Below, one piece after another: positions 1 to 64,000 of a stretch of DNA of 64,000 bases; the first letter of the stretch is position 1, and each line of letters starts with the position of its first letter. A model generated the notes under the pieces. The model searched no databases. It worked only from the letters and a program-made list of their open reading frames with translations, and had not been told where the DNA came from. This DNA is from Gammaproteobacteria bacterium (GTDB taxonomy: Bacteria > Pseudomonadota > Gammaproteobacteria > Xanthomonadales > Wenzhouxiangellaceae). The position numbers and the translations under genes are program-made. Location: positions 1 to 64,000 of the forward strand of contig JAHJQV010000062.1 of assembly GCA_018819105.1 (NCBI GenBank). Reading direction: 5' to 3'.

Positions 1-212
1 AAGGCATGGCTCGCAGGTCATGGCCATTCCATGGCCAAGAGCCATAACACAGCGGATGAGTGCTTTCCGGCTCGCCCTGCGGGAGCGCCCCTGAGGCTGC
101 ATTACGGCGTTGCAATCCTTGTCAAGGGCTTGCCATTCACTGCGGATTGCGTCTTGTACTGCAGCCTCAGGACGCGCTCTGAATGTCACAGTATTTCCGG
201 CGGGGTACACTA
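1..212. repeat. Partial copy of a MITE-like repeat (left end outside window)
   Basis: This is the right-hand part of a repeat whose complete copy lies at 35686-35964. The two copies match closely over about 210 bp, with a few substitutions and an indel of about 10 bp near position 145. It ends in the same terminal sequence (CGGGGTACACTA) as the full copy. No protein is encoded. Read on the minus strand, its outermost bases TAG supply the stop codon of the VOC gene at 210-548, so the element has inserted inside that gene. Confidence 0.85.
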
Positions 213-548
213 ATCACGAAAATAACCGGCATAGAAACCCGGCATATCGCGCGGACCCGGTGCACCCTCGTCGCTGCCACCCAGCTCCAGCGCCTTGGCG
301 TGCACGGCATTGCACTGCTCGGGCGTCGCCGCAGCCAGCGCCACCATGGTGCCATTGCCAACCGTGGCCGGGTTGCCGTCGAAGGGCTTGATCACAGCCA
401 TGCCGGTGGCCTCTTCGGTGGCTCCCGACCAGGCCACGAAGCTGTCGTCCTGCATCATTCTGGAGCCCCCCAGCAGACTCAGCAGCTCATCATAAAACGC
501 CACCGCACGCGGCAGATCGTTGGTCCCCAATGTGACGTATCCAATCAT
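210..548 (-). CDS. VOC (glyoxalase/bleomycin-resistance fold) protein, C-terminus truncated by MITE
   Basis: This 112-residue protein has the single-module VOC fold: it opens with MIGYVTLGTNDLPRAVAFY and has a central DGNPATVGNGTMVAL strand, as in small glyoxalase-like proteins. Relatives usually continue after GFYAGYFRD with a D-x-D-G-N stretch and a final strand that holds a metal ligand. Here the frame stops at once, because the TAG comes from the end of the adjacent MITE. About 10-15 residues are therefore missing and the fold may be incomplete. The substrate cannot be told from sequence. The gene may be a recent pseudogene. Confidence 0.8.
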   Translation of the reverse strand: MIGYVTLGTNDLPRAVAFYDELLSLLGGSRMMQDDSFVAWSGATEEATGMAVIKPFDGNPATVGNGTMVALAAATPEQCNAVHAKALELGGSDEGAPGPRDMPGFYAGYFRD

Positions 549-647
549 GGTTTTGCTCCTGTTTGCAGGTTGATGGAATCAAGTTCCAGGGTTTGAAGTT
601 TTATTGTTGTCTCAATGCTTGCTGATCGCCGGACGCTGCTACCGCGC

Positions 648-929
648 CTATTCGACCACCTGAACACCGCGCCAGAAAGCCACCCGCTCCTTGATCTCGC
701 TGGCGGCAGCTTTCGGTTCAGGATAGAACCAGCCCGCGTCCGGATTGCGTTGCTCGCCCACCACCACATCAAAGTAATGCGCCTCGCCCTTCCATGGACA
801 ATGACTGGTGCGCTGGCTGGCGCTGAAATGCGCCATGTTCAATGCCGCACGCGGAAAATAATGGTTGTTCTCAACCACCACGGTGTCGTCGCTCTCGGCG
901 ATGACGGTGCCTTGCCAGATCGCTTTCAT
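648..929 (-). CDS. DUF427 family protein
   Basis: A 93-residue protein matching the DUF427 pattern: MKAIWQGTVIAES near the start, then a VVVENNHYFP strand, a T-S-H-C-P-W-K-G core around residue 42, and a Y-F-D-V-V-V-G / W-F-Y-P-E-P end. The T-x-C-P-x-K-G segment is the most conserved part of the family. The biochemical role is unknown. It is complete, stands alone between the VOC gene and the hydroxylase gene on the same strand, and has no signal peptide, so it should be cytoplasmic. Confidence 0.85.
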   Translation of the reverse strand: MKAIWQGTVIAESDDTVVVENNHYFPRAALNMAHFSASQRTSHCPWKGEAHYFDVVVGEQRNPDAGWFYPEPKAAASEIKERVAFWRGVQVVE

Positions 930-983
930 GTGGTCGTGCTCCTTGATAATAGTATGCCAGGATGAATAAATTGTTCAGGCGGA

Positions 984-1754
984 TCAATCGCGGCGGTCAA
1001 ACGGCTGCCGCAGCAAGCCAGCGATGCTCTGCTCGCTGCCACCCTGCACACCGATGCGCATGCCCATCTGACGTGCAAAATCGCTGCGGGTTCGAAACAG
1101 GCGATCCCAGCAGCTGAAGATGGTGCCGTAGTTGGAGTCGGTGTGCGCGCGGATGGCATGATGATGCACCCAGTGAATGGCTGGCGTGACGATCACCCAG
1201 GACAGCACCTGCTCCAGCCGTGGCGGCAGCCTGACATTGGAATGATGAAACCCGGCCGCCAGCAGCACCAGCGTTTCGAACACCAGCACCGAAGCCAGCG
1301 GCAGCCCCAGCAGCATGATCACTGCAGCCCGCGCGCAGGCCGACAGCAGTACCTCGCCAACATGAAACCGCAGCGCCGAAGTAACATCGAGAAACTCGTC
1401 CTCATGGTGGACGCGATGGAAACGCCACAACAGCGCCAGCTTGTGATTGGCCACGTGCCAGCCGAATATGGCCAGATCCAGCAGCACGATGTCCAGCAAC
1501 AGCCCGGCAGCACCCTGCCACCATTGCGGTCGCCACTGGCTGGCATGTCCGGCTGCCAGCGCGGTCAGCGGCAACACGATCAGCACCGAGGCAGCGACAT
1601 TGATCAGCCACAGGCCAAGGTTGTTGCGCAGGCGGCGCCGACGCTGCCACGACTGTGCCGGCCATTGATCGGCCGCGTGCAGGCGCTCCAGCACAAACAG
1701 CAGCAGCAATAGCGCAGCGGCCACCAGCGCCTTGTACTGCACCAGCGTCTCCAT
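984..1754 (-). CDS. Fatty acid hydroxylase / sterol desaturase superfamily membrane protein
   Basis: A 256-residue membrane protein with the histidine clusters of the di-iron hydroxylase superfamily: HVANH, HRVHH, HHSN and HWVHHH, spread from about residue 100 to 205. These ligate two irons used for O2-dependent hydroxylation or desaturation of lipids. About four or five hydrophobic segments flank the clusters, including one at the N-terminus. The ATG at 1754 overlaps the TGA of the upstream gene (TGATG), and a GTG one codon earlier is also possible. Tight coupling to the transporter-like and dioxygenase genes suggests one transcript. The substrate is unknown. Confidence 0.85.
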   Translation of the reverse strand: METLVQYKALVAAALLLLLFVLERLHAADQWPAQSWQRRRRLRNNLGLWLINVAASVLIVLPLTALAAGHASQWRPQWWQGAAGLLLDIVLLDLAIFGWHVANHKLALLWRFHRVHHEDEFLDVTSALRFHVGEVLLSACARAAVIMLLGLPLASVLVFETLVLLAAGFHHSNVRLPPRLEQVLSWVIVTPAIHWVHHHAIRAHTDSNYGTIFSCWDRLFRTRSDFARQMGMRIGVQGGSEQSIAGLLRQPFDRRD

Positions 1755-2314
1755 CACCGCGCCTGCCCCCGCTGGCGCACACTGATGCTGCGGTAAGGCA
1801 GCAGCAACAACAAGGCGATTATCAGCTTCACCAGGTAATCACCCAGTGCCCAGGTCAGCCACGGCAGACCGGTGCCGACAAAGGCCACGCTGAAAAACCA
1901 GGCCGTGTCCAGTGCCGAGCCAATGCTGCTGGACAGCAGTGGCGGCAGCCACCACTGACCGGCATGGCGCCAGCGGTCAAACAGTCTGACATCGAGCATC
2001 TGTGCCAGCAGGAAGGCGCTGCCGGAAGCCAGCGCAATGCGCGGCGTGGCCAGCCAGGCCGACAGCAGCACCGCCACCACAAAGCCGCCCCACACCAGCC
2101 GTCGCGCCTGCTGTGGTCCGAAGCGGCGATTGCACAGGTCGGTAAGCAGAAACGCCAGTGGATAGGTGATCGCGCCCCAGGTCAGCCAGTCATTGATCGG
2201 GTACTGCACCAGCACATTGGCGCTGACCACCACCAGCACCATGGCCAGCAGATACGGCCACAGCCCGAATCTTGCCGGGGTGCTGGCGGTCTGCTGCGAA
2301 CTGATCCCGCTCAC
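1754..2314 (-). CDS. VUT family (YhhQ-like) putative queuosine-precursor transporter
   Basis: An integral membrane protein with about six hydrophobic segments and the YhhQ/VUT signatures: a VQYP-x6-TWGAITYP stretch near the start, FLLTDLCNRRFG, TPRIALASGSAFLLAQ, and SALDTAWFF. E. coli YhhQ imports 7-cyano-7-deazaguanine, and this member probably moves a similar precursor. I chose the GTG at 2314 because it overlaps the upstream stop as GTGA. The longer frame would need TTG at 2338 and a 28-bp overlap. It is the middle gene of a three-gene set. Confidence 0.8.
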   Translation of the reverse strand: MSGISSQQTASTPARFGLWPYLLAMVLVVVSANVLVQYPINDWLTWGAITYPLAFLLTDLCNRRFGPQQARRLVWGGFVVAVLLSAWLATPRIALASGSAFLLAQMLDVRLFDRWRHAGQWWLPPLLSSSIGSALDTAWFFSVAFVGTGLPWLTWALGDYLVKLIIALLLLLPYRSISVRQRGQAR

Positions 2315-3078
2315 GCCGGCTGCGCCGGATCTATGCAACCCATCTGCGCGGCGCGCCCGCCAGGCAGCGGGGTGTTGCCAGCGCTGCGGTAGCTGAACAC
2401 CAGTGCCAGCTTAACGTTGCTGTCGTGATTGCGACCGGCGGCATGCAACAGACCACTGTGAAACAGCAGCAGATCGCCAGCCTGCAACTCGGCGCGCACA
2501 GCCTGATGCATCAGCGCCCGGTTGTCGTCGCAATCGGTGCGGAAAAATCGCCGTTGATCAAAACGTGCAGCATCGAGCTGCAGGCGGTGGCTGCCGGGAA
2601 TCAGCCGCATGCAGCCATTGCGGGCGGTTTCCCGCCCCAGTGCCAGCCAGGCGCTGATCAGATTGTTTTCACGAAACTGCCAGTAGCGGAAATCCTGGTG
2701 CCACAGCGTGCTGCTGGAATGTTGCGGGTGCTTGGTCATGATGCAGTTGTGATGTGCCAGCTCCAGCCGCACAGACGGCTCGCCCAACAGTTGACGCACC
2801 GCCGCGATCACCGCTGGCTGCAGGGCCCAGTCGCGAAACACCTGTGCCCGTGACCAGGCATCCAGCAAGCGACGCACAGTGTGCCCGCCGGGCTGCTGAT
2901 GGTCCAACGGCGAGCCGGGGTAATGCACATCGGCTTCATATTCCAGCGGGGCAGCTGCCGCGGCCAGCTGCGCGAGCGCGGCTGTCTGCAGGCCTTGCAA
3001 CAGCTCGGTTGCGGCAGCGCCGGGCAGAATCAGGTAACCTTGACGCTGAAAGAAGTCGCATTGTTCGGTTGTCAGCAT
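2311..3078 (-). CDS. Phytanoyl-CoA dioxygenase (PhyH) family protein
   Basis: About 255 residues from the ATG at 3078 (first residues MLTTEQCDFFQRQGYLI). This is a Fe(II)/2-oxoglutarate dioxygenase: WHQDFRYW supplies the H-x-D iron ligands, and LLFHSGLLHAAGRNHD the distal histidine, followed by a basic residue for 2-oxoglutarate. N-LISAWLAL and GCMRLIPGSH are typical PhyH core strands. The frame stays open further upstream (ATG at 3144 or 3123), but that would run into the divergent hydrolase gene, and QGYLILPG matches the usual start of the domain. The substrate is unknown. Confidence 0.8.
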   Translation of the reverse strand: MLTTEQCDFFQRQGYLILPGAAATELLQGLQTAALAQLAAAAAPLEYEADVHYPGSPLDHQQPGGHTVRRLLDAWSRAQVFRDWALQPAVIAAVRQLLGEPSVRLELAHHNCIMTKHPQHSSSTLWHQDFRYWQFRENNLISAWLALGRETARNGCMRLIPGSHRLQLDAARFDQRRFFRTDCDDNRALMHQAVRAELQAGDLLLFHSGLLHAAGRNHDSNVKLALVFSYRSAGNTPLPGGRAAQMGCIDPAQPA

Positions 3079-3124
3079 GACATCGTCTCGTGCTGCCGCT
3101 GCATCTGCAGCCAATGGATCCATT

Positions 3125-4099
3125 ATGTGGTTTGGTATCGACATCACAATCCTTCTGCTGATCGCCACAGGCCTGTTGCTGCTGAGCGTCAGCGCGGCGC
3201 TGGCGATCTGGTATTGGGCCACGCCGGTGGCCTGGTGGTTCCGCTTTCTGGAACGCCGTTATGGTCGCCTGCAGTCGGCTTTCGTCGACATCGACGGTGC
3301 GCGCACCCACCTGCTGTTTCGCGGCCGGAACAATGCCAGCGACGAAACCCCGATTTTGCTGTTGCACGGCCTCGGTGCGGATGCCGATCACTGGTGCCTG
3401 ATGAGTGCGCAGCTGCCTGATCGCCTGCAGCTCATCATACCTGATCTGCCCGGTTTCGGTGACAGCCGGATGCCGGCAAAACCTCCACAGACGCCGCAAC
3501 AGTTTGCCACCTGGCTGATCTTACTGCTGGATGCGCTGCAACTGGAACGCGTGCACGTGGTGGGCAACTCCATGGGCGGCTACATCGCGGCACAGCTGGC
3601 GCACGATGCCCCGGCGCGCGTGGCCAGTCTGTACCTGCTCGCCCCTGGCGGTATTGCCAGTGGTGCCCTCAGCGAATACCTGCAGAACGTCGCCGACGGT
3701 CAGCACAACGCCCTGGTGGTGACCACGTTGCAGCAGCAACGCGAGGTCGCCAGCCTGTGCATGCAGCGTCCGTTGTGGCTGCCGGAACCGATGCACCGCT
3801 GGCTGGCCCGGCGCGCGCTGCGGCAATCGGCGCATACCCAGGCCTGTTTTGATGCCATGCGCTATGCCGCCGAGCCGCTGGAGCAACTGGCCAGCCAGAT
3901 CCGGCAGCCGGCACTGATTGTCTGGGGAGCCTGCGACCGGGTGCTGCATCCGGAGGGGCTGAACATTCTCGCGCAGGCCATGCCGCAGGCACAAACCGTG
4001 CTGCTGGAAAATACCGGTCACCTGCCGATGCTGGAAGCGGCCAGATTGTGTGCGCGGCGCTACCTGGCCTTTCTGGCGGCGCTGCAGCAGCAGGAGTAA
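3125..4099 (+). CDS. Membrane-anchored alpha/beta hydrolase
   Basis: A protein of about 324 residues with an N-terminal hydrophobic anchor (ILLLIATGLLLLSV) and then an alpha/beta hydrolase domain. LLLHGLGADADHW is the oxyanion loop, VVGNSMGGYIAAQLA the nucleophile elbow with Ser, VWGACDRV carries the acid, and ENTGHLPMLE the catalytic His. It resembles lipases and hydrolases of the MhpC/esterase type, and the substrate cannot be named. The start at 3125 (MWFGID) leaves 46 bp to the divergent PhyH gene. An ATG at 3077 would overlap it. Confidence 0.85.
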   Translation: MWFGIDITILLLIATGLLLLSVSAALAIWYWATPVAWWFRFLERRYGRLQSAFVDIDGARTHLLFRGRNNASDETPILLLHGLGADADHWCLMSAQLPDRLQLIIPDLPGFGDSRMPAKPPQTPQQFATWLILLLDALQLERVHVVGNSMGGYIAAQLAHDAPARVASLYLLAPGGIASGALSEYLQNVADGQHNALVVTTLQQQREVASLCMQRPLWLPEPMHRWLARRALRQSAHTQACFDAMRYAAEPLEQLASQIRQPALIVWGACDRVLHPEGLNILAQAMPQAQTVLLENTGHLPMLEAARLCARRYLAFLAALQQQE

Positions 4100-4163
4100 T
4101 CCGTATCAGATCAGTGCAGCGGAAATGACATAGGCGCTGATCGCGAGCAAAAAATTCTGCCCC

Positions 4164-4198
4164 GGAGCGCCAGCGTCCCCGCTGGCATGCATGCCAGC
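4164..4198. repeat. REP-like palindromic repeat
   Basis: The 25 bases from GGAGCGCCAGCG to CTGGCAT recur exactly at 12171-12195. The core GCCAGCG-tccc-CGCTGGC forms a 7-bp stem. It is followed by an overlapping perfect 18-bp palindrome GCTGGCATGCATGCCAGC. It lies between the convergent ends of the hydrolase gene and ppsR. It may help end transcription, but no T-run follows. Confidence 0.6.
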
Positions 4199-4240
4199 CC
4201 CTGTCACTGTCGCGCGTTCATGGGACGCAAGCAATTTCAG

Positions 4241-5059
4241 TTAAAACAACTGCTTCTGGATACCCAGATCGTTCAGAATGCGGCTGGCGATCTCCTCGAT
4301 GGAAGCGTGCGTGGCATTGATCATCGGCACCTTTTCGCGCTGCAGCATGGCCTCGGCGGCGGCAACCTCAAACCGGCACTGCGCCAGCGAGGCGTACTTG
4401 CTGCCAGGACGACGGTTCTCACGGATCTGCATCAGCCGCTCCGGATCGATGGTCAAGCCATACAGCTTGTTGCGGTACTTGCGCAGAAACTCAGGCAATC
4501 TGGTGTCCTCCAGATCGTCATCGGTGAGCGGGTAATTGGCCGCGCGCACGCCGAAGTTCAGCGCCATGTACAGACAGGTCGGGGTCTTGCCCGAGCGCGA
4601 CACACCGACAAGAATCACCTCGGCTTCGGAAAAACTGGTGCGCACGCCATCGTCGTGCGACAGCGCGTAGTTGGTGGCGGCGATGCGATGCTCGTAGTTG
4701 ACCGCATCGTGCATGCTGTGCGCCTTGCCCTTGGACGGCGTGTGTCGCATCCCCAGTGCCTGTTCCAGCGGCTTGAGGAAAATGCCGAACAGATCCAGCA
4801 CCTTGCCATTGCAGCCATGGATGATGGCTGACAGCTCCTCATTGACGATGGTGTTGAACACAATCGGTGCTTGGCCATCGGCGGCAGCGGCAGCGGCCAC
4901 CTCGGCCACCACCTTTTCGGCCTTCTCCACGGTGTCGACAAACGGCACCCGGCGCTGGCGCAATTGCAGGTCTTCAAACTGCGTCAGCAGACTGTGACCC
5001 AGCGTTTCGGCCGTGATCGCGGTGCCATCGGAAATATAAAAGACAGTTCTGTGATGCAT
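4241..5059 (-). CDS. ppsR: Phosphoenolpyruvate synthase regulatory protein (kinase/pyrophosphorylase)
   Basis: A 272-residue DUF299 (PpsR/PDRP) protein. The P-loop GVSRSGKTPT is at residues 152-161, and the N-terminal FYISDGTAITAETLG is the family hallmark. The enzyme inactivates PEP synthase by ADP-dependent phosphorylation of a threonine next to the catalytic histidine, and reactivates it by Pi-dependent dephosphorylation. It diverges from ppsA across only 37 bp, the usual arrangement in gammaproteobacteria, so the partner is clear. Confidence 0.96.
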   Translation of the reverse strand: MHHRTVFYISDGTAITAETLGHSLLTQFEDLQLRQRRVPFVDTVEKAEKVVAEVAAAAAADGQAPIVFNTIVNEELSAIIHGCNGKVLDLFGIFLKPLEQALGMRHTPSKGKAHSMHDAVNYEHRIAATNYALSHDDGVRTSFSEAEVILVGVSRSGKTPTCLYMALNFGVRAANYPLTDDDLEDTRLPEFLRKYRNKLYGLTIDPERLMQIRENRRPGSKYASLAQCRFEVAAAEAMLQREKVPMINATHASIEEIASRILNDLGIQKQLF

Positions 5060-5096
5060 TGGTTAAAATGGCATTTGCATAAAGACGGAAATCATC

Positions 5097-7457
5097 ATGA
5101 CCGAATACATTCTCTGGCTGGATCAGGTTGGTATGGACGACCTGGGACGCGTCGGCGGCAAAAACGCCAGTCTCGGCGAGATGATCAGCCAGTTGGCCGA
5201 TCTCGGTGTCAGCGTCCCCGGCGGATTTGCCACCACCGCCGACGCCTATCGCGATTTCCTCTCCCAGTCGGAACTTGATCAGCGTATCAGAAAGCGGCTG
5301 GAGAGTCTGCCTGACGATGACGTCAACGCACTGACCGCAGCCGGCCGGCAAATCCGCCAGTGGATCATGGACACGCCGTTCCCGGATGCGCTCAACAGCG
5401 CGCTGGAAGCCGCCTGGCAAAAGCTTGCCGAGCAACATGGTGCCGAACCCGAAGTCGCCGTGCGCAGCTCGGCCACCGCCGAGGACCTGCCCGACGCCTC
5501 GTTCGCCGGCCAGCAGGAAACCTTTCTCAACGTGCGCGGCATCGATGATGTCAAGCAGAAGATGCATGCCGTGTTCGCCTCGCTGTACAACGATCGCGCC
5601 ATCTCCTACCGCGTGCATCAGGGTTTTGAGCACCACGACGTGGCGCTGTCGGCTTCGGTGCAGATCATGGCGCGCAGCGACATCGGCGCCAGCGGCGTGA
5701 TGTTCACGCTGGATACCGAATCGGGCTTTCGCGATGTGGTCTTCCTTACCGCCTCCTGGGGCCTGGGCGAGACCGTAGTCCAGGGCGCGGTGAACCCGGA
5801 CGAATTCTACCTATACAAACCCAACATCCGCGCCGGTCGACCGGCGGTATTGCGGCGCAGCCTGGGCAGCAAGGCCGAGCGCATGATTTACGGCGACAAC
5901 GGTGGCACGCTCACCGAGCCGGTGCCCGATGAGTTGCGCCAGCGCTTCTGCATCAGCGACGACGACGCCGAGGAACTGGCGCGCCAGGCCTTGATCATCG
6001 AAGACCACTACGGCAAGCCGATGGACATCGAATGGGGCAAGGACGGTGCCACCGGCAAGATTTTCATCCTGCAGGCACGCCCGGAAACCGTGCAAAGTCG
6101 CGCCAACGCCACCAGCCGTGAACATTACCAGCTGCATGAGCGCGGGCCGATCCTGGCCGAAGGCCGCAGCATCGGCCAGCGCATCGGTGCCGGCAAGGCC
6201 AAGGTGATCGCTGGCATCGAGCAGATGCACGAAGTCCAGCCCGGCGATGTGCTGATCACCGACATGACCGACCCGGACTGGGAACCGGTGATGAAAAAAG
6301 CCGCCGCCATCGTCACCAATCGCGGTGGTCGCACCTGTCATGCCGCCATCATCGCCCGCGAACTGGGCATCCCCGCTGTGGTCGGCTGCGGCGATGCCAC
6401 CACGCGCATCCAGCACGATCACCCGGTCACCGTGTCCTGTGCCGAAGGCGACACCGGCTTCATTTATGACGGCGAGCTGAATTTCGAAATCGTCAACAGC
6501 GATCTGGGGCAGATGCCGGCCGCACCGCTGAAGATCATGATGAACGTCGGCAACCCGGATCGCGCCTTCAGCTTTGCGCAGATTCCCAATGCCGGCGTGG
6601 GCCTGGCGCGACTGGAATTCATCATCAACCGCATGATCGGCATCCACCCGCGCGCGCTGCTGGAGTTTGACCAGCAGACAGCGGAACTGCAGGCCAGCAT
6701 CCGCCAGATGATCGCCGGCTATGCCGATCCAGTCAGCTATTACGTGGATCGCCTCACCGAGGGCATTGCCACAATTGCGGCAGCCTTCGCACCGAATCCG
6801 GTGATTGTGCGGCTGTCGGATTTCAAATCCAACGAATACGCCAACCTGCTCGGTGGCGAGGCCTACGAACCGGATGAGGAAAACCCGATGCTGGGTTATC
6901 GCGGTGCCTCACGCTACGTGGACGACGAGTTCAAGGCCTGCTTCGAACTGGAATGCAAGGCGCTGCTGCAAGTGCGCAACACGCTGGGCCTGACCAATGT
7001 CTGGGCCATGGTGCCGTTTGTGCGCACACTGGGCGAAGCCGAAGAAGTGATCGAAGTGATGCAGCAGTTCGGCCTGAAAAGCGGCGAGAACGATCTGAAA
7101 ATCATCATGATGTGCGAACTGCCGTCGAATGCCCTGCTCGCCGATGAATTCCTGCAGTTTTTCGACGGCTTCTCCATCGGCTCCAACGACATGACCCAGC
7201 TCACGCTGGGACTGGACCGCGATTCCGGCCTGGTCGCCCACCGCTTCGACGAACGCGACCCGGCAGTGAAAAAGCTGCTGGCCATGGCCATCGCCGCCTG
7301 CCGCAAACAGGGCAAATACATCGGCATCTGCGGCCAGGGACCATCGGACTACCCCGACCTCGCCGAATGGCTGCTGGACCAGGGCATAGAAAGCATGTCG
7401 CTGAACCCCGACACGGTGATCGACACCTGGCTGCGACTGGCCAAGCACCAGCAATGA
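5097..7457 (+). CDS. ppsA: Phosphoenolpyruvate synthase
   Basis: A 786-residue enzyme that makes PEP, AMP and Pi from pyruvate, ATP and water, the first step of gluconeogenesis from pyruvate. The N-terminal ATP-binding domain begins with the [10 protein letters not shown] motif. The swivelling phosphohistidine domain has [20 protein letters not shown], in which the Thr-Cys-His includes the PpsR target threonine and the catalytic His. The C-terminal TIM barrel has [13 protein letters not shown] and a late Cys in [11 protein letters not shown]. The length equals that of E. coli PpsA. GGAA eight bases before the ATG serves as ribosome site. The gene is intact. Confidence 0.97.
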
Positions 7458-7502
7458 TGCTCATGCCGGGGCTGAACTGCACGTAGTATTAGCAGCATCG
7501 TA

Positions 7503-7930
7503 GTAGCCATTGTAGGCCGCGTTGCGTGTCGCTAAACACGCCATTCACGGTCGCGCTGGGACAGTCAACCACTGCCGTCATCCCGGCGCAGGCCGGGATC
7601 CAGTCAATTCAATCGTCGCGCAGCGACACAAAAGAGCAGTAGCCATCACAGCCATCGTAGGCCGCGTTGCGTGTCGCCAAACACGTCATTTACGATCGCG
7701 CTGGGACAGTCAACCACTGCCGTCATCCCGGCGCAGGCCGGGATCCAGTCAATTCAATCGTCGCGCAGCGACACAAAAGAGCAGTAGCCATCACAGCCAT
7801 CGTAGGCCGCGTTGCGTGTCGCCAAACACGCAATTTACGGTCGCGCTGGAACAGTCAACCACTGCCGTCATCCCGGCGCAGGCCGGGAACCAGTCAATTC
7901 AATCGTCGCACAGCGACACAAAAGAGCAGG
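7503..7930. repeat. Three tandem 145-bp repeats with internal palindrome
   Basis: Three nearly identical units start at about 7512, 7657 and 7802, an exact 145-bp period. Each holds a GTTGCGTGTCGC segment and the palindrome CCCGGCGCAGGCCGGG, a form of the dispersed intergenic palindromes common in proteobacteria. A 36-bp piece recurs inverted at 12216-12251. Open frames through the units share the same period and show no sign of being genes. It begins just after the ppsA stop codon. Confidence 0.9.
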
Positions 7931-8534
7931 TACCCACATCACCGTAGCTCAAAATCACTCCGGCAGACTTGCCATTCATCCAATGAGCAATTAAGATCAG
8001 ATCAGGAACATTAAGGGATCAGAGCTTGGACGCACCGGCAAATCATATACAACCAGCACAGAGACGGCATACGTCCGTTGCCCGGTGTTGTCTGCGATCA
8101 GATTCCAACACACCAGCCAACCAGATATCAATGCCAGACCTGAGGAGCCGCGCTGCTCACCTCAGCATCAAGTTCAACCCGGTGCAGATTTGCGCTCACG
8201 TCACTCAGAGTAGCGTACGTCAGCTCAATATCCCGTCAGTTCCGCTCCTGCAACATATTTGAAATCATGTAATGTTAAATACAATCAAACAGACAAGCAA
8301 AACAATGAAGGCAGTTATGATCTGGATAAGCGCTTTCGGACGCGTAGCTAATACTATGGTTGAATGGCAGAATTGCCGTACTGCACTCAATCAAAAACAA
8401 AAATCATCATTTATATTCAATGACTTAAGATCGAATATGGCATGAAAAAGCGTAACAAAAGAGTAGATTGTGCTTTTATTCAATAACATCACAAAATGCG
8501 TATATTTATTCTTTATGAAAATATGGATTAATAA
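7931..8534. other. Intergenic stretch with no recognised gene
   Basis: These 600 bp hold no gene I can support. A 78-codon open frame at 8026-8262 has no ribosome site and no recognisable domain. Base composition shifts from GC-rich to AT-rich from about 8260 onward, leading into the AT-rich gene at 8535. AT-rich hexamers just before 8535 (for example TATATT and TATGAAAAT) could act as promoter, but I cannot fix one. Confidence 0.5.
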
Positions 8535-8855
8535 ATGAAGGAAATATTCCCAATATTATTTGGCATTTTATTTTGTTCAGTGTTTGTTTGGTTTTACTTG
8601 TGCAACAAAATCTTTGATATTCTCCGTACAAGACACTCTGAAAAATACGATGCTATGGGTAAACCGAGTCTGATAATGAACAACTCTATTTCAAACAATC
8701 TACTATTTATGAAGTTTCTATTTAAAAGGGAGTGGCAGGAACTCAATGATGAAGGGCTGGCTAACTTAAGCAAGAGCATGCTTATATTCTTTGTTATTTA
8801 CATAATTTTATTTTTTAGCCTGTGTTTCAGTATCCCACTCGGTTTCGCGCCATAA
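8535..8855 (+). CDS. Small two-helix membrane protein, unknown function (cassette-type)
   Basis: A 106-residue AT-rich gene, unlike its GC-rich surroundings. One hydrophobic helix covers residues 5-25 and a second covers about 82-102. Between them is a polar loop with LRTRHSEKYDAMGKPS and a WQELNDEGL motif. The topology recalls UspB-like proteins, but I cannot assign that family. GAAGGAAA near the start could serve as ribosome site. The TAA stop lies inside the TAACAA box of a possible attC site, as is common for integron gene cassettes. It is probably horizontally acquired. Confidence 0.65.
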   Translation: MKEIFPILFGILFCSVFVWFYLCNKIFDILRTRHSEKYDAMGKPSLIMNNSISNNLLFMKFLFKREWQELNDEGLANLSKSMLIFFVIYIILFFSLCFSIPLGFAP

Positions 8856-8910
8856 CAAGGTGCTCTGTGGGACGCTCCTTACGTCGCTCCTCACAGCGTT
8901 AACGTTAGAC
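8849..8910 (+). other. Possible integron attC site
   Basis: The stop codon of the upstream gene sits in CCATAACAA. About 48 bases later comes GTTAGAC, which fits the R' core GTTRRRY. Between them TGCTCTGTGGGACG and CGTCGCTCCTCACAGCG form an imperfect hairpin with unpaired extra bases on one arm, as in attC folds. The next gene starts 14 bp after GTTAGAC. The left box deviates from RYYYAAC at its fourth base. No integrase gene is present in the window. Confidence 0.5.
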
Positions 8911-8923
8911 AGCCGAGCGTGCG

Positions 8924-9400
8924 ATGAGTCCGTCCAAAGCAATCAAACAAGCAATGCGCGAGGAGTGGCGAGCACTCGGTTTCTTCTACGAGCGCACCGA
9001 TGATCCGCCGCGCTGGCACTTCATGGGCTCAGGGGCGGGCCTGGCCAATATCGTCAAGCTACTCGACGCCTACGTTCGAGATCCGCGAAACGAGACGATC
9101 ACCGAGCACGAGCACTACGGGCCCTACATGTACCTCAAAGTGCAGACTTCGATAACGCCCGAGATTGACAGCCGAAGCATCCGCGGAACTCTAGCGGATC
9201 TAGCTCGTCTACGTGACCTCATAGCTGACCGCTTGCGTAATACTCACCCGGGTCAGTCTCTCACGATCGGCCCAGAGTACTCGGATGCGGTCAGCTTCCC
9301 GCTTCTGCTAGAGATCCGCGATGACCAGTTTGATCCAGCGTACGCAGATCCCGACCTGGTCGAGGCGGATAGTCATAGACACCCACACTCCAAGCAGTGA
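8924..9400 (+). CDS. Conserved hypothetical protein of cassette type
   Basis: A 158-residue soluble protein with no signal peptide or membrane helix. It opens with REEWRALGFFYERTDD, followed by WHFMGSGAGL, then TEHEHYGPYMYLK and an acidic DDQFDPAYADPDLVE end. I recall similar proteins with the same HEHxGPYxYL core from gene cassettes and islands, but I know no function. They look like immunity-type or nucleic-acid-neutral small proteins. The last ten codons overlap a GACACCCACACTCC repeat (from 9378), so the native C-terminus may have been replaced. Nothing resembling an attC follows. Confidence 0.65.
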   Translation: MSPSKAIKQAMREEWRALGFFYERTDDPPRWHFMGSGAGLANIVKLLDAYVRDPRNETITEHEHYGPYMYLKVQTSITPEIDSRSIRGTLADLARLRDLIADRLRNTHPGQSLTIGPEYSDAVSFPLLLEIRDDQFDPAYADPDLVEADSHRHPHSKQ

Positions 9401-9802
9401 TGTCTGTACATTGTCCAGCTATACTGGCATCAACTAATTTCTGGGATCAGTTACGCAGATACCTGATCGTACTGGTTAATTTGACCGCAACACCCAAAAC
9501 TCTGGCACGTCAATCCGCGATCAACTCCGATTATATTGATGAATAGGGGTATCAACTAGCCGCGGCGTTGCTCAAATCTGTGACCGGTGTAGGCATCTAC
9601 ACCACACAGAAAGCCCCGGCGCGCACAGCGCCTGATACAGTGGAAGTAAGGTGTTATTTACACGGATACCAGGGCAGATCGGGGCAGAGTCATGGCAAAA
9701 CCTGATTGAACCTGACCCCAGCATGCAGCAATCAAACCGACGAAATGTATGGCAGATGTCTGAAAATGTTGTAGGATAATCGCTATGGATGATGAGTGTC
9801 CT
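9378..9802 (-). mobile_element. Decayed RAYT/IS200-like element, copy A
   Basis: This stretch is bounded by AGACACCCACACTCC on the left and, inverted, GATGAGTGTCCT on the right. Its right 245 bp (9557-9802) repeat in the same orientation at 11041-11283 (copy B). It contains a broken transposase start on the minus strand. It sits directly upstream of the DUF4231 gene, and copy B sits directly downstream of its partner gene. Confidence 0.6.
9557..9693 (-). pseudogene. Fragment of IS200-like (REP-associated) transposase, copy A
   Basis: Reading from the ATG at 9693 gives [11 protein letters not shown], then a TAA stop. The same frame then continues ITPYFHCIRRC, RRGFLCG and DAYTGHRFEQRR before a second stop. 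This matches the N-terminus of the Y1-type transposases that begin with an LPR motif and a P-Y-H-C-x2-R-C segment. It is clearly dead, with in-frame stops and no HUH or catalytic tyrosine region. Confidence 0.7.
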
Positions 9803-9846
9803 AAGCCCTGTGTCCCAGACTACGCCGCAACTAGGAGAAGCGCTTC

Positions 9847-10344
9847 ATGTGGAGAAGAAGGAAGCCACCGTCGCAAACCGAATCGACGCCTGAGACTGCT
9901 GAAGAGTTTTGTCTCGCGGTGACTCGGGGTTTTGAAGAGAAGGCATCACACAACAAAAACGAATCAATGCTGTGTTTTTGGGCTTCAATGGGCGGAGCGC
10001 TTCTGGTACCAGTATTTGTAAGCTTGGGTCCGGGCATAGCTGAAGCATTGGGATGTCCAAACTTCCAATTCTGGCTGGAAAAAGTAATTCCAAGTTTACT
10101 TTCTGTATGTGTTGCATTTTCAACGGGTTGGCTACAACTTCGTAAGCCACAGCAGCTTTGGTCCTTGTATCGCACCTCGCAACGTGAACTCGAAGATAAT
10201 CTCCAAAAATATCGCTTTTCCGTTGGGGATTACGCCGAAGCTGCTAACAGAGAGAAAACGTTAGTCGAAAGGGTCACAAAAATTGCGCTGGACGCTCACT
10301 ACGCATGGCTCCCTATGGTTCCTAACCCGGAAAACATGGGCTGA
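9847..10344 (+). CDS. DUF4231 / SLATT-like two-helix membrane protein
   Basis: A 165-residue protein. Residues 1-40 are polar, a hydrophobic helix lies at 43-62 (FWASMGGALLVPVFVSLG) and a second at 78-97. A charged helical tail contains RKPQQLWSLYRTSQRELED, then Y-x-F-x2-G-D-Y. The W-x2-Y-R / L-E / Y pattern after a second helix is typical of DUF4231 proteins, which I place with the SLATT superfamily of predicted pore-forming effectors. These are linked in published comparative genomics to nucleotide-dependent conflict systems. It is followed 13 bp later by a GTP cyclohydrolase II-like gene, and the two probably form one operon. Assignment is by eye. Confidence 0.7.
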   Translation: MWRRRKPPSQTESTPETAEEFCLAVTRGFEEKASHNKNESMLCFWASMGGALLVPVFVSLGPGIAEALGCPNFQFWLEKVIPSLLSVCVAFSTGWLQLRKPQQLWSLYRTSQRELEDNLQKYRFSVGDYAEAANREKTLVERVTKIALDAHYAWLPMVPNPENMG

Positions 10345-10357
10345 GATAGGGCGTAAA

Positions 10358-10945
10358 ATGGAGCATTCTTCAACAAACCTCAAAACCAAATTCGGTGAGT
10401 TTAAATTTCACTGCTTCTCGTGGGGGCACCATGAAGAAGACAACATTCTAGTTCTTGAAAATGATCAATTTTCAGGTACTCCGTTGGTACGTGTACAGAG
10501 TGCATGCTACTCGGCGGAAATTTTTCGAAGTCTCGATTGCGATTGCCATGCTCAGCTTTCGAAAAGCCAGAGGCTTATTGCCGAGAGTGGTGGATATTTG
10601 ATCTATATGCTCTGCGATGGCAGGGGCGCAGGCCTTCTAAATAAATTGCGTGGTATGGCGCTAGGTGACAAGGAAGGTCTAGATACATCTGAGGCATATA
10701 AAAAGTTGGGACTTCCTCAAGATCCGAGGGGGTACCTTCGGGTTTCTGAGGTGGTCAAGTATTTTGGACTCAAGCAAATTCAGCTGCTTACGAACAACCC
10801 CAGGAAGATCGAAGGAATGACCAGCACTGGCATTGCCGTTGAAAGAGTCCCGTTAGAGATCGATTCAACAAATGAATCGAGGCCGTATCTTGAGGCCAAA
10901 GCCAAAAAGATGGGACATCTTTTATCTGAGTTTGTACAGTATTAA
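10358..10945 (+). CDS. Divergent GTP cyclohydrolase II-like protein, partner of the DUF4231 gene
   Basis: A 195-residue protein, almost the length of E. coli RibA, that aligns along its whole length. Cys50, Cys61 and Cys63 match the zinc ligands. Asp122/Arg124 match the catalytic D-x-R, and Thr145 and Lys150 in LLTNNPRK match the GTP-binding residues. Two changes stand out: the Q-E-G-R motif is C-D-G-R (87-89), and the conserved active-site Tyr (E. coli 105) is Met100. No other riboflavin gene is nearby. I chose the ATG at 10358 (AGGG ahead of it, homology from KFGEF). A longer frame would overlap the upstream gene. It may make a modified nucleotide rather than a riboflavin precursor. Confidence 0.85.
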
Positions 10946-10948
10946 TCA

Positions 10949-11283
10949 AGGACACCCACACTCCATCACTCATCACCGCACAGGCAGCGATATCGATGGC
11001 AAACACCGAAGACAACAGCGCCAGACGCTCAACAATCCAGCCGCGCCGATGCTCAAAACTGCGACCGGTGTAGGCATCTTCACCACAGAGAAAGGCACGG
11101 CGCACACAGCGCCCGATGCAGTGATAGTAAGGCGTGGCTTGAACGGAAACCAGGGCAGAACGGGGCAGAGTCATGGCATAACCTGATGAGACCAGACCCC
11201 AGCATGCAGCATCCGATGGCGCGAAAGCTATGGCAAATGTCTGAAAATTTTGTAGGATAATCGCTATGGGTGATGGGTGTCCT
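10949..11283 (-). mobile_element. Decayed RAYT/IS200-like element, copy B, with terminal inverted repeats
   Basis: The element starts with AGGACACCCA (10949-10958) and ends with its inverse TGGGTGTCCT (11274-11283), giving a 335-bp unit. Its right 240 bp are a direct repeat of copy A. It encodes only the first 70 codons of a transposase, so it cannot move by itself. The left end begins 4 bp after the stop codon of the cyclohydrolase gene. Confidence 0.6.
10965..11174 (-). pseudogene. Truncated IS200-like (REP-associated) transposase, copy B
   Basis: From the ATG at 11174 the frame reads [11 protein letters not shown], then [29 protein letters not shown], and [11 protein letters not shown] with no stop. 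It agrees with the first 70 residues of a Y1 transposase family that usually continues with an N-H-Y-H (HUH) motif straight after VMS. Here the match ends exactly there, and unrelated codons follow. Without the HUH motif and catalytic tyrosine it is inactive. Confidence 0.75.
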
Positions 11284-11342
11284 GAGATACCCTTTTCGAG
11301 GATGCCATGATACTTGAGCATCTAATTATTTGGAAAGATAAC

Positions 11343-12035
11343 ATGATTAATAATGTTGGAAGTATTTTAAAAATATCAATTTATATGTTAATATACTCGT
11401 ATATGCAATCGGCTGCTCCCTGCGATTATTCAATACCATGGATCGGTGAAGATTTAGCCATGCGCATTATGAGCGATAAAACTATCAAAATCGAATCATT
11501 AAATGACGGGAATAACTTATCTATAGCCGTACAATCATATCTTTGGAAACAAATTAATACATTTAGCAAGGATGTTGAATTCAAGAATATCAATGAAGTT
11601 GTAAATAATATTGATAATGACCAGGATGAAATCATATTCCTTGTACAGATACTTTATAGAATGTATGGTGATAAAATTATTTCTGGTACAAAATTTGATA
11701 AAAAATATTTTGATGATTGGAATAATAATTATCTTATTAATAATCAGAACAAGCTCGCGCTATATCATTTGGTACTTGGTAATAAAAATAATAATGAATA
11801 CATATCAGATGAGGAAATCAAGCACCTTAAAACAGATACTTTCGATCTTGATATATTAAGAAATTTAGCTATCAAATATGAGAATCAAGGTGAATTAGAC
11901 AAGGCGCATGGCTACTATCTGTTGGCGGTTGAATCTGGATCATATTCCGCTCTGTATGGTTTATCTAGCATCGAGCATAAGATTGATGAATGCACAAGTC
12001 GAGGTAAAGATTTAATGTTATTTCTTATCAAGTAG
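11343..12035 (+). CDS. AT-rich exported orphan protein with a Sel1/TPR-like segment
   Basis: A 230-residue protein from the ATG at 11343, which has GGAAAG ten bases ahead and starts a signal-peptide-like hydrophobic stretch (ISIYMLIYSYMQSAA). The mature part is rich in Asn, Lys, Asp and Ile. Near the C-terminus, LAIKYENQGELDKAHGYY followed by A-V-E-S-G-S-Y-S-A-L fits one Sel1-like repeat. The gene is far more AT-rich than its neighbours, which argues for recent transfer. I do not recognise the family. A GGAACACCCATACT motif, close to the element ends at 10949 and 11283, follows 17 bp after the stop. Confidence 0.6.
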   Translation: MINNVGSILKISIYMLIYSYMQSAAPCDYSIPWIGEDLAMRIMSDKTIKIESLNDGNNLSIAVQSYLWKQINTFSKDVEFKNINEVVNNIDNDQDEIIFLVQILYRMYGDKIISGTKFDKKYFDDWNNNYLINNQNKLALYHLVLGNKNNNEYISDEEIKHLKTDTFDLDILRNLAIKYENQGELDKAHGYYLLAVESGSYSALYGLSSIEHKIDECTSRGKDLMLFLIK

Positions 12036-12111
12036 CACTGAGATTGATAGTCAGGAACACCCATACTACAAGCACTAACAGGGCACTTTCGAGTTTTGAC
12101 TCAAAGACAAA

Positions 12112-12136
12112 CCTTCGCCTGCAAGCAGGCTCCTAC
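12112..12136. repeat. REP-like palindrome
   Basis: TTCGCCTGCAAGCAGGCTCC contains GCCTGC-AA-GCAGGC. It has the same layout as the abundant REP sequences of pseudomonads and relatives (TCGCC...GGCTCCTAC). Only one copy was seen in this window. Confidence 0.5.
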
Positions 12137-12170
12137 TGTGAGCGCTGCTTCTGCAATTGAGCTTTGCCTT

Positions 12171-12195
12171 GGAGCGCCAGCGTCCCCGCTGGCAT
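12171..12195. repeat. Second copy of the REP-like repeat of 4164
   Basis: Twenty-five bases are identical to 4164-4188, with the GCCAGCG / CGCTGGC stem. The flanks differ, so the repeat unit is only the hairpin and a few bases on each side. Confidence 0.7.
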
Positions 12196-12215
12196 TGGAA
12201 GCGACGTCGCTGCGA

Positions 12216-12251
12216 GACCGTGAATGGCGTGTTTAGCGACACGCAACGCGG
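12216..12251. repeat. Inverted 36-bp piece of the 145-bp tandem repeat
   Basis: This segment (from GACCGTGAATGG to CAACGCGG) is the reverse complement of the start of the first tandem unit near 7520. The two repeat sites therefore bracket the accessory genes at 8535-12035 in inverted orientation. Confidence 0.75.
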
Positions 12252-12523
12252 TCGGGGTGCAGTAAATTCAAGCATCTCGTAGCGATTCAGGATCAGCGAA
12301 ACGCAACGCAGCCTGCGCCACTATGATGGCATTGGTTTAGGTATAGCACCCCCAATCTTGGCCAGGACAACCGCTGCTAGCGAATCCTTTGCTGGGCTGA
12401 ATCCCTGGCGCTGATCCACGCCCGATGCGGAATTCTGCGCTGATGCTGATACGAAATCTTCTCCGCTTGCGCTTTGTCATGAAAACCCTCTTTGTTATTC
12501 ACCTGATCTCCGAGGACAACATC

Positions 12524-13315
12524 ATGAGCAAAGCAACAATACCAATAGCCGGCATGATCTCTATCGCCCTGCTGTTCGCCACGGCGGCTACCGCTGGTGA
12601 TGTGGTGCTGATAGACGACAATCTGGATACCCTGCCAGCAGGCTACGTGCTGTCCACCAATGCCAGCGCCAATGCCACGGCTGACATTCAGATCGGTGCC
12701 ATCGGTGCATCCAACGGGTTGATTTTTGATGGCAGCTGGAACGTGCCGGCCAATGGTCAGGAATTTGCCCTCGGACAGATGCTGCCGATGATCCCGACGC
12801 CGGCCGATTTCCAGCTGGTGCCGGCCGATGTTGACGGCATCGCGGGCATTCGCTGGACACTGGATGCGGAAGTCATCAGCACGACGATGACGCCGCCACA
12901 GCAGGGCATTTTTGCCCAACTGGTGGTGTTTCAATTGCAGCCGGACGGTACTGTGCTTAGCTATTTCGACGGTGGCAATTTCGTTCAGGCCGGAGAAGCC
13001 AGAACGATCGATGTGGTCGCCATCGAGTCCGACTTCGGTCAGCCCGGCGCACAGCCGGACTTTTCTGCGCTCGCGCTGCCGATTTCATTCGGATTGGTGC
13101 TCGGTGCGGCATACCCGCAGACGATCAACCCCAATGCATTCTTTGTCGACGGGCGCATGACCGCTGACAACTGGCGCGTGGAGATTGCCGGTGGCGCCGG
13201 CTTTTTCGCTGACGGTTTTGAATCGGAAGTGGTGGTGACGCAGTCTGGCGAGGTGCTGACTGCAGACGATGCGGATTGCAATTGCCCGATTCCAGCTGTT
13301 ATGCAGGCGCAGTGA
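12524..13315 (+). CDS. Secreted protein with DGFE motif, unknown function
   Basis: About 263 residues from the ATG at 12524, chosen because GAGGA lies eight bases ahead and the first 25 residues form a signal peptide ending ATAATAGD. The mature part is beta-rich and acidic without recognisable catalytic motifs. Near residue 230 it has GFFADGFESE. The ...DGFE motif close to the C-terminus is shared by many exported proteins of Lysobacterales-type bacteria and by the next gene here. A Cys-Asn-Cys pair lies near the end. It probably acts outside the cytoplasm. I do not know its role. Confidence 0.65.
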   Translation: MSKATIPIAGMISIALLFATAATAGDVVLIDDNLDTLPAGYVLSTNASANATADIQIGAIGASNGLIFDGSWNVPANGQEFALGQMLPMIPTPADFQLVPADVDGIAGIRWTLDAEVISTTMTPPQQGIFAQLVVFQLQPDGTVLSYFDGGNFVQAGEARTIDVVAIESDFGQPGAQPDFSALALPISFGLVLGAAYPQTINPNAFFVDGRMTADNWRVEIAGGAGFFADGFESEVVVTQSGEVLTADDADCNCPIPAVMQAQ

Positions 13316-13509
13316 GGTTGGACCAACATCAGTGCATTGCGTGAGACAAGGTTTACGCGGCCAAGGCCACTGACGGGATAACTCAATACCTGTGGCTCTC
13401 TTACAAATCAGCAATCGATGTAGTATGCTGACGTAGGAGTGAAGGTGTCCCGAGATGGTGTGGCGTGACTCTCCCGCGCTCTAACGATTCAAGCACCCTG
13501 GAGCACAAC

Positions 13510-15135
13510 ATGCGCATTCTCAACGCCTTGCTGATGATGATGGCAACCATCGCAGTATCGACAACGCTCTATGCCGCCGACATTGAAGCAACCCGTCTTG
13601 GTGCTTTCCCCATCCCCGACAATGATCCTGCTGGCCTGGATCTTGTATTCAGCTTCGCCGGCACGAATGTGGATGTCGCCAGAGTGATTCTTGAGCTGGA
13701 TATCGAGCATACCTTTGTAGGTGATCTCACTGCGACTTTGCTGGCACCGGATGGTGCGGCACAGCTGGTGATTTTCTCGCGAGTGGGTGCTGGTCGAGAC
13801 AATAACTTTGGTGATTCCTCAAACCTGAGCGGGAACTACATTTTCGCCGATCTTGCCTCTGCCAACTTGTGGACAAATGCGGCAACAGTTGGCACCGATG
13901 ATGCCGTTCCCGCTGGTCCTTACAGAACCTCAACTGCAGGCCAACCCGGGCTTTCAGATTATGGTGGCATGAATACCGCTCTCACAGGCGCTTTTGGCAA
14001 CCTTCTCAGCGGTTCCAGAGGAATACCAATCGATGGTGACTGGACATTGAATGTTACCGATCTCGCGGCCCAGGACACCGGCGTAGTCAATGCGGCAACT
14101 TTAACCTTCATACCTGAAGACGACATCTTCATGGATGGCTTCGAATTCACCGTGCCACCGCCAGTCCGCACAACTCAGGGCTCTGCCCCCCTGCCCTTGC
14201 CTCGAAACCGCTTTGACCTCGACGGCAATGGACTGGCTGATTTTGGTGTGCTTATCGACAATGAGGGCGATCTCGAGTGGAGCATTCTCGCCAACATCGG
14301 CGCAGGTGCCACCGGCGCTGAAACAAACTTCATTCTTGGCGATGCAAGCACTGATTTCGTGAATGCAGCGGACTTCGACGGCGACGGCATCTCTGATGCG
14401 GCCACCTGGAATAATATGACCCATGTCTATTCAATCCGTCGCTCGGCTCGACCCAGCGCACCTCCGGTAGCCATTTCAATTGGAGGAACGGGAGACAACC
14501 CAACTGTGGTCGGCGATTACGACGGCGATGGCATCGATGATCCAGCAACGTTTTCTTGGATGGGACCAGGTCAGCCAATGATGCTGCGCTATGTGCGCTC
14601 ATCGGATGGTATCACCGCAACGGTTCCCCTGGGCGTGGCAGGCGCGGCGATTGTACGCCCACTGGGTGGAGAGGATTTCAATGGCGACGGGCGCGCCGAC
14701 CTGCTGCTGTTCAGCGATGGGGTCATCACTGTTCGTGATGGGCAATCCGGCGCAGCCATCGACGCCTTCAACTTTGGCAGCAGCACTGATGCATTACTGT
14801 TTGTAGGCAATTATGCTGGCGACAACCGAGCCGACGTCACTCGTGCGTTCATCGACGGCACGGATGTCGTATGGCAAACTCGGGTTACAGGACCTGGCAC
14901 AATATTGCCACAGGTCACGCTTGGTACCATCGGTATGGCTGGGTTTAGCGAATTTGCGGCAGCCGCCGACTACGATGGCGATGGCCATATCGATTATGCT
15001 GTCTGGCGGCGCGACAACAGCAGCAACGACAGTGCGCAGTTCATCGTCAGACCATCAAGTGATCCGGCGAACCTCATCAACGTGACGCAGGGCTCCATGG
15101 GCAATATACCTTTGCCTGGCGCACAGTCGAATTAG
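13510..15135 (+). CDS. Secreted protein with P-domain and FG-GAP/VCBS-like repeats
   Basis: A 541-residue protein from the ATG at 13510 (GGAG eight bases ahead), with a signal peptide ending TTLYAAD. Residues about 25-200 resemble the proprotein-convertase P domain: ILELDIEHTFVGDLTATLLAPDG, then DGDWTLNVTD. A DIFMDGFE motif follows. The C-terminal part has at least five calcium-type repeats such as FDLDGNGLADF, DFDGDGISDAATW, DYDGDGIDDPATF and DFNGDGRADLLLF, as in FG-GAP proteins, which fold as a beta-propeller. There is no protease domain, so it may bind surfaces or carbohydrates. The DGFE motif is unusual in sitting internally. Confidence 0.75.
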   Translation: MRILNALLMMMATIAVSTTLYAADIEATRLGAFPIPDNDPAGLDLVFSFAGTNVDVARVILELDIEHTFVGDLTATLLAPDGAAQLVIFSRVGAGRDNNFGDSSNLSGNYIFADLASANLWTNAATVGTDDAVPAGPYRTSTAGQPGLSDYGGMNTALTGAFGNLLSGSRGIPIDGDWTLNVTDLAAQDTGVVNAATLTFIPEDDIFMDGFEFTVPPPVRTTQGSAPLPLPRNRFDLDGNGLADFGVLIDNEGDLEWSILANIGAGATGAETNFILGDASTDFVNAADFDGDGISDAATWNNMTHVYSIRRSARPSAPPVAISIGGTGDNPTVVGDYDGDGIDDPATFSWMGPGQPMMLRYVRSSDGITATVPLGVAGAAIVRPLGGEDFNGDGRADLLLFSDGVITVRDGQSGAAIDAFNFGSSTDALLFVGNYAGDNRADVTRAFIDGTDVVWQTRVTGPGTILPQVTLGTIGMAGFSEFAAAADYDGDGHIDYAVWRRDNSSNDSAQFIVRPSSDPANLINVTQGSMGNIPLPGAQSN

Positions 15136-15207
15136 TCAGTCTGTCCTGCTGCGCCCACTGACCTGTGGCCAGATGATCAGCACGCATGCTGACACCATCG
15201 TGAGCGG

Positions 15208-15227
15208 ATGGCATGGAAACATGCCAT
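15208..15227. other. Hairpin between convergent genes
   Basis: ATGGCATG-GAAA-CATGCCAT is a perfect 8-bp stem with a GNRA-type tetraloop, lying between the convergent stops at 15135 and 15303. It could be a bidirectional terminator or RNA-stabilising hairpin. No T-run follows on either strand. Confidence 0.35.
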
Positions 15228-15302
15228 GGATCTCTGCTATAAAGTCTGTTGTAACCTAGGTTTGCCAGGGCATCTCAGCCTCGCTTTATCGGCGAGAGCA
15301 GC

Positions 15303-16523
15303 TCAAACAAGCGGCGTGACTATACCGGCAGCAGTCCGTGCCCGTTTTCGCACAACATCCATGCTTTCAGCGTGGTCCAGTTGCCGAGCCAGAGCCACGC
15401 CCATGCGGCGTTTGACGTAGGCCTGCGGCTTGCCGAACAGGCGCAGTTCGGTGCCTGGTGACTGCAACGCACGATCGATGCCCTCGAAGCGGATGCCGTC
15501 GGCATCGTGCTGGCCGTAAATCACCGCACTGGCGCCCGGCTGGCTCAGCCCGGTGTCTACCGGCAGCCCGAGAATGGCACGGACATGCAGGGCAAATTCG
15601 CTTTGCCATTGCGTCACCAGCGTGACCAGCCCGGTGTCGTGCGGTCGCGGGCTGACTTCAGAGAACCAGACCTGATCGCCCTGCACAAACAGCTCCACCC
15701 CGAATATGCCTCTGCCCGGCTGCTCGCCGGCCAGCGCTCTGGTCACCTGACGGGCGATCTGCTGCGCGCGTTGCAGCGCCAACTCTGACATGGGCTGTGG
15801 CTGCCATGATTCGACATAATCACCATCCTGCTGGCGATGGCCAATGGGCGCACAGAAGGTGGTCTCGATTTGGCCGTCTGCAGCGACCGCACGCACCGTC
15901 AGCAGTGTGATCTCGTAGTCGAACTCAATCATGCCTTCAACGATGATGCGCTGACCGCTGACGCGACCGGCAGTCTGTGATTTGTGCCAGGCAGCCGCCA
16001 CATCGGCGTCGCTGCGCAACAGGCTCTGGCCCTTGCCGGACGATGACATCACCGGTTTGACGAAGCACGGGTAACCGACCGCAGCAATCGCCGCATGCAG
16101 GTCTTCCAGTGTGTCGGCAAAGGCATAGGCTGAGGTTGGCAATGCCAGTTCTTCGGCGGCAAGACGGCGGATGCCTTCACGGTTCATGGTCAGATTCACG
16201 GCGCGCGCCGACGGGATCACCACGGCGCTGCCACTGCGCTCGATGTCCAGCAGCACAGCGGTGGCGATGGCCTCGATCTCGGGCACGATCAGCTGTGGCT
16301 GTATGGTGTCGATCAGTGCCCTGAGGGCGGCAGCGTCGGTCATGTCGATGACGTGAGCCTGATGTGCCACCTGCATGCCGGGCGCATTGGCATAGCGATC
16401 CACGGCGATCACTTCGACGCCGAGCCGCTGCAGTTCAATGATGACTTCCTTGCCCAGTTCGCCGGCACCAAGCAGCATCACGCGTGTGGCGCTGTCACTG
16501 AGCGGCGTGCCAATAACGGTCAT
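15303..16523 (-). CDS. purT: Formate-dependent phosphoribosylglycinamide formyltransferase
   Basis: A 406-residue ATP-grasp enzyme that makes formyl-GAR from GAR, formate and ATP in purine synthesis, bypassing the folate-dependent PurN step. The N-terminus has the [13 protein letters not shown] loop and [17 protein letters not shown]. The centre has [14 protein letters not shown], the ATP loop. Metal-binding [20 protein letters not shown] and [10 protein letters not shown] follow. The length matches E. coli PurT (392) plus a short tail. It is the last gene of the long minus-strand run, 27 bp after nfuA. Confidence 0.95.
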
Positions 16524-16550
16524 GGCGGGTGGCGGCTGAGCGCAGCCAGC

Positions 16551-17132
16551 TCAGGCGTAATAAGGGTTTTCGCCCTTTTCGTGCTCGGTGACGTCGCGAA
16601 CACCTGCCAGTTCCGGCAGTTTTTCGCGGAAGGTTTTCTGGATGCCTTCCTGCAGCGTCACGCTGACCATGCCGCAGCCCTGACAGCCGCCGCCGAATTT
16701 GAGCACGGCAATCTTGTCTGCGGTCACTTCCACCAGCGACACCTGGCCGCCGTGCATCGCCACCTGCGGGTTGACCTCGGTGTTGAGCAGCCACTGCACG
16801 CGCTCTTCCAGCGGCGCATCGGCACTCGGGGTCTGGCCCTTCAGGCCCGGCGCGCTGATGGTCAACTGGCCACCGGTGGGGTTGCTGATGAAATCCACGC
16901 TGGCGTTGCGCAGCCAGGGTTTGCTGGTCGGGTCAATGCTGATCTGCAGCCCGTCGAGCTCCAGCAGCACATCGTCGGCTTCGCGGTCCTCTTCGCCACA
17001 GAAGGTCAGCTCGATGTCGGCGCTGGGCATGCCCGGGTTCAACGCACGCAGGCGCAAACCAAGATTGTCGCTGCCCTGATCGTCAATCAGACCCTTAAGA
17101 TATTCGTTGGCACTGGTGGTGACTGAAATCAT
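16551..17132 (-). CDS. nfuA: Fe-S biogenesis protein NfuA
   Basis: A 193-residue protein with an N-terminal degenerate A-type scaffold domain (about 1-100, lacking the usual cysteines) and a C-terminal Nfu domain with GGGCQGCGM, whose C-x2-C holds a 4Fe-4S cluster between two subunits. It delivers clusters to apo-proteins and is important under oxidative stress or iron shortage. Its ATG overlaps the stop of the upstream esterase gene (ATGA), so the two are translationally coupled. Confidence 0.95.
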   Translation of the reverse strand: MISVTTSANEYLKGLIDDQGSDNLGLRLRALNPGMPSADIELTFCGEEDREADDVLLELDGLQISIDPTSKPWLRNASVDFISNPTGGQLTISAPGLKGQTPSADAPLEERVQWLLNTEVNPQVAMHGGQVSLVEVTADKIAVLKFGGGCQGCGMVSVTLQEGIQKTFREKLPELAGVRDVTEHEKGENPYYA

Positions 17133-18184
17133 GTTAGATCCGTAGGCATTGTTGGGTTGAGACCATGATACAGGTATGGCAGGGATGCATCCAGACGCCA
17201 GTCCATACCCGAGTGATTGCCGTCGAATTCTTCATAATGATGGTCAATGCCGGCCTGTTCAAGCTGCTGATGCAGGCGGCGACTGCCGAACTGGATGTTG
17301 TACTGGTCAAATCTGCCGACATCCAGCCACAGTGCCTGCAACGACGCCAGTGCCTGGTGTTGCGCGCTGCGCCAGCGTGCCGGATCAAAACGCAGCCAGT
17401 TCTCCCAGGCCGACTCGATCAGCTCGCAGCTGCGCGTGACAAACGGCAGGCGCAGTCCCAGCGGCTGCTGCGGTTGCGGATCGTAACTGGCGGCCAGACA
17501 CAGCGTCATCAGGGCATGGAACTCACGGTAATCGGCCTTCTTGCGCCGCCAGAACTGGCGCACGAAACGCGGCAGATCGTAATCATAGCGTTCCAGCACC
17601 TGACAGGTCTGCGGCAGGTCCGGCAAAAACACCACATCAAAGCCCATGTCGGCGGCGTGCGCCGCGCAGGCGGCAAAGCTGCCGGGTCGGCTCATGGCCA
17701 GATGCAGCGCGCCGAAACCGCCGGAGGACTTGCCAAACACGGCGCGCTGCGACGGCCCCAGCGTGCGCAGGGTCTGATCCAGTTGCGGCAGCAGACCATC
17801 GACAATGATGTCCGCCCACGGCCCCACAGTGCTGGAGTTGACATACTGATTGCCACCCAGCGCGTTCCAGGCATTGGGAAACACGCAGATCACCGGCCCC
17901 ATGTCGCCCTGAGCCAGCAGTCGATCCAGTCGCTGTGGCAGGGTTTCGCCATGATTGCGCCAGGCCACCTGTCCCGGGCCGGCATTGGTGTAAGCGGCCA
18001 GGGCAACGAACAGCGGGTAACTGCGCTGCTCATCCTGGTGATATCCAGGAGGCAGGTAAACATCGTGCACGACCCGCTCAGACTGCCCGAGCACGTTGTT
18101 GCGCAAAGCCGGCACCTGTTGTGTGATCTGGATAAGGCTGCCTTGCGGGCAATCTCTTTGTGGCTGTAAATCGTTATAAATCAT
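17129..18184 (-). CDS. Esterase D / enterochelin-esterase-like hydrolase
   Basis: A 351-residue alpha/beta hydrolase of the PF00756 type. VYLPPGYHQD near residue 45 is the usual first strand. VFGKSSGGFGALHLA is the nucleophile elbow (Ser in G-x-S-x-G), a candidate acid lies in the DVGRFDQYN region, and FDGNHSGMDWR supplies the His. No signal peptide is visible. It is coupled by ATGA overlaps both to galU before it and nfuA after it. The physiological ester is unknown, and neither neighbour explains it. Confidence 0.85.
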   Translation of the reverse strand: MIYNDLQPQRDCPQGSLIQITQQVPALRNNVLGQSERVVHDVYLPPGYHQDEQRSYPLFVALAAYTNAGPGQVAWRNHGETLPQRLDRLLAQGDMGPVICVFPNAWNALGGNQYVNSSTVGPWADIIVDGLLPQLDQTLRTLGPSQRAVFGKSSGGFGALHLAMSRPGSFAACAAHAADMGFDVVFLPDLPQTCQVLERYDYDLPRFVRQFWRRKKADYREFHALMTLCLAASYDPQPQQPLGLRLPFVTRSCELIESAWENWLRFDPARWRSAQHQALASLQALWLDVGRFDQYNIQFGSRRLHQQLEQAGIDHHYEEFDGNHSGMDWRLDASLPYLYHGLNPTMPTDLT

Positions 18185-19095
18185 TTATCTGTGTTACTTT
18201 CTTCAAGCATTGTCTGCATCAATGGCAGCAGCGATTGACGCAAATTCGCATCGCGCATGGCCACATCCAGCGTGGCATGGACAAAACCCTCATGATGGCC
18301 GCAGTCGTGTCGGGTGCCGGCAAAACGGCAGGCATACACCGGCTGCTGCTGCAACAGCATGGCAATGGCATCGGTCAACTGGATTTCTCCACGCGCATCG
18401 GGCTTGACCTGTTCGATCAGGTCGAAAATGGCCGGCGCCAGAATATAACGTCCGACCACCCCCAGATCGCTGGGGGCCTCATCCGCCTCGGGTTTTTCCA
18501 CGATGGCGGTGACGCGGCCGACGTCGTCGGTGAAATCGTCCACTGCCACCACGCCATAGCGATGGATGTGCTGGCGCGGCACCTGCTGCACGGCAATCAC
18601 GCTGGCACCGGTGCGTTGATGAATGGCCAGCATCTGCGCCAGACAGCCCTGCCCCTGTTGCGGCAGGATCAGGTCATCGGCCAGCAACACGGCAAAGAAG
18701 CGCTCGCCGACGGCCGCCTGCGCCATCGCCACGGCATGCCCGAGACCCTGTGGCGAGTCCTGCGGAATGTAGAGCCGGCTGACATCAGCCGCCGGCAGGG
18801 TGTTGCGCACGCGGTCCAGCAAGGCATGCTTGCCGGCCCGCTGCAGACGGTCTTCCAGCTCGTAGGCGCTGTCAAAATGGTCACTGATGGTGTGTTTGGT
18901 GCGGTTGGTGATGAAGATCAGCGAGCGGCAACCTGCCTGCACCGCCTCCTCGGCCGCATACTGGATCAGCGGCTTGTCGACAATCGGGAGCATCTCCTTG
19001 GGCGTGCATTTGGTCGCCGGCAAAAAGCGAGTGCCCATGCCGGCCACCGGAAACACGGCGGGCATATCAGTGTGCTTGGTGTCGTTGTCGTGCAT
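18181..19095 (-). CDS. galU: UTP-glucose-1-phosphate uridylyltransferase
   Basis: A 304-residue nucleotidyltransferase. FPVAGMGTRFLPATKCTPKE is the nucleotide-binding signature with the catalytic Arg/Lys, and LPIVDKPLIQYAAEEA and the EKP motif (IVEKPEADEAPS) follow. It makes UDP-glucose for LPS, exopolysaccharide and osmoprotectants. It lies 5 bp after the WbpM-like gene and overlaps the esterase start, fitting a polysaccharide-precursor block. Confidence 0.95.
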   Translation of the reverse strand: MHDNDTKHTDMPAVFPVAGMGTRFLPATKCTPKEMLPIVDKPLIQYAAEEAVQAGCRSLIFITNRTKHTISDHFDSAYELEDRLQRAGKHALLDRVRNTLPAADVSRLYIPQDSPQGLGHAVAMAQAAVGERFFAVLLADDLILPQQGQGCLAQMLAIHQRTGASVIAVQQVPRQHIHRYGVVAVDDFTDDVGRVTAIVEKPEADEAPSDLGVVGRYILAPAIFDLIEQVKPDARGEIQLTDAIAMLLQQQPVYACRFAGTRHDCGHHEGFVHATLDVAMRDANLRQSLLPLMQTMLEESNTDK

Positions 19096-19100
19096 GATGG

Positions 19101-21065
19101 TCAGTCCAGCAAGAGGGGGTCACGGGTTTGTTCGCAGCGCAGCAGGCACTCCAGCATGGCCTGCAGCGATGGCTCATCGGCATCGCTTTGCAACAGCACC
19201 TCCAGCTCGTCCAGCAGGCTCGCCAGACTGGTGGCATCCGGTTGTCTTGGCATCGCCTGCATGATCATGTCATGCCGGGTGGCCACATGCTGCTCGTGCG
19301 GATGAAACAGCTCCTCGTTGAGTTTTTCACCTGGCCGCAGGCCAGTATAGACGATGGCGATGTCGGTCTCCGGCTGCTTGCCAGCCAGCCGGATCAGCTG
19401 TTCGGCCAGGTAGCGTATCGACACCGGTTCGCCCATGTCCAGCACGAAGATCTCACCGCCTTTGCCGATCACCGCCGCCTGCAGGATCAACAGCCCGGCC
19501 TCGCGCAGGCTCATGAAGTAGCGGCTGATGTCGGGGTGGGTCACGGTGACCGGCCCACCGGCACTGATCTGCTGCTTGAACAGCGGCACCACGCTGCCGG
19601 TTGAATTGAGCACATTGCCAAAGCGCACAACGATGAATTTGGTTGAACTTTTATCCGTATATTCCTGATTATTCTGCGAATAACAGTAGAGCTCAGCGAT
19701 GCGCTTGGTCGCACCCATGACGTTTTTCGCATTCACCGCCTTGTCGGTGGAAATCAGCACCATGCTGCTGGCACCATGCTCGCGGGCAGCGTCGGCCACC
19801 CGGCGGGTACCGAGAATGTTGTTGCGCATCGCCGCACGCAACTGAAATTGCAGCATCGGCAGATGCTTGTAGGCAGCGGCATGCAGCACCATCTGTGGCT
19901 GCTGATGCGCAAAGGCCTGGCGCAGGAACACCGGATCGAGTATGTCGCCAAGCAGCCAGGTGATGCGTTCGGCAGGAAAATCGGGCACCTTGTGCGCCTG
20001 CAGTTGCTGCTGCAACTGATACAGATTGAACTCGCTGTGATCGATCAGCACCAGACTGTGCGGACGCAGCCGCATGACCAGCAATGCCAGTTCGCTGCCG
20101 ATGGAGCCGCCGGCACCGGTGATCATCACCCGCTGCCCGGTAATGCCCTGCTGCAGGGATTGCCAGTCCAGTTCGATGCTGGCGCGGCCGAGCAGATCCT
20201 CCAGCGTCACCGACTTGAGCTTTTCCAGCGCACTGATGCCGCTGGCTTCGGCGGCAGTGGCCGCAGCCGTCGATGCCGCCTGCATGGTCTCGAAATCCTG
20301 CAGTCTGGGCAGGGTTTTGATGTCGATGCCGGCGTCCTCACACAGCCGCACCACCCGCTGCATCTGCTCGTTGCTGGCACCGGGCATGGCAATGATGGCC
20401 AGTTGAATGCCCATTTCCTCACTCAGCTTGGGCAGCTCATCCAGACTGCCGAGCACCCTGCTGCCATGCACCCGCGTGTCGCGCAGCACCGGATTGTCAT
20501 CCAGCAGCCCCAGCAGCAGGTAATGGGGATCGCGCTGCAACTCGCGCAACAGCACCGCGCCGGAGTGTCCGGCACCGAGAATCACCGTGCGCAGTTGCTG
20601 CTGTGCCTTGCGCTCCTGGCGGGTGGCGTCCTTCCAGCTGCGGTAGAGGATCCGGGGTGTGCCCAGAAACATCACCAGCGCCAGCGGATAGGCCAGCAGC
20701 AGCTGCGGGAAATGCCGCTGCAGATCGCTGTCAGTGAGCCACAGATACAGCGCCACCAGCACCGTCCCGGCGAGCGCGCCTTTGGCCAGGTTCCACAAAT
20801 CCGGCAGGCTGGCAAAACGCCACAGACCACGATACAGCCCGGTGTACCAGAACACCGCGCCCTGAATGCACAGGATGAGCAGCAACTCCGGCATGAACAG
20901 AGCGCGCAGTGGCAGGTCAAAGCCTTCCGAACCGGATACCGAGAGCGCCCGTGCTGCCAGCCAGCCGGCCCAGATCATGAACAGATCATGGGCAATCACC
21001 GCCAGCCGCAGATTGGCCAGCCGCGCCAGCCAGTAACGTACCATGCGTGGATGCCGCTCAGACAT
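19101..21065 (-). CDS. Membrane NDP-sugar 4,6-dehydratase (WbpM/CapD-type)
   Basis: A 654-residue protein. Four hydrophobic segments occupy about residues 10-130. Next is a CoA-binding-like Rossmann domain with GAGHSGAVLLREL, then an SDR domain with TGAGGSIGSELALL, STDKAVNAKNVMGATKR and GNVLNSTGSVVPLF. Family members convert UDP-GlcNAc to UDP-4-keto-6-deoxy sugars, the first step to QuiNAc or FucNAc in O-antigen. It sits just after a WbpL-type glycosyltransferase gene (8-bp overlap) and before galU. This is the order seen at the end of the pseudomonad O-antigen locus, but with no other O-antigen genes. Confidence 0.9.
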   Translation of the reverse strand: MSERHPRMVRYWLARLANLRLAVIAHDLFMIWAGWLAARALSVSGSEGFDLPLRALFMPELLLILCIQGAVFWYTGLYRGLWRFASLPDLWNLAKGALAGTVLVALYLWLTDSDLQRHFPQLLLAYPLALVMFLGTPRILYRSWKDATRQERKAQQQLRTVILGAGHSGAVLLRELQRDPHYLLLGLLDDNPVLRDTRVHGSRVLGSLDELPKLSEEMGIQLAIIAMPGASNEQMQRVVRLCEDAGIDIKTLPRLQDFETMQAASTAAATAAEASGISALEKLKSVTLEDLLGRASIELDWQSLQQGITGQRVMITGAGGSIGSELALLVMRLRPHSLVLIDHSEFNLYQLQQQLQAHKVPDFPAERITWLLGDILDPVFLRQAFAHQQPQMVLHAAAYKHLPMLQFQLRAAMRNNILGTRRVADAAREHGASSMVLISTDKAVNAKNVMGATKRIAELYCYSQNNQEYTDKSSTKFIVVRFGNVLNSTGSVVPLFKQQISAGGPVTVTHPDISRYFMSLREAGLLILQAAVIGKGGEIFVLDMGEPVSIRYLAEQLIRLAGKQPETDIAIVYTGLRPGEKLNEELFHPHEQHVATRHDMIMQAMPRQPDATSLASLLDELEVLLQSDADEPSLQAMLECLLRCEQTRDPLLLD

Positions 21066-22137
21066 GCTGATCAGCGCCGCGTTGTGCGGCGGTCAATGAC
21101 ACCGACGACGACCGTGTGCGCGCATGACAGCGCTGCTGCACCAGCGCCCAGCCGATGCACAGCAGCAGATAACCGAGCAGGCAGAACAACCACGACTGCG
21201 CCGGCCACTGTCGCGACAGCCACAGCAGCGGCCACACCAGCAGCACATTGAGCAGCAGATACAGCAGCCAGACCTGGGCATGCGACCAGCCGGACAGCAC
21301 CAGCTGCTGATACGCGTGGTCGGTGTGCGCCTGATACCATTTGCGCCCCCGGCTCAGGCGCAGCAGCAGTGTGGCGGTGGCATCGAGCACAAACACCGCA
21401 GGCAGCAGCATGGCCATGGCCGGATCGATGGCCTGATGCTGCAGCGCTGCCAGCAGCAGTGCAGCCAGCAGCAGCCCCAGACTGAGGCTGCCAACGTCGC
21501 CAAGAAACATGCGCGCACGCGGAAAATTCCACGGCAGAAAACCCAGCGTCAGGCTCAGCAGCAGCCAGGTCAGTGTGGCCAGGCCGGTGCTGTCCAGCAG
21601 CAGCGGATCGGCGAACAGCAGCAATCCGGCACAACAGAGGATGGTCTGGCTGGCGGCCAGCCCGTTGCTGCCATCCATGAAATTGAACAGGTTGATCAGC
21701 CACAGCACAGCCAGCACAAGCATGGCAGACAGCAGCCAGTCCGGCGCTGGCAGCCAGGCCGGCAACCAGCGTGACAGCCAGTCGTGGTCAAAGCCTGCGA
21801 CCAGCACCAGCAGCACGGCGGCGCAGGTCAGCAAAGGAAGTTTCAGCCAGGCATTCATGCCGCGCACATCGTCCAGCATGCCGGTTGCAGCCACCAGCGC
21901 CAGGGCCAGCAATAACCCGACACTGCCAATACCGCTCAGTGGCAGTTGCCACAGCACCACCAGCATGCCCAGCACGATGATCAGTCCGCCGCCACGCACC
22001 ACAGTTTGTGCATGCAGCCGGCGTTCTCCCGGCAGGTCTTCGATGGCGAGGTGGCGCAGTGCCGGCAGCAGCAGTGCACAACCCAGCCAGCTGCACAGCA
22101 TGCCGACACACGGCCATGACCACTCCGGCATGCTCAT
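21058..22137 (-). CDS. Glycosyltransferase family 4, WbpL/WecA-like initiating sugar-phosphate transferase
   Basis: About 359 residues, nearly all membrane helices. It has the polyprenyl-phosphate N-acetylhexosamine-1-phosphate transferase motifs: GMLDDVRGM, NLFNFMDGSNGLA (N-x2-N-x2-D), ARMFLGDVGS, and the H-x2-H cytoplasmic motif in QAHTDHAYQ. It should load the first sugar onto undecaprenyl phosphate for O-antigen. The ATG at 22137 overlaps the lapB stop (ATGA). Longer frames would run deep into lapB. Confidence 0.9.
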   Translation of the reverse strand: MSMPEWSWPCVGMLCSWLGCALLLPALRHLAIEDLPGERRLHAQTVVRGGGLIIVLGMLVVLWQLPLSGIGSVGLLLALALVAATGMLDDVRGMNAWLKLPLLTCAAVLLVLVAGFDHDWLSRWLPAWLPAPDWLLSAMLVLAVLWLINLFNFMDGSNGLAASQTILCCAGLLLFADPLLLDSTGLATLTWLLLSLTLGFLPWNFPRARMFLGDVGSLSLGLLLAALLLAALQHQAIDPAMAMLLPAVFVLDATATLLLRLSRGRKWYQAHTDHAYQQLVLSGWSHAQVWLLYLLLNVLLVWPLLWLSRQWPAQSWLFCLLGYLLLCIGWALVQQRCHARTRSSSVSLTAAQRGADQHV

Positions 22138-23348
22138 TCTCCCAGACTGCCGCTGACCGGCTCGGTGCTGTCCCACTGACGGCAACTCGGGCAGTGCCAG
22201 TGATGGGTCTGGCCGGCCAGGCCACAGTTGCGACACTGATAACCGTCGCGGCGCTGCAGCAGTTTCTCCAGCAGCGGCTGTAGCAGGTCAGAAATATCCT
22301 CGCTGGCAATGTCCCTGGACGACGAACTGCCGGTCGACGCGCGCAGACGCAGCAGGGCATGCATCTTGCCCACCGTGGGGTGCTGGCGCATCTGGTCATC
22401 CAGCACCTCGGCGAGCAGGTCCAGTCGATCAAGCTGCTCGCACAGCGCGAGCAGATGGATCACCGCCGAGGTATTGCTGTGCTGTTGCAGCCAGCGCTGC
22501 AGAAATTCCAGCGCCTGGGCTTCTGATCCGGTGTGTCGGTAGGCGTCAATGAGCTGATCAATGAGCAGCGGAAAACTGTCGGCATCCAGCCGCAGTGCCT
22601 GCTGATAATGCCGGATGACTTCCTCATGGTGTTCTTGCTCGGCGCTCATCTCTGCGCGCATGATGCTGATGCGGGCACACTGGCGATCGCTCTGCTCAGC
22701 CTGATCCAGCCATTTCATGGCTGCTTGCAGATTGTTCTCTGCGCGATTTTCCTCGGCCAGCTGGCAATAGAAGTGCGCGATCAGACGGCGATTGCTCTGG
22801 CCGCTGATCTTTTCATGCTGTCGCGCCACCTGGATGGCGTGCTGCCACTCTTTTTCCTGCTGGAAAATTTCCAGCAAGCGCTGCAGCGCGACGCTGGTAA
22901 GAATTTTCTGATCGGCCAGTGAGGTAAACAGCTCTTCGGCCCGGTCCAGCAGCCCGGCACGCAGATAATCCTCGCCCAGTTCCAGCGTTGCCGCCTGCCG
23001 GGTTTTCTCGCTCAGATCGGGGTTCTGGATGATGTTCTGATGGCAGCGGATGGCATTGTCCATCTCGCCGCGACGACGAAACAGGTTGCCCAGCGCCAGG
23101 TGCGTGTCCACCGTGTCCGGGGTCACATCGGCCAGTTGCAGAAACACTTCCAGCGCCTTGTCCGGTTGTTCATTGAGCAGATAATTGATGCCGCGGAAAT
23201 AGCGGTTGCCAAGCTGTGACGGCAGATTGTCGGCGGCGGGTACCAGACTGCCATTGCCGCCACCGCGTGAGCCACGCCAGGATTGCAGCAGCATGCCGAG
23301 CAGCAGCCCGGCCACCAGACCGCCAAGGCCCGGTAACAACACGTTCAT
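22134..23348 (-). CDS. lapB: LPS assembly protein B
   Basis: A 404-residue protein with one N-terminal anchor, a long series of TPR motifs (for example GNRYFRGINYLLNEQPDKA and ALGNLFRRRGEMDNAI), and a C-terminal rubredoxin-like knuckle, YQCRNCG ... HCPSC. LapB (YciM) controls LpxC turnover by FtsH and so balances LPS against phospholipid synthesis. It overlaps lapA upstream by 4 bp. Length and domain order match E. coli LapB. Confidence 0.95.
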   Translation of the reverse strand: MNVLLPGLGGLVAGLLLGMLLQSWRGSRGGGNGSLVPAADNLPSQLGNRYFRGINYLLNEQPDKALEVFLQLADVTPDTVDTHLALGNLFRRRGEMDNAIRCHQNIIQNPDLSEKTRQAATLELGEDYLRAGLLDRAEELFTSLADQKILTSVALQRLLEIFQQEKEWQHAIQVARQHEKISGQSNRRLIAHFYCQLAEENRAENNLQAAMKWLDQAEQSDRQCARISIMRAEMSAEQEHHEEVIRHYQQALRLDADSFPLLIDQLIDAYRHTGSEAQALEFLQRWLQQHSNTSAVIHLLALCEQLDRLDLLAEVLDDQMRQHPTVGKMHALLRLRASTGSSSSRDIASEDISDLLQPLLEKLLQRRDGYQCRNCGLAGQTHHWHCPSCRQWDSTEPVSGSLGE

Positions 23349-23641
23349 GTATCGATCTTGCTGGAACTGACCGTAACGTCTGTGGCTGGGGAAGCAGCAG
23401 CATTGCTGTGGCGCTTGAGCTTGCGCAACTGGTACTGCAGTGGCAACACCCGCACCACCCAGATCGATATGACACCGATCAGCACACCGGCAATCAGTGC
23501 AATGGTGAACAGCATGCCGGCCGTGGTCTGCCAGCTGACAAACACCAGGTTGAAATCCAGTTCAGCCGGATTCAGCACACCAATGGCCAGGCCGAACAGG
23601 ACAGCCAGAATGACAGCGACAAGAACGAACCAGTGATACAT
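23345..23641 (-). CDS. lapA: LPS assembly protein A (DUF1049)
   Basis: A 98-residue inner-membrane protein with two hydrophobic helices (about 3-20 and 40-65) joined by LNPAELDFNLVFVSWQTTAG, the signature of LapA/YciS. A positively charged tail follows. It acts with LapB in LPS assembly. The ATG of lapB lies within its stop codon region. Confidence 0.93.
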   Translation of the reverse strand: MYHWFVLVAVILAVLFGLAIGVLNPAELDFNLVFVSWQTTAGMLFTIALIAGVLIGVISIWVVRVLPLQYQLRKLKRHSNAAASPATDVTVSSSKIDT

Positions 23642-23902
23642 GGGCTTATTCTAACCGCTCTCAGGCGCGGATTGCATGACATGTGTCCACTGGGCACGAC
23701 GAGTGACCGGGCTGCCCGACGCCTCCTCGCAGTCAACGCTGCAGGCAACCGCTAGCGATATCCGGCCAGTCCGGATTGAGGTGATGGATCACAGCAGATA
23801 AGTTTTGCCGATCAGCTCATCCCCGATCCGGGCACAACCGTGCGGTGATCGCAAATGCCGCTGCCAGATCGCACAAACAGCGGCTGGCTGTTGCTCAATG
23901 CG
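23642..23902. other. Intergenic stretch between ihfB and lapA
   Basis: These 261 bp separate ihfB from lapA within an otherwise tightly packed run. I see no gene, clear terminator or known motif. It may hold a separate promoter for the lapAB-wbpL-wbpM-galU block. Confidence 0.4.
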
Positions 23903-24190
23903 CTACTTTTTCTTGCCCTGATCGACGCGCAGACGCAGCTCCTTGCCCGGCTTGAAGTGCGGCACATATCGGGCCGGCAGGGCAATGGCTTCGCCGGTCT
24001 TGGGGTTGCGCCCCATGCGTGGCGAACGGTAATGCAGGTTGAAACTGCCGAAACCGCGAATTTCAATGCGGTCGCCGTCAGCCATGGACTGGCTCATGGT
24101 TTCAAGAATGGTGCGAACAGCCAGATCCACATCCCCAACAGATAGATGTGACCGTTCCGCAAGATGTTCAATCAGTTCAGATTTGGTCAT
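23903..24190 (-). CDS. ihfB: Integration host factor subunit beta
   Basis: A 95-residue HU/IHF-fold protein starting [29 protein letters not shown] and the DNA-intercalating arm [23 protein letters not shown] are diagnostic for IhfB. With IhfA it bends DNA in recombination, replication and transcription. I start it at ATG 24190 rather than at the earlier in-frame codon 24223, because the family begins at MTKSEL. It follows rpsA as in most gammaproteobacteria. Confidence 0.95.
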
Positions 24191-24211
24191 GGTCTCCCCG
24201 ACAGCAAAGTC

Positions 24212-24235
24212 GGGCCGGCACAAGGGTGCCGGCCC
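24212..24235 (-). terminator. Strong hairpin between rpsA and ihfB (possible attenuator)
   Basis: GGGCCGGCAC-AAGG-GTGCCGGCCC is a perfect 10-bp GC-rich stem, 21 bp ahead of the ihfB start codon and 94 bp after rpsA. On the minus strand it is followed only by GACTTTG, so it lacks a full T-run. It may partly terminate rpsA transcription or protect the upstream mRNA 3' end. Confidence 0.5.
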
Positions 24236-24328
24236 ATCGTTTCAGACCAACCGTCACGGACAAGGCCGATGACAACATTGTCCGCGATGCTGGTCACATT
24301 ATTTCGATGCAGGCGCTGCCCTCAGGCA

Positions 24329-26002
24329 TCACTTGCGATCGAGTTTCTCCCGCAACAGATCACCCAGCGTGGTGGCGCCTGGAGCCTCGGATGAATCCTT
24401 GTACTCCTCCAGTGCTTCTGCCAGCTGATCTTCTTCCATCGCACGTATGGACAACTGCAGGGTGCGATTCTTGCGATCCAGGCCCACATACTTGGCTTCG
24501 ATCTGATCGCCTTCCTTCAGTTCCTTGGTTGCATCCTCGACCCGATCGGCCTTGATGTCGGAGGCACGCAGCCAGCCTTCCACACCATCGGACAGTTCGA
24601 TCTGGGCACCTTTGGGATTGACCGAGATGACCTTGCCGGTGACGGTGGAACCGCGTGGATGATCGGCCATGAAGCTGCCGAACGGATCCTGCTCCAGCTG
24701 TTTCAGGCCCAGCGAGATGCGCTCACGCTCGGGATCCACAGCCAGCACCACCGCTTCCAGTTCCTCACCTTTACGGAAGTCGCGCAGCACTTCTTCGCCA
24801 CCTTCCTGCCAGGTCACATCGGACATGTGGATGAGGCCATCGATGTCGCCTTCCAGACCGATGAAGATACCGAAATCGGTGATCGACTTGATCGCACCCT
24901 TGACCTTGTCGCCCTTGCTGTACATGGCAGCAAATGCTTCCCAGGGGTTAGGCTGACACTGTTTGATGCCCAGCGAGATGCGGCGGCGCTCTTCGTCGAC
25001 TTCCAGTACCATAACTTCGGTTTCGTCACCGATGTGCACAACCTTGGCCGGATTGACGTTCTTGTTGGTCCAGTCCATTTCAGACACATGCACCAGACCT
25101 TCCACGCCATCCTCGATCTCGACAAAGCAGCCGTAGTCGGTGATGTTGGTGACCTTGCCAAAAATGCGGCTGCCGGCCGGGTAGCGGCGGGAAATGTTGT
25201 CCCACGGATCTTCACCCAGCTGCTTCAGGCCCAGGGAAACGCGGTTGCGCTCGCGGTCGAATCTGAGTACACGGACTTCCAGTTCCTGGCCGACTTCGAC
25301 AATTTCAGACGGATGACGCACCCGCTTCCAGGCCATGTCGGTGATGTGCAGCAGACCGTCGATGCCACCGAGATCCAGAAACGCACCATAATCGGTGAGG
25401 TTCTTGACGATACCCTTGAGTACCGCGCCCTCTTCCAGATTCTCCAGCAGTTCCTCACGCTCGGCGCTGTATTCGGACTCGACCACCGCACGGCGCGAAA
25501 CCACCAGATTGTTGCGCGAGCGATCCAGTTTGATGATCTTGAAATCCAGATCCTTGCCTTCCAGGTATGCCGAATCGCGCACCGGACGCACATCCACCAG
25601 AGAACCTGGCAGGAACGCGCGGATGCCTTCGATTTCAACCGTGAAACCACCCTTGACCTTGCCACTGATGTAGCCGGAGATGGTTTCGTCGCTGGACTGG
25701 ATATTTTCCAGGTTGTCCCAGACCCGGGAGCGCTTGGCTTTTTCGCGCGACAGGCGGGTCAGGCCGGTGCCATCTTCAACAGCATCCAGAGACACTTCAA
25801 CGTCATCACCGATTTCACATTCGATTTCGCCGTGAGAATCCTGGAATTCCTCCACCGGGAGGACGCCTTCGGTTTTCAGTCCGGCATTGACGATGACATT
25901 GTTGTTGCGGATGTCGACAACCCGGGCCATGATGATGCTGCCGGGCTTGAGGTTTTGAGCTGCTATGCTTTGTTCAAACAGTTCTGCGAAACTTTCAGTC
26001 AT
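24329..26002 (-). CDS. rpsA: 30S ribosomal protein S1
   Basis: A 557-residue protein, the same length as E. coli S1, with six S1 OB-fold repeats. Examples are G-x-V-K-G-G-F-T-V near the second, [27 protein letters not shown] and [13 protein letters not shown]. It starts [12 protein letters not shown] at 26002; in-frame codons upstream (to 26068) are not used by relatives. S1 brings mRNA to the 30S subunit. Its own leader is usually the site of autoregulation. About 300 bp of non-coding sequence precede it. Confidence 0.97.
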
Positions 26003-26303
26003 TGAGTTAAGATCCGGTGCTCGTGGCATGATCACAGTCAGGGTCTGACTGCTAGCAGTGCCGAACACCCCTGGTTAGGGTCATTGCTGACCGGTTAAAA
26101 AAACACCTCCGCAACACATCTGCTGTGTCACAGCGGCACGAATCAATTGTCTACCATGCCGATCGCCCATACCGATCGCTCATGTCGATCACTATGTCGC
26201 TTCACGGCACAGGTGATCTGCACGTCATCAACGCGACCATGATCGACCATGGCTGAGCCACGCACTTGCCCTATACCTTATTGCCAGCAACAGCCTATTA
26301 CCA
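26003..26303. promoter_or_regulatory. rpsA upstream region
   Basis: This gap lies between cmk and rpsA. It holds a T-run (26098-26104 read on the minus strand) and three tandem 13-bp units further upstream (26154-26192). Such a long gap ahead of rpsA fits a promoter plus an S1-controlled leader. I cannot place -35 and -10 boxes with confidence. Confidence 0.4.
26154..26192. repeat. Three tandem 13-bp units upstream of rpsA
   Basis: The units CCATGCCGATCGC, CCATACCGATCGC and TCATGTCGATCAC follow one another without gaps. Each holds the CGATCG/CGATCA core. They could be repeated protein-binding sites or simply a slippage product. Confidence 0.5.
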
Positions 26304-27014
26304 TCAGCAGTCAGTGCTGCCGGGCAGGGGCTGATCGGGCAGGCATTGGCGGATGTGATCAATGATCTGCGACTTCACCTGGTGGATACCAAGTTCGTCA
26401 GTATTGATCAGCAAGGCGTCAGCGGCCGGCCGCAGGGGCGCAACCTTGCGATTGCGGTCCCGATCATCGCGTTCGTTAATCTCGCGCAAAAGACTGGCAA
26501 TGTTAACATTTTTGCCCTTGTCGCTCAACTCTTTGTGACGCCGCCGCGCACGCACTGCAGCGCTGGCATCGATGAACAGCTTGACCTGGGCATCGGGAAA
26601 CACCACCGTGCCCATGTCGCGACCATCCGCCACCAGCCCCGGTGCGCGGCGAAAACCGCGCTGCAGATCCAGCAATGCCGCACGCACATCGGCCAGCGCT
26701 GCCACTTCCGACGCCCGCGCGCCGACCGCCTCGGTACGGATTTCCGCGCTCACATCCTCCCCATCGAGCAGCACACGGGTATTGCCGTCGTCGGCTTCGA
26801 AAGCAATGTCCAGCTGCTCTGCCAGGCTGGCGATCTGCGCGGCGTTTGCCGCCACCTGCGGCATGCCCAGGCGCAGCGTTTTCAGTGCCAGCAAGCGATA
26901 CAGCGCGCCGCTGTCAAGCAGATGAAAGCCCAGTTCGGCAGCCACCAGACGCGCCGCTGTGCCCTTGCCGACAGCGCTTGGGCCATCGATTGTGATCACC
27001 GGTATCACTGCCAT
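26304..27014 (-). CDS. cmk: Cytidylate kinase
   Basis: A 236-residue nucleoside monophosphate kinase. ITIDGPSAVGKGTAARLVA carries the P-loop, and LLDSGALYR, DGRDMGTVVFPDAQVK and the lid arginines (RRRHKEL, RDDRDRNR) follow. It phosphorylates CMP and dCMP. It overlaps the end of aroA by 10 bp and precedes rpsA, the standard order. Confidence 0.95.
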   Translation of the reverse strand: MAVIPVITIDGPSAVGKGTAARLVAAELGFHLLDSGALYRLLALKTLRLGMPQVAANAAQIASLAEQLDIAFEADDGNTRVLLDGEDVSAEIRTEAVGARASEVAALADVRAALLDLQRGFRRAPGLVADGRDMGTVVFPDAQVKLFIDASAAVRARRRHKELSDKGKNVNIASLLREINERDDRDRNRKVAPLRPAADALLINTDELGIHQVKSQIIDHIRQCLPDQPLPGSTDC

Positions 27015-28354
27015 TGCAGATCGGCTCCGAGCTGGTTCATCTGCGCCACAAACTGCGGATACGAGGTGGCGATTTCCTCGGCATTGGCGATCTCCACCGG
27101 GGCCGCGGCACGCATGCCGAGCACAGCCATGCTCATGGCAATGCGGTGATCACCATGCGCGTCCACCCGACCGCCCTGCAGTTCGCCGTCCGCAGCAGCC
27201 AGCCCGATCACATCGACGCCATCGTCGTATTCTTCCAGCACCACACCAAGTCGGCTCAGTGCCTCGCTCATCACCGCCAGCCGGTCGCTTTCCTTGACCC
27301 GCAGCTCGGCCGCACCGCGCACGCGCGTGGTGCCCTCAGCCAGTGCCGCCATGGCCATGATGATGGGGAACTCGTCAATACAATTGGGCACCCACTGCTC
27401 GGGAATGTCGATGCCATGCAGCCGGGCAGCACGGGCACGCAGATCGCAGACCGGCTCGGCGGCTGTGCTGACGCTGCCCTGCTCCACCTCGGCACCCATG
27501 CGCTGCAGCACCCGCAGTATGCCGTTGCGACTGGGGTTGACGCCAATGCCCGGCAAGCGCACGTCACTGCCAGGTTGCAGCGTGGCCGCAGCAAGCAGAA
27601 AGCTGGCCGATGAAATGTCGGCCGGCACCACCACATCGGCAGCCTGCAGCGGTGCCTGACGAATCTGCAGCGTGGAGGCATCGAGGCGCTCGATGTTGGC
27701 GCCGAAATGCCGCAGCATGCGTTCGCTGTGATCACGGCATTCACCGGGCTGGATGACAGTTGTCACACCGTCGGCCTGCATGCCGGCCAGCAGCACTGCC
27801 GCCTGCACCTGGGCGCTGGCGATCGGCATGCGATACTCGATGCCGCGCAACGGCTCATTGCCCGGCCCCAGACTGACCAGTGGCAGGCGATATTCCTGCT
27901 CGTGGTCGACCGGCACGCCGTCAGCGGTTGCAAACTGCGCCCCCATCTGCAGCAAGGGTCGCAGTATGCGCCCCATCGGCCGTCTGCTCAGTGATGCATC
28001 GCCGCACAACTCAATCCGGCAGTGCTGTCCGGCCAGAAGCCCCAGCAGCAGGCGCACACCGGTTCCGGCATTGCCCAGATCCAGACGTACATCCGTGTTG
28101 GTGAACCGTCCGCCACAGCCATCGATCTGCAGCACCGGTGACTGCTCATCACCGCGCCATTGCACCGTCGCGCCGAGTTGCTCACAGGCGGCCAGTGTGG
28201 CCTGCGTGTCGGCCGCCTGCAGCCAGCCATACACGCAGCTGCGGCCATGCGCAAAGCTGGCCAGCATGGCGGCACGATGAGATATGGATTTGTCGCCCGG
28301 GACCTGCACCTGCCCGTGCAGCCCGCGCTTGATCGGGCGCGAAACCAGCAACAA
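27005..28354 (-). CDS. aroA: 3-phosphoshikimate 1-carboxyvinyltransferase (EPSP synthase)
   Basis: A 449-residue enzyme joining PEP to shikimate-3-phosphate. VPGDKSISHRAAML near residue 18, LGNAGTGVRLLLGLL, DASLSRRPM, and RVKESDRL near the end are the family signatures. The G-x-A-G-T motif reads GNAGTG (Gly, not Ala after Asn-Ala). No ATG is available: a stop lies two codons upstream, so the start is TTG at 28354 (or 28351), with GGAAG about eight bases ahead. It begins 3 bp after the hisC stop and in the same reading frame. Confidence 0.95.
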   Translation of the reverse strand: MLLVSRPIKRGLHGQVQVPGDKSISHRAAMLASFAHGRSCVYGWLQAADTQATLAACEQLGATVQWRGDEQSPVLQIDGCGGRFTNTDVRLDLGNAGTGVRLLLGLLAGQHCRIELCGDASLSRRPMGRILRPLLQMGAQFATADGVPVDHEQEYRLPLVSLGPGNEPLRGIEYRMPIASAQVQAAVLLAGMQADGVTTVIQPGECRDHSERMLRHFGANIERLDASTLQIRQAPLQAADVVVPADISSASFLLAAATLQPGSDVRLPGIGVNPSRNGILRVLQRMGAEVEQGSVSTAAEPVCDLRARAARLHGIDIPEQWVPNCIDEFPIIMAMAALAEGTTRVRGAAELRVKESDRLAVMSEALSRLGVVLEEYDDGVDVIGLAAADGELQGGRVDAHGDHRIAMSMAVLGMRAAAPVEIANAEEIATSYPQFVAQMNQLGADLQWQ

Positions 28355-28357
28355 ACG

Positions 28358-29527
28358 TCAGCTTCCGTGCGCAGCGCGCGCGCCTGCGGCGGCAATCTGT
28401 TGCAGGGCGTCAAGCAGGCGCTCGTTCTGGTCGCCAGTACCGATGGTGATGCGCAGGTGATTGGGCAAGCCGTAATTGCCCACCCGCCGGGTGATCACGC
28501 CACTGCGCAGCAGTTGCTGATACCACGGTTCGGCGGCACCACCCATGTTGACCAGCACGAAATTGCCGCGTGACGGAATGGTGACCAGACCCAGCTCCCG
28601 GCAACCCTGCTGCAGCTGCTGCATGCCGGCGGCATTCATGGCGCGAGAGGCGGCAATGAACTGATCATCGTCGAGCGCTGCCGCCGCTGCCGCCAGCGCC
28701 ATGCTGTTGACGTTGAAGGGCTGCCGGATGCGGTTGAGCAGATCGGCGACCTGCGGGTGCGACAGCGCATAACCAACCCGCAGTCCGGCCAGCCCGTAGG
28801 CTTTGGAAAAAGTCCGGGTCACGACCAGATTGTCGTGCGCAGCCAGCCATTTGCTGGCGTCACAGCGCATCGCCGCATCGACATATTCGGTGTAGGCCTC
28901 ATCCACCACGACGATGACATCAGAAGGCACCGCAGCGATGAAGCGACGCAGCGCGTCGGCATCGACACCGGTGCCGGTGGGATTATTGGGGTTGGCGACA
29001 AACACCAGCCGGGTGTGCTCGTTGATGGCCTGCAGCATGGCCGCAAGGTCATGTCCCAGCGGCATCTCGGGGTCGCTTTCCGGCAGGGCATCGACCATGC
29101 GGATGTCGGCGCCGGTGGCCTGGGTGGCGATGGGATAAACAGCGAAACAGTACTGGGACATGACCGCGTTTTGTCCCGGTGCCAGAAAGGTTTCCGCCAA
29201 CAGCACCAGCACGTCGTTGGAGCCGTTGCCCAGCGTGATCTGATCCATGCCGACGCCATGCAATGCCATCAGCTTCTGTTTCAGCGCATAGCCGTTGGCG
29301 TCCGGGTACAGCTCGACCTCCTCCAGTGCCTGCCGTGCCGCAGCCACGGCCTGCGGGCTGGCACCGAGCGGGTTCTCGTTGGAGGCCAGCTTGATGATGT
29401 TGCTGATGCCCAGCTCGCGTTCGAGTTCGCTGATCGGTTTGCCCGGCAGATAAGGATTGAGCTCGCGCACGCCGGGCTGGGCCAGGGCACAAAAGTCGAT
29501 GTCGTTGCTGCTGTGGTTCTGCTTCAT
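28358..29527 (-). CDS. hisC: Histidinol-phosphate aminotransferase
   Basis: A 389-residue class I/II aminotransferase. LASNENPLGASPQAV is the HisC hallmark. NPNNPTGTGVDA, VVVDEAYTEYV and TRTFSKAYGLAGLRVGY, with the PLP lysine in S-K-A-Y-G, complete it. Lying between pheA and aroA it may also transaminate aromatic keto acids, as HisC paralogues in this position are thought to do. It ends 3 bp before aroA. Confidence 0.93.
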   Translation of the reverse strand: MKQNHSSNDIDFCALAQPGVRELNPYLPGKPISELERELGISNIIKLASNENPLGASPQAVAAARQALEEVELYPDANGYALKQKLMALHGVGMDQITLGNGSNDVLVLLAETFLAPGQNAVMSQYCFAVYPIATQATGADIRMVDALPESDPEMPLGHDLAAMLQAINEHTRLVFVANPNNPTGTGVDADALRRFIAAVPSDVIVVVDEAYTEYVDAAMRCDASKWLAAHDNLVVTRTFSKAYGLAGLRVGYALSHPQVADLLNRIRQPFNVNSMALAAAAAALDDDQFIAASRAMNAAGMQQLQQGCRELGLVTIPSRGNFVLVNMGGAAEPWYQQLLRSGVITRRVGNYGLPNHLRITIGTGDQNERLLDALQQIAAAGARAAHGS

Positions 29528-29554
29528 GGCGGCTATTGTAATGGCTTCATCGCC

Positions 29555-30694
29555 TCATTGTGGCGACACTGCCCGTGGATAGGCCCCCAGCACACGCACC
29601 AGCCTGGCACTCTGGCGCAATTCCTCCAGTGCCTGGCGCACCGGCGGATCGTCCACATGGCCGTCCAGATCGACGAAAAACACATAGTTCCATTTGCCCT
29701 GCCGCGATGGTCTGGATTCTATGCGCGTCATGTTGACGCCAGCGCGGGCAATCGGCTCCAGCAGATGGTAGAGCAGGCCCGGGCCCTCGTGTCCGGCCAG
29801 CAGCAAGGTGGTGCGGTCGTCTCCGCTGGGCGGGCACAACTGCCTGCCGATGACCAGAAAACGGGTGCTGTTGTCGACCTGATCCTCAATGTTGGCCATC
29901 AGTACCGGCACCTGATAGACCTGGGCCGCATTTTCGCCGGCGATGGCTGCGGCGCGCTCATCATGGCGGATCCGGCGCACTGCCTCGGCATTGCTGCTGA
30001 CTGCGATCAGTTCCACCTCTGGCAGGTTTTCCCGCAGCCAGTTGCGGCATTGCGCCAGCGACTGGCCATGCGAATACACGCGCTCAATCTGATCCAGTGC
30101 GGTGGCCACCGTAATCAGGTTCTGATGGATCTGCATTTCCACTTCCGCACAGATTTTCAGCGGTGAGGTCAACAGCCGATCCAGCGTATGGCTGACCATG
30201 CCCTGGGTGGAGTTTTCAATCGGCACGACGCCGAAATCGGCCTCGGCCTGCTCGACCTGCTGAAACACCTCGTCCACCGACCCCTGCGCCAGCGCGCGCA
30301 CCGAATGCCCGAACTGGATCAGCACGGCCTGCTGCGTGAAGGTGCCTTCCGGCCCCAGGTAGGCGATGCGCAAGGGCTTTTGCTGGGCCAGACAGGCGGA
30401 CATGATCTCGCGGAACAGACGCAGCATTTCGGCATCACTGAGCGGCCCGCGGTTGTTTTCCAGCACCTGGCGCAATACCTGCGCCTCACGCTCGGGTCGA
30501 TAGTAATCGATCGCCGCCAGATGCTCGCCCTTGCTGTTGCGCACGCGCGTGGCCAGTTCCGCGCGCGCATTGATCAGTTGCTGGATCTGCAGATCCAGTG
30601 CATCGATCTCGGCGCGCACCTGACTCAGGCTGTCGCTGTGTGCACTGGAAGCTTCCGGCTCATTCACTTTGCTGCATCCTCTGTTTGCTGCCAT
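29555..30694 (-). CDS. pheA: Bifunctional chorismate mutase / prephenate dehydratase (P-protein)
   Basis: A 379-residue protein in three parts. An AroQ chorismate mutase domain covers about residues 20-105 (RAEIDALDLQIQQLINARAEL). A prephenate dehydratase domain starts AYLGPEGTFTQQAVL and has VVPIENSTQGMVSHTLD. An ACT domain near the C-terminus has GLLYHLLEPIARAGVNMTRIESRPS, which binds phenylalanine for feedback control. The ATG at 30694 overlaps the serC stop (TGATG). A GTG at 30667 with GAGG ahead is an alternative start. Confidence 0.94.
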   Translation of the reverse strand: MAANRGCSKVNEPEASSAHSDSLSQVRAEIDALDLQIQQLINARAELATRVRNSKGEHLAAIDYYRPEREAQVLRQVLENNRGPLSDAEMLRLFREIMSACLAQQKPLRIAYLGPEGTFTQQAVLIQFGHSVRALAQGSVDEVFQQVEQAEADFGVVPIENSTQGMVSHTLDRLLTSPLKICAEVEMQIHQNLITVATALDQIERVYSHGQSLAQCRNWLRENLPEVELIAVSSNAEAVRRIRHDERAAAIAGENAAQVYQVPVLMANIEDQVDNSTRFLVIGRQLCPPSGDDRTTLLLAGHEGPGLLYHLLEPIARAGVNMTRIESRPSRQGKWNYVFFVDLDGHVDDPPVRQALEELRQSARLVRVLGAYPRAVSPQ

Positions 30695-31758
30695 CAACCA
30701 TGGCGACGTTCAAACTCGCGCATGAACTCGGCCAGTTGCTGCACCGATGCCAGCGGCATGGCGTTGTAGATGCTCGCGCGCATGCCGCCGACGGCACGAT
30801 GGCCTTTCAGCCCCAGCATGCCGGCCGCTTCAGCCTGCTGCAGAAACACCGCATCCAGCGCACTGTCGACACACTGGAACGGCACATTCATCCATGAGCG
30901 TAGCTCTGCTGCCACCTTGTTGCGCCAGAAACCGCTGGCATCGATCAACTGGTACAGCGTTTCTGCCTTGCGCTGGTTGCGTGCCGCCAGCGCTGCCACG
31001 CCGCCCTGCTGTTGCATCCAGGCCAGCACCAGGTCGGTGACGTACCAGGCAAATGTCGGTGGCGTGTTGAACAGCGAATCACTGGCGACCACTTCACGGT
31101 AACTGAGCATGCGCGGCAAATCCTCGCGCGCCTGCTGGAGAAAATCCTCGCGCACGATCACCAGCGTCAGTCCGGCGATGCCGAGATTTTTCTGCGCGCC
31201 GGCATACACCAGCCCGAACCGGTCATACTCCACTGGATGGCTGCCGATGTCCGAGGACATGTCAGCCACCAGCGCTGCCCCCTGCTGCAGACGTGACGGC
31301 ATGCTGCGCAACTGGATGCCATGAATGGTTTCATTGCTGGTGATGTGGGTGTAGGCGAACGTTGTGCTGTCGGTCTCGGCCACCGCATCATGCAGGCTTC
31401 CATCCGCTGCCGCGCGCAGCCAGCAGCGGCAGTCGGGATGCTGCTTCTGTGCCTCGATCATCGCCTGCTCGCCCCAGTGGCCGGTAAGCACATAGCGACC
31501 GGCTCCGAAATTCATCGGCAACAGCACAAACTGCAAGTTGGCACCACCCTGCATGAACACCACATGATGCTGTTGCCCCAGCCCCAGCAGTGCGCGCAGC
31601 CGCTCTTCACAGCGCACCTTCAGGGCGGTGAATTCTGAACCCCGGTGACTGATTTCGGCGATGCCACGGCCATCACGCACCGCCTGCGCCCAGTCCGCGG
31701 CAATCTGCGCCCGCACGGTATCCGGCAGCATGGCAGGACCTGGACTGAAATTGATCAT
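30694..31758 (-). CDS. serC: Phosphoserine aminotransferase
   Basis: A 354-residue PLP enzyme of serine and pyridoxine synthesis. It starts MINFSPGPAMLPDTV at 31758, the normal family start. Other signatures are GISEISHRGSEF-like (RGIAEISHRGSEFTAL), FMQGGANLQFVLLPMN, VADMSSDIGSHPV and the lysine in YAGAQKNLGIAGL. It is the first gene of the long minus-strand run. The 189-bp gap to the divergent exporter gene should hold the operon promoter. Confidence 0.95.
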   Translation of the reverse strand: MINFSPGPAMLPDTVRAQIAADWAQAVRDGRGIAEISHRGSEFTALKVRCEERLRALLGLGQQHHVVFMQGGANLQFVLLPMNFGAGRYVLTGHWGEQAMIEAQKQHPDCRCWLRAAADGSLHDAVAETDSTTFAYTHITSNETIHGIQLRSMPSRLQQGAALVADMSSDIGSHPVEYDRFGLVYAGAQKNLGIAGLTLVIVREDFLQQAREDLPRMLSYREVVASDSLFNTPPTFAWYVTDLVLAWMQQQGGVAALAARNQRKAETLYQLIDASGFWRNKVAAELRSWMNVPFQCVDSALDAVFLQQAEAAGMLGLKGHRAVGGMRASIYNAMPLASVQQLAEFMREFERRHG

Positions 31759-31947
31759 GCTTACAGCTCTTCTGGTTAGGTGGACAGCGGTCGCAATGAC
31801 CATTGTCTGCATGTGTATTGTTAATCCGGCAACGAGATACCAACGGTATTCATTGTCCGGCATACTTGCTTATATGCCGGGTTAATAGTATGCACGACTG
31901 CAGCATTTTTTTGGCAAACTATGCCCTGCCCCCAAAGCGACCCCGGC

Positions 31948-33210
31948 ATGTTCAACAAACCGATTGGTGATATTGACCACAGCGAGACGCCAGTGCTGGA
32001 GGGTGATGGCCTGGCGCGCCAGGCGCAGCTCATTCTCACCATGGGCCGGGCTCTGCTGACCCTGGGCACTCCGGCGCACCGCCTGGAAGCCACCATGACC
32101 AGCATTGCCGAGCGGCTGGGTATGAGCGCACAGTTCTTCAGTACGCCATCAGCCCTGTTCGTTGCGCTGGGCAAGAATCATCGCCAGCAGACCTTCATGA
32201 TGCGCATCAGCCAATCAGGGGCGGATTTCTCGCGGCTGGCAGACATTACCACGGTGATCGAGAATGTGGCCGACGGCCATGGTGACCTGCAAGCGGCGGT
32301 GGATCAGGTTGAACACATTCTGCTGCGGCCACCTCAATACGCGCAGTGGCTGATGCTGGCCTCCTATGTGCTGGTCGGCATGCCAGTGGCATTTCTGCTC
32401 GGCGGTGGCTGGATCGAGGCGGCAGTCGGTGGCGCCGCCGCCTTGCTGGTGGCGATACTGGCCTGGGCGGGCAAGCATTACGATGGCATTGCCAGACTGT
32501 TTGTACCAGTCAGCGCTGCAGCGGCGTCGTTCATCACCTTCAGCTGGTGCGCCTGGCATGGCGGCACCGCCCTGCTGCCAGCCACGATGGCCGCACTGGT
32601 GACCCTGCTGCCGGGGCTGGATCTGACCATTGCCACCCGTGAGCTGTCTACTGGCCATCTGGTTTCCGGCAGTTCCAGACTGGCCAGTGTGCTGCTGGTG
32701 TTTGCCACCCTGGGCTTCGGTCTGGCCCTGGGCGGCGCACTGGCCAAGCCTCTTTTTGGTGTACCGCCGATCATTGCTGCCACCGCTTCACCATTGTGGC
32801 TGCTGGGCATTGCCGCAACCACCTCAACCATCGGCTTTACGCTGCTGTTCAACGCGCATTTGCGCGATGCGCCATGGATTCTGCTGGTGGTGGTGGTCAG
32901 TTGGGGTTCGGGAACTCTGGGCAACATGCTGCTCGGGATGCCACTTGGTGCCTTCGCCGGAGGCGTTATGGTAGGCCTGACCGGCAACATCTACGCACGC
33001 ATCATGAATCGGCCGGGCAGCATCCTGCACACACCGGGACTGCTGCTGCTGGTGCCGGGCTCGGTCGGCTTTCGCAGCCTGCACAACCTGCTCAATGCCG
33101 ACATCATCACCGGCATCCAGACCGCCTTTCTGGCCGTGCTCACCGCCGTGGCATTGACGGTGGGCATGATTGTTGCCAGCACATTGATCAAGCCGCGCAA
33201 TGAGTTGTGA
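31948..33210 (+). CDS. Threonine/serine exporter family protein (ThrE-type)
   Basis: About 420 residues. The N-terminal soluble half (GRALLTLGTPAHRLEATM, then FFSTPSALFVALG) is the ThrE/DUF1212 domain. The C-terminal half has about ten membrane helices, including the DUF3815-like segment with LLLLVPGSVGFRSL. Such proteins export threonine and serine. The start at 31948 follows relatives; an in-frame ATG at 31921 is possible. It diverges from serC, which could link export with serine synthesis. Confidence 0.88.
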   Translation: MFNKPIGDIDHSETPVLEGDGLARQAQLILTMGRALLTLGTPAHRLEATMTSIAERLGMSAQFFSTPSALFVALGKNHRQQTFMMRISQSGADFSRLADITTVIENVADGHGDLQAAVDQVEHILLRPPQYAQWLMLASYVLVGMPVAFLLGGGWIEAAVGGAAALLVAILAWAGKHYDGIARLFVPVSAAAASFITFSWCAWHGGTALLPATMAALVTLLPGLDLTIATRELSTGHLVSGSSRLASVLLVFATLGFGLALGGALAKPLFGVPPIIAATASPLWLLGIAATTSTIGFTLLFNAHLRDAPWILLVVVVSWGSGTLGNMLLGMPLGAFAGGVMVGLTGNIYARIMNRPGSILHTPGLLLLVPGSVGFRSLHNLLNADIITGIQTAFLAVLTAVALTVGMIVASTLIKPRNEL

Positions 33211-33334
33211 CACTGCCGGGCGCAACACTGCCGGCCTGTATCTGGCAATTACCGCACCGGTTGAAGCCAGCCGCAGCTCGGCACCACTGCGTTGATACGG
33301 TTACCAGCTCTAAGGAACCTCTGTACGCCCAAGA

Positions 33335-33362
33335 CAAAAAAAGACCCGGCAAAAGCCGGGTC
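33335..33362 (-). terminator. Rho-independent terminator of the putative Rsm/Csr RNA
   Basis: On the minus strand GACCCGGC-TTTT-GCCGGGTC forms an 8-bp stem followed at once by TTTTTTT. This is the clearest intrinsic terminator in the window. It points leftward, and the nearest protein gene ahead of it is 150 bp away, so it most likely ends a small RNA. Confidence 0.9.
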
Positions 33363-33510
33363 AGATCTTGAGCTTCCATGCTCTCACAGAACGTCCCTGT
33401 CCTGTCGCGGGCTTCCCTGCCCGTCACCCTGTTCATCTGTCAGTCGCTGAGCGACCTGATCGACAAAATATCACCAGGCAACTTTTGTGGTCCTCGTCCC
33501 TGATCCGAAT
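33335..33510 (-). ncRNA. Putative CsrA/RsmA-sequestering small RNA (RsmY/RsmZ/CsrB type)
   Basis: Read on the minus strand, three adjacent hairpins present GGA in their loops: GGGC-AGGGAA-GCCC (33409-33422), ACAGGAC-AGGGAC-GTTCTGT (33386-33405) and GAGC-ATGGAA-GCTC (33370-33383). A perfect terminator follows at 33335. A fourth possible GGA hairpin lies at 33489-33506 (AGGGAC in the loop). GGA in a hairpin loop is the CsrA/RsmA recognition element, and tandem copies plus a terminator define the decoy RNAs of this class. I saw no GacA-type upstream box (TGTAAG-N6-CTTACA), so the 5' end is a guess. No gene fits this stretch. Confidence 0.6.
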
Positions 33511-33513
33511 TGC

Positions 33514-33849
33514 TCAGTGATAAGCTCTGATCAGGTTTTTATCACTGCCTGCATCGCTTTCTCGTACCGTCCGCAGGTTTCCGGTTCCATCTTCAGCAGC
33601 ATGTTCTTGCTGAGATACTGCCTGGCCAGAGATGGCGGCTGGATAGATTTCGCTGATCACACCTGAGCCAGCGATGGCGCCCGACAGCACCGCGCCACCA
33701 CAGCTTTCGCAGTGGTGAATGCACCATTCCCTTGGCGCATCCTGACGCTGGTTGTTGGTCACAAAACTGGATACCAGCATCATTCCTGGCTCATCAATAC
33801 CGCAGTGATGACAATGATCCAGATGCAAATCCCTGTTGCGCTTCAGCAT
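33514..33849 (-). pseudogene. Degenerate DUF4145-like zinc-ribbon fragment
   Basis: The ATG at 33849 has a strong ribosome site (AGGGAG, six bases ahead). The 111 codons hold two C-x2-C pairs (HCHHCG and CESCGG) and then SEIYPAA, as in the N-terminal zinc-ribbon part of DUF4145 proteins. After EIYPA the frame turns into low-similarity codons. In another frame the DNA reads LARQYLSKNM and CGRYEKAMQAVIK up to a stop at 33531, which looks like the continuation of the same family. I therefore think it is a frameshifted remnant. A functional small zinc protein cannot be excluded. Confidence 0.45.
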
Positions 33850-34278
33850 GTACTTCTCCCTAAAGGTGTTTTGCCAGTTGCCTGCAGCCATACCGCCCCA
33901 GACATCAATCTTCCCTGATTTCCGGTAACTGAAAGTGATCATCGTGCCACCACCAGTCACCGCCTTGCATGCAAGCATGTCCAATGACCTGTTCAAGCTG
34001 CTTGCGATGAGAATGACACACATAAGTGATGATTCTCTCACCCGAATGTGAACAAGTTTTGCGGAAGCTGAGAGAAATGCGAATATAAAGATTATAAACT
34101 ATTATAATCAATAACTTATAATTGATTAAGTTTATCTAATACTTGAGTATTAGAGGGCCTGAAATGGGGCATAACCCGGTTTAGCGAGGCAGGAAGACGG
34201 CCTTGATTGTCACAGATGTGAAGAACACATGGGAACCATGTTGCCCGCCACCGCAGCGGTGACAGGCAGCATAAATGG
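33850..34278. other. AT-rich intergenic stretch with palindrome
   Basis: No gene is supported. Around 34080-34140 the DNA is very AT-rich, with several TATAAT-like hexamers, and CTAATACT-TG-AGTATTAG (34136-34153) is an inverted repeat with 8-bp arms. It could be an operator or promoter region for the reading frame at 33849, or a relic of transferred DNA. Confidence 0.4.
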
Positions 34279-35637
34279 CTACAGATGCTCAGGCACCGGC
34301 AGGCCATGCTGGCGGTAGATGACGCCGCCTTTCATCACCAGGTGCACGTTCTGCAACAGGTTGATGTGCTTGAGCACATCGCCGCGCACAGCGATGATGT
34401 CGGCTTTCTTGCCAGCGCTGATGGTGCCCAGTTCGTCATCAACCCCCATCATCACTGCCGGCCAGTAGGTGGCTGCCCGGATCACTTCCATCGGCGTCAG
34501 ACCAAATATATTCACCATGCCGTCCATCTCGCGCCAGGTGGAGTCGCAGTGGAAGTTCATCGGCACACCGGAGTCGGTGCCCACCATGAACACCACCCCG
34601 GCCTCGCGCAACTGGGCAATCTTGCGTTTCAACGTCGGCGCGCGCAGCGGATGCAGCTGCATGTAGGCCAGCTTGCCCGGCTCGCGGATGGACGCACGGA
34701 TGTCGGCGATGGTGTCTGGCTGCAGGCCACGATGCCAGCAGCTGTCATCGAGCTGTTCCGGGTTGTCCACCATGTCGGTATAGCTGTACAGACCTTCCAC
34801 GGTCGGCGTCCAGAACAGCGGACCGCCGGCAATGCGACCGGTGGCAGTGCGCTCTTTCAGCATGCGCATGATGTCTTCCGGGTATTCCGGTGCCGTGGTC
34901 AGCCCGGTATGCTCGAAGTTGTCGATGCCAATTTCCAGGCCACGACGAATCTCATCAGGACGATGCGAGTGCCCCACGACCTTGAGCCCGCGTTCATGCG
35001 CGGTGTCGACCACCGCCTGGGCCTCGTCCAGGGTCATCTTGTCCTGATCGATCAGCTTGATAAAATCCACCCCGGCATCGGCCAGCCGGTTGATCTTGTC
35101 GCGTGCATCGCGGGGGCCGTTGACCGCCCAGCGGTAGCCGGTCTGCCAGTCCTCGACTTCGTGCTGAATAAACGGCCCGGACATGAACATGCGCGGACCG
35201 GGTATCTCACCGGCGGCAATGCGATCGCGCACTTCGATTGAGGCCGCCAGCGGTGCCCCCAGATCACGCGCCGAGGTCACCCCGGCCAGCAACAGCTGCA
35301 CCGCCGCTGCCGGCATGATCTCGGAGGCGTAGCGATCGGCATAGGTCTGCTGCCAGTGGACATAGTCGGCATGTCCGACCAGCATCAGGTGGGCATGGCT
35401 TTCCCACAGCCCCGGCAGCACATCCATGCCCTCGGTGGAGATCTGTGCGTAATCTTCCGGCACCGGCAGCGTTGCCACGGTACCGATGGCGACAATCTCG
35501 TCGTCCTCGATCAGGATCACGCTGTCGGCCAGCGGCCGGTTACCAAAACCATCCAGCAGGCGACCGCCCACCAGCGCCTGTTTCTGAGCTATGGCCAGCA
35601 TCGGCACCAGCATCACCAGCAGCAACCAGGTTCTCAT
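34279..35637 (-). CDS. Exported amidohydrolase family protein
   Basis: About 452 residues from the ATG at 35637 (GGAG eight bases ahead; MRTWLLLVMLVPMLAIAQ is a signal peptide). It belongs to the metal-dependent amidohydrolases of the imidazolonepropionase/prolidase-like branch. LPGLWESHAHLMLVG carries the H-x-H ligands, then FIKLIDQD (bridging Lys position), GLKVVGHSH, IDNFEHTG and VGTDSGVPMNF with the catalytic Asp. The end ISAGKKADIIAVRGD is typical. It probably cleaves dipeptides or cyclic amides in the periplasm. The exact substrate is unknown. Confidence 0.87.
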   Translation of the reverse strand: MRTWLLLVMLVPMLAIAQKQALVGGRLLDGFGNRPLADSVILIEDDEIVAIGTVATLPVPEDYAQISTEGMDVLPGLWESHAHLMLVGHADYVHWQQTYADRYASEIMPAAAVQLLLAGVTSARDLGAPLAASIEVRDRIAAGEIPGPRMFMSGPFIQHEVEDWQTGYRWAVNGPRDARDKINRLADAGVDFIKLIDQDKMTLDEAQAVVDTAHERGLKVVGHSHRPDEIRRGLEIGIDNFEHTGLTTAPEYPEDIMRMLKERTATGRIAGGPLFWTPTVEGLYSYTDMVDNPEQLDDSCWHRGLQPDTIADIRASIREPGKLAYMQLHPLRAPTLKRKIAQLREAGVVFMVGTDSGVPMNFHCDSTWREMDGMVNIFGLTPMEVIRAATYWPAVMMGVDDELGTISAGKKADIIAVRGDVLKHINLLQNVHLVMKGGVIYRQHGLPVPEHL

Positions 35638-35685
35638 TGTCAGTCTCCGCATCACAAATACACTGCACCTATCATGACACAGACC

Positions 35686-35964
35686 TAGTGTACCCCGCCG
35701 GAAATACTGTAACGTTCAGCGAGTTGGAAAGCGCTTAGCCGCAAGGCATGGCTCGCAGGTCATGGCCACGCCATGGCCAAGAGCCATAACACAGCGGATG
35801 AGTGCTTTCCGGCTCGCCCTGCGGGAGCGCCCCTGAGGCTGCATTACGGCTTTGCAATCCTTGTCAAGGGCTTGCCATTCACTGCCCAGACATAGTTGTT
35901 CGCGTCTGTACTGCAGCCTCAGATAGCGCTCTGAATGTCACAGTATTTCCGGCGGGGTACACTA
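35686..35964. mobile_element. Complete 279-bp MITE-like element with terminal inverted repeats
   Basis: The left end TAGTGTACCCCGCCGG (from 35686) is repeated inverted at the right end (to 35964). The inverted repeats run for 34 bp with two mismatches. The interior has no transposase gene. A second copy starts the window at 1-212. Inserted DNA lies between the amidohydrolase gene and the cation-efflux gene. A duplicated TA at each end fits a TA target, but no longer target duplication is visible. The transposase that moves it is not in the window. Confidence 0.9.
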
Positions 35965-36103
35965 GCTGCAGGTTCATGGGCCTGAGCGCGCAGCACATGG
36001 CATTGGTCGCCAGCGCAGCATTGGGCGTGCGGCTGTGATGTGCGAGCGGACATGCGGCCCGATCTGTCATACTATGCGGCGGACTTGAAACTCAGATCTG
36101 GAC

Positions 36104-37009
36104 ATGGCTGGCGCGAATTCCCTGAAAACCATTTTTTATGCTCTCGGAGCCAACTCAGCGATTGCTGTGGCCAAGCTTGCTGCGGCAGCGATCACCGGGT
36201 CGGCGGCAATGCTGGCTGAGGGCATTCACTCGGTGGCAGACGCCGGCAATCAGCTGTTGCTGCTGCTGGGCATCAAACAGTCGCAGCATCCGCCAACCGC
36301 GAAGCACCCGCTGGGCTACGGCAAAAACACCTATTTCTGGTCGTTCGTGGTGGCCATTATCCTGTTCAGTGTCGGCGGCATGTTCTCGATCTATGAAGGC
36401 TGGCACAAACTGCACGAGCCGCAGGCACTCAGCCACCCGTGGGTCGCCATCGGCGTGCTGGTGTTTGCCGTTCTTGCCGAGACGGTGTCGTTTCGCGCCT
36501 GCATCATCGAGGTCAACAAAATCCGGCGCGGGCGCAATTTCTGGCGCTGGTTTCGCGATTCCCGCGAGAGTGAACTGGTGGTCATTTTCGGCGAGGATCT
36601 GGCCGCACTACTGGGACTGCTGTTCGCCCTGGCCGCAGTGGTGACCACCATGCTCACCGGCAACCCGCTGTTTGATGCCCTGGGCACTCTGATGATCGGC
36701 GCCCTGCTGATCATCATCGCCATCCTCATTGCCGCCGAGGTCAAGCAGCTGCTGCTGGGACAAAGCGTGGAACCGATGGTGCTGGAACAGATGCAGGCTT
36801 TTCTGCGTCAGCATGCTGATGTCGAGCAGTTGTACAGCCTGATCACCTTGCACATGGGCAAGGACGTGATGGTGTCAATGAAACTGAAAATGCGCGAATT
36901 CAGCGACCAGCAGCAGATGGTGACTGCGATCAACCGACTCGAAGTGGCCTTCAAGCAGGCGTTTCCGATGGTGGTGTGGTCGTTTGTCGAGCCGGACAAT
37001 CAGGATTAA
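36104..37009 (+). CDS. Cation diffusion facilitator family transporter
   Basis: A 301-residue protein with about five or six membrane helices. [19 protein letters not shown] carries the helix-2 metal-site H/D residues, [13 protein letters not shown] is the cytoplasmic loop, and [12 protein letters not shown] the helix-5 site. A C-terminal cytoplasmic domain of about 90 residues follows. Such proteins export Zn(II), Fe(II), Mn(II) or Co(II) with proton exchange; the metal cannot be told here. It ends 5 bp before rimO. Confidence 0.9.
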
Positions 37010-37014
37010 GTGCA

Positions 37015-38394
37015 ATGACGACAGCTGACACAGCGACCGCGCAACGCGTTGGTTTTGTCTCTCTGGGCTGCCCCAAGGCCCTGGTGGACTCCGAACGCAT
37101 TCTCACCCGGCTGCGCGACGACGGCTACCAGATTGCGCCCGACTACGACAGCGCCGATCTGGTGGTGGTCAACACCTGCGGCTTCATTGATGACGCCAAA
37201 GCCGAATCCATTGCCAGCATCGGTGAGGCGCTGGATGCCAATGGCCGGGTCATTGTCACTGGCTGTCTCGGTGCCACGCCGGATGAGATCACCGCCATCC
37301 ATCCGCAGGTGCTGCATGTCAGCGGGCCACAGCAATACGATGAGGTGCTGACAGCGGTGCACCAGCATCTGCCGCTGCCGGCCAATCCGTTTATCGATCT
37401 GATCCCGGCCCAGCGCCAGCCCAGCGCCGGCATCAAGCTGACCCCGTCACACTATGCCTATATAAAAATTTCTGAAGGCTGCAACCACAAGTGCAGCTTC
37501 TGCATCATTCCGTCGATGCGTGGCAAACTGGTCAGCCGCCCGCTGGGCATGGTCATGCAGGAGGCCGAGCAACTGGCGACACGCGGTGTACGCGAACTGC
37601 TGGTGATATCTCAGGATACCAGCGCCTATGGCATCGACACCCGCTACCAGGCCGACTGGTGGCAACAACGCGAATACCAGACCCGTCTCACCGGTCTGTG
37701 CCACGCCCTGGGTGAGCTGCACCGGCAGACCGGCGTCTGGGTACGCCTGCATTACGTCTACCCTTATCCGCATGTGGATGACATCATCCCGCTGATGCGC
37801 GACGGCCTTATCCTGCCCTATCTGGACATTCCGTTTCAGCATGGCAGCCGTTCGGTGCTCAAGCGCATGCGCCGGCCGGCGGCGACAGAGAACAACCTGG
37901 AACGCATCAGCCGCTGGCGCGAGATCTGTCCGCAAATCACCCTGCGCAGCACATTTATTGTCGGCTTCCCCGGTGAAACCGATGCCGAGTTCGAGCAACT
38001 GCTGAGCTTTTTGCAGGCGGCGCAGCTGGATCGGGTCGGCTGCTTCCAGTATTCACCGGTCGCCGGTGCCGCCGCCAACGATCTGGCGGCAGCGGTGCCC
38101 GATGAGATCAAACAGCAGCGCTGGGAGCGCTTCATGCAGACCCAGGCCGAAATCAGCGCCAACAAGCTCAAGGCGAAGGTAGGCAGTCGCCAGCAGGCAC
38201 TGGTGGACAACGTGGCAGAAGCCGAGGACGGCAGTCTGGTGGCCATCGCCCGCGGCCATGCCGACGCGCCGGAAATCGATGGTCAGATCATCGTCACCGA
38301 TGGTGGCCAGCTGCAGCCCGGTGACCGCGTCGAGGTGCAGATTGATGCCAGCGACGACTACGATCTGTATGGCCATCTGATCGATGCAGCCTGA
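37015..38394 (+). CDS. rimO: Ribosomal protein S12 methylthiotransferase
   Basis: A 459-residue radical-SAM enzyme that adds a methylthio group to an aspartate of S12. The N-terminal UPF0004 domain has three cluster cysteines ([31 protein letters not shown]). The radical-SAM motif is [15 protein letters not shown], and a TRAM domain ends the protein. [17 protein letters not shown] marks RimO rather than MiaB. The start at 37015 gives the usual N-terminus. It overlaps rsmC by 11 bp. Confidence 0.96.
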
Positions 38395-39463
38395 AACCTC
38401 GCTGCTGCAACGACTGGCCGGCAACTGGCCCCACGATGATGCACTGCTGCTGATCAACCCGCCGGATACCCCCGCCGATTATGACAGGCTGTGCATCGCC
38501 GGGGTGCTGCATGAGCAGTATGACCAGCACCTGCGCTGGACACAGGCAGCCAGTGACCGGCTGCCGGTCTGGTTTGCCACCCACTTGTCAGCGGAGCAGA
38601 TGCCGAGCTACGACAGGGTGATTCTGTTTCTGCCCAAGGGCAAGGCCAGGCTGCAGGCGCAACTGCACTGGCTGGCGGCTGCCTGCAGGCCAGGCACGCA
38701 GATTGTGCTGATTGGCGCGATCAAGTCCGGCATCAAAAGCGCTGGCAGGCTGCTGTCGCCCTATTGTGACCCGGTGCAGAAGCTGGATGCGGCACGTCAT
38801 TGCCAGGCCATCGCCGGCACGCTGCGTCCAGACAGTGAGGTGACGGCAGCTGCCGGGATCAGCACGATGATGCAGTCCTGGTCACTGGCTGCCGCAGATC
38901 TTGTTGCCGGCGATGCCGTACACGACTTGCCCGAAACCATGAGCATCGCCACCCTGCCCGGCGTGTTTGCCAGTGGTCGTCTGGACGCCGGCTCTGAACT
39001 GTTGCTGCAGACGCTGGTGACGGCGCAGGCCAGCCTGCCACGCAGCGGAGCATTGCTGGATTATGCCTGTGGCAGTGGTGTGCTCGCTGCCGTGGTTCAT
39101 CAGCTGTTGCCGAAGCTGAGCGTGACCGCAGTGGACGTGGACGCCTGGGCACTGGCGGCGTGCAGATGCACGCTGGCTGACGTGCCAGACATAGACATTC
39201 GACCCAGCGCCACTGCCGGTGATGTACCGGGACGCTATGAGCTGATCATCAGCAATCCGCCATTTCATCGCCAGTTTCAGCAAACCACGTCGATCACGGC
39301 AGGATTCCTGCAGCAATTGCCGCAGCTGCTCAGTCGCCATGGCCAGTGCTGGCTGGTCGCCAACCGCTTTCTGCCTTATGAGCGCATGCTGGCAGCCAGC
39401 CGGCTCAACCATGCCGAAGTTGCCGCCAACGCCGAATACAAGCTATTACGCATCACCGGCTAA
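38384..39463 (+). CDS. rsmC: 16S rRNA (guanine-N2) methyltransferase, RsmC-like
   Basis: A 359-residue protein with two class I methyltransferase-like halves. The N-terminal half lacks a clear SAM loop. The C-terminal half has [15 protein letters not shown] (SAM binding), [14 protein letters not shown], and [14 protein letters not shown], whose N-P-P-F is the catalytic motif for guanine N2 methylation. This is the RsmC layout (G1207). The gene order rimO-rsmC with overlap suggests coexpression of two ribosome-modifying enzymes. Confidence 0.9.
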
Positions 39464-40836
39464 AACACGCCGGCGGCATTGAGCAAAACGACGAGCAGGG
39501 CCAGCGGCACAAAAAAGCGCATCAGCCACAGCCAGCCGCGATAAAGTTCTTCGTTCAGGTCAGCCAGCTGCTCCCGCACAATCACCCGGCTCACCACCCA
39601 GCCGGCAAACACGGCAATGAGCAAACCACCGACCGGCAACATGACATTGGTGGCGACATATTCAATGAGCTCCTGAAAGTTTTTGCCCCAGAGCAGAAAT
39701 GTCGACCAGTGATTGAACGACAACACGCTGCCGATGCCCAAAAGCCAGGTGGCAGCGCCGATCATCAGCACCGACACGGGCCGGTTGCAGCGGGTGCGTT
39801 CTACCAGATAAGCGGTGGCCGGTTCCAGCAGTGAAATCGCCGAGGTCCATGCCGCCACCGCCAGCAGCACAAAAAATGCCAGCGCGTACAGACTGCCGAA
39901 CTCCATCGCCGCGAAGGCATGCGGCAGGGTGACAAAAATCAGCCCCGGACCGCCACTGCCCTGCAGATCGTACGCAAACACGATGGGGAAGATGGCCAGC
40001 CCGGCCAGAATGGCGACGGCAGAATCGGCCAGCGCAATGATGCCCGCGGTTTTCCCAATGTGCATGTCGCGCGGCACATAGGCACCATAGGCCATGATGC
40101 CGGTCATGCCCAGGCTGAGACTGAAAAACGCCTGCCCCACCGCTTCCAGGATCACACCGCCATCGATGGCAGAAAAATCCGGCGTGAACAGATACACCAC
40201 CGACTGCACGAAATATCCACTGGCCATGCCGTAACCCACCATGATCAGCAACAGACCGAACAGCAACGGCATAAGCAGACGCACGGAGCCTTCCAGGCCC
40301 TTCTCCACACCCAGCGCCACCACAGCCACACTGCTGGCAAGAAACAGCGTCGACCACAACAGCAGTTTCGCCGGCGAGCCCAGCAGATCATCAAAGTGCT
40401 GCTCCGGGGTGCCGACAAAAGCGGCGTGACCGGCCAGCTCCACGATGTAGGTCCAGACGTAGGACAAGGTCCAGCCGGCCACGACCACATAAAACGACAA
40501 CACCATCACCCCGACGATCGCACCAATCACGCCGATCACGCTCCAGGCGCGATTGGCATCGCTGCGTCGAGCCAACTGCAGCAGGCTGTTGATCGGGCTG
40601 TGGCGACCGGCGCGGCCGAGCAGAATTTCCGCCATCAGCAGCGGTATGCCGACCAGCGCAATGCAAGCCAGATAAATCAACACAAATGCGCCGCCACCGT
40701 TCTCGGCGGTGACGTAGGGAAAGCGCCAGATGTTGCCCAGTCCGACCGCCGCGCCGGTGGCGGCGAGTATGAATGCCAGCTTGGACGACCACATGCCGTG
40801 GCCGCTGATCTGTTCGGTGGTCTGGGTCTTGAGCAT
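39460..40836 (-). CDS. Sodium-dependent transporter, NSS/SNF family
   Basis: A 458-residue membrane protein with about eleven or twelve helices. AATGAAVGLGNIWRFPYV is the sodium/substrate site of helix 1, and ENGGGAFVLIYL and FFSLSLGMTGIMAYGAYV follow. Relatives (MhsT, TnaT) carry amino acids. The C-terminus overlaps the convergent rsmC end by 4 bp. The substrate cannot be assigned. Confidence 0.92.
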   Translation of the reverse strand: MLKTQTTEQISGHGMWSSKLAFILAATGAAVGLGNIWRFPYVTAENGGGAFVLIYLACIALVGIPLLMAEILLGRAGRHSPINSLLQLARRSDANRAWSVIGVIGAIVGVMVLSFYVVVAGWTLSYVWTYIVELAGHAAFVGTPEQHFDDLLGSPAKLLLWSTLFLASSVAVVALGVEKGLEGSVRLLMPLLFGLLLIMVGYGMASGYFVQSVVYLFTPDFSAIDGGVILEAVGQAFFSLSLGMTGIMAYGAYVPRDMHIGKTAGIIALADSAVAILAGLAIFPIVFAYDLQGSGGPGLIFVTLPHAFAAMEFGSLYALAFFVLLAVAAWTSAISLLEPATAYLVERTRCNRPVSVLMIGAATWLLGIGSVLSFNHWSTFLLWGKNFQELIEYVATNVMLPVGGLLIAVFAGWVVSRVIVREQLADLNEELYRGWLWLMRFFVPLALLVVLLNAAGVF

Positions 40837-40912
40837 GATGGCTTGCCTGCGCGCTGAGCTGATGACAGCGGCAGATTATGCCATGTTCATCGCGCTCCTG
40901 CCGAGGCAGCCA

Positions 40913-41248
40913 TCATCCGGATTTGCTTTTGGCGCGTTCCCGTCTGGCCTGTTTCGGATCCATCAGCAATGGGCGGTAGATTTCCACCCGATCACCGTGC
41001 ACCAGCCTGCGATCCATCTCGCACTGCTGGCCGAAAACACCGACCCGGCGATACCAGGGCAGCGGTTCCTGCAGCAGTTCGGGATGCTGCTGCAACACGC
41101 CGGAGGCACTGACTGCATCGGCCACGGTGGCATCAGCAGCCAGTGTCACCTGCAACAGACGCTGCTGTTTGGGCAAGGCATAGATCACCTCGACCTCGAT
41201 TGATCTGTCCTCATCCATTGTCTCTTCGGCCTGCTCAGTTGCACTCAT
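40913..41248 (-). CDS. RnfH family ubiquitin-like protein
   Basis: A 111-residue protein of the RnfH family (beta-grasp fold): IEVEVIYALPKQQRLLQV, then V-A-D-A-V-x-A-S-G-V and VGVFGQ, and GDRVEIYRPLLMDPKQARRERA at the end. Its role is unclear. The ATG at 41248 lies in the stop codon of ratA (TGATG). A longer open frame upstream lies inside ratA and is not credible. The pairing ratA-rnfH with smpB opposite is conserved across gammaproteobacteria. Confidence 0.9.
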   Translation of the reverse strand: MSATEQAEETMDEDRSIEVEVIYALPKQQRLLQVTLAADATVADAVSASGVLQQHPELLQEPLPWYRRVGVFGQQCEMDRRLVHGDRVEIYRPLLMDPKQARRERAKSKSG

Positions 41249-41709
41249 CACAGCTGCGACAACGGCACCGGCTTGCCGTACAACTGTTCGGCACGACGGG
41301 AAAAGTCCTGGATCAGACGGTCGGCGATGCGCTTGAAGCCCAGCTGCATGGCACGGCTGAACAGTTGCTGGTGCATCTGGAAAGCCATGCTCAACACCAC
41401 CTTGCAACCCACCTCACCAAACCCCTGGAAGTGCCAGGCGCCTTGAAACTGCTCAAACGGCCCTTCGTGCAGTTGCAGCAGCACCGACTCGTAAGGCTGA
41501 AAGTGATTGCGCGTGATCAGCGATGCCTGGATGCCGGCAATGCGCAGATCCATGCCGGCCAGATGCTGCTCGGGACTGTTTTCAATGACCCGGGCAGCCT
41601 CGATCCAGCTGAGGAACTGCGGATAGCGCTCGACGTCGACCACCAGGTCATACATCTGCTCGGCGCTGTAGCGCAGCAGTGCGCTGTGTTCAATGCGGGT
41701 GATTTCCAT
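41248..41709 (-). CDS. ratA: RatA-family START/polyketide-cyclase-like protein
   Basis: A 153-residue protein of the START-like (Coq10/RatA) family: [17 protein letters not shown] near residue 15, then W-H-F. E. coli RatA was described as blocking 70S assembly, while related Coq10 proteins bind ubiquinone. The role in this organism is open. It lies divergent from smpB across 166 bp. Confidence 0.9.
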
Positions 41710-41875
41710 CTGTTATGAATTCAGCGCCAGCAGCAGAGACCATCTATCAGGCCAGTGCGCCAGACTGTCAGCAAGCGGCATTCTCATCGGCCTATTATCA
41801 TGCATAATGGTGAGTTTGTTCGAGACTGAGTTTCGAACCGCTTCAATTTCCGCATACTGTCCCCACTTGGATACC

Positions 41876-42346
41876 ATGAGCAAACCCGCAAAGAAATCCG
41901 CCAGCACCATCGCCCGCAACAAGCGGGCACGGTTTGATTATTTTATTGAAGAGACGCTGGAAGCCGGTATCGCGCTGCTCGGCTGGGAGCTGAAAAGCAT
42001 CCGCGCCGGCAAAGTCCAGATTGCCGAGAGCTATGTGTTTTTGCGTCATGGCGAGGTGTGGCTGTATGGTGCCCACATCACTCCGTTGCCCACCGCATCC
42101 ACCCACGTGCAGACCAACCCCACCCGCGATCGCAAGCTGCTGCTGCACAAACGCGAGATCAGCCGACTGCTCGGTGCCGTCGAACGCAAGGGCTATGCCC
42201 TGGTGCCGCTGGACATGTACTGGAAACAGGGCCGGGTGAAACTGGCGATCGGGCTGGCACGCGGGAAAAAACAGCACGACAAGCGCGAAGCCAAGAAAGA
42301 CCGCGATTGGGAGCGGCAGAAGGAGCGCATTCTGAAACAGGCCTGA
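41876..42346 (+). CDS. smpB: SsrA-binding protein
   Basis: A 156-residue basic protein with the SmpB fold: [25 protein letters not shown] split over the start, then [26 protein letters not shown] and a lysine-rich tail with [15 protein letters not shown]. It binds tmRNA and brings it to stalled ribosomes. Its start at 41876 (MSKPAKK) is the family start. An open frame further upstream has no family counterpart. No tmRNA gene was found close by. Confidence 0.96.
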
Positions 42347-42502
42347 GCCCGGCTTATTCATAACCCAAGCTGCTGCGACGGTCAGGTCATGAACAATCCG
42401 GGCTGAGGTTCGCCAGTCGGCGCGCAGTTGTCGGGGACAGATCAGTTGTAACATTTTCCCCGCCAGCTCGCTATAAGCCGGCGAACCCACAGGAGAAACC
42501 CC

Positions 42503-43450
42503 ATGAACATTCGATCCGGCACTGCATTCCTCAGCATTTTGCTTACCGTCATGATCGCACTGCTGCCAGCACAACCGCAGGCACAGGTGCCTGCACCGAT
42601 GCCCCTGGCCGCAGTCGATTCTGCATTTTATCTGCAGATCAACATTGAGCGCATGCGCAACGGCGCCGCCTCGGCCCAGCTGTATGCATGGCTGGAGAGG
42701 GAAACGCTGAACGAATTGCGCGCAGAACTCGGCGACGAAATGATTGATCAACTCGAAGGCATCAGCATTTTTGGCAGCGGCAGCGAACAGAACCCGGCGA
42801 TTGTGCTGCATGGCAACACCAGTCAGCTGATGCGCGACAACATCGTCGACAAGTTGTTTGCCGATGACAAGGAGCTTGAGTTGCTCAGCAGGCACGGGCG
42901 CAATTACTACGCCTTTGACGAAGTCGACATTCGACTGGAGGGCATCACCATCAACGAAATCGACAGTGACACCCTGTACCTGGCCTTCGGCGAAAACAAT
43001 CAGACCCTGATCACGCCAGCAGAGGATGTGCTGGACAGCTTCCTGCAGCAGGGCTCGTTTCAGATGCAGGCGCTGCCGCAGGAGCTGATCGTGATTCAGG
43101 CCAACCGGGCACTGGTGCAAGGCGGCATGAATCCCAGGCACGAAGTGTTCGGCGAAGACGGTGCCTGGCAATCGTCGCTGTTTCGCAACGTGGAAAAATT
43201 CGCCCTGGTGGTGGCCGATGCCGAGGACGCCATCAACATCAGCCTGGAAGCCCACAGCGCCGACGACAACGCCGCCAGCGCCCTGGCCAACATCGTCCAG
43301 GGCATTCTGTCGCTGAAAGCGCTGGCCGATGCCGAAAACGAAGATGAAGACCTGGCCTGGATCAGCCAGCTCAAGGTCAGCAACGACAACCACATCACCC
43401 GCTTTGATCTCGGCCTGCCGGTGCAGCAGCTGCTGCAGATCATCGACTGA
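42503..43450 (+). CDS. Exported hypothetical protein of an ECF sigma locus
   Basis: A 315-residue protein with a signal peptide (ILLTVMIALLPAQPQAQ). AGGAG lies before the ATG. The mature part is acidic and contains LYAWLERETLNELRAELG, then an L-x-G-I-x-I-F-G segment and repeated N-x-A-L patterns. I do not recognise the family. It precedes the ECF sigma gene by 36 bp, so it may be controlled by, or feed a signal to, that system. Confidence 0.7.
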   Translation: MNIRSGTAFLSILLTVMIALLPAQPQAQVPAPMPLAAVDSAFYLQINIERMRNGAASAQLYAWLERETLNELRAELGDEMIDQLEGISIFGSGSEQNPAIVLHGNTSQLMRDNIVDKLFADDKELELLSRHGRNYYAFDEVDIRLEGITINEIDSDTLYLAFGENNQTLITPAEDVLDSFLQQGSFQMQALPQELIVIQANRALVQGGMNPRHEVFGEDGAWQSSLFRNVEKFALVVADAEDAINISLEAHSADDNAASALANIVQGILSLKALADAENEDEDLAWISQLKVSNDNHITRFDLGLPVQQLLQIID

Positions 43451-43486
43451 TCAGCAAAGCTTGCGCCCGAACCAGCATGCCAGAGC

Positions 43487-44005
43487 ATGAACCCGCAGCA
43501 GGAAATGAAACTGGTGCAGCGGGCACAGCAGGGTGCTGTGTCCGCGTTCGAGCAGCTGATTGCACACCATCAGGCGCGCCTGCTGCGCTACCTGATGCTG
43601 CGCGGGCTGCAACGGGCTGATGCCGAGGACGCCGTGCAGACCACCTTCATCAACGCCTGGCAGCATCTGCACAGCTACCGACCGCGCTGGCGCTTTTCCA
43701 CCTGGCTGTATCGCATCGCCGGTCGCGCGGCCGCCGCCATCAACAGCGGCAACCGGCAGGTCGAAAGCCTGGACGAGCATCAGCACCCGGCTGCTGACGA
43801 TGATTCAATCATGCCTGCCGACAACATCTGGCTGCTGGCCCGGCAGCATCTGTCAGCCCAGGCTTTTGATCTGCTCTGGCTGCATTATGGTGAAGGCTTC
43901 AGCGGTGCCGAAATCGCCCGCATCAGGCAGCGTTCGCAGGTCTGGGTGCGCGTCAATCTGTTGCGCGCCAGACAGCAGTTACAATCGCGACTGAACCGGC
44001 AATGA
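43487..44005 (+). CDS. ECF-type RNA polymerase sigma factor
   Basis: A 172-residue sigma-70 family protein with regions 2 and 4 only. Region 2 includes ARLLRYLMLRGLQRADAEDA, followed by FINAWQHLHSYRPRWRFSTW and LYRIAGRAA. Region 4 includes FSGAEIARIRQRSQVWVRVN and a helix with RARQQL. The linker is short. It should redirect polymerase to a small regulon, perhaps this locus. The next gene has one membrane helix and may be its anti-sigma factor. Confidence 0.88.
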   Translation: MNPQQEMKLVQRAQQGAVSAFEQLIAHHQARLLRYLMLRGLQRADAEDAVQTTFINAWQHLHSYRPRWRFSTWLYRIAGRAAAAINSGNRQVESLDEHQHPAADDDSIMPADNIWLLARQHLSAQAFDLLWLHYGEGFSGAEIARIRQRSQVWVRVNLLRARQQLQSRLNRQ

Positions 44006-44054
44006 ACATACACATCCAAAGACTCAGCAGCGCCAACAAGGCAATGAGGCCAGC

Positions 44055-44474
44055 ATGAAGCGACAGCAACTTGAACAGACCCTGCGCGAGGACGCCACCA
44101 GGCTGCCCCTGGATCAGATTCCGGCTCTGCAGCAGCGCGTCGCCCGGGCAGTGCGGACAAGCGCGCACACACAGGCGAGCGCAGCACAACGGTACCAACC
44201 CGCCCGCCTGCGCTCAATGCTGGCAATCGGTGTGCCGGCGCTGGCTGCACTGCTGCTACTGATCAGTCTGCCCACGCACACACCGCCGACGTCATCACCT
44301 GCCGGCAGCACAGTGACGGCACACCACTCCAACCCAACGCTGGTACAACTGGAACAACAGTTGCAGCGCCAGCTGGCCAGCGATGAGCAGGCGTTGCTCC
44401 AGGAGTGGCAGCACATTGATCAGGACTGGCAGCGCACCAGATCCTTGCTGCTGCCGGTGGCGGTAATGAAGTGA
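44055..44474 (+). CDS. Single-pass membrane protein, candidate anti-sigma factor
   Basis: A 139-residue protein. The first 50 residues are cytoplasmic in type and charged (LEQTLREDATRLPLDQIPAL), then a helix lies at about 55-72 (LAIGVPALAALLLLISLP), and then a Thr/Ser/Pro stretch and a Gln/Glu-rich coiled tail. Position directly after the sigma gene and the topology fit an anti-sigma factor. There is no zinc-binding anti-sigma motif (H-x3-C-x2-C). Confidence 0.6.
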   Translation: MKRQQLEQTLREDATRLPLDQIPALQQRVARAVRTSAHTQASAAQRYQPARLRSMLAIGVPALAALLLLISLPTHTPPTSSPAGSTVTAHHSNPTLVQLEQQLQRQLASDEQALLQEWQHIDQDWQRTRSLLLPVAVMK

Positions 44475-44547
44475 TGCGGGTAGTGACCTGACCGGCAGAT
44501 TATCCTCGGGGCTGGCATTGATACGACAACTGTAGTAGATTGGTCTC

Positions 44548-45702
44548 ATGCGTGATTTACTGACAGTCCTGGGGTGTCTGTTGAGCGTCAGCCTGCTGCT
44601 GTCGCCGGCACTGGCTGCTCTGGATACGCCGGCCTGTCAGCAGGACACCCCGCCAGCGCAAATGGCGCTGGCGCAACAGACACGTGCGACGGCAATCGCT
44701 CCGGTCAGTGCCAAACCTGACCCAGCCCGCCACAGGCAGCAATGCAGTCAGATCAGCACTGAGCAACGGCTGCTGATCAGCACCGCGCCCGTCACCACAG
44801 AGCTTGCCCAGACACTGAGCCGGCATCTTTCCACCCTGACCCGCTCAGCGGCGCTGCAGGCACTGGACGACTTCCTGTTGCAGCCGGGCCTCAGCGCTGC
44901 GCAAAAGGAGGCCGCCCTGGTGCAGTTTGTCAGCCGCCAGCGTCAGCAGGCAGCCAGCCCGATGATGCGTGACGTGCTGCAGCGGCTCAGCAATCATACG
45001 GCACTTGTCACGATGGCTGATCCGGATCATCCCGGCCAGCAGCAAGCGGCTTTCCCGGTGGCCCGCAGCGCCAGCGGTGTGTTGTACCAGTGGGATCATC
45101 TGGCGTTGTGCGCGGAACTGGAACCGATGCCTGCAGCCCAGTTGCTGGACTGGTGGCAGCGCGCCGATGCACTGCAGCAGCAAGCGGTATGGGTGGCGGT
45201 CGACAGCGGTGACTTCAGTCTGTGGCAGGCTGGCGGGCTGTTGGCCATGCTGGCCGAGCGCCACGCTGACAGCGCCACACCCACCGCCACAGCTGCGCTG
45301 GCCATGCTTGCCGCCATGCACACAGGCGATGCACAGACCATGCTAAAGCAGATCAGCGCGGTTGCCCCCGCATTGGCCATCAGCGTGCTGCGTCGCTATT
45401 CTGCATCCTCATTCCGCGAGCTTTATCTGGCCGCAGCGCAACATCCCGATAATGTGGTGGCAACGCTGGCGGCTGACGGCCTGCGGGCATGGTCAGTGCA
45501 AGCCCGCGACGCAAACTTTGATGCAGCCGCCCTGTTGCACATGCTCGGCGATGGCGAGCGCGGTGCGCCACTGGCCATGCGCCTGGCTCAAAGCCTCAGC
45601 GATGAACAAATCAGGCAGCTGCAGGCCACGGTGCAGGCTGAGCAACAGCTGGCGCAAGCCAGACTGCAGACGATACTGGATCTGCGGGCGGAATTGCCAT
45701 GA
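44548..45702 (+). CDS. Exported hypothetical protein
   Basis: A 384-residue protein with a signal peptide (LLSVSLLLSPALAAL) and a largely alpha-helical mature part rich in Ala, Leu and Gln. Repeating patterns such as ATAALAMLAAMHTGDAQTM hint at HEAT/TPR-like helical repeats, but I cannot assign a family. Its stop overlaps the start of the carboxypeptidase gene (ATGA), so the two are coupled and probably work in the same compartment. Confidence 0.6.
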   Translation: MRDLLTVLGCLLSVSLLLSPALAALDTPACQQDTPPAQMALAQQTRATAIAPVSAKPDPARHRQQCSQISTEQRLLISTAPVTTELAQTLSRHLSTLTRSAALQALDDFLLQPGLSAAQKEAALVQFVSRQRQQAASPMMRDVLQRLSNHTALVTMADPDHPGQQQAAFPVARSASGVLYQWDHLALCAELEPMPAAQLLDWWQRADALQQQAVWVAVDSGDFSLWQAGGLLAMLAERHADSATPTATAALAMLAAMHTGDAQTMLKQISAVAPALAISVLRRYSASSFRELYLAAAQHPDNVVATLAADGLRAWSVQARDANFDAAALLHMLGDGERGAPLAMRLAQSLSDEQIRQLQATVQAEQQLAQARLQTILDLRAELP

Positions 45703-48290
45703 ACGCCCTGCTGGTCAGGCTGCCGCCTGTTGTGCTGATGCTGCTGGCATGCACGGCCGGAGTGCTGCAGGCACAGACGCTGAGCACCTGGACCGCAGGT
45801 CCGGGACGGCTCGGGCTGGGCTATCCAGTGCCCATCCCGGTGGATACGCCACTGCCGTTCGACGGCTTTCGCAGTTATCAGGGGCTGCTGACACGACATT
45901 TTGATCTGAGCAACCAGCATGGCTTCATTCAGCGCCAGACCATCGGCGTCACCGAGCAGGCCCAACGCAACATCTACATGTACATCATCAGCGACCCGGA
46001 TGACCGCACCGCAGACCTGCGCGAGGAGGGCAGCGTGCTGATCAATGGCGGCATCCACGCGCGCGAGTGGCAGTCACCGGAAGTGGTCACCGGCATCATG
46101 GAGCTGCTCAGCGCAGCCGCCGACGATGCCCATCTGCACCAGTATCTGATTGAAAACATGAACGTCGCCCTGATCCCGGTGCTCAACGTCGATGGTTTTC
46201 TGCAAACCCAGCGCACGCCGGATCGCAACTACCTGGACAGCGACCCGGATTTCCCGCTGGGTTCTCCACGTGACGGGCGCATGCGACGCAAAAACATGCG
46301 CGCTACCGACGAACAGCTGGCCAGCGTCGGCGATCACCTCAACGGCATTGATCTCAACCGCAACAGTGCGCCCTTCCATGCCAACAGCAGCAGTTCATCC
46401 GGCAATCCCGATTCGCTGGTTTATCATGGCCAGACGGCATTTTCCGAGACAGAAACCCAGGCCCTGATCAACGCACCGGACTTCCTCCTGCCTGGTGCGG
46501 TCAGCACCACGCTGGGGGATCGCCTGCGCATGTTCATTGACGTGCATTCCTTCACCCGCGTGCTGTTTCCGGTGGCCACGTTCAACACTGCACGCAATCA
46601 GAATCAGGCCAGGCTGATGCGGGTACTGGTTGACCACCATAAGGAGTTGCCCGGCAACAAGGTCTACAGGATTCTCAGCAACAGTGGGCCGGGGTTTGGC
46701 ATCGGCACCACCTCGGAGTACTTTGCCAACCAGTTCCAGGTGCCGTCGTGGACACTGGAACTTGAGCCGGGCAATGGTGGCGGCACCGAGTATGGCGGTT
46801 TTGGCAGCAATGGCCACGACGGTTTCATGCTGCCGGAGACAGAAATACGCCGGGTGCGCGAGAACATGGCCGCATCCATCGCTGCGGCGGCCTACTGGAC
46901 TGCCGGACCACCGTCCGTGCAAAGTCTAAGCCTGGTTGATGTGGCTTCCGGTCAACTGATCTACAACGCACGCCTGCTGCCAACCGCAAACGATGCTGAA
47001 CGACAGCTGATCAGCACCACGCCGGGTGCACTGGTGGCGGGTCACAGCTATGCCGTCAGACTGGGCTTTGACAAGCCGATGCGCTGGCTGGATGGAGAAG
47101 AGCAGGTGATTGCCCTGCCCGGCCAGCCGGCAGCAACGCAGGACCTGCAATTGCAGCTGAAGATCGCCGACAGCTCCACTGCCGGGCAGCTGGAGCTGAG
47201 CGCAAGTGCCGCGACCTGGGCGACGCAGCGCGGATTCTTCGGCACCGGCTACGCCCGCTACAAAACCGACAGCTTGAGCTTTGTGCTGGACGTCGCCGAC
47301 AGCGCGCGCAATCAGCAACTGCTGAATGCCAACGACGCGCTGCATATGCAGTTTGCCGTGACCGACATGACTGGCCATGCACTGGATCGCAATGCACTCA
47401 GCGCAGTGGACTGGAACAACGGCGACTGGCGCAACCATGAGTCGGACAGCGCCAGCCTCGCCGGCATTGTCATTCCCGCCGGGGCCAACGCCAGTGACGA
47501 GGGATTCGCGGTCACTGGACGCATGGCCGGTACCTGGCGCTCACTCAACAACAGCGGTGTGGGCTTCATCATCGAACCTTTGGCAGACGAACGCGTCGTC
47601 GTCGCCTGGGCCAGCTATGATGAGGCAGGCGGGCAACGCTGGCTGGTCGGGGTCGGTGAGCAGCTTGGTAACCGCATCATCGTCGACAACATGCTGCTGG
47701 CAGAGGGCGCATCTTTTCAGCAGTTTGATCCCGACGATGTGCAGCGCACCCCGTTTGCCGGCAGTCTGGAGTTCACCTTCACCGATTGTGACAACGGTGT
47801 GCTGCAGTTCCACGGATTTGGCCAGACCGGCGTAAGAACCGACCTGATCAACAGCAGCCGGGTGGCCGGCTCAGGCTGTGATGAACAGACCACGTCACTG
47901 CCGGCGCTGGCCCATGCCAGCGGCTCCTGGCATGATGCGTCCAGGCGCGGTGAAGGCATGAACATGCACGTGTTGCCGGACGGTCGGGCAGTGCTGTTCT
48001 GGTACAGCAACAACAACCAGGGTGAGCAGATCTGGTTTACCGGGGTCGGCACGGTCGCTGAAGACAGTGACCGAATCGATTTTGACCGTCTGGTGCAAAC
48101 CCGTGGCGGACGCTTTGGCAATCTGTTCGATCCCGCCGATGTGGAGCGCGTCGAAGTCGGCCAGGCAAGTTTTACCCCACTGTGCAACGATGCCAGCTTT
48201 GACTTCAGCTTTGCCGACCCGGAATTGGGCAGCGGCAGCCTCAATCTGGTGCGTCTGACCCGTATCACGGGAATCCCGGACTGCCCCTGA
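45699..48290 (+). CDS. Secreted M14 family zinc carboxypeptidase with two C-terminal repeats
   Basis: An 863-residue exported protein (signal peptide to about residue 25). The catalytic domain has GGIHAREWQSPE near residue 118 (H-x2-E zinc ligands), a DLNRN substrate loop, DVHSFTRVLFP near 281 (third ligand) and WTLELEPG near 353 (catalytic Glu). The C-terminal third holds two copies of a domain of about 125 residues (about 605-733 and 735-863), with G-x-W, a G-V-G-F or G-E-G-M strand, W-x-S-Y/W-Y-S-N, and G-x-Q-W/E-Q-I-W and F-D-P-D/A-D-V motifs. Such repeats occur in Lysobacterales-type exported enzymes and may bind the cell surface. Confidence 0.87.
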   Translation: MNALLVRLPPVVLMLLACTAGVLQAQTLSTWTAGPGRLGLGYPVPIPVDTPLPFDGFRSYQGLLTRHFDLSNQHGFIQRQTIGVTEQAQRNIYMYIISDPDDRTADLREEGSVLINGGIHAREWQSPEVVTGIMELLSAAADDAHLHQYLIENMNVALIPVLNVDGFLQTQRTPDRNYLDSDPDFPLGSPRDGRMRRKNMRATDEQLASVGDHLNGIDLNRNSAPFHANSSSSSGNPDSLVYHGQTAFSETETQALINAPDFLLPGAVSTTLGDRLRMFIDVHSFTRVLFPVATFNTARNQNQARLMRVLVDHHKELPGNKVYRILSNSGPGFGIGTTSEYFANQFQVPSWTLELEPGNGGGTEYGGFGSNGHDGFMLPETEIRRVRENMAASIAAAAYWTAGPPSVQSLSLVDVASGQLIYNARLLPTANDAERQLISTTPGALVAGHSYAVRLGFDKPMRWLDGEEQVIALPGQPAATQDLQLQLKIADSSTAGQLELSASAATWATQRGFFGTGYARYKTDSLSFVLDVADSARNQQLLNANDALHMQFAVTDMTGHALDRNALSAVDWNNGDWRNHESDSASLAGIVIPAGANASDEGFAVTGRMAGTWRSLNNSGVGFIIEPLADERVVVAWASYDEAGGQRWLVGVGEQLGNRIIVDNMLLAEGASFQQFDPDDVQRTPFAGSLEFTFTDCDNGVLQFHGFGQTGVRTDLINSSRVAGSGCDEQTTSLPALAHASGSWHDASRRGEGMNMHVLPDGRAVLFWYSNNNQGEQIWFTGVGTVAEDSDRIDFDRLVQTRGGRFGNLFDPADVERVEVGQASFTPLCNDASFDFSFADPELGSGSLNLVRLTRITGIPDCP

Positions 48291-48345
48291 GAGCCGGCCC
48301 GCAGAACGGCAAATCGCCGATCGCTTTGCTATCATATGTGGCCGT

Positions 48346-48422
48346 GTCCCCGTAGCTCAGCTGGATAGAGCGAGCGCCTCCTAAGCGCTAGGTCGCAGGT
48401 TCAACTCCTGCCGGGGACACCA
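48346..48422 (+). tRNA. tRNA-Arg (anticodon CCU)
   Basis: A complete 77-nt cloverleaf: acceptor GTCCCCG pairs with CGGGGAC, D arm GCTC-AGCTGGATA-GAGC, anticodon arm AGCGC-CTCCTAA-GCGCT, T arm GCAGG-TTCAACT-CCTGC, discriminator A and an encoded CCA. The anticodon CCT reads AGG. Such rare-arginine tRNA genes are frequent integration sites, but no island adjoins this one. Confidence 0.97.
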
Positions 48423-48429
48423 TTCAAAA

Positions 48430-48702
48430 TCAGTCGCGGCAAATACTGGAGACGATACCGCCGCGCGTGTTGATTTGCAGCAAGCGACGCCCAGTGAAAA
48501 ACTCGTAGCGGTAGCCGACCACTGCGCCATACTTGTTTTGCAGCCGCACCACCTTGTCAGCGCTAAGCTTGCTCACCACTGCGGTGCTGTCACCACGCAC
48601 GATCAGTTTTCCCTTGACGCGCGCAGAATTGGAGCCGCAATCCCTTGCAGACGCACTGGCTGTCACTGCAAGCAGCATGCAGACAAGCATTATTTTCAAC
48701 AT
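48430..48702 (-). CDS. Small exported protein, DUF2845-like
   Basis: A 90-residue protein from the ATG at 48702 (AGGG nine bases ahead) with a signal peptide (MLKIMLVCMLLAVTASA). The mature part starts D-C-G-S and includes LIVRGDSTAVVSKL and a tail with a single Cys. This recalls DUF2845 proteins (C-G-x2-L-V-x2-G-D), but the second conserved cysteine segment is missing. Two cysteines at the two ends could form a disulfide. The function is unknown. Confidence 0.6.
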   Translation of the reverse strand: MLKIMLVCMLLAVTASASARDCGSNSARVKGKLIVRGDSTAVVSKLSADKVVRLQNKYGAVVGYRYEFFTGRRLLQINTRGGIVSSICRD

Positions 48703-48748
48703 AGCAATAATCCCTTCAGCAAAGATCAACCTTCAACATTTAGCCAGC

Positions 48749-50083
48749 TCAGCCTTGCAGGTAACTGGTCACACTCTCACGATACCATTTTGTGGCCACC
48801 CATTTGTCACCGCGCTGTACCGGCAACCCTGCGTGCAGGCTGCGTGGTTCAACGCTGCCATCCGGCCGGCAGTTGTGGAACAGGCAGAGGCTCCCAAGCT
48901 GCGCCGGCACTTCCAGACCCAGCTCCGGAAACCCGGTGCCGCCGCCAGCATCGACGTCACTCAGATAAATGACCGCGCTGGCACAGCGCTGCCCCCCATC
49001 GCGCAGCAATCTGGCCGCCACCGGCAATGCGGGATCAAAGTAATCATAATGCGGCTGATAGTACTGGCCGGGTTGATAATGCAGCACCGAAAACGGCTCC
49101 GATCGGTCAATATCAATACCGGTGACCAGGGAAATTTTTCGATCTATGTAGTGACTGATCATGTCGGTGACCTGCAACGGCAGAAAAGTCGAGTCGCTGG
49201 TGCGCACCCGGGATTCCATGCTCGCCTGTTGACTGCCCGGATCGCTGGCATCGGCACTGATCACCTGAGCACGCCTCATCAGCGGTGTGGCCAGATGAAT
49301 CATATAGGCACATTCGGGCATGCTCAATGCCCCATGGGCCACGCTGACCAGTGGTTGTTGGTGCAAGCTCTCCCAACGTAATCCGGGAGGGAGTTGCGGC
49401 ATCAGCCAGGATGTCTGCATGCCATGGTCATTGCCGACATTAGCGGGCGGCTGCCGCTCTGGCAGCAAAACCGGCCAGTGCCTGTTCTCACTGACCTGCA
49501 GGGCACGCAATGCCGTGCTGGCGAGGGGATAGTTTTTGGCCGCTGCCTGCTGCAGCCAATCACCGGCAGCCTGGGCATCGGTTTGTGCCAGACAGCAGCC
49601 CAGATTGAACTGTGCCACCGGATCACCCTGCTGCGCCATTTCCTGCAACAGCGCCAGCACAGCAGCGGTGGGGCCTTCCGCCAACATGCGCAAAAAGCCC
49701 TGCGCACGCAGTGCCAGGGGCAGACCGGCAGCGACCGCCTGCTGCCAGTGCTGACAGATTTCTGCGCTGCGCGTCTGCGGCAAATCGCAGCGATACAACA
49801 GGTCTGCATAGCGATACGCTGCCTGATCGGATCCAGCAGCAGCGGCACGGCGATAATGGTCCAGTGCCGCCGGCATGTCGCGGTCGGTGCCCATGCCTTT
49901 TTCCAGACAATAGCCCAGCGCATCCAGTGCCGCCGGCAAGGCCTGATCGGCCGCCAGACGCAACCAGCGCAACATCTGCGCCAATTCGCGTTGCTGAAAA
50001 CAGAATTGACTGAGCATGAACTGACTCTGCGCGTCGCCCTGCTCGGCCAATCGCTGATGGTCTTCAAGGCTGTGTTGATGCAT
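48749..50083 (-). CDS. Sel1-repeat protein with C-terminal prolyl 4-hydroxylase domain
   Basis: A 444-residue protein in two parts. About the first 200 residues are Sel1-like repeats (ALDALGYCLEKGMGTDRDMP, then A-L-D-H-Y-R-R-A-A-A-A-G). The last 200 form a 2-oxoglutarate/Fe(II) dioxygenase of the P4Hc type: PHYDYFDP gives H-x-D, LHAGLPVQRGDKWVATKWY gives the distal His and the 2-oxoglutarate Lys, and DVDAGGGTGFPELG is conserved. It may hydroxylate proline in a protein partner recognised by the Sel1 part. It is divergent from the S15-type hydrolase gene. Confidence 0.9.
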   Translation of the reverse strand: MHQHSLEDHQRLAEQGDAQSQFMLSQFCFQQRELAQMLRWLRLAADQALPAALDALGYCLEKGMGTDRDMPAALDHYRRAAAAGSDQAAYRYADLLYRCDLPQTRSAEICQHWQQAVAAGLPLALRAQGFLRMLAEGPTAAVLALLQEMAQQGDPVAQFNLGCCLAQTDAQAAGDWLQQAAAKNYPLASTALRALQVSENRHWPVLLPERQPPANVGNDHGMQTSWLMPQLPPGLRWESLHQQPLVSVAHGALSMPECAYMIHLATPLMRRAQVISADASDPGSQQASMESRVRTSDSTFLPLQVTDMISHYIDRKISLVTGIDIDRSEPFSVLHYQPGQYYQPHYDYFDPALPVAARLLRDGGQRCASAVIYLSDVDAGGGTGFPELGLEVPAQLGSLCLFHNCRPDGSVEPRSLHAGLPVQRGDKWVATKWYRESVTSYLQG

Positions 50084-50209
50084 GCTTCTTCACTGCGCGT
50101 CAGTCTCCCCGTCATGGCTGCAGACAGCCGGGCGTTTCTACAGGCTTGCGGTTACGATACACTTGTGCCGGCAAGGCTGGCAAGCTGCAATCCACCAGGA
50201 ACCATTAGC

Positions 50210-52003
50210 ATGAATTCACTTTGTTATCCCAGCCGCCGGTTGCGTCTGTCTCTGTACCTGTTGCTGTTGTCATTGCTGTCACAGGCTGTTGCAGGCAACG
50301 ACATTGGCCACGAACCCAGCGACGTAAATTTTCAGTGGGCGGTGAAAATCCCCATGCGCGATGGCGTGCGCCTGAACGCCACACTGTACCGACCGCTGGA
50401 TTGGCAGGACAAAAAACTCCCGGCGATCGTCACCATCACGCCCTACATCAGCGACCGCTATCATCCGGATGCGCAGTATTTTGCCCGCCATGGCTATGCC
50501 TTTGTGGTGGTGGACACGCGCGGTCGCGGCAACAGCGAGGGCGAATTCAGACCACTGGATCTGGAAGACGGCCGGGACGGCCATGATGTGGTGCAGTGGA
50601 TCGCTGCGCAAGCCTGGTCCAATGGCAAGGTGGCCATGCGCGGCGGCTCCTATGGCGGTTACAACCAGTGGGTCACGGCACGGCATTTTCCCGCCAATCT
50701 GAGCACCATCGTGCCGATCGCCTCGCCGTATCATGGCGTCGACTTCCCGATGAACTACAACATTCAGTATCCCTACATCATCCGCTGGCTGACGCTGACC
50801 GCAGGCAATGCTGCGCAGGGGCGGATTTTCGGCGATGATGCGTTCTGGAATCGCAAATACCTGCAATACCACACCTCCGGCATGGCCTTCGCCGGGCTGG
50901 ATCAGCTGGTCGGTCATCCCAACGCAACCTTTCAGCGCTGGATCTCACATCCGCAGCTGGACGATTACTGGGCCGAACGGGTGCCATCGTCGCAGCAGCT
51001 TGAGCAACTCTCGCTGCCGATCCTGACCATCACCGGCTACTACGACGGCGATCAGCCCGGTGCCATGCAGTACTACCGGGAACACATGCGTCACGGCAAC
51101 GCGCAGGCCAAGGCGGACCATTACCTGCTGCTGGGCCCCTGGGATCACAGTGGCACACGCATGCCGCGACAGGAATTCGGCGGCATCCGCTTTGGCGATG
51201 CGATGATGTTCGACGCCTTCGGTCTGGATCATGCCTGGTACCAGTGGACCATGGCCGACGGCGAGCGCCCGGAAATGCTCAAGGACCGGGTGACCTACTT
51301 CGTGGCCGGGGCCAACGTATGGAAATCAGCACCATCGCTGCAGGCGGTGGCCGACAGCGAACTGAGCCTGCGCCTGGGCAGTCAGCACGCTCAGCACAAT
51401 GTGTTTGTCTCCGGCAGCCTCAGCAGCAGCCACCAGCCTGGTCTGGAACAGTCGCACTATGTGTATGACCCACTGGACACCAGCAAGGCCGAACGCGGCG
51501 ATGCCGAAGCCTATCTGACGGACCAGTCTGAAGTGATCCACACCGCTGGCGACGGCCTGATCTTCCACAGCGAGCCGTTCGCCGAAGCCACCGAAATCAG
51601 CGGGTATCTGAAGCTGGAGGCCTGGCTGGAAATGGACGTGCCGGACACCGACATCAATGTAACCGTGTACGAGATCAAGGCCGATGGCAGCAGCATTGCG
51701 CTGGCTGGCGAAACCCAGCGCGCCCGCTACCGGGAATCGCTGACCGCACCACAACTGGTCGAACCCGGCAGCATCAACCGCTACACTTTTGAGCGCTTTT
51801 ACTGGTTCTCGCGGCAGCTGGAGGCGGGCTCACGCCTGCGCCTGTTCATCCGCCCGGCCAATGGCCTGCAGCAGCAACGGCACTACAATGCCGGTAAACC
51901 GGTGCATCTGCAGAGCAAAGACGATGCCCGCACCGCCACCATCAGGTTGCATCACAGCGAGCGCTATCCGAGCCGGCTGATCCTGCCGCTGGTGAGTCAA
52001 TAA
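50210..52003 (+). CDS. Exported CocE/NonD (S15 X-Pro dipeptidyl-peptidase) family hydrolase
   Basis: A 597-residue protein with a signal peptide (LSLYLLLLSLLSQAVAG). The hydrolase core has VVVDTRGRGNSEGEF, the nucleophile elbow MRGGSYGGYNQWV, GYYDGDQPGAMQYY for the Asp and LLGPWDHSG for the His. The C-terminal beta domain has VPDTDINVTVYEI. Family members cleave X-Pro dipeptides or acyl esters. The ATG at 50210 has AGGA ten bases ahead. Upstream in-frame codons run antisense to the dioxygenase gene and are not used. It ends one base before alaX. Confidence 0.9.
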   Translation: MNSLCYPSRRLRLSLYLLLLSLLSQAVAGNDIGHEPSDVNFQWAVKIPMRDGVRLNATLYRPLDWQDKKLPAIVTITPYISDRYHPDAQYFARHGYAFVVVDTRGRGNSEGEFRPLDLEDGRDGHDVVQWIAAQAWSNGKVAMRGGSYGGYNQWVTARHFPANLSTIVPIASPYHGVDFPMNYNIQYPYIIRWLTLTAGNAAQGRIFGDDAFWNRKYLQYHTSGMAFAGLDQLVGHPNATFQRWISHPQLDDYWAERVPSSQQLEQLSLPILTITGYYDGDQPGAMQYYREHMRHGNAQAKADHYLLLGPWDHSGTRMPRQEFGGIRFGDAMMFDAFGLDHAWYQWTMADGERPEMLKDRVTYFVAGANVWKSAPSLQAVADSELSLRLGSQHAQHNVFVSGSLSSSHQPGLEQSHYVYDPLDTSKAERGDAEAYLTDQSEVIHTAGDGLIFHSEPFAEATEISGYLKLEAWLEMDVPDTDINVTVYEIKADGSSIALAGETQRARYRESLTAPQLVEPGSINRYTFERFYWFSRQLEAGSRLRLFIRPANGLQQQRHYNAGKPVHLQSKDDARTATIRLHHSERYPSRLILPLVSQ

Positions 52004-52004
52004 C

Positions 52005-52721
52005 ATGCATGAGGGACACAGCAAGCCACTTTTTCAGGAAGACGCCTACCGACAAAGCTGCGTGGCACAGATTGTTGCGGTGACGGCCACTGGCGTGGTG
52101 CTGGATCAGACCGTGTTCTACCCACTGGGCGGTGGTCAGCCAGGTGATACCGGCACCCTCACACAGGCCGACGGTAGCGTGCTGACTGTGGTGGACACCC
52201 GCAAGGGGGAGGATGGTGCCATCGTGCATCAACTGGTCGAAGGCAGCGAACCGCCTACAGCAGGCTCAGTTGTGACCGCCAGCATCGACTGGCCTCGCAG
52301 GTATCGCCACATGCGCATGCACACCTGCATGCACCTGCTCGGCAGCCTCATCCCCGAACCGGTTACCGGCGGCAACGTAGGTGCCGAGAAGAGCAGGCTG
52401 GATTTCAATCTGCCGGAATCCCCGGACAAGCACGAACTGACAACGCAACTGAATGCGCTGATCGAAGCCGATCACCCGGTCAGCACACGCTGGATCAGTG
52501 ATGCCGAACTGGATGCCAATCCGGAGCTGGTCAGGACCATGTCGGTGAGTCCGCCACGCGGGGCCGGTCGCATCCGGCTGCTGCAGATCGGCAACGTGGA
52601 CCTGCAACCCTGCGGCGGTACGCATGTGCGCTCCACTGGGGAGATCGGTACTGCAGTGGTCAGCAAAATCGAGAACAAGGGCAAGCAGAACCGGCGCTTT
52701 CACCTGCAACTGCCGGACTGA
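52005..52721 (+). CDS. Alanyl-tRNA editing protein AlaX
   Basis: A 238-residue free-standing editing domain that hydrolyses mischarged Ser/Gly-tRNA(Ala). FYPLGGGQPGDTG is the family start, MRMHTCMHLLGSL has the H-x3-H zinc ligands (about residue 106), and DLQPCGGTHVRSTGEIG has the C-x3-H ligands. It is the type with both N-terminal barrel and editing core. It follows the S15-type hydrolase gene at 1 bp spacing, an odd pairing. Confidence 0.93.
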   Translation: MHEGHSKPLFQEDAYRQSCVAQIVAVTATGVVLDQTVFYPLGGGQPGDTGTLTQADGSVLTVVDTRKGEDGAIVHQLVEGSEPPTAGSVVTASIDWPRRYRHMRMHTCMHLLGSLIPEPVTGGNVGAEKSRLDFNLPESPDKHELTTQLNALIEADHPVSTRWISDAELDANPELVRTMSVSPPRGAGRIRLLQIGNVDLQPCGGTHVRSTGEIGTAVVSKIENKGKQNRRFHLQLPD

Positions 52722-52742
52722 GCACAACGGTTTCTGCACGCA

Positions 52743-53105
52743 TCAGCGCTGCGCCGGCAGACGCACCACCTGACCGCCATGGTCGTGCACGCTGTCGTGT
52801 GCGCGGACGATCAACACATTGACGTCTGCTGGCAGCGCAAACGCATCGGTGCTGCGCGTGAACGGCTGTTCATTGACATGTGGATGCAGTAATTCCCGCT
52901 CTGCCAGCAAAATACCATTCTCGGTCAGCACCTGAAAACCATCGGCGTAATGATCCCAGCCCTGATCGGCATGATGGATCGTAGCCTGCACCCGCCAGAA
53001 ACCGCCTGCAGCCGGCAGCAGCTCGGCTTTCAGCACGTCGGCCTCACCAGTCATGCCAGATATTGGAGTTATAATAGCTAACAATATCAATATTTTATGA
53101 TGCAT
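52743..53105 (-). CDS. Exported conserved protein of unknown family
   Basis: A 120-residue protein with a short signal peptide (ILILLAIITPISG). The mature part has HHADQGWDHYADGFQVL, ERELLHPHVNEQPFTRS, and VRAHDSVHDHGG. I recall the GW-D-HYAD and HPH-x-EQPFTR motifs from small secreted proteins in several proteobacteria; no function is known to me. The His-rich motifs could bind metal. The gene is AT-rich at its 5' end. Confidence 0.75.
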   Translation of the reverse strand: MHHKILILLAIITPISGMTGEADVLKAELLPAAGGFWRVQATIHHADQGWDHYADGFQVLTENGILLAERELLHPHVNEQPFTRSTDAFALPADVNVLIVRAHDSVHDHGGQVVRLPAQR

Positions 53106-53139
53106 ATTTCATTTCAATTGTACGACTGTTGTTGTCATT

Positions 53140-54300
53140 TTACCAACCGCTACAACGCTCCCAATAGAGGTTTTGATCCTGATCAGCAGCCATCACATGA
53201 TAACCGGCGTACTGGGCTGCCGTGGCGCAGGCATGGTTAGGCAGAATGCGCAGTCGGGTACCCACCGGAAATGCCGACAGATCGATGGCACGGCCAGCGT
53301 GGTCTGCAATCACTCCATGCTCCTGATTGACGTGCCTGACCTGTAGCCCATCAAGCAATCCTCCCGCCAGATCACAGACCAGACCAAAACCGCACTGCCC
53401 GTCCTGATCGCTGTTGCCAGGATCACGCGACAGGGCCATCCAGCCGGCATCGACAATCAGCTCGCCATGTTCGGCCCGATGTCCGATGACTTCACACAAC
53501 ACGCTGATGGCAATGTCATCTGCTGTGCACACTCCCAGACCGACCATGACCAGATCCTGAAACACATAGGTGCCAGGACGCACTTCCGTCACGCCGGTCA
53601 GATCGCCGGCAAAGCTTGCCGTCGGCGTGGAGCCGATACTGACCACCGGGGCGGCAAAGCCGTGTGCACGCAGACGCTGTGCCGCCAACACCGTTGTGTC
53701 GCGCTCGTTGTCCGCCGCGCGCCGCAGGCAGTCGCGATCACGGCAATGGTAGGAGCCACCGGCGTGAGTCATCACACCGGCTACCTCGCAACCGGCCTGA
53801 TCAAGTATCCGTGCGGCCTGAATCAGTGTCTTCGTATCCGGCGCAAAGCCGGCGCGCTCGCCGTCACAGTCAATTTCCAGCAACACCCGGTAACTCACCG
53901 CATGCTGTCGGGCCGCCGCCGCGACCGCGCTGGCTGCAGTGAGGTTGTCCAGGGTGATGGTCAGCCGGCAACCGGAGCGCATCAGTGCGGCACACGGTTC
54001 CAGCTTGCCGGGCGCAATGCCCACGGCATACAGCAAGTCATGCAGCCCCTGGGCATGAAAATATCGCGCTTCAGCCAGCGTGGAGACGGTAAAACAGCTG
54101 GCACCGGCGGCCTGCATCATTTGCGCCACCGGCATGCTCTTGCAGGTTTTCAGGTGTGGCCTGAGTCTCACACCCAGACCCAGCAAATGCTCATGCATGC
54201 GGCGGATGTTGGCCTCGACACGATCGCGATCCAGCCACAGCGACGGCGTGTTTGCCTGCTGCATGGCAGTTGCCGTGGCGCTCATATCTGCGCTGGACAT
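53140..54300 (-). CDS. D-threonine aldolase / D-serine dehydratase-like PLP enzyme
   Basis: A 386-residue protein of the DSD1/alanine-racemase-like fold III family. RLRPHLKTCKSMPVAQMM carries the PLP lysine near residue 50. SIGSTPTASFAGDL is the phosphate-binding segment, and LPNHACATAAQYAGYHVM has the H-x-C metal ligands typical of DSD1-like enzymes. It probably acts on D-hydroxy amino acids. It is followed by an exported gene and preceded by an SDR gene 8 bp away. Confidence 0.87.
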   Translation of the reverse strand: MSSADMSATATAMQQANTPSLWLDRDRVEANIRRMHEHLLGLGVRLRPHLKTCKSMPVAQMMQAAGASCFTVSTLAEARYFHAQGLHDLLYAVGIAPGKLEPCAALMRSGCRLTITLDNLTAASAVAAAARQHAVSYRVLLEIDCDGERAGFAPDTKTLIQAARILDQAGCEVAGVMTHAGGSYHCRDRDCLRRAADNERDTTVLAAQRLRAHGFAAPVVSIGSTPTASFAGDLTGVTEVRPGTYVFQDLVMVGLGVCTADDIAISVLCEVIGHRAEHGELIVDAGWMALSRDPGNSDQDGQCGFGLVCDLAGGLLDGLQVRHVNQEHGVIADHAGRAIDLSAFPVGTRLRILPNHACATAAQYAGYHVMAADQDQNLYWERCSGW

Positions 54301-54308
54301 GTCAGCAC

Positions 54309-55124
54309 TTACCCGGTCGCATTGGTGCGTGCCGGACTCGCCGCGCTGCCGGCCAGCATACCGCCATCGATGTTGAGCTCTGTACCATTGATGTATGTCG
54401 CCTCGTCACTGGCCAACAGCACCACCAGCGCCGCCACTTCCTCCGGTTGGCCGAAACGCCGCATCGGGCAATCGGCGACAAAGGCTTCCATGTTCTGTTT
54501 TCGCTGCTCACCGGTGCCCAGCATCGGTTCCCACATTGGCGTCAGAATCGCGGCAGGATGCACCGAGTTACAGCGGATCTGCAAGCCCTGTTCGGCACAG
54601 TACAAGGCCACAGATTTGCTGTGATTGCGCACCGCCGCCTTGGAAGATGCGTAAGCAGCGGCAGCGGGAATGCCGACCAGACCGGAGCGCGACGAGATGT
54701 TGATGATCGCACCCGCGCCGTTTTGGCGCATGGCAGCGATGGCGTGTTTGCAACCCAGAAACACACCGTCCAGATTGGTGGCGTGAACTGCGCGCCAATC
54801 CTCAAGTGCAGCATGCTCTGGATCATGCCTTGCGTTGCCGGATTCAAATCCGGTGATGCCGGCATTGTTCACCAGCACATCAAGGCGTCCATAGTCTTGC
54901 AGTACCGCGTCCATCACAGCCTGCCACTGCGATTCATCACGCACATCCAGCGTCATCGCAGACGCAGACTCACCAAGCTCTGCCGCCATGTCGGCAGCAG
55001 CCGCAGTGTTGATGTCGGTGACCAGTACCTCTGCGCCTTCGGCGACAAAAGCCCTGGCAATGGCGGCACCGATGCCGCGTCCGGCACCAGTGACCACAGC
55101 AATTTTACCGTGCATGCGCGGCAT
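54309..55124 (-). CDS. Short-chain dehydrogenase/reductase
   Basis: About 271 residues from the ATG at 55124. The classical SDR motifs are all present: [15 protein letters not shown] for NAD(P), [20 protein letters not shown], the catalytic Ser in [13 protein letters not shown] for Tyr/Lys, and the usual L-x-S-D-E-A-x-Y-I-x-G-T end. The acidic DIN after the second strand hints at NAD(H). Cotranscription with the D-threonine-aldolase-like gene suggests a joint hydroxy-amino-acid or D-amino-acid pathway. The substrate is unknown. Confidence 0.9.
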
Positions 55125-55151
55125 GTGTTTCTCACTCAACTTCGCTTGACC

Positions 55152-57554
55152 TCATTCACTGAACAATTTGTCAGCAGGCGACAATGCCGCTGCACGCACT
55201 GCCGGCAGGACACTGGCAACAAACACGGTACAAATTATTGCACCAATTATCAATACCCAAAGCGTTGGATCGATCAAAGTTGCATGATACAGCTGGTTTT
55301 GAATCAAACGCTGGCTGCAATATCCACCGATACCCCCCAAAAAAATCCCTGTGGGTAAGAGACGCGCGGACCGCAAAATCTCGTCAAGCAGTATACGATT
55401 TCGATTGGCACCCAACGCCTTGCGCAAACCAATCTCCATCGCGCGTTGATTGACCTGAAAACTCACCAGTGCATACAGACCATAAACCAACAGCAAAACA
55501 GATAGGCCAGCAAACAGAGCCACCAGGACGATTTGTGGCACTCGATCACGTTGTGTCATGCGCACCATGGATTTCATGCTGGCAACAAACCCGATACGGT
55601 CTTTACCCAGTTCATGCTCCAGCAACTTTCGCACCGATTGCACCAGTCGTTCCGGTTGCATGGCAGTACGCAGCAGCAACTGGCTGTTTTCCAGTGGTGT
55701 TTTTGCAGGCATGTAGACAGTGGGGTTATGCAGTGACTCATCTGGCCGCATGTGACGCACAGCCTCAACCACTCCGACCACGTTGTGCTCAACAAATGAA
55801 TCTGCTCCACTGGACAGCGCAATTTTCTTGCCAAGTGCCTCACCGTCAATATACATGTCTGCAAATGACTGATCCACTATCACATTTGTCAGGCCATGTC
55901 CAACATCTTCCGGAATAAAAGCACGACCACTCAGCAAACTGATGCCTGCAGCACTGAAAAAATCCGGACCGACGTTTCGTGGACGAACCGGCAGCTGCTC
56001 TTTTGAGCGTTCTAGCCTGACTGAGCTCATCACTTCAATCTGACTGAAGGGCAGAACATCACTCCAGCTGACAGCAGCAATACCTGGCATTGCACTCAGG
56101 CGTTCCAGTACAGCAGTAAGTACTGGATCAGGCCCATATTCACGTGGTGTTGTTGTCTTGATCTGCGCCACCAACAAATCGTTTTTGTCAAATCCAAGTT
56201 CTTCTTGCAACAAATTCCGCCAGCTAAAAAGCAACAGAAACAGGGTTATGAGCAGCGTACATACCATGCTGATCTGTCCCACCAGCAGAATCTTTTGCAC
56301 TTTGATGTTCCCCCCTATAGCCGTTACACCTTTCACTGTCAATTCTCGGGCAGGGCCATGCCTGAGACGCTGCAGACGGCTTGATAACATGCTGCCGATC
56401 ATTATGACGCCAATGACAGCAGTCAGAAAGATAGCCAGCAATGCCGGCACAGACACATTAACCTGTAGCGGACCACTGTCTCTCAACACCTCAAGCTTAT
56501 ATAGTAAGTTGATAGCACCATGCGCGACCAACATGGACAGAAAAATAGCCGGCAACAGCAATAGGAGATATTCAAACAGAAATATCAGCAATAAACGTCC
56601 CCGGCCTGAACCCAGCGCCAACTGAATAGACATTGCCTGATCTCGTCCACACCAACGAGCCAGCCATAGACCTGCCAGATTAAACCAGGCAGCAATCATC
56701 ACAACAATTGTGGCAATCGTGAGCGTGGAAATAGTCTGATTGAGACCTCCTGACCAATACTCACGCAACGGTCGCATACGAAATGTGGCTTTCAGCATTT
56801 CACTGACCATCAGCATGCGCTCATCGCCTTCTATTTTAGCCTGAAGGCGCTGCTGATAAACCTCCATATTTTCATGCAACGGGGGTCTCGCGACCCATAG
56901 CAGTGATCCCAGATTGCCAATCATTTCAGGAGCCAGTTTGTCGGGACCAAGTTGCATAGGCAGCCAAAGCTGCACATTTCTTTGCGGAAATTCCGTGCTT
57001 TCTGGCAATACACCGATAATACGAACTGCGCCTGTGTCAAGATCGAGCAACTTTCCAATGACTTTAGTACTGGAATTAAAACGGCTCTTCCACAAGCCAT
57101 GACTGACCAATGCCACTGCGGTAGCACCCGGCTGTACATCATCTTGGGTAAACAGACGCCCAAGCTGGGCATGCAGACCAAGTATCTGCATCACTCGATG
57201 ATCAACTGCAGCCGCAGTCAACGTCCCGCCAGCCAACAAATCGACACGCTTTGGTGCGCCAGCCAGTCCAATCCGGCCATAATCACCGCTAGTGTTTAAT
57301 TCTTCTGCCAACAACTCGGAGTAGCCCATATCCACCCCAAAGCGCCTGGAATATGCGGATAGCGTAACCAGGCGATCAGCATCGACAAATGGCAACGGCT
57401 GCACAAACAATGCCCAACCCGCACTGGTGATTGCCGCCATACCTCCAGCGCTGATGGCCATTAGCAAAATCACGCTGAAGGCGAATCCCGGCGTACGCAG
57501 AATGCCTCGCCAAGCCTGATTCAACTCGATGCCATATGTGTTTGTTGCTTGCAT
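55152..57554 (-). CDS. Large FtsX/MacB-type permease (ADOP-like), third of the array
   Basis: An 800-residue membrane protein built as a duplicated MacB/FtsX permease: one helix at about 25-45 (FAFSVILLMAISAGGM), a long periplasmic MacB_PCD domain, three helices around 280-400, a helix near 430, a second periplasmic domain, and three helices at the C-terminus (ALVSFQVNQRAMEIGLRKAL, then I-I-G-A-I-I-C). Codon use is slightly more AT-rich than the other two permeases. It lacks a fused ATPase and probably uses the ATPase at 63639. It follows the beta-lactamase gene. Confidence 0.85.
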   Translation of the reverse strand: MQATNTYGIELNQAWRGILRTPGFAFSVILLMAISAGGMAAITSAGWALFVQPLPFVDADRLVTLSAYSRRFGVDMGYSELLAEELNTSGDYGRIGLAGAPKRVDLLAGGTLTAAAVDHRVMQILGLHAQLGRLFTQDDVQPGATAVALVSHGLWKSRFNSSTKVIGKLLDLDTGAVRIIGVLPESTEFPQRNVQLWLPMQLGPDKLAPEMIGNLGSLLWVARPPLHENMEVYQQRLQAKIEGDERMLMVSEMLKATFRMRPLREYWSGGLNQTISTLTIATIVVMIAAWFNLAGLWLARWCGRDQAMSIQLALGSGRGRLLLIFLFEYLLLLLPAIFLSMLVAHGAINLLYKLEVLRDSGPLQVNVSVPALLAIFLTAVIGVIMIGSMLSSRLQRLRHGPARELTVKGVTAIGGNIKVQKILLVGQISMVCTLLITLFLLLFSWRNLLQEELGFDKNDLLVAQIKTTTPREYGPDPVLTAVLERLSAMPGIAAVSWSDVLPFSQIEVMSSVRLERSKEQLPVRPRNVGPDFFSAAGISLLSGRAFIPEDVGHGLTNVIVDQSFADMYIDGEALGKKIALSSGADSFVEHNVVGVVEAVRHMRPDESLHNPTVYMPAKTPLENSQLLLRTAMQPERLVQSVRKLLEHELGKDRIGFVASMKSMVRMTQRDRVPQIVLVALFAGLSVLLLVYGLYALVSFQVNQRAMEIGLRKALGANRNRILLDEILRSARLLPTGIFLGGIGGYCSQRLIQNQLYHATLIDPTLWVLIIGAIICTVFVASVLPAVRAAALSPADKLFSE

Positions 57555-57581
57555 TCAAGTCTGATTATAAAGACTGAAGCA

Positions 57582-58424
57582 TCAAGGCAACGCACCCAGA
57601 CTCTGCAGCACCTGGCGGGCGATCTGCGTGCGTTTGGGCACATCCTCGCTACCATTGGGCATATCGATGTTCAGCGCGAAAAACACCGGACCGTCGGGCC
57701 ATTCCACCCAGCCGACCCACCAGCCAATGCCGGGATCGGTGCGGGTCCCCCAGCCAGTCTTGGCGCGCAGAATCCAGTCGCTGCCGGCCTCGTTGATGAT
57801 CAAATCCTTGACCAGCCGCTGGTGCGCCGGTTTGAATGGCAGTTCGTTGTGATAGAGCTTGCGCAGGAACGCGATCTGCTCGAGCGCCGAGATCTGCAGA
57901 ACGCCATTCAGCCAGAAGCTCTCCACGCCCCCAGACGGATCGGCATTGCCATAGTTGATCTTCTCCAGGTATTCACGCTCGCGTTGCTCGCCCATGTCGC
58001 GGGCAAACTGCTGGTACACCCAGACCACTGAGTTGCGCATTGATGAACGCAAATCCTGATCTCGGTTCCAGGCATCCAGCCAGCGCTTCTCGCCATCCCA
58101 TTTGATCACCTGGAACTCGTCGTGAACCACGCCCGCATCAAGCGCGAACAGCGCATGCGGTACTTTGAACGTCGACGCCGGGCTGTAGCGCCGTGCTGCG
58201 CGCTCGGCAGCATGCAGCAGATACTGTGGCCGATCCTGGCGTTGATCCAGAATGGCGATGGTGCCATCCACCCCCGCCTGATCGAAATATACCGCCCAGT
58301 CCGGCCTCACCTGCCAATCGGGTTCGGCGCCAGCAGACCGCAGCGAGAATGGCAGAACCAGTGCCATGCAGCACAGGACTTTCGCAAAAATCAGCTTGTA
58401 CTGCATCGTCATCGACTCACTCAT
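57582..58424 (-). CDS. Class D (OXA-type) beta-lactamase family protein
   Basis: A 280-residue exported protein with all class D motifs. S84-T-F-K87 holds the nucleophile and the lysine that becomes carboxylated, S132-V-V134 is the S-x-V motif, Y158-G-N160 follows, W171 sits at the usual conserved position, and K222-T-G224 precedes WWVGWVE. The signal peptide spans about residues 9-33. Such chromosomal enzymes hydrolyse penicillins to various degrees, and the spectrum cannot be told from motifs. Its start overlaps the preceding permease gene by 8 bp, so it is translated as part of a permease array, which is unusual. Confidence 0.93.
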   Translation of the reverse strand: MSESMTMQYKLIFAKVLCCMALVLPFSLRSAGAEPDWQVRPDWAVYFDQAGVDGTIAILDQRQDRPQYLLHAAERAARRYSPASTFKVPHALFALDAGVVHDEFQVIKWDGEKRWLDAWNRDQDLRSSMRNSVVWVYQQFARDMGEQREREYLEKINYGNADPSGGVESFWLNGVLQISALEQIAFLRKLYHNELPFKPAHQRLVKDLIINEAGSDWILRAKTGWGTRTDPGIGWWVGWVEWPDGPVFFALNIDMPNGSEDVPKRTQIARQVLQSLGALP

Positions 58425-60918
58425 TGCGCAAAGTCACCGCCGGATCGGTGCGGGTGGCGCGCCAGGCCGGCAGCATACAGGCCATGGCCGCCACGGCAGC
58501 AAACAATAACATGATCGCCACATAGGTCAGTGGATCGCTGGCGCTGAGCCCGACCAGTTGCTCGCGCAATGCCCGCGATATCCACAACGCCAGCAGCACA
58601 CCCAGACCCAGACCGATGCCAACCAGCAACATGCCCTGACCCAGTACCAATGAAAAGATTCTGGCCGCTGTGGCCCCGAAGGCAATGCGCAGACCCAGCT
58701 CCGGCATTCTCTGCCGTACACGGTAGGCCAGCACGCCGTAGAGTCCAACCACGGCCAGCACCAGTGCCAGCAGCGCAAACAGGCTGATCAATGTGCTGGA
58801 GAAGCGCATTTCGGCAGTGGCCTGGTCGACCTGCTCCTGCAGCGCAGCGAAATTGGTCAGCGGGATGTCCGCGTCCAGTGCCGCCAGCGCCTGCTCCAGC
58901 GAGCGACGCAACTGCTCCGGCCCAGCACTGCTGCGCACCGCCCAGCTGACGCCGGTGAAGAAGCCGATGTCGCCGGCAAACGCGGACAGGAAATAGACCA
59001 CTTCCGGTGCCTCCTCGCGCAAATCCTGCACGGCCTGGTGCGCCACCACACCGACCACTTCGGTGGCGGCTGCCTCGGGCCGGTCACCGCGACGAATGTA
59101 CAAACGCTTGCCCAGTGGCGACTCGCCTGGCCAGGCGCGATCCGCCAGCGCCTGATTGATCACCACATAATTGCTGGCCAGGTTCTGATCGGCCTGAGTC
59201 AGCAATCGTCCAGCCAGAAGCTGCGTATTCAAGGTCGTAAAATAGCCTGGATACAGCAGTCGGTATTGCGCCTGGCGCGCGCTGCCATCCTCGAAACTGG
59301 CCATGTCCGGCGCATAACGGCTGCCGAAGCCGGCGCCGCTCAGCGGCAGCGGAAACACCCCGCCAGCCGACTCGATCTGCGGCACGCTGTCGAGCCGCTG
59401 CTTGAACTGGCGCTGGAATTCGACCTGTCTGGCCGCATCCGGATAGCGCTCCACCGGCAGCACCAGATTGAAGGTGTGTACGTTTTCCGCGTCAAAGCCG
59501 GGATCACTCTGGCGCAGACTGTTGAAGCTCTGCAGCATCAGCCCGGCCGCCACCAGCACCGCCAGCGCCAGCGCCACCTCGCCCACCACCAGGCCATTGC
59601 GCCATCTGGCCGTGGCCGCACCAGCGTCCATGCCAGCGCGATCACGCAGTTTTGCCGCCACATTCATCTGCGAGTGCGACATTGCCGGCAGCACCCCGGC
59701 CAGCAATGCGGTGAGCGTCACCACCAGAGCGGTAAATGCCAGCACACGCAGATCGATACCAACCTGATCCAGTTGCGGTATGGCCAGTGGCTGCAGCTCG
59801 ATCAGCGCAGGCAGCGCCAACCAGGCCACGCCCAGCCCGACCAGACCACCAGCGGCAGCCACCAGTCCTGCCTCGCTCAACGCATAACGCAACATGCGCC
59901 AGCGGCTGCTGCCCAGCGCACTGCAGATCGCCTGATCTCGACTGCGCGCCAGCGCCCTGACCAACAGCAGGTTGGCCACGTTGGCACAGGCGATCAACAG
60001 CACCAGCGCGACAATGCCGGCAATGACCAGCAGCATGTCATCAATGCCATTGGTCAGTTCGTGCTGCAGCGGCACCAGTCGATTGCTGAACTGGTTGTCG
60101 CGGTAAATCGGATCCTCGGCCCGCAGACGTCCACTGATGGCATCCATTTCGTCCTGCGCCTGCTGCAGTGTCACGCCGTCGGCGAGACGCCCGATCACAT
60201 TCAGGAACACATTGCCGGCACCGGCATTGGCCTGGGTGTTCACGCGCAGCACCTCAAACACATCGGGACTGGCTGGCACCGCCCCCGGCATCAACAGCTG
60301 AAAATCCGCTGGCATCACGCCGACCACGGTGGCCGGAAAATTGTCCAGCAGCACGCCACGACCGACCACACCCGGATCGGCAGCAAACTGCTGCTGCCAG
60401 AACGCATGACTGAGCATCACCGCATTGGGCGGATTGAACGTATCCTGCGGCGGCGGCACACCTGCCGGCACTTCGTCCGGATTGAACGCAGCATCCATCG
60501 GCTCGAAGCTGCGCCCCAGCTGCGGGCTGACGCCCAGCAACTGAAACAGGTTCCAGGTCATGCCGGCAGCGGTAATCTGCTGTGGCCTGCTATCGGGACG
60601 GGACTTGAAGATGTGCTGATTGCCAAAGGCGGCAGCAAAGTCCTCGATCTGCCCGGCTTCACGGCGATAGCGTTCCACCATGTCTGGAGACGCCGGCCAG
60701 GTGTCGATGTCACGACTGGGCATCACCCCCCACACCGCCACCAGCTCATCCGGCTGCGGATACGCTGGCGGTTTCAGCAGGGTGGCATCGAGCACGCTGA
60801 AGATGGCCGTGGTCGCCCCAATGCCCAGTGCCAGCGTGACGATCGCCAGCACAGTGACCAGCCGTGTACGCCACAGCGAGCGCAGGGCCAGTTTCAGATC
60901 GTCCAGTATTGCGTTCAT
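58417..60918 (-). CDS. Large FtsX/MacB-type permease (ADOP-like), second of the array
   Basis: An 833-residue protein with the duplicated permease layout. A first helix is at about 17-40 (LVTVLAIVTLALGIGATTAI), the MacB_PCD periplasmic domain follows, and three helices lie at about 285-410. A linker helix is near 440 (LVVGEVALALAVLVAAGLML). A second periplasmic domain and three helices at 695-820 end it, including YRVRQRMPELGLRIAFGATA. It is about 33% longer than a simple MacB permease half. The last codons overlap the beta-lactamase start. Confidence 0.9.
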   Translation of the reverse strand: MNAILDDLKLALRSLWRTRLVTVLAIVTLALGIGATTAIFSVLDATLLKPPAYPQPDELVAVWGVMPSRDIDTWPASPDMVERYRREAGQIEDFAAAFGNQHIFKSRPDSRPQQITAAGMTWNLFQLLGVSPQLGRSFEPMDAAFNPDEVPAGVPPPQDTFNPPNAVMLSHAFWQQQFAADPGVVGRGVLLDNFPATVVGVMPADFQLLMPGAVPASPDVFEVLRVNTQANAGAGNVFLNVIGRLADGVTLQQAQDEMDAISGRLRAEDPIYRDNQFSNRLVPLQHELTNGIDDMLLVIAGIVALVLLIACANVANLLLVRALARSRDQAICSALGSSRWRMLRYALSEAGLVAAAGGLVGLGVAWLALPALIELQPLAIPQLDQVGIDLRVLAFTALVVTLTALLAGVLPAMSHSQMNVAAKLRDRAGMDAGAATARWRNGLVVGEVALALAVLVAAGLMLQSFNSLRQSDPGFDAENVHTFNLVLPVERYPDAARQVEFQRQFKQRLDSVPQIESAGGVFPLPLSGAGFGSRYAPDMASFEDGSARQAQYRLLYPGYFTTLNTQLLAGRLLTQADQNLASNYVVINQALADRAWPGESPLGKRLYIRRGDRPEAAATEVVGVVAHQAVQDLREEAPEVVYFLSAFAGDIGFFTGVSWAVRSSAGPEQLRRSLEQALAALDADIPLTNFAALQEQVDQATAEMRFSSTLISLFALLALVLAVVGLYGVLAYRVRQRMPELGLRIAFGATAARIFSLVLGQGMLLVGIGLGLGVLLALWISRALREQLVGLSASDPLTYVAIMLLFAAVAAMACMLPAWRATRTDPAVTLRNE

Positions 60919-60970
60919 GGCTTATCTCCTGTACTTCGTTCAGTTCCGGGCAGATGCCCCCAACTGGTGC

Positions 60971-63484
60971 TTATTCATAACGCAATGCCTGCACCGGATG
61001 GATCGCGGCTGCACGCCGAGCCGGCAGCCAGCCGGCCAGCAGTACGACGACAAACATCAGCAGCATGGCGGCGATGGTGATGGGCAGATCAAACGCCTCG
61101 ATGCCATACAGCAGTCCGGACGCCAGCCGGCCCAGCAGCAGTGCCAGCAACAGCCCGAGCACGACACCGATCAGTGCCAGCATCAGTGCATGGCGCATGA
61201 CCGTGCCCTGCAGACCACCAGGGCTGGCACCGAGGGCAGCACGCAGACCCAGTTCACCGGAACGCTGCGCCATACTGAAACTGAGCACGCCGAACAATCC
61301 GACGGCCGCGAGGATGGTCGCCAGCGCCGCGAACAGGCTGGCCAGCGTGCCCATCAGGCGATCCAGCACAATGGTCTGTTGCGAAAACTGCCGCATTGTC
61401 GCCAGTCCATCCACCGGCAGGTCCGGATCCAGCTCCGCCACCACCTGCGTGATGGTGCGCAGCAGGCTGGCAGGATCGGTCTGCGCGCGCACATAGAACG
61501 CGGCGGTACCAAAATTTTGAAACTGACGCATGGGCATGAAGTACTGCGGCGGTGGCTCTTCCTTGATTCTCGCATAACGTGCATCGGCGACCAGGCCGAC
61601 AATTTCCATGTCCAGCTCAGCATCGTTGCCCGCGGCCTGAGCCATGCGCTTGCCAATGACCTCATCGCCCATTTCAAATTTCTCCACAAAAGCCTGGTTG
61701 ACCATTGCCACCTTGGGCCGACCATCGCTGTCAGCAGCGGTGAAATTGCGTCCGGCCAGCAGTGGAATCGACAGCGATTCCAGAAACCGCTCATTGATGG
61801 CATTGAAGCTGGCCTGGGTGTTGGTGTCCGGGGCGGCGTCAAAGCCCTCCACACTGACACTGTTGGTCCAGTCGCTGTCGCTTAGCACTGGCACCAGTGA
61901 CATGCTGGCCGTGTTGACTTCCGGCAGGGCATTGAGCCTGGTCAGCAGGCGTTCAAAAAATGCCCTGGACTGCGCGTCCTCATAGCCGTTCTGCGATGGC
62001 GACACGGTGAAGGTGGCGACCTGGTCAATCTGCATGCCCAGATCCACCTTTGCCACATTGACCAGGCTGCGGATAAACAGGCCGGAGGTGATCAGCAATG
62101 CCACCGCCAGCGCAATCTGGCCGGTAACCAGCACTGCGCGCAGGCGGCTGGAAAAACGGCTGGCACCAGCACGCCCGGACTGTTCACGAATCGCCGCCAG
62201 TGGCTTGCTGCCCAGCGTCTGCAGCAGCGGTGCCAGACCTGCCAATGCCACCGCCAGGGCGGAGATGCCGGCTGCAGTGGCCAGCAGCGGCAGATCCAGA
62301 CTGGCAACCACGGGTGTTTCGGTCGGATCCGGCAACAAGCGCAGCACCAGCTGCATGGTCAGCCAGGCCACCGGCAGGCTGGCGAGCAGGCCAGCGCAGA
62401 CGAAAAATGCCAGTTGTGTGGACTGTCTGGCCAGTACCTGACGCCAGCCGGCACCCAGTGCCATGCGCACGGCGGTGTCACCGCGATCGCTGATGGCCAG
62501 CGCCAGCAAGAGGTTGGCAATGTTCACACAGGCCACCAGCAGCACAAAACCGGTCACTGCCAGCAACAGGATCATCGGTGTTCTGGCGATTTCACGGGTG
62601 CGCGACTGCCCGCTGGCAATGGACACCAGCTGCAGTGGCTTGTTGAGAAAACGCTGATAGGTTTCATCACTGACCTCGCTCAGCAATGGCGCATCCAGCT
62701 CGCGCAGCAACTGTCGATAGCGCGGTTCCAGGGTCTGTCTGAGCTGCTCCGGCGTCGCCCCCGGCTTGAGTCGGGTGAGCATGTACATCCAGTAATTGTT
62801 ACGCGTGCCCAACTCCCAACTCATTCCGGCCAGTTCCTGAACCATGGTCACGGGTACAAACACATCGGCCGGGCTGAAGCGATTGACACCGACGAATTCG
62901 GCCGGGGCCACACCAATGATCTGCATGCTGCGACCATTGATCACCAGCGACTGGCCGACCACATCGGGATCCTCACCCAGTTCACGCTGCCAGTAACGAT
63001 GTGCCAGCACGGCGATATCGCCCTCCCCGGCGACACGGTAATCGGACTCGTTGAACAGGCGCCCCAACGTCGGCTGCAGTTGCAGCACGCTGAAAAAATT
63101 GGCGGTCACCAACGAGCCACGCGCACTCACCGTGCGGCCGGCAAAGGCCAGGTTGGCACCAAAATGGCGAAATCCGGCAATGCCCTGGTGGTCGGCGCTG
63201 ATGCTGTTCAGATCCTGCCACATCGGATAGCTGAAGGTCATTTCCGTGCCGCCGGTACCACTGTTGCTGTTGTGGCCCTGTTTTGGACCGGGCGAGGCAA
63301 ATGCATACAGCTGGGTTGGTGCCGGCACCGGCAGATGCTGCAGCAGAATCTGCTGAAAGATCGAGAAGATGCCGGTGTTGACGCCCACCCCCAGCGCCAG
63401 CGTGATGAGGATGATCGCGGTGGTGCCGCGCCGCCGCAACAGCGGCCGCAGACTGTGCTGCAGAAATGGGAAGCGGTGCATCAT
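60971..63484 (-). CDS. Large FtsX/MacB-type permease (ADOP-like), first of the array
   Basis: An 837-residue paralogue of the permease at 58417 with the same helix layout. It starts [20 protein letters not shown] with GTTAIILITLALGVGVNTGI as first helix. The last helices carry SMAQRSGELGLRAALGAS. The start codon overlaps the stop of the 53-codon small gene (ATGA). Together with the ATPase gene it forms a typical type VII-like ABC set that works by mechanotransmission rather than transport through the membrane. Confidence 0.9.
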   Translation of the reverse strand: MMHRFPFLQHSLRPLLRRRGTTAIILITLALGVGVNTGIFSIFQQILLQHLPVPAPTQLYAFASPGPKQGHNSNSGTGGTEMTFSYPMWQDLNSISADHQGIAGFRHFGANLAFAGRTVSARGSLVTANFFSVLQLQPTLGRLFNESDYRVAGEGDIAVLAHRYWQRELGEDPDVVGQSLVINGRSMQIIGVAPAEFVGVNRFSPADVFVPVTMVQELAGMSWELGTRNNYWMYMLTRLKPGATPEQLRQTLEPRYRQLLRELDAPLLSEVSDETYQRFLNKPLQLVSIASGQSRTREIARTPMILLLAVTGFVLLVACVNIANLLLALAISDRGDTAVRMALGAGWRQVLARQSTQLAFFVCAGLLASLPVAWLTMQLVLRLLPDPTETPVVASLDLPLLATAAGISALAVALAGLAPLLQTLGSKPLAAIREQSGRAGASRFSSRLRAVLVTGQIALAVALLITSGLFIRSLVNVAKVDLGMQIDQVATFTVSPSQNGYEDAQSRAFFERLLTRLNALPEVNTASMSLVPVLSDSDWTNSVSVEGFDAAPDTNTQASFNAINERFLESLSIPLLAGRNFTAADSDGRPKVAMVNQAFVEKFEMGDEVIGKRMAQAAGNDAELDMEIVGLVADARYARIKEEPPPQYFMPMRQFQNFGTAAFYVRAQTDPASLLRTITQVVAELDPDLPVDGLATMRQFSQQTIVLDRLMGTLASLFAALATILAAVGLFGVLSFSMAQRSGELGLRAALGASPGGLQGTVMRHALMLALIGVVLGLLLALLLGRLASGLLYGIEAFDLPITIAAMLLMFVVVLLAGWLPARRAAAIHPVQALRYE

Positions 63485-63642
63485 GACAGACTCCGTAGCG
63501 GCTTGTTGACAGATCCAGGTTGCGCTGTGGCGCTCACACTATGTGTTGAGGCTCGCAGCAGCGCCAGATGAAAGCGTTGCCGACGTCGCGCCATGCGCAG
63601 CAGCCAGTGGCCACTGCGGCGCTCAGATGTTTGCGGTTTCAT
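63481..63642 (-). CDS. 53-residue small basic protein between ATPase and permease
   Basis: This frame fills the gap between the ATPase and first permease exactly: its ATG overlaps the ATPase stop (ATGA) and its TGA overlaps the permease start (ATGA). The product is [20 protein letters not shown] followed by an Arg/Leu-rich stretch (FHLALLRAS) and a polar tail. The first half could form an amphipathic basic helix. I know no family. It may be a real subunit, or it may exist only to couple translation of the two large genes. Confidence 0.5.
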
Positions 63643-64000
63643 GCTGAAGACCCCGCTGCAGCGCCAACACCGGCGCGCTTTGTGCGTGCCTGGCTGATCT
63701 GTTCCTCCAGTCTCTGCTCCTCTTCCTGACGCAGTTTGTGCAGCGTTTCCTCATCAACAATCTGGCCATCGAACATGTAAACCTTGCGATCGGCAAAATC
63801 GGCATAGCGCGGATCATGGGTCACCATGCAGATGGTCGCCCCACCGGCATGCAGTTCCGCCAGCAGCGCCATCACCGCCTCGCCGTTGCGGGAATCCAGG
63901 TTTCCGGTAGGCTCGTCGGCGAGCAGAATGGATGGTTCACCCACCAGCGCGCGAGCCACCGCCACACGCTGCTGCTGACCGCCGGACAACTGGGATGGAA
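63639..64000 (-). CDS. ABC transporter ATP-binding protein (MacB/LolD-type), cut by window edge
   Basis: Only the C-terminal 120 residues are in the window. [20 protein letters not shown] is the ABC signature, and [16 protein letters not shown] is Walker B with the D-loop of the LolD/MacB branch. [14 protein letters not shown] holds the switch histidine. A short charged tail follows ([16 protein letters not shown]). The N-terminus with Walker A lies beyond the edge. It should power the three permeases that follow. Confidence 0.92.

Follow-up and report, generated by a model that had tools for sequence, protein, structure and literature searches.

A subfamily of GTP cyclohydrolase II (GCHII) was shown, by comparison of sequences, to co-diverge with a SLATT membrane protein encoded directly upstream of it in four phyla, which we take to be Pseudomonadota, Acidobacteriota, Cyanobacteria and Actinomycetota. 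In the same comparisons this subfamily was shown to stand apart from the RibA enzymes of riboflavin synthesis, with a fixed active-site change and a retained metal site. The pair is probably a mobile two-gene conflict module that combines an enzyme with a membrane effector. It came to attention in a window of 64,000 nucleotides (by window we mean this whole stretch of DNA) from a gammaproteobacterium of the Wenzhouxiangellaceae, for which a sequence-only reading had proposed a defence or stress module.

The gene pair and its setting in the window

The two genes had been described as lying 13 bp apart between copies of one element, and both descriptions proved accurate (Table 1). The measured gap is 13 bp, with gene 2 taken to start at its ATG (the mechanical ORF starts at TTG 10283), and the left copy of the element is 83% identical to part of the right copy. 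This element, of about 320 bp, has 17 matches across the genome of the window, its own copy counted. A Pfam search with the ORF that spans the right copy gave no match; the ORF presumably resembles a REP-associated transposase.

Table 1. Position of the gene pair and the flanking repeat copies in the window
Feature	Coordinates	Strand	Remarks
Gene 1, SLATT/DUF4231 two-helix membrane protein, predicted effector	9847-10344	+	165 aa
Gene 2, GCHII-like enzyme	10358-10945	+	195 aa from ATG 10358
Repeat element, left copy, partial	9558-9805		sequence match to right copy
Repeat element, right copy	10950-11300		same orientation as left copy

The G+C content is 48% for gene 1 and 45% for gene 2, compared with 59% for the window. 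Two very A+T-rich ORFs lie near the pair, at 8535-8855 (34% G+C) and at 11307-12035 (30% G+C), the second with a weak TPR match under cut-off. The low G+C content of the pair, the A+T-rich neighbouring ORFs and the flanking repeats point to the pair in the window being acquired DNA. The empty site could not be read, as ppsA, the pair and the ORFs of the island had no match in stretches of 14-20 kb from five relatives, and of the neighbours purT was found in relatives. Directly 3' of ppsA, at 7522-8014, overlapping ORFs contain repeated peptide blocks.

The proposed identity of gene 1 as a SLATT/DUF4231 protein was upheld by both curated profiles, with 30.4 bits against Pfam DUF4231 (cut-off 24.7) and 62.6 bits against the NCBIfam SLATT domain NF033634 (cut-off 41; E 3.6e-17). 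The score against Pfam SLATT_1 was 16.7 bits, under the cut-off of 26.3. Hydropathy gave two hydrophobic stretches, at about 42-60 and 73-98, and the predicted model (pLDDT 90.4) is all-helical, with mainly helices 18-68, 71-99, 101-124 and 135-157. From the hydropathy and the model the protein is predicted to have two membrane helices and a helical cytosolic part, as expected of the family. A helical part past the second hydrophobic stretch is conserved (Q97, P101, W105, Y108, R109, Q112 and R113) and could be a candidate docking place for a ligand or for the enzyme. A PDB fold search with the model found no convincing relative (best E 0.46). Among the PADLOC 2.0.0 models, gene 1 matched only Cas6b, at E 0.058, and gene 2 matched none.

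Gene 2 had been called a GCHII, and it passed the cut-offs of both Pfam PF00925 (GTP_cyclohydro2; 137 bits, cut-off 23.3, E 4.3e-40) and the wider NCBIfam subfamily NF001591 (PRK00393; 169 bits, cut-off 148). It fell below the RibA equivalog TIGR00505, at 162.9 vs a cut-off of 205.85. A fold search with its predicted model (pLDDT 84.3) matched the Helicobacter pylori and Escherichia coli GCHII structures (4rl4/2bz0) at 36-38% identity. UTP cyclohydrolase (7eev, 7ej3), which we take to be a GCHII-like fold used outside riboflavin synthesis, shares the fold with a structural-match identity of only 22-24%.

Recurrence of the pair and its genomic neighbours

An alignment of three paired GCHIIs, from the window and two plasmids, gave search patterns that used GCHII alone. 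When 84,980 species genomes were scanned with these patterns, 61 stretches matched and 18 of them encoded a relative of the paired GCHII. When the 18 loci were searched with a profile built from seven plasmid and window SLATT sequences, 17 proved to have a SLATT gene immediately upstream of the GCHII gene, on its strand. In the 18th (L059) the GCHII is broken and no SLATT was found in the 8.4 kb examined; this locus was left out of alignments and trees. The claim of a recurrent SLATT-GCHII adjacency without other rib genes is thus borne out (17/18 loci, no recurring rib gene), and the adjacency is not confined to one strain, a concern raised with the claim, since it extends to 17 genome loci and two plasmids. 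By record titles the 17 hosts are the proteobacteria Oxalicibacterium, Onishia, Pseudomonas, Halomonas, Psychrosphaera, Achromobacter, Bradyrhizobium and Mesorhizobium, the cyanobacteria Cyanobium and Aphanothece, and the actinobacteria Salinibacterium, Arthrobacter, Winogradskya and Nocardioides, together with an Aurantimonadaceae, another alphaproteobacterial MAG and a Bryobacterales MAG. The two plasmid pairs come from Eleftheria terrae, where the genes overlap, and Rhizobium sp. CB3060, where an IS66 element lies between them. They were the top matches (61% and 53%) among the best 60 of 206 records in a plasmid GCHII search, and the next match among these 60 was a RibBA at 45%.

In 19 unsplit pairs the gap between SLATT and GCHII ranges from -47 to +14 bp, with some start codons chosen by the analyst. 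In an all-against-all comparison of ORFs, SLATT was present in 24 of 25 stretches and GCHII in 21. ORF families shared by seven or four stretches were antisense frames of SLATT or GCHII, or belonged to the nucleoside-phosphorylase operon described below. Beyond SLATT and GCHII, one family was shared by three pair loci and a few families by two. The unit consists of two genes.

Among relatives of the window 101 genomes were searched for the SLATT and one had it, and in the genus of L044 it was again present in one genome, out of 199; in each case this was the genome that carries the locus itself. A wider search with the SLATT alignment, covering 398 genomes across the phylum, gave any match in seven; the six besides the window were weak, and the 2.4-3.4 kb examined around each contained no paired GCHII. 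The pair is rare and patchy across genomes. tRNA genes lie beside it in 2 of 17 loci, without a pattern. Prophage or phage cargo was considered and rejected: the SLATT had no match in 50,697 phage records, and none of 19 GCHII pattern matches in IMG/VR was confirmed as a relative.

Distances between SLATT proteins were correlated with those between GCHIIs in a mirror-tree comparison (r 0.76; 0 of 10,000 permutations as high). Without the four actinobacteria r was 0.85 (again 0 of 10,000 as high). Common descent alone could yield either correlation. For both genes pN was far below pS in the comparisons made (window/L042, L043/L045 and L049/L050), in which pS was mostly saturated.

Known defence genes had been anticipated near copies of the pair and are present beside some of them (6/17 loci, five with strong matches). 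AbiEi/AbiEii lie within three ORFs of the pair in L043, genes for an AAA protein and a McrC-like protein (McrBC) abut it at L053:2686-6978, complete type I restriction-modification genes are near it in L055 and an OLD-like ATPase is near it in L051. Housekeeping neighbours occur too (ribF and transketolase in L042). For the 101 proteins encoded up to three ORFs away on either side of the pair in 17 loci, PADLOC gave 345 families; for 95 control proteins, taken from the same contigs at a distance of 21-45 kb in 16 genomes, it gave 49. About 213 of the 345 families come from four proteins, namely the L055 type I genes (35, 7 and 89) and the L051 OLD-like ATPase (82), so that family counts were dropped as a measure of defence enrichment; the control, too, had a TIR-type match and a gene for type I restriction. 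No strong defence match was found in 11 of 17 loci, where one-by-one attribution with PADLOC covered 30 of the 101 neighbour proteins in all.

In three loci the pair has a convergently oriented neighbour of the dGTPase type (L049:7815-9140, L050:7706-9028 and L055:7612-8985). Between L049 and L050 the proteins of the pair share 75% identity. The three dGTPases are just 33-38% identical, and this neighbourhood may therefore have arisen more than once. These genes would suit a reading that we judge improbable, in which the enzyme would destroy GTP or dGTP on infection, with dGTPase systems as the model, and SLATT would be an independent effector or a membrane anchor. The other partner of SLATT, a nucleoside phosphorylase, presumably also consumes nucleosides, which would agree with such depletion. 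However, the dGTPase may be a housekeeping gene, GCHIIs are slow enzymes and so ill suited to draining a GTP pool, and the strict coupling to SLATT is left unexplained. Overall, the context of the pair is suggestive of defence, and a defence reading is the one favoured here.

Active site of the paired enzyme and the riboflavin question

The 20 paired GCHIIs form one clade relative to 39 canonical RibAs (support 100/100) in a tree with some rows on long branches. The 39 canonical domains are that of E. coli, 25 from the family of the window (L011-L035) and 13 from pair-bearing genomes. The 13 were picked after their residues were known, while the 25 were not selected by residue; of the unpaired three-cysteine domains in L071-L100, L091 (genome G106), which has the cysteines without the Tyr and the Asp126 stretch, was left out. 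In E. coli numbering, Cys54, Cys65, Cys67, Arg94, Asp126 and Arg128 are kept in 20/20 paired GCHIIs, as are Thr149, Asn150 and Asn151 (the TNN motif). Gene 2, in its own numbering, keeps Cys50, Cys61, Cys63, Asp122 and Arg124, and has Met100 at the position of E. coli RibA Tyr105. The paired enzyme shares with canonical RibA (2bz0, 4rl4) the fold, the zinc cysteines, Asp126/Arg128 and the TNN motif, and differs from it in its separate clade, in having no recurring rib context and in changes at Tyr105, Glu92, Leu55 and position 127. Tyr105, which we take to be a catalytic residue of GCHII, is Tyr in 39/39 canonical domains, and in three further non-paired GCHIIs beyond these, whereas the paired enzymes have Leu (11) or Met (9) there. 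The other changes, Glu92 to Asp, Leu55 to Tyr and Pro at position 127, occur in 20/20. The retention of the zinc cysteines and Asp/Arg in all 20 would argue for catalysis rather than mere binding.

With the Asp/Arg and zinc site kept and Tyr105 gone, a formylated ring-opened nucleotide is the expected product. Spoonamore et al. in 2006 reportedly found that Streptomyces coelicolor SCO6655, with Met at the place of Tyr105, converts GTP to formylated FAPy, and the reverse change in this enzyme is said to bring back the normal product. SCO6655 presumably shares with the paired GCHIIs both the predicted FAPy product and the Tyr-to-Met switch; we know of no pairing of SCO6655 with SLATT. A weak point of the prediction is that SCO6655 has Met, yet 11 of the 20 pairs have Leu. 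The plasmid GCHIIs of Streptomyces and Rhodococcus, taken up as an SCO6655-like lead, were dropped because both carry Tyr. In passages of PMC9478397 and PMC7288161 the formylated compound is the normal intermediate and the product of archaeal GCHIII, and in archaea separate enzymes deformylate it. The paired enzymes would share their predicted product with this FAPy-forming GCHIII, whose fold, as given in PMC7288161, is GGDEF-like.

The genome of the window has a rib operon with ribD, ribE, ribBX, ribH and nusB (L040:4315-8926), and apart from gene 2 only the RibBX-like protein encoded there, in which the GCHII half lacks the cysteines, matches PF00925. The sequence-only reading had named, as a point against its own proposal, that gene 2 might be the organism's only RibA. 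This stands in so far as no second GCHII with zinc cysteines was found in the genome of the window, and is weakened by 9/9 relatives that lack both a canonical RibA match and SLATT and by 11/18 scan genomes with a canonical RibA. A cysteine-less RibBX-like protein as the only match, gene 2 aside, was seen in the genome of the window and in nine high-completeness relatives (among L036-L039 and L060-L070).

An accessory flavin enzyme, in which GCHII would supply or boost a riboflavin precursor and SLATT would anchor it or aid flavin export, is in our estimate quite unlikely. It would account for a lone zinc-cysteine GCHII in a genome whose rib operon (ribD, ribE, ribBX, ribH) is otherwise complete, and for the absence of a canonical RibA among the matches read in 7 of 18 scan genomes. 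In these seven the further matches read lack the three cysteines; G117 has no further match, and G112 has one weak match besides those read. ribF adjoins the pair in L042, and bacterial formamidases that complete a FAPy intermediate exist according to a passage of PMC9478397. However, Tyr105 is lost in 20/20 paired GCHIIs, a separate canonical RibA with three cysteines and Tyr105 is present besides the pair gene in the other 11 of the 18 genomes, and rib genes are absent among the recurring neighbours of the pair. The host RibBX is still filed by NCBIfam as a bifunctional DHBP synthase/GCHII, although barely over the cut-off (517.6 vs 513), and SLATT switches partner to a nucleoside phosphorylase operon. 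Relatives at least 94% complete and without a canonical RibA match (9/9) were also without SLATT and had only the cysteine-less protein, so such genomes solve the GTP-opening step otherwise or lack the step. The plain answer of a riboflavin enzyme was weighed seriously on account of the lone zinc-cysteine GCHII and is held quite unlikely on all these counts.

SLATT partners and the proposed working of the module

On plasmids of Klebsiella (L006), Agrobacterium (a Ti plasmid, L007), Comamonas (L008) and E. coli (L009), SLATT ends a nucleoside-phosphorylase operon, and no paired-type GCHII was found in these 10 kb loci. The operon, at about 1-5490, has four genes, for a protein of ~1000 aa, a small protein, the nucleoside phosphorylase and SLATT, and the three genes upstream of SLATT are homologous across the four loci. 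The nucleoside phosphorylase match was over cut-off in 4/4, with a response-regulator match under cut-off at the N-terminus of the phosphorylase in three. The ~1000 aa protein had no Pfam match in L006 and L008, where it was searched, and the small protein, searched in L008 only, gave a response-regulator match under cut-off. The operon looks like an uncatalogued conflict system. In the SLATT tree, L007 stands beside the GCHII-linked Rhizobium SLATT (96/84) and L008 among the Eleftheria, Achromobacter and cyanobacterial GCHII-linked SLATTs. A single clade for the SLATTs of L006-L009 was rejected (p-AU 3.6e-17), with L009 and L051 on long branches. The supported branches require at least three partner changes, which may equal one gain and two losses. 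An effector type shared between two enzyme inputs is known in modular nucleotide-signalling defence systems. According to passages of PMC7159879, nucleoside phosphorylases are predicted signal makers in nucleotide-signalling conflict systems, and SLATT in other conflict systems is a predicted nucleotide-responsive pore.

SLATT is coupled to an enzyme acting on nucleotides or nucleic acids in TIR-SLATT, GAP1, SLATT-associated RADAR and RT-SLATT, as described in parts of PMC7159879, PMC9503650, PMC7699616 and PMC9122126. SLATT-associated RADAR has ATPase and adenosine deaminase genes, whereas only SLATT and GCHII recur widely at the pair loci, and no Pfam match to a RADAR-type ATPase or adenosine deaminase was found among three nearby ORFs of the window. 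Panoptes (OptS/OptE), in passages of PMC12657218 and PMC12657230, resembles the pair in that an enzyme handling nucleotides and a two-TM effector make up an operon of two genes, and in being rare and widely scattered. However, OptS, an mCpol cyclase, produces cyclic dinucleotides whereas the enzyme of the pair is a zinc-site hydrolase of PF00925, OptE (S-2TM-beta) has a beta-barrel sensor domain whereas the effector of the pair is all-helical in its predicted model, and the gene order is reversed. The pair is not a member of Panoptes and is at most similar in working, with different enzyme and effector folds. Searches for SLATT or DUF4231 with 'cyclohydrolase' as whole words gave no co-mention in the open-access papers searched, a set without Burroughs 2015, reportedly the founding SLATT survey. 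Looser literature searches, and term searches of five main texts, gave no SLATT-cyclohydrolase link among the matches listed.

In the conflict module favoured here, the enzyme would open the imidazole ring of GTP or of a close purine nucleotide and, without Tyr105, would release a FAPy-type formylated ring-opened nucleotide, not the riboflavin precursor. The product, or the loss of the substrate, would set the state of SLATT, and a triggered SLATT would permeabilise the inner membrane and stop growth or phage production. As no third gene recurs, sensing must reside in the pair itself, and as none recurs to process the product, the product should act directly. Infection may alter the activity of the enzyme, or a constant enzyme product may keep SLATT closed until a phage removes it, in the manner of Panoptes. 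There, in passages of PMC12657218, the constant product of the synthase restrains the two-TM effector; this is achieved without a third gene, so a two-gene unit of this kind needs no sensor gene. SLATT activated by the product (as in CBASS) and SLATT restrained by it are equally compatible with our analysis. Phage defence, the ligand and the direction of gating are what we infer for the pair.

The same small size and patchiness would fit a toxin-antitoxin-like arrangement, which we regard as a rather unlikely alternative. Here SLATT would be a membrane toxin constantly neutralised by GCHII or its product, and the pair would serve stress or selfish maintenance in place of defence against phages. 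The two overlapping or close genes and the lack of a recurring sensor gene agree with this, and a Panoptes synthase can restrain a 2TM effector, as a passage of PMC12657218 has it; the metal site and Asp/Arg kept in 20/20, however, favour catalysis over mere binding. This alternative overlaps the conflict module and differs from it mostly in purpose. As a more specific and doubtful form of the conflict module, the pair may be a guard system, in which constant FAPy-ribose-5-phosphate or a relative would shut the SLATT pore and seizure, depletion or destruction of the nucleotide by a phage would open the membrane. The phage triggers would be the seizing or depleting of guanine nucleotides, or the destroying of small signalling nucleotides.

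With this pair, the enzyme class of the committed step of vitamin B2 synthesis joins the enzymes that apparently drive two-TM effectors in bacterial conflict, and the annotation 'GTP cyclohydrolase II' does not always mean a riboflavin gene. Nature has in effect tried one SLATT type with two partners, a cyclohydrolase and a nucleoside phosphorylase, and this may help to tell what SLATT proteins sense. With only two genes the module lends itself to direct tests in E. coli K-12. One concrete candidate for a new kind of immune signal is a guanine nucleotide that is formylated and ring-opened; if this is true, FAPy would be a new class of immune signal that is neither a cyclic nor an NAD-derived nucleotide.

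What the first reader, a model, noticed from the sequence alone, without database searches (positions are those of the whole stretch)
33335..33510. Candidate RsmY/RsmZ/CsrB-type small RNA
Three consecutive hairpins expose A-x-G-G-A or G-G-G-A in their loops and are followed by a perfect intrinsic terminator on the minus strand. A fourth similar hairpin may lie further 5'. This is the architecture of decoy RNAs that sequester CsrA/RsmA. Its place next to a threonine/serine exporter is not one I know.
Basis: partly seen in the sequence, partly recalled or inferred. Interest (0 to 1): 0.7.

Follow-up and report, generated by a model that had tools for sequence, protein, structure and literature searches.

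The report
Orphan CsrA-decoy-like small RNA
Between two bacterial genes lies what looks like a small RNA that mops up the regulator protein CsrA; it is very unlikely to be chance, no close relative of it was found, and in this same genome assembly the gene for CsrA itself is cut in two by a jumping element.

Summary
On the minus strand, 33423-33370 forms three consecutive hairpins. Each has a six-base loop ANGGAN (AGGGAA, AGGGAC, AUGGAA) directly on a C-G closing pair, the form reported as the high-affinity Csr/Rsm site. A perfect terminator follows (33362-33343, then seven T). No such triplet appeared in 1,331 shuffles of the window or in other DNA scanned. All three GGA loops are predicted open.

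The best reading is a decoy (sponge) RNA for CsrA/RsmA of roughly 120-125 nt. It works like RsmY/RsmZ/CsrB but cannot be filed as a member: no Rfam family reaches its cut-off (best RsmY, 24.3 bits against 57), and no GacA box lies at the locus. No homologue was found in the same-genus genome or in 399 genomes of the order. Nearest in spirit is RsmU of Xanthomonas, another orphan decoy.

The genome encodes a GacA/UvrY homologue and one csrA. That csrA is interrupted after codon 6 by an IS3-like element with a 3-bp target duplication, so the decoy's presumed target is probably absent in this strain. Transcription and CsrA binding are inferred. A 3'-UTR-derived form remains possible.

The parts
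33413..33418 (-). CsrA-type hexaloop 1, AGGGAA, on a 5-bp stem (hairpin 33423-33408), C-G closing pair
33393..33398 (-). CsrA-type hexaloop 2, AGGGAC, on a 7-bp stem (hairpin 33405-33386), C-G closing pair
33374..33379 (-). CsrA-type hexaloop 3, ATGGAA, on a 4-bp stem (hairpin 33383-33370), C-G closing pair
33336..33362 (-). Intrinsic terminator: 8-bp stem GACCCGGC/GCCGGGTC, loop TTTT, then T7
33336..33458 (-). Proposed sRNA gene, about 123 nt; the 5' end is inferred from an extended -10-like TGATATTTT (33473-33465) without a good -35
   Evidence: weak promoter evidence; fold
33515..33547 (-). Perfect 9-bp inverted repeat CAGTGATAA-15 nt-TTATCACTG, centred about 72 bp upstream of the inferred start; possible operator, function untested
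   Evidence: I4
33514..33963 (-). Doubtful ORF upstream (Cys-rich, no detectable relatives, GC3 0.55 against 0.73-0.79 in neighbouring genes); possible host mRNA if the sRNA is 3'-UTR-derived
33727..33732 (-). Further ANGGAN hexaloop (AGGGAA) on a 10-bp stem, inside the doubtful ORF
33911..33916 (-). Further ANGGAN hexaloop (AGGGAA) on a 4-bp stem, inside the doubtful ORF
34082..34111 (-). Promoter-like TTGATT-18-TATATT in an AT-rich stretch; could drive a roughly 740-nt transcript ending at the same terminator
   Evidence: one site found, 1.0 expected by chance

Best explanation
It is a small-RNA gene on the minus strand (33336 to about 33458). Its product presents three tandem high-affinity CsrA/RsmA binding hairpins and ends at an intrinsic terminator. 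When made, it would bind CsrA dimers on its loops and so remove CsrA from the ribosome-binding sites of target mRNAs, as RsmY/RsmZ/CsrB do. Shown here: the hairpins, loop type, closing pairs, predicted accessibility, terminator, non-randomness, a GacA/UvrY homologue, and a single csrA that is split by an IS3-like element. Inferred: that the RNA is transcribed, where it starts, that it binds CsrA, and that sequestration is its role. Because csrA is interrupted after codon 6 in this assembly, the decoy is probably now without its usual target in this strain.
For: Three ANGGAN hexaloops directly on stems, all with C-G closing pairs; PMC4005645 defines the high-affinity CsrA/RsmE site as a hexaloop ANGGAX directly on top of a stem. 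No triplet in about 85 Mb of shuffled window. GGA loops predicted open at 0.93-1.0. Perfect directional terminator. Best of 4,227 Rfam families for this element is RsmY, full length, 24.3 bits, E 0.0018 for the 1.4-kb stretch. GacA/UvrY homologue, 46% identical over nearly full length. csrA stood at its usual place after alaS until the IS insertion.
Against: No transcript data. Below the gathering score of every Rfam family. No homologue by DNA in 100 relatives including the same genus, none convincing by covariance model in 40 relatives, and no structured match by loop pattern in 399 genomes of the order. No GacA box at the locus and none with at most one mismatch in the genome. Only three sites, fewer than CsrB/CsrC. 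csrA is broken in this assembly.
Confidence: 0.62

Rival explanations
1. The same hairpins act as a CsrA decoy, but the RNA is cut from (or remains part of) the 3' UTR of a longer mRNA that starts near 34075 and carries the small Cys-rich ORF, as RsmU is made from the comEA 3' UTR in Xanthomonas.
For: No good promoter lies immediately upstream of the hairpins, while an AT-rich promoter-like stretch lies before the ORF. Two more ANGGAN hexaloop hairpins lie in that stretch (33732, 33916); with the rate elsewhere on this strand the chance of two or more is about 0.001. RsmU is a precedent in the literature (PMC7694677).
Against: The ORF has no relatives and atypical codon composition, so it may not be a gene. 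In the 740-nt fold the third hairpin is mostly lost.
Confidence: 0.2
2. A decaying relic: a once functional decoy in a remodelled intergenic stretch, now without function because csrA is IS-interrupted.
For: csrA is split by an IS with a 3-bp duplication; the neighbouring ORF looks degenerate; the DNA beside thrE differs in the sister species.
Against: The hairpins, loops and terminator are intact, with no sign of decay. The IS insertion looks recent (identical IS ends on six contigs, rest of csrA open).
Confidence: 0.12
3. A chance cluster of GGA hairpins at an ordinary terminator.
For: No conservation and no homologue.
Against: Zero triplets in 1,331 window shuffles and none elsewhere in the other loci scanned; all three loops have the optimal C-G closing pair.
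Confidence: 0.06

Closest known systems
RsmY (Rfam RF00195, Pseudomonas)
   Same: Similar length (121 model positions against about 123 nt proposed), GGA hairpins followed by a GC-rich terminator; best Rfam match over its full length.
   Different: 24.3 bits against a gathering score of 57; no GacA box; no sequence family shared.
RsmZ / PrrB (RF00166), CsrB and CsrC
   Same: Multiple GGA hairpins exposed for CsrA. CsrB and CsrC carry 12 and 9 GGA hairpins by a loose count in 369 and 246 nt.
   Different: Three sites only, in 123 nt, but all three of the strict ANGGAN hexaloop type, which the same strict count does not find in CsrB or CsrC. The RsmZ model gives no match in the genome at E up to 10.
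RsmU (Xanthomonas, PMC7694677)
   Same: An orphan RsmA decoy that matches no Rfam family and is restricted to a narrow lineage; 3-4 GGA motifs.
   Different: RsmU is processed from the 3' UTR of comEA mRNA; here the neighbours are thrE and an amidohydrolase gene. Sequence relation was not tested.

Membership tests
CsrA/RsmA-sequestering sRNAs (functional class) | Several GGA motifs exposed in hairpin loops, ANGGA preferred | tested here: met
   Three ANGGAN hexaloops, open in folding
CsrA/RsmA-sequestering sRNAs (functional class) | Stand-alone non-coding transcript with intrinsic terminator | tested here: inconclusive
   Terminator met; promoter weak; transcription not testable here
CsrA/RsmA-sequestering sRNAs (functional class) | Binds CsrA and relieves repression | not testable with these tools
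   Needs gel shift, pull-down or reporter
CsrA/RsmA-sequestering sRNAs (functional class) | A functional CsrA in the same cell (context, not a feature of the RNA itself) | tested here: not met
   The only csrA found is interrupted by an IS after codon 6 in this assembly; a second copy in the unassembled 1-2%, or a mixed population, is not excluded
RsmY (RF00195) | Score at or above the gathering score | tested here: not met
   24.3 against 57 bits; not found in a whole-genome search
RsmZ/PrrB (RF00166) | Score at or above the gathering score | tested here: not met
   No match in the genome at E up to 10
CsrB and the other Rfam decoy families | Score at or above the gathering score | tested here: not met
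   Scan of all 4,227 families over the window
Gac-controlled Rsm sRNAs | Upstream TGTAAGN6CTTACA box | tested here: not met
   None near the gene at up to 3 mismatches except a chance-level site at 34103-34120; none at up to 1 mismatch in the genome
Gac-controlled Rsm sRNAs | GacA/UvrY in the genome | tested here: met
   46% identity to E. coli UvrY over 211 residues; GacS/BarA not tested
RsmU (Xanthomonas) | Sequence homology and derivation from comEA 3' UTR | not tested
   The RsmU sequence was not at hand; the genomic neighbours differ

The most novel reading that the evidence does not exclude
A lineage-specific CsrA decoy built wholly from optimal hexaloop sites, carried in a short stretch of atypical DNA, in a strain that has lost csrA to an IS element: either a decoy that has outlived its target, or one that now serves another RNA-binding protein. 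It would be a Csr-type decoy in a family where I found no described one.
Probability: 0.2. Interest if true: 0.6.

Novelty: new member of a known kind. Interest (0 to 1): 0.42.

Why it matters
Decoy RNAs of CsrA are hard to find by sequence because they drift fast. This one shows that a strict structural signature (three ANGGAN hexaloops on C-G closed stems before a terminator) can pick one out of a genome with almost no background. The broken csrA in the same genome gives a natural case for asking what happens to a decoy and its regulon when the target is lost. Neither point overturns existing understanding.

Tried and rejected
DNA search of 100 relatives: only short terminator-like matches and one 30-nt match upstream. 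Single-sequence covariance model R1 in 40 relatives: the hits are ordinary terminators or tRNA loci when inspected. Generic three-hairpin model R2, built from invented stems, in 40 relatives: one possible analogue (G053), the rest not convincing; its first look scores only about 100 candidates per genome, and it did not detect E. coli csrB (cut at its 5' end in the stretch searched), so a negative is weak. Loop pattern in 399 genomes: two other matches, one a palindromic repeat and one without hairpins. Loop pattern in viral contigs: none. GacA-box route to a canonical Rsm RNA in this genome and in relatives: the boxes found lead to other genes or to a different sRNA-like element without ANGGAN hexaloops. 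Upstream ORF as a phage, plasmid or Pfam gene: nothing significant; its best plasmid match gave no recognisable related protein. thrE neighbourhood in the sister species: no sRNA, different gene.

Full report
WHAT IS THERE. The minus strand at 33423-33370 reads as three hairpins in a row, CGGGC-AGGGAA-GCCCG, ACAGGAC-AGGGAC-GTTCTGT and GAGC-ATGGAA-GCTC. Seven unpaired bases follow, then an 8-bp terminator stem GACCCGGC-TTTT-GCCGGGTC and T7 ending at 33336. The GGA triplets lie 20 and 19 nt apart. All three loops are exactly six bases of the form ANGGAN, and all three are closed by a C-G pair.

IS IT CHANCE. I counted hairpins with an ANGGAN hexaloop on at least four pairs. The window has one triplet within 60 nt. 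1,331 dinucleotide-preserving shuffles of the window (about 85 Mb) have none, 20,000 shuffles of the 176-nt segment never reach three, and 0.67 Mb of other loci hold no triplet except re-fetched copies of this one. The folding energy is 3.6 sd (176 nt) and 3.1 sd (109 nt) below shuffles. The GGA bases are unpaired with probability 0.93-1.0 in folds from 109 to 225 nt. In a 740-nt fold the first two loops stay open but the third hairpin is mostly lost.

WHY A CsrA DECOY. Duss et al. (PMC4005645) determined structures and affinities for RsmE with RsmZ sites and concluded that the high-affinity site is a hexaloop ANGGAX directly on top of a stem, with stacking on a C-G closing pair; omission of N, extra loop bases or a missing stem lowers affinity 10- to 1000-fold. 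All three sites here are of the best class. RsmY is the best Rfam match to this element over the 1.4-kb stretch (24.3 bits, E 0.0018, aligned end to end), but far below its gathering score of 57. The whole window has no decoy family above cut-off, and RsmY and RsmZ models find nothing in the whole genome.

PARTNERS IN THE GENOME. A GacA/UvrY homologue is present (46% identity over 211 residues); GacS/BarA was not tested. One CsrA match exists. That locus begins a contig and lacks the normal N-terminus. I fetched both ends of all 68 contigs. The other half lies at the start of contig C18, directly after the alaS end (my reading of the upstream frame): ATGCTTATATTAACCAGA followed by the IS end TAAAGTGGACCCC. 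Contig C30 starts with the other IS end GGGGTCCACTTTA followed by AGACGAGTTGGTGAAAAG. AGA is present on both sides, a 3-bp target duplication. The element looks like an IS3-family member (its first ORF begins MSETKRRKSYPPAFKAKIGLEALKG; the family call is my reading). It is multicopy, and six left ends are identical over about 140 bp, so the insertion is probably recent. In the assembly csrA is therefore cut after codon 6, with a stop at once. A second copy in unassembled DNA, or a mixed population, cannot be excluded.

CONSERVATION. The same-genus genome G001 has thrE at 88% identity but different DNA after it, without the RNA. DNA search of 100 relatives, a single-sequence covariance model, a generic three-hairpin model and a loop pattern over 399 genomes of the order give no convincing homologue. 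The models have limited reach: R2 did not detect E. coli csrB, cut at its 5' end in the stretch searched. So no covariation test was possible. Such RNAs evolve fast (general knowledge), and RsmU of Xanthomonas is a published case of an RsmA decoy restricted to one genus and outside all Rfam families (PMC7694677).

HOW IT IS MADE. No TGTAAGN6CTTACA box lies near it and none with at most one mismatch in the genome. The only local promoter hint is an extended -10-like TGATATTTT at 33473-33465 with no good -35; it would give an RNA of about 123 nt. A perfect 9-bp inverted repeat sits about 72 bp further up. Alternatively a promoter-like AT-rich stretch near 34100 (chance level) would give a 740-nt transcript through a doubtful Cys-rich ORF (GC3 0.55 against 0.73-0.79, no relatives). 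Two further ANGGAN hairpins lie in that stretch (33732, 33916), more than expected (chance about 0.001, a calculation made after seeing them). That would be the RsmU route, a decoy from a 3' UTR.

VERDICT. Membership in RsmY/RsmZ/CsrB is not supported. The strongest new facts are the purity of the three binding sites, the lack of any relative, and the IS-interrupted csrA. I suspect Xanthomonadales from genome sizes and repeats, but did not test it.

Noticed in passing
G000:C18:1-160 and G000:C30:1-300 (L176, L188, L036): The only csrA found in the genome is interrupted after codon 6 by a multicopy IS3-like element with a 3-bp AGA target duplication; its 5' part follows alaS.
   Followed up: yes
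G000:C16 near 127238 (L150, minus strand); L094, L097; possibly L098, L100: A conserved TGTARGAAATTTCYTACA-type box, in some genomes doubled and resembling the UvrY site of csrB, stands before an apparent small RNA with a terminator, next to an oxidoreductase-like gene in several genera. In three genomes the RNA shares a CCTGAGCTGGT...TTTGGGGAAT core. No Rfam match in L094, L097, L098 or L100 (L150 not scanned).
   Followed up: partly
L126 about 1495-1580 (G053, same order): Apparently intergenic stretch with four ANGGA motifs in about 50 nt followed by a strong terminator: a possible independent CsrA-decoy candidate.
   Followed up: partly
L138 about 1480-1620, minus strand (G059): A long palindromic element that encloses two CAGGGATG hexaloop hairpins, i.e. 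CsrA-type loops inside a repeat-like structure.
   Followed up: no
window 33514-33963 (-): Small Cys-rich ORF with a CxxC...CxxC pattern, low GC3 and no detectable relatives; may be a degenerate or foreign gene.
   Followed up: partly
window 33515-33547: Perfect 9-bp inverted repeat CAGTGATAA/TTATCACTG with a 15-nt spacer upstream of the sRNA; possible regulator site.
   Followed up: no
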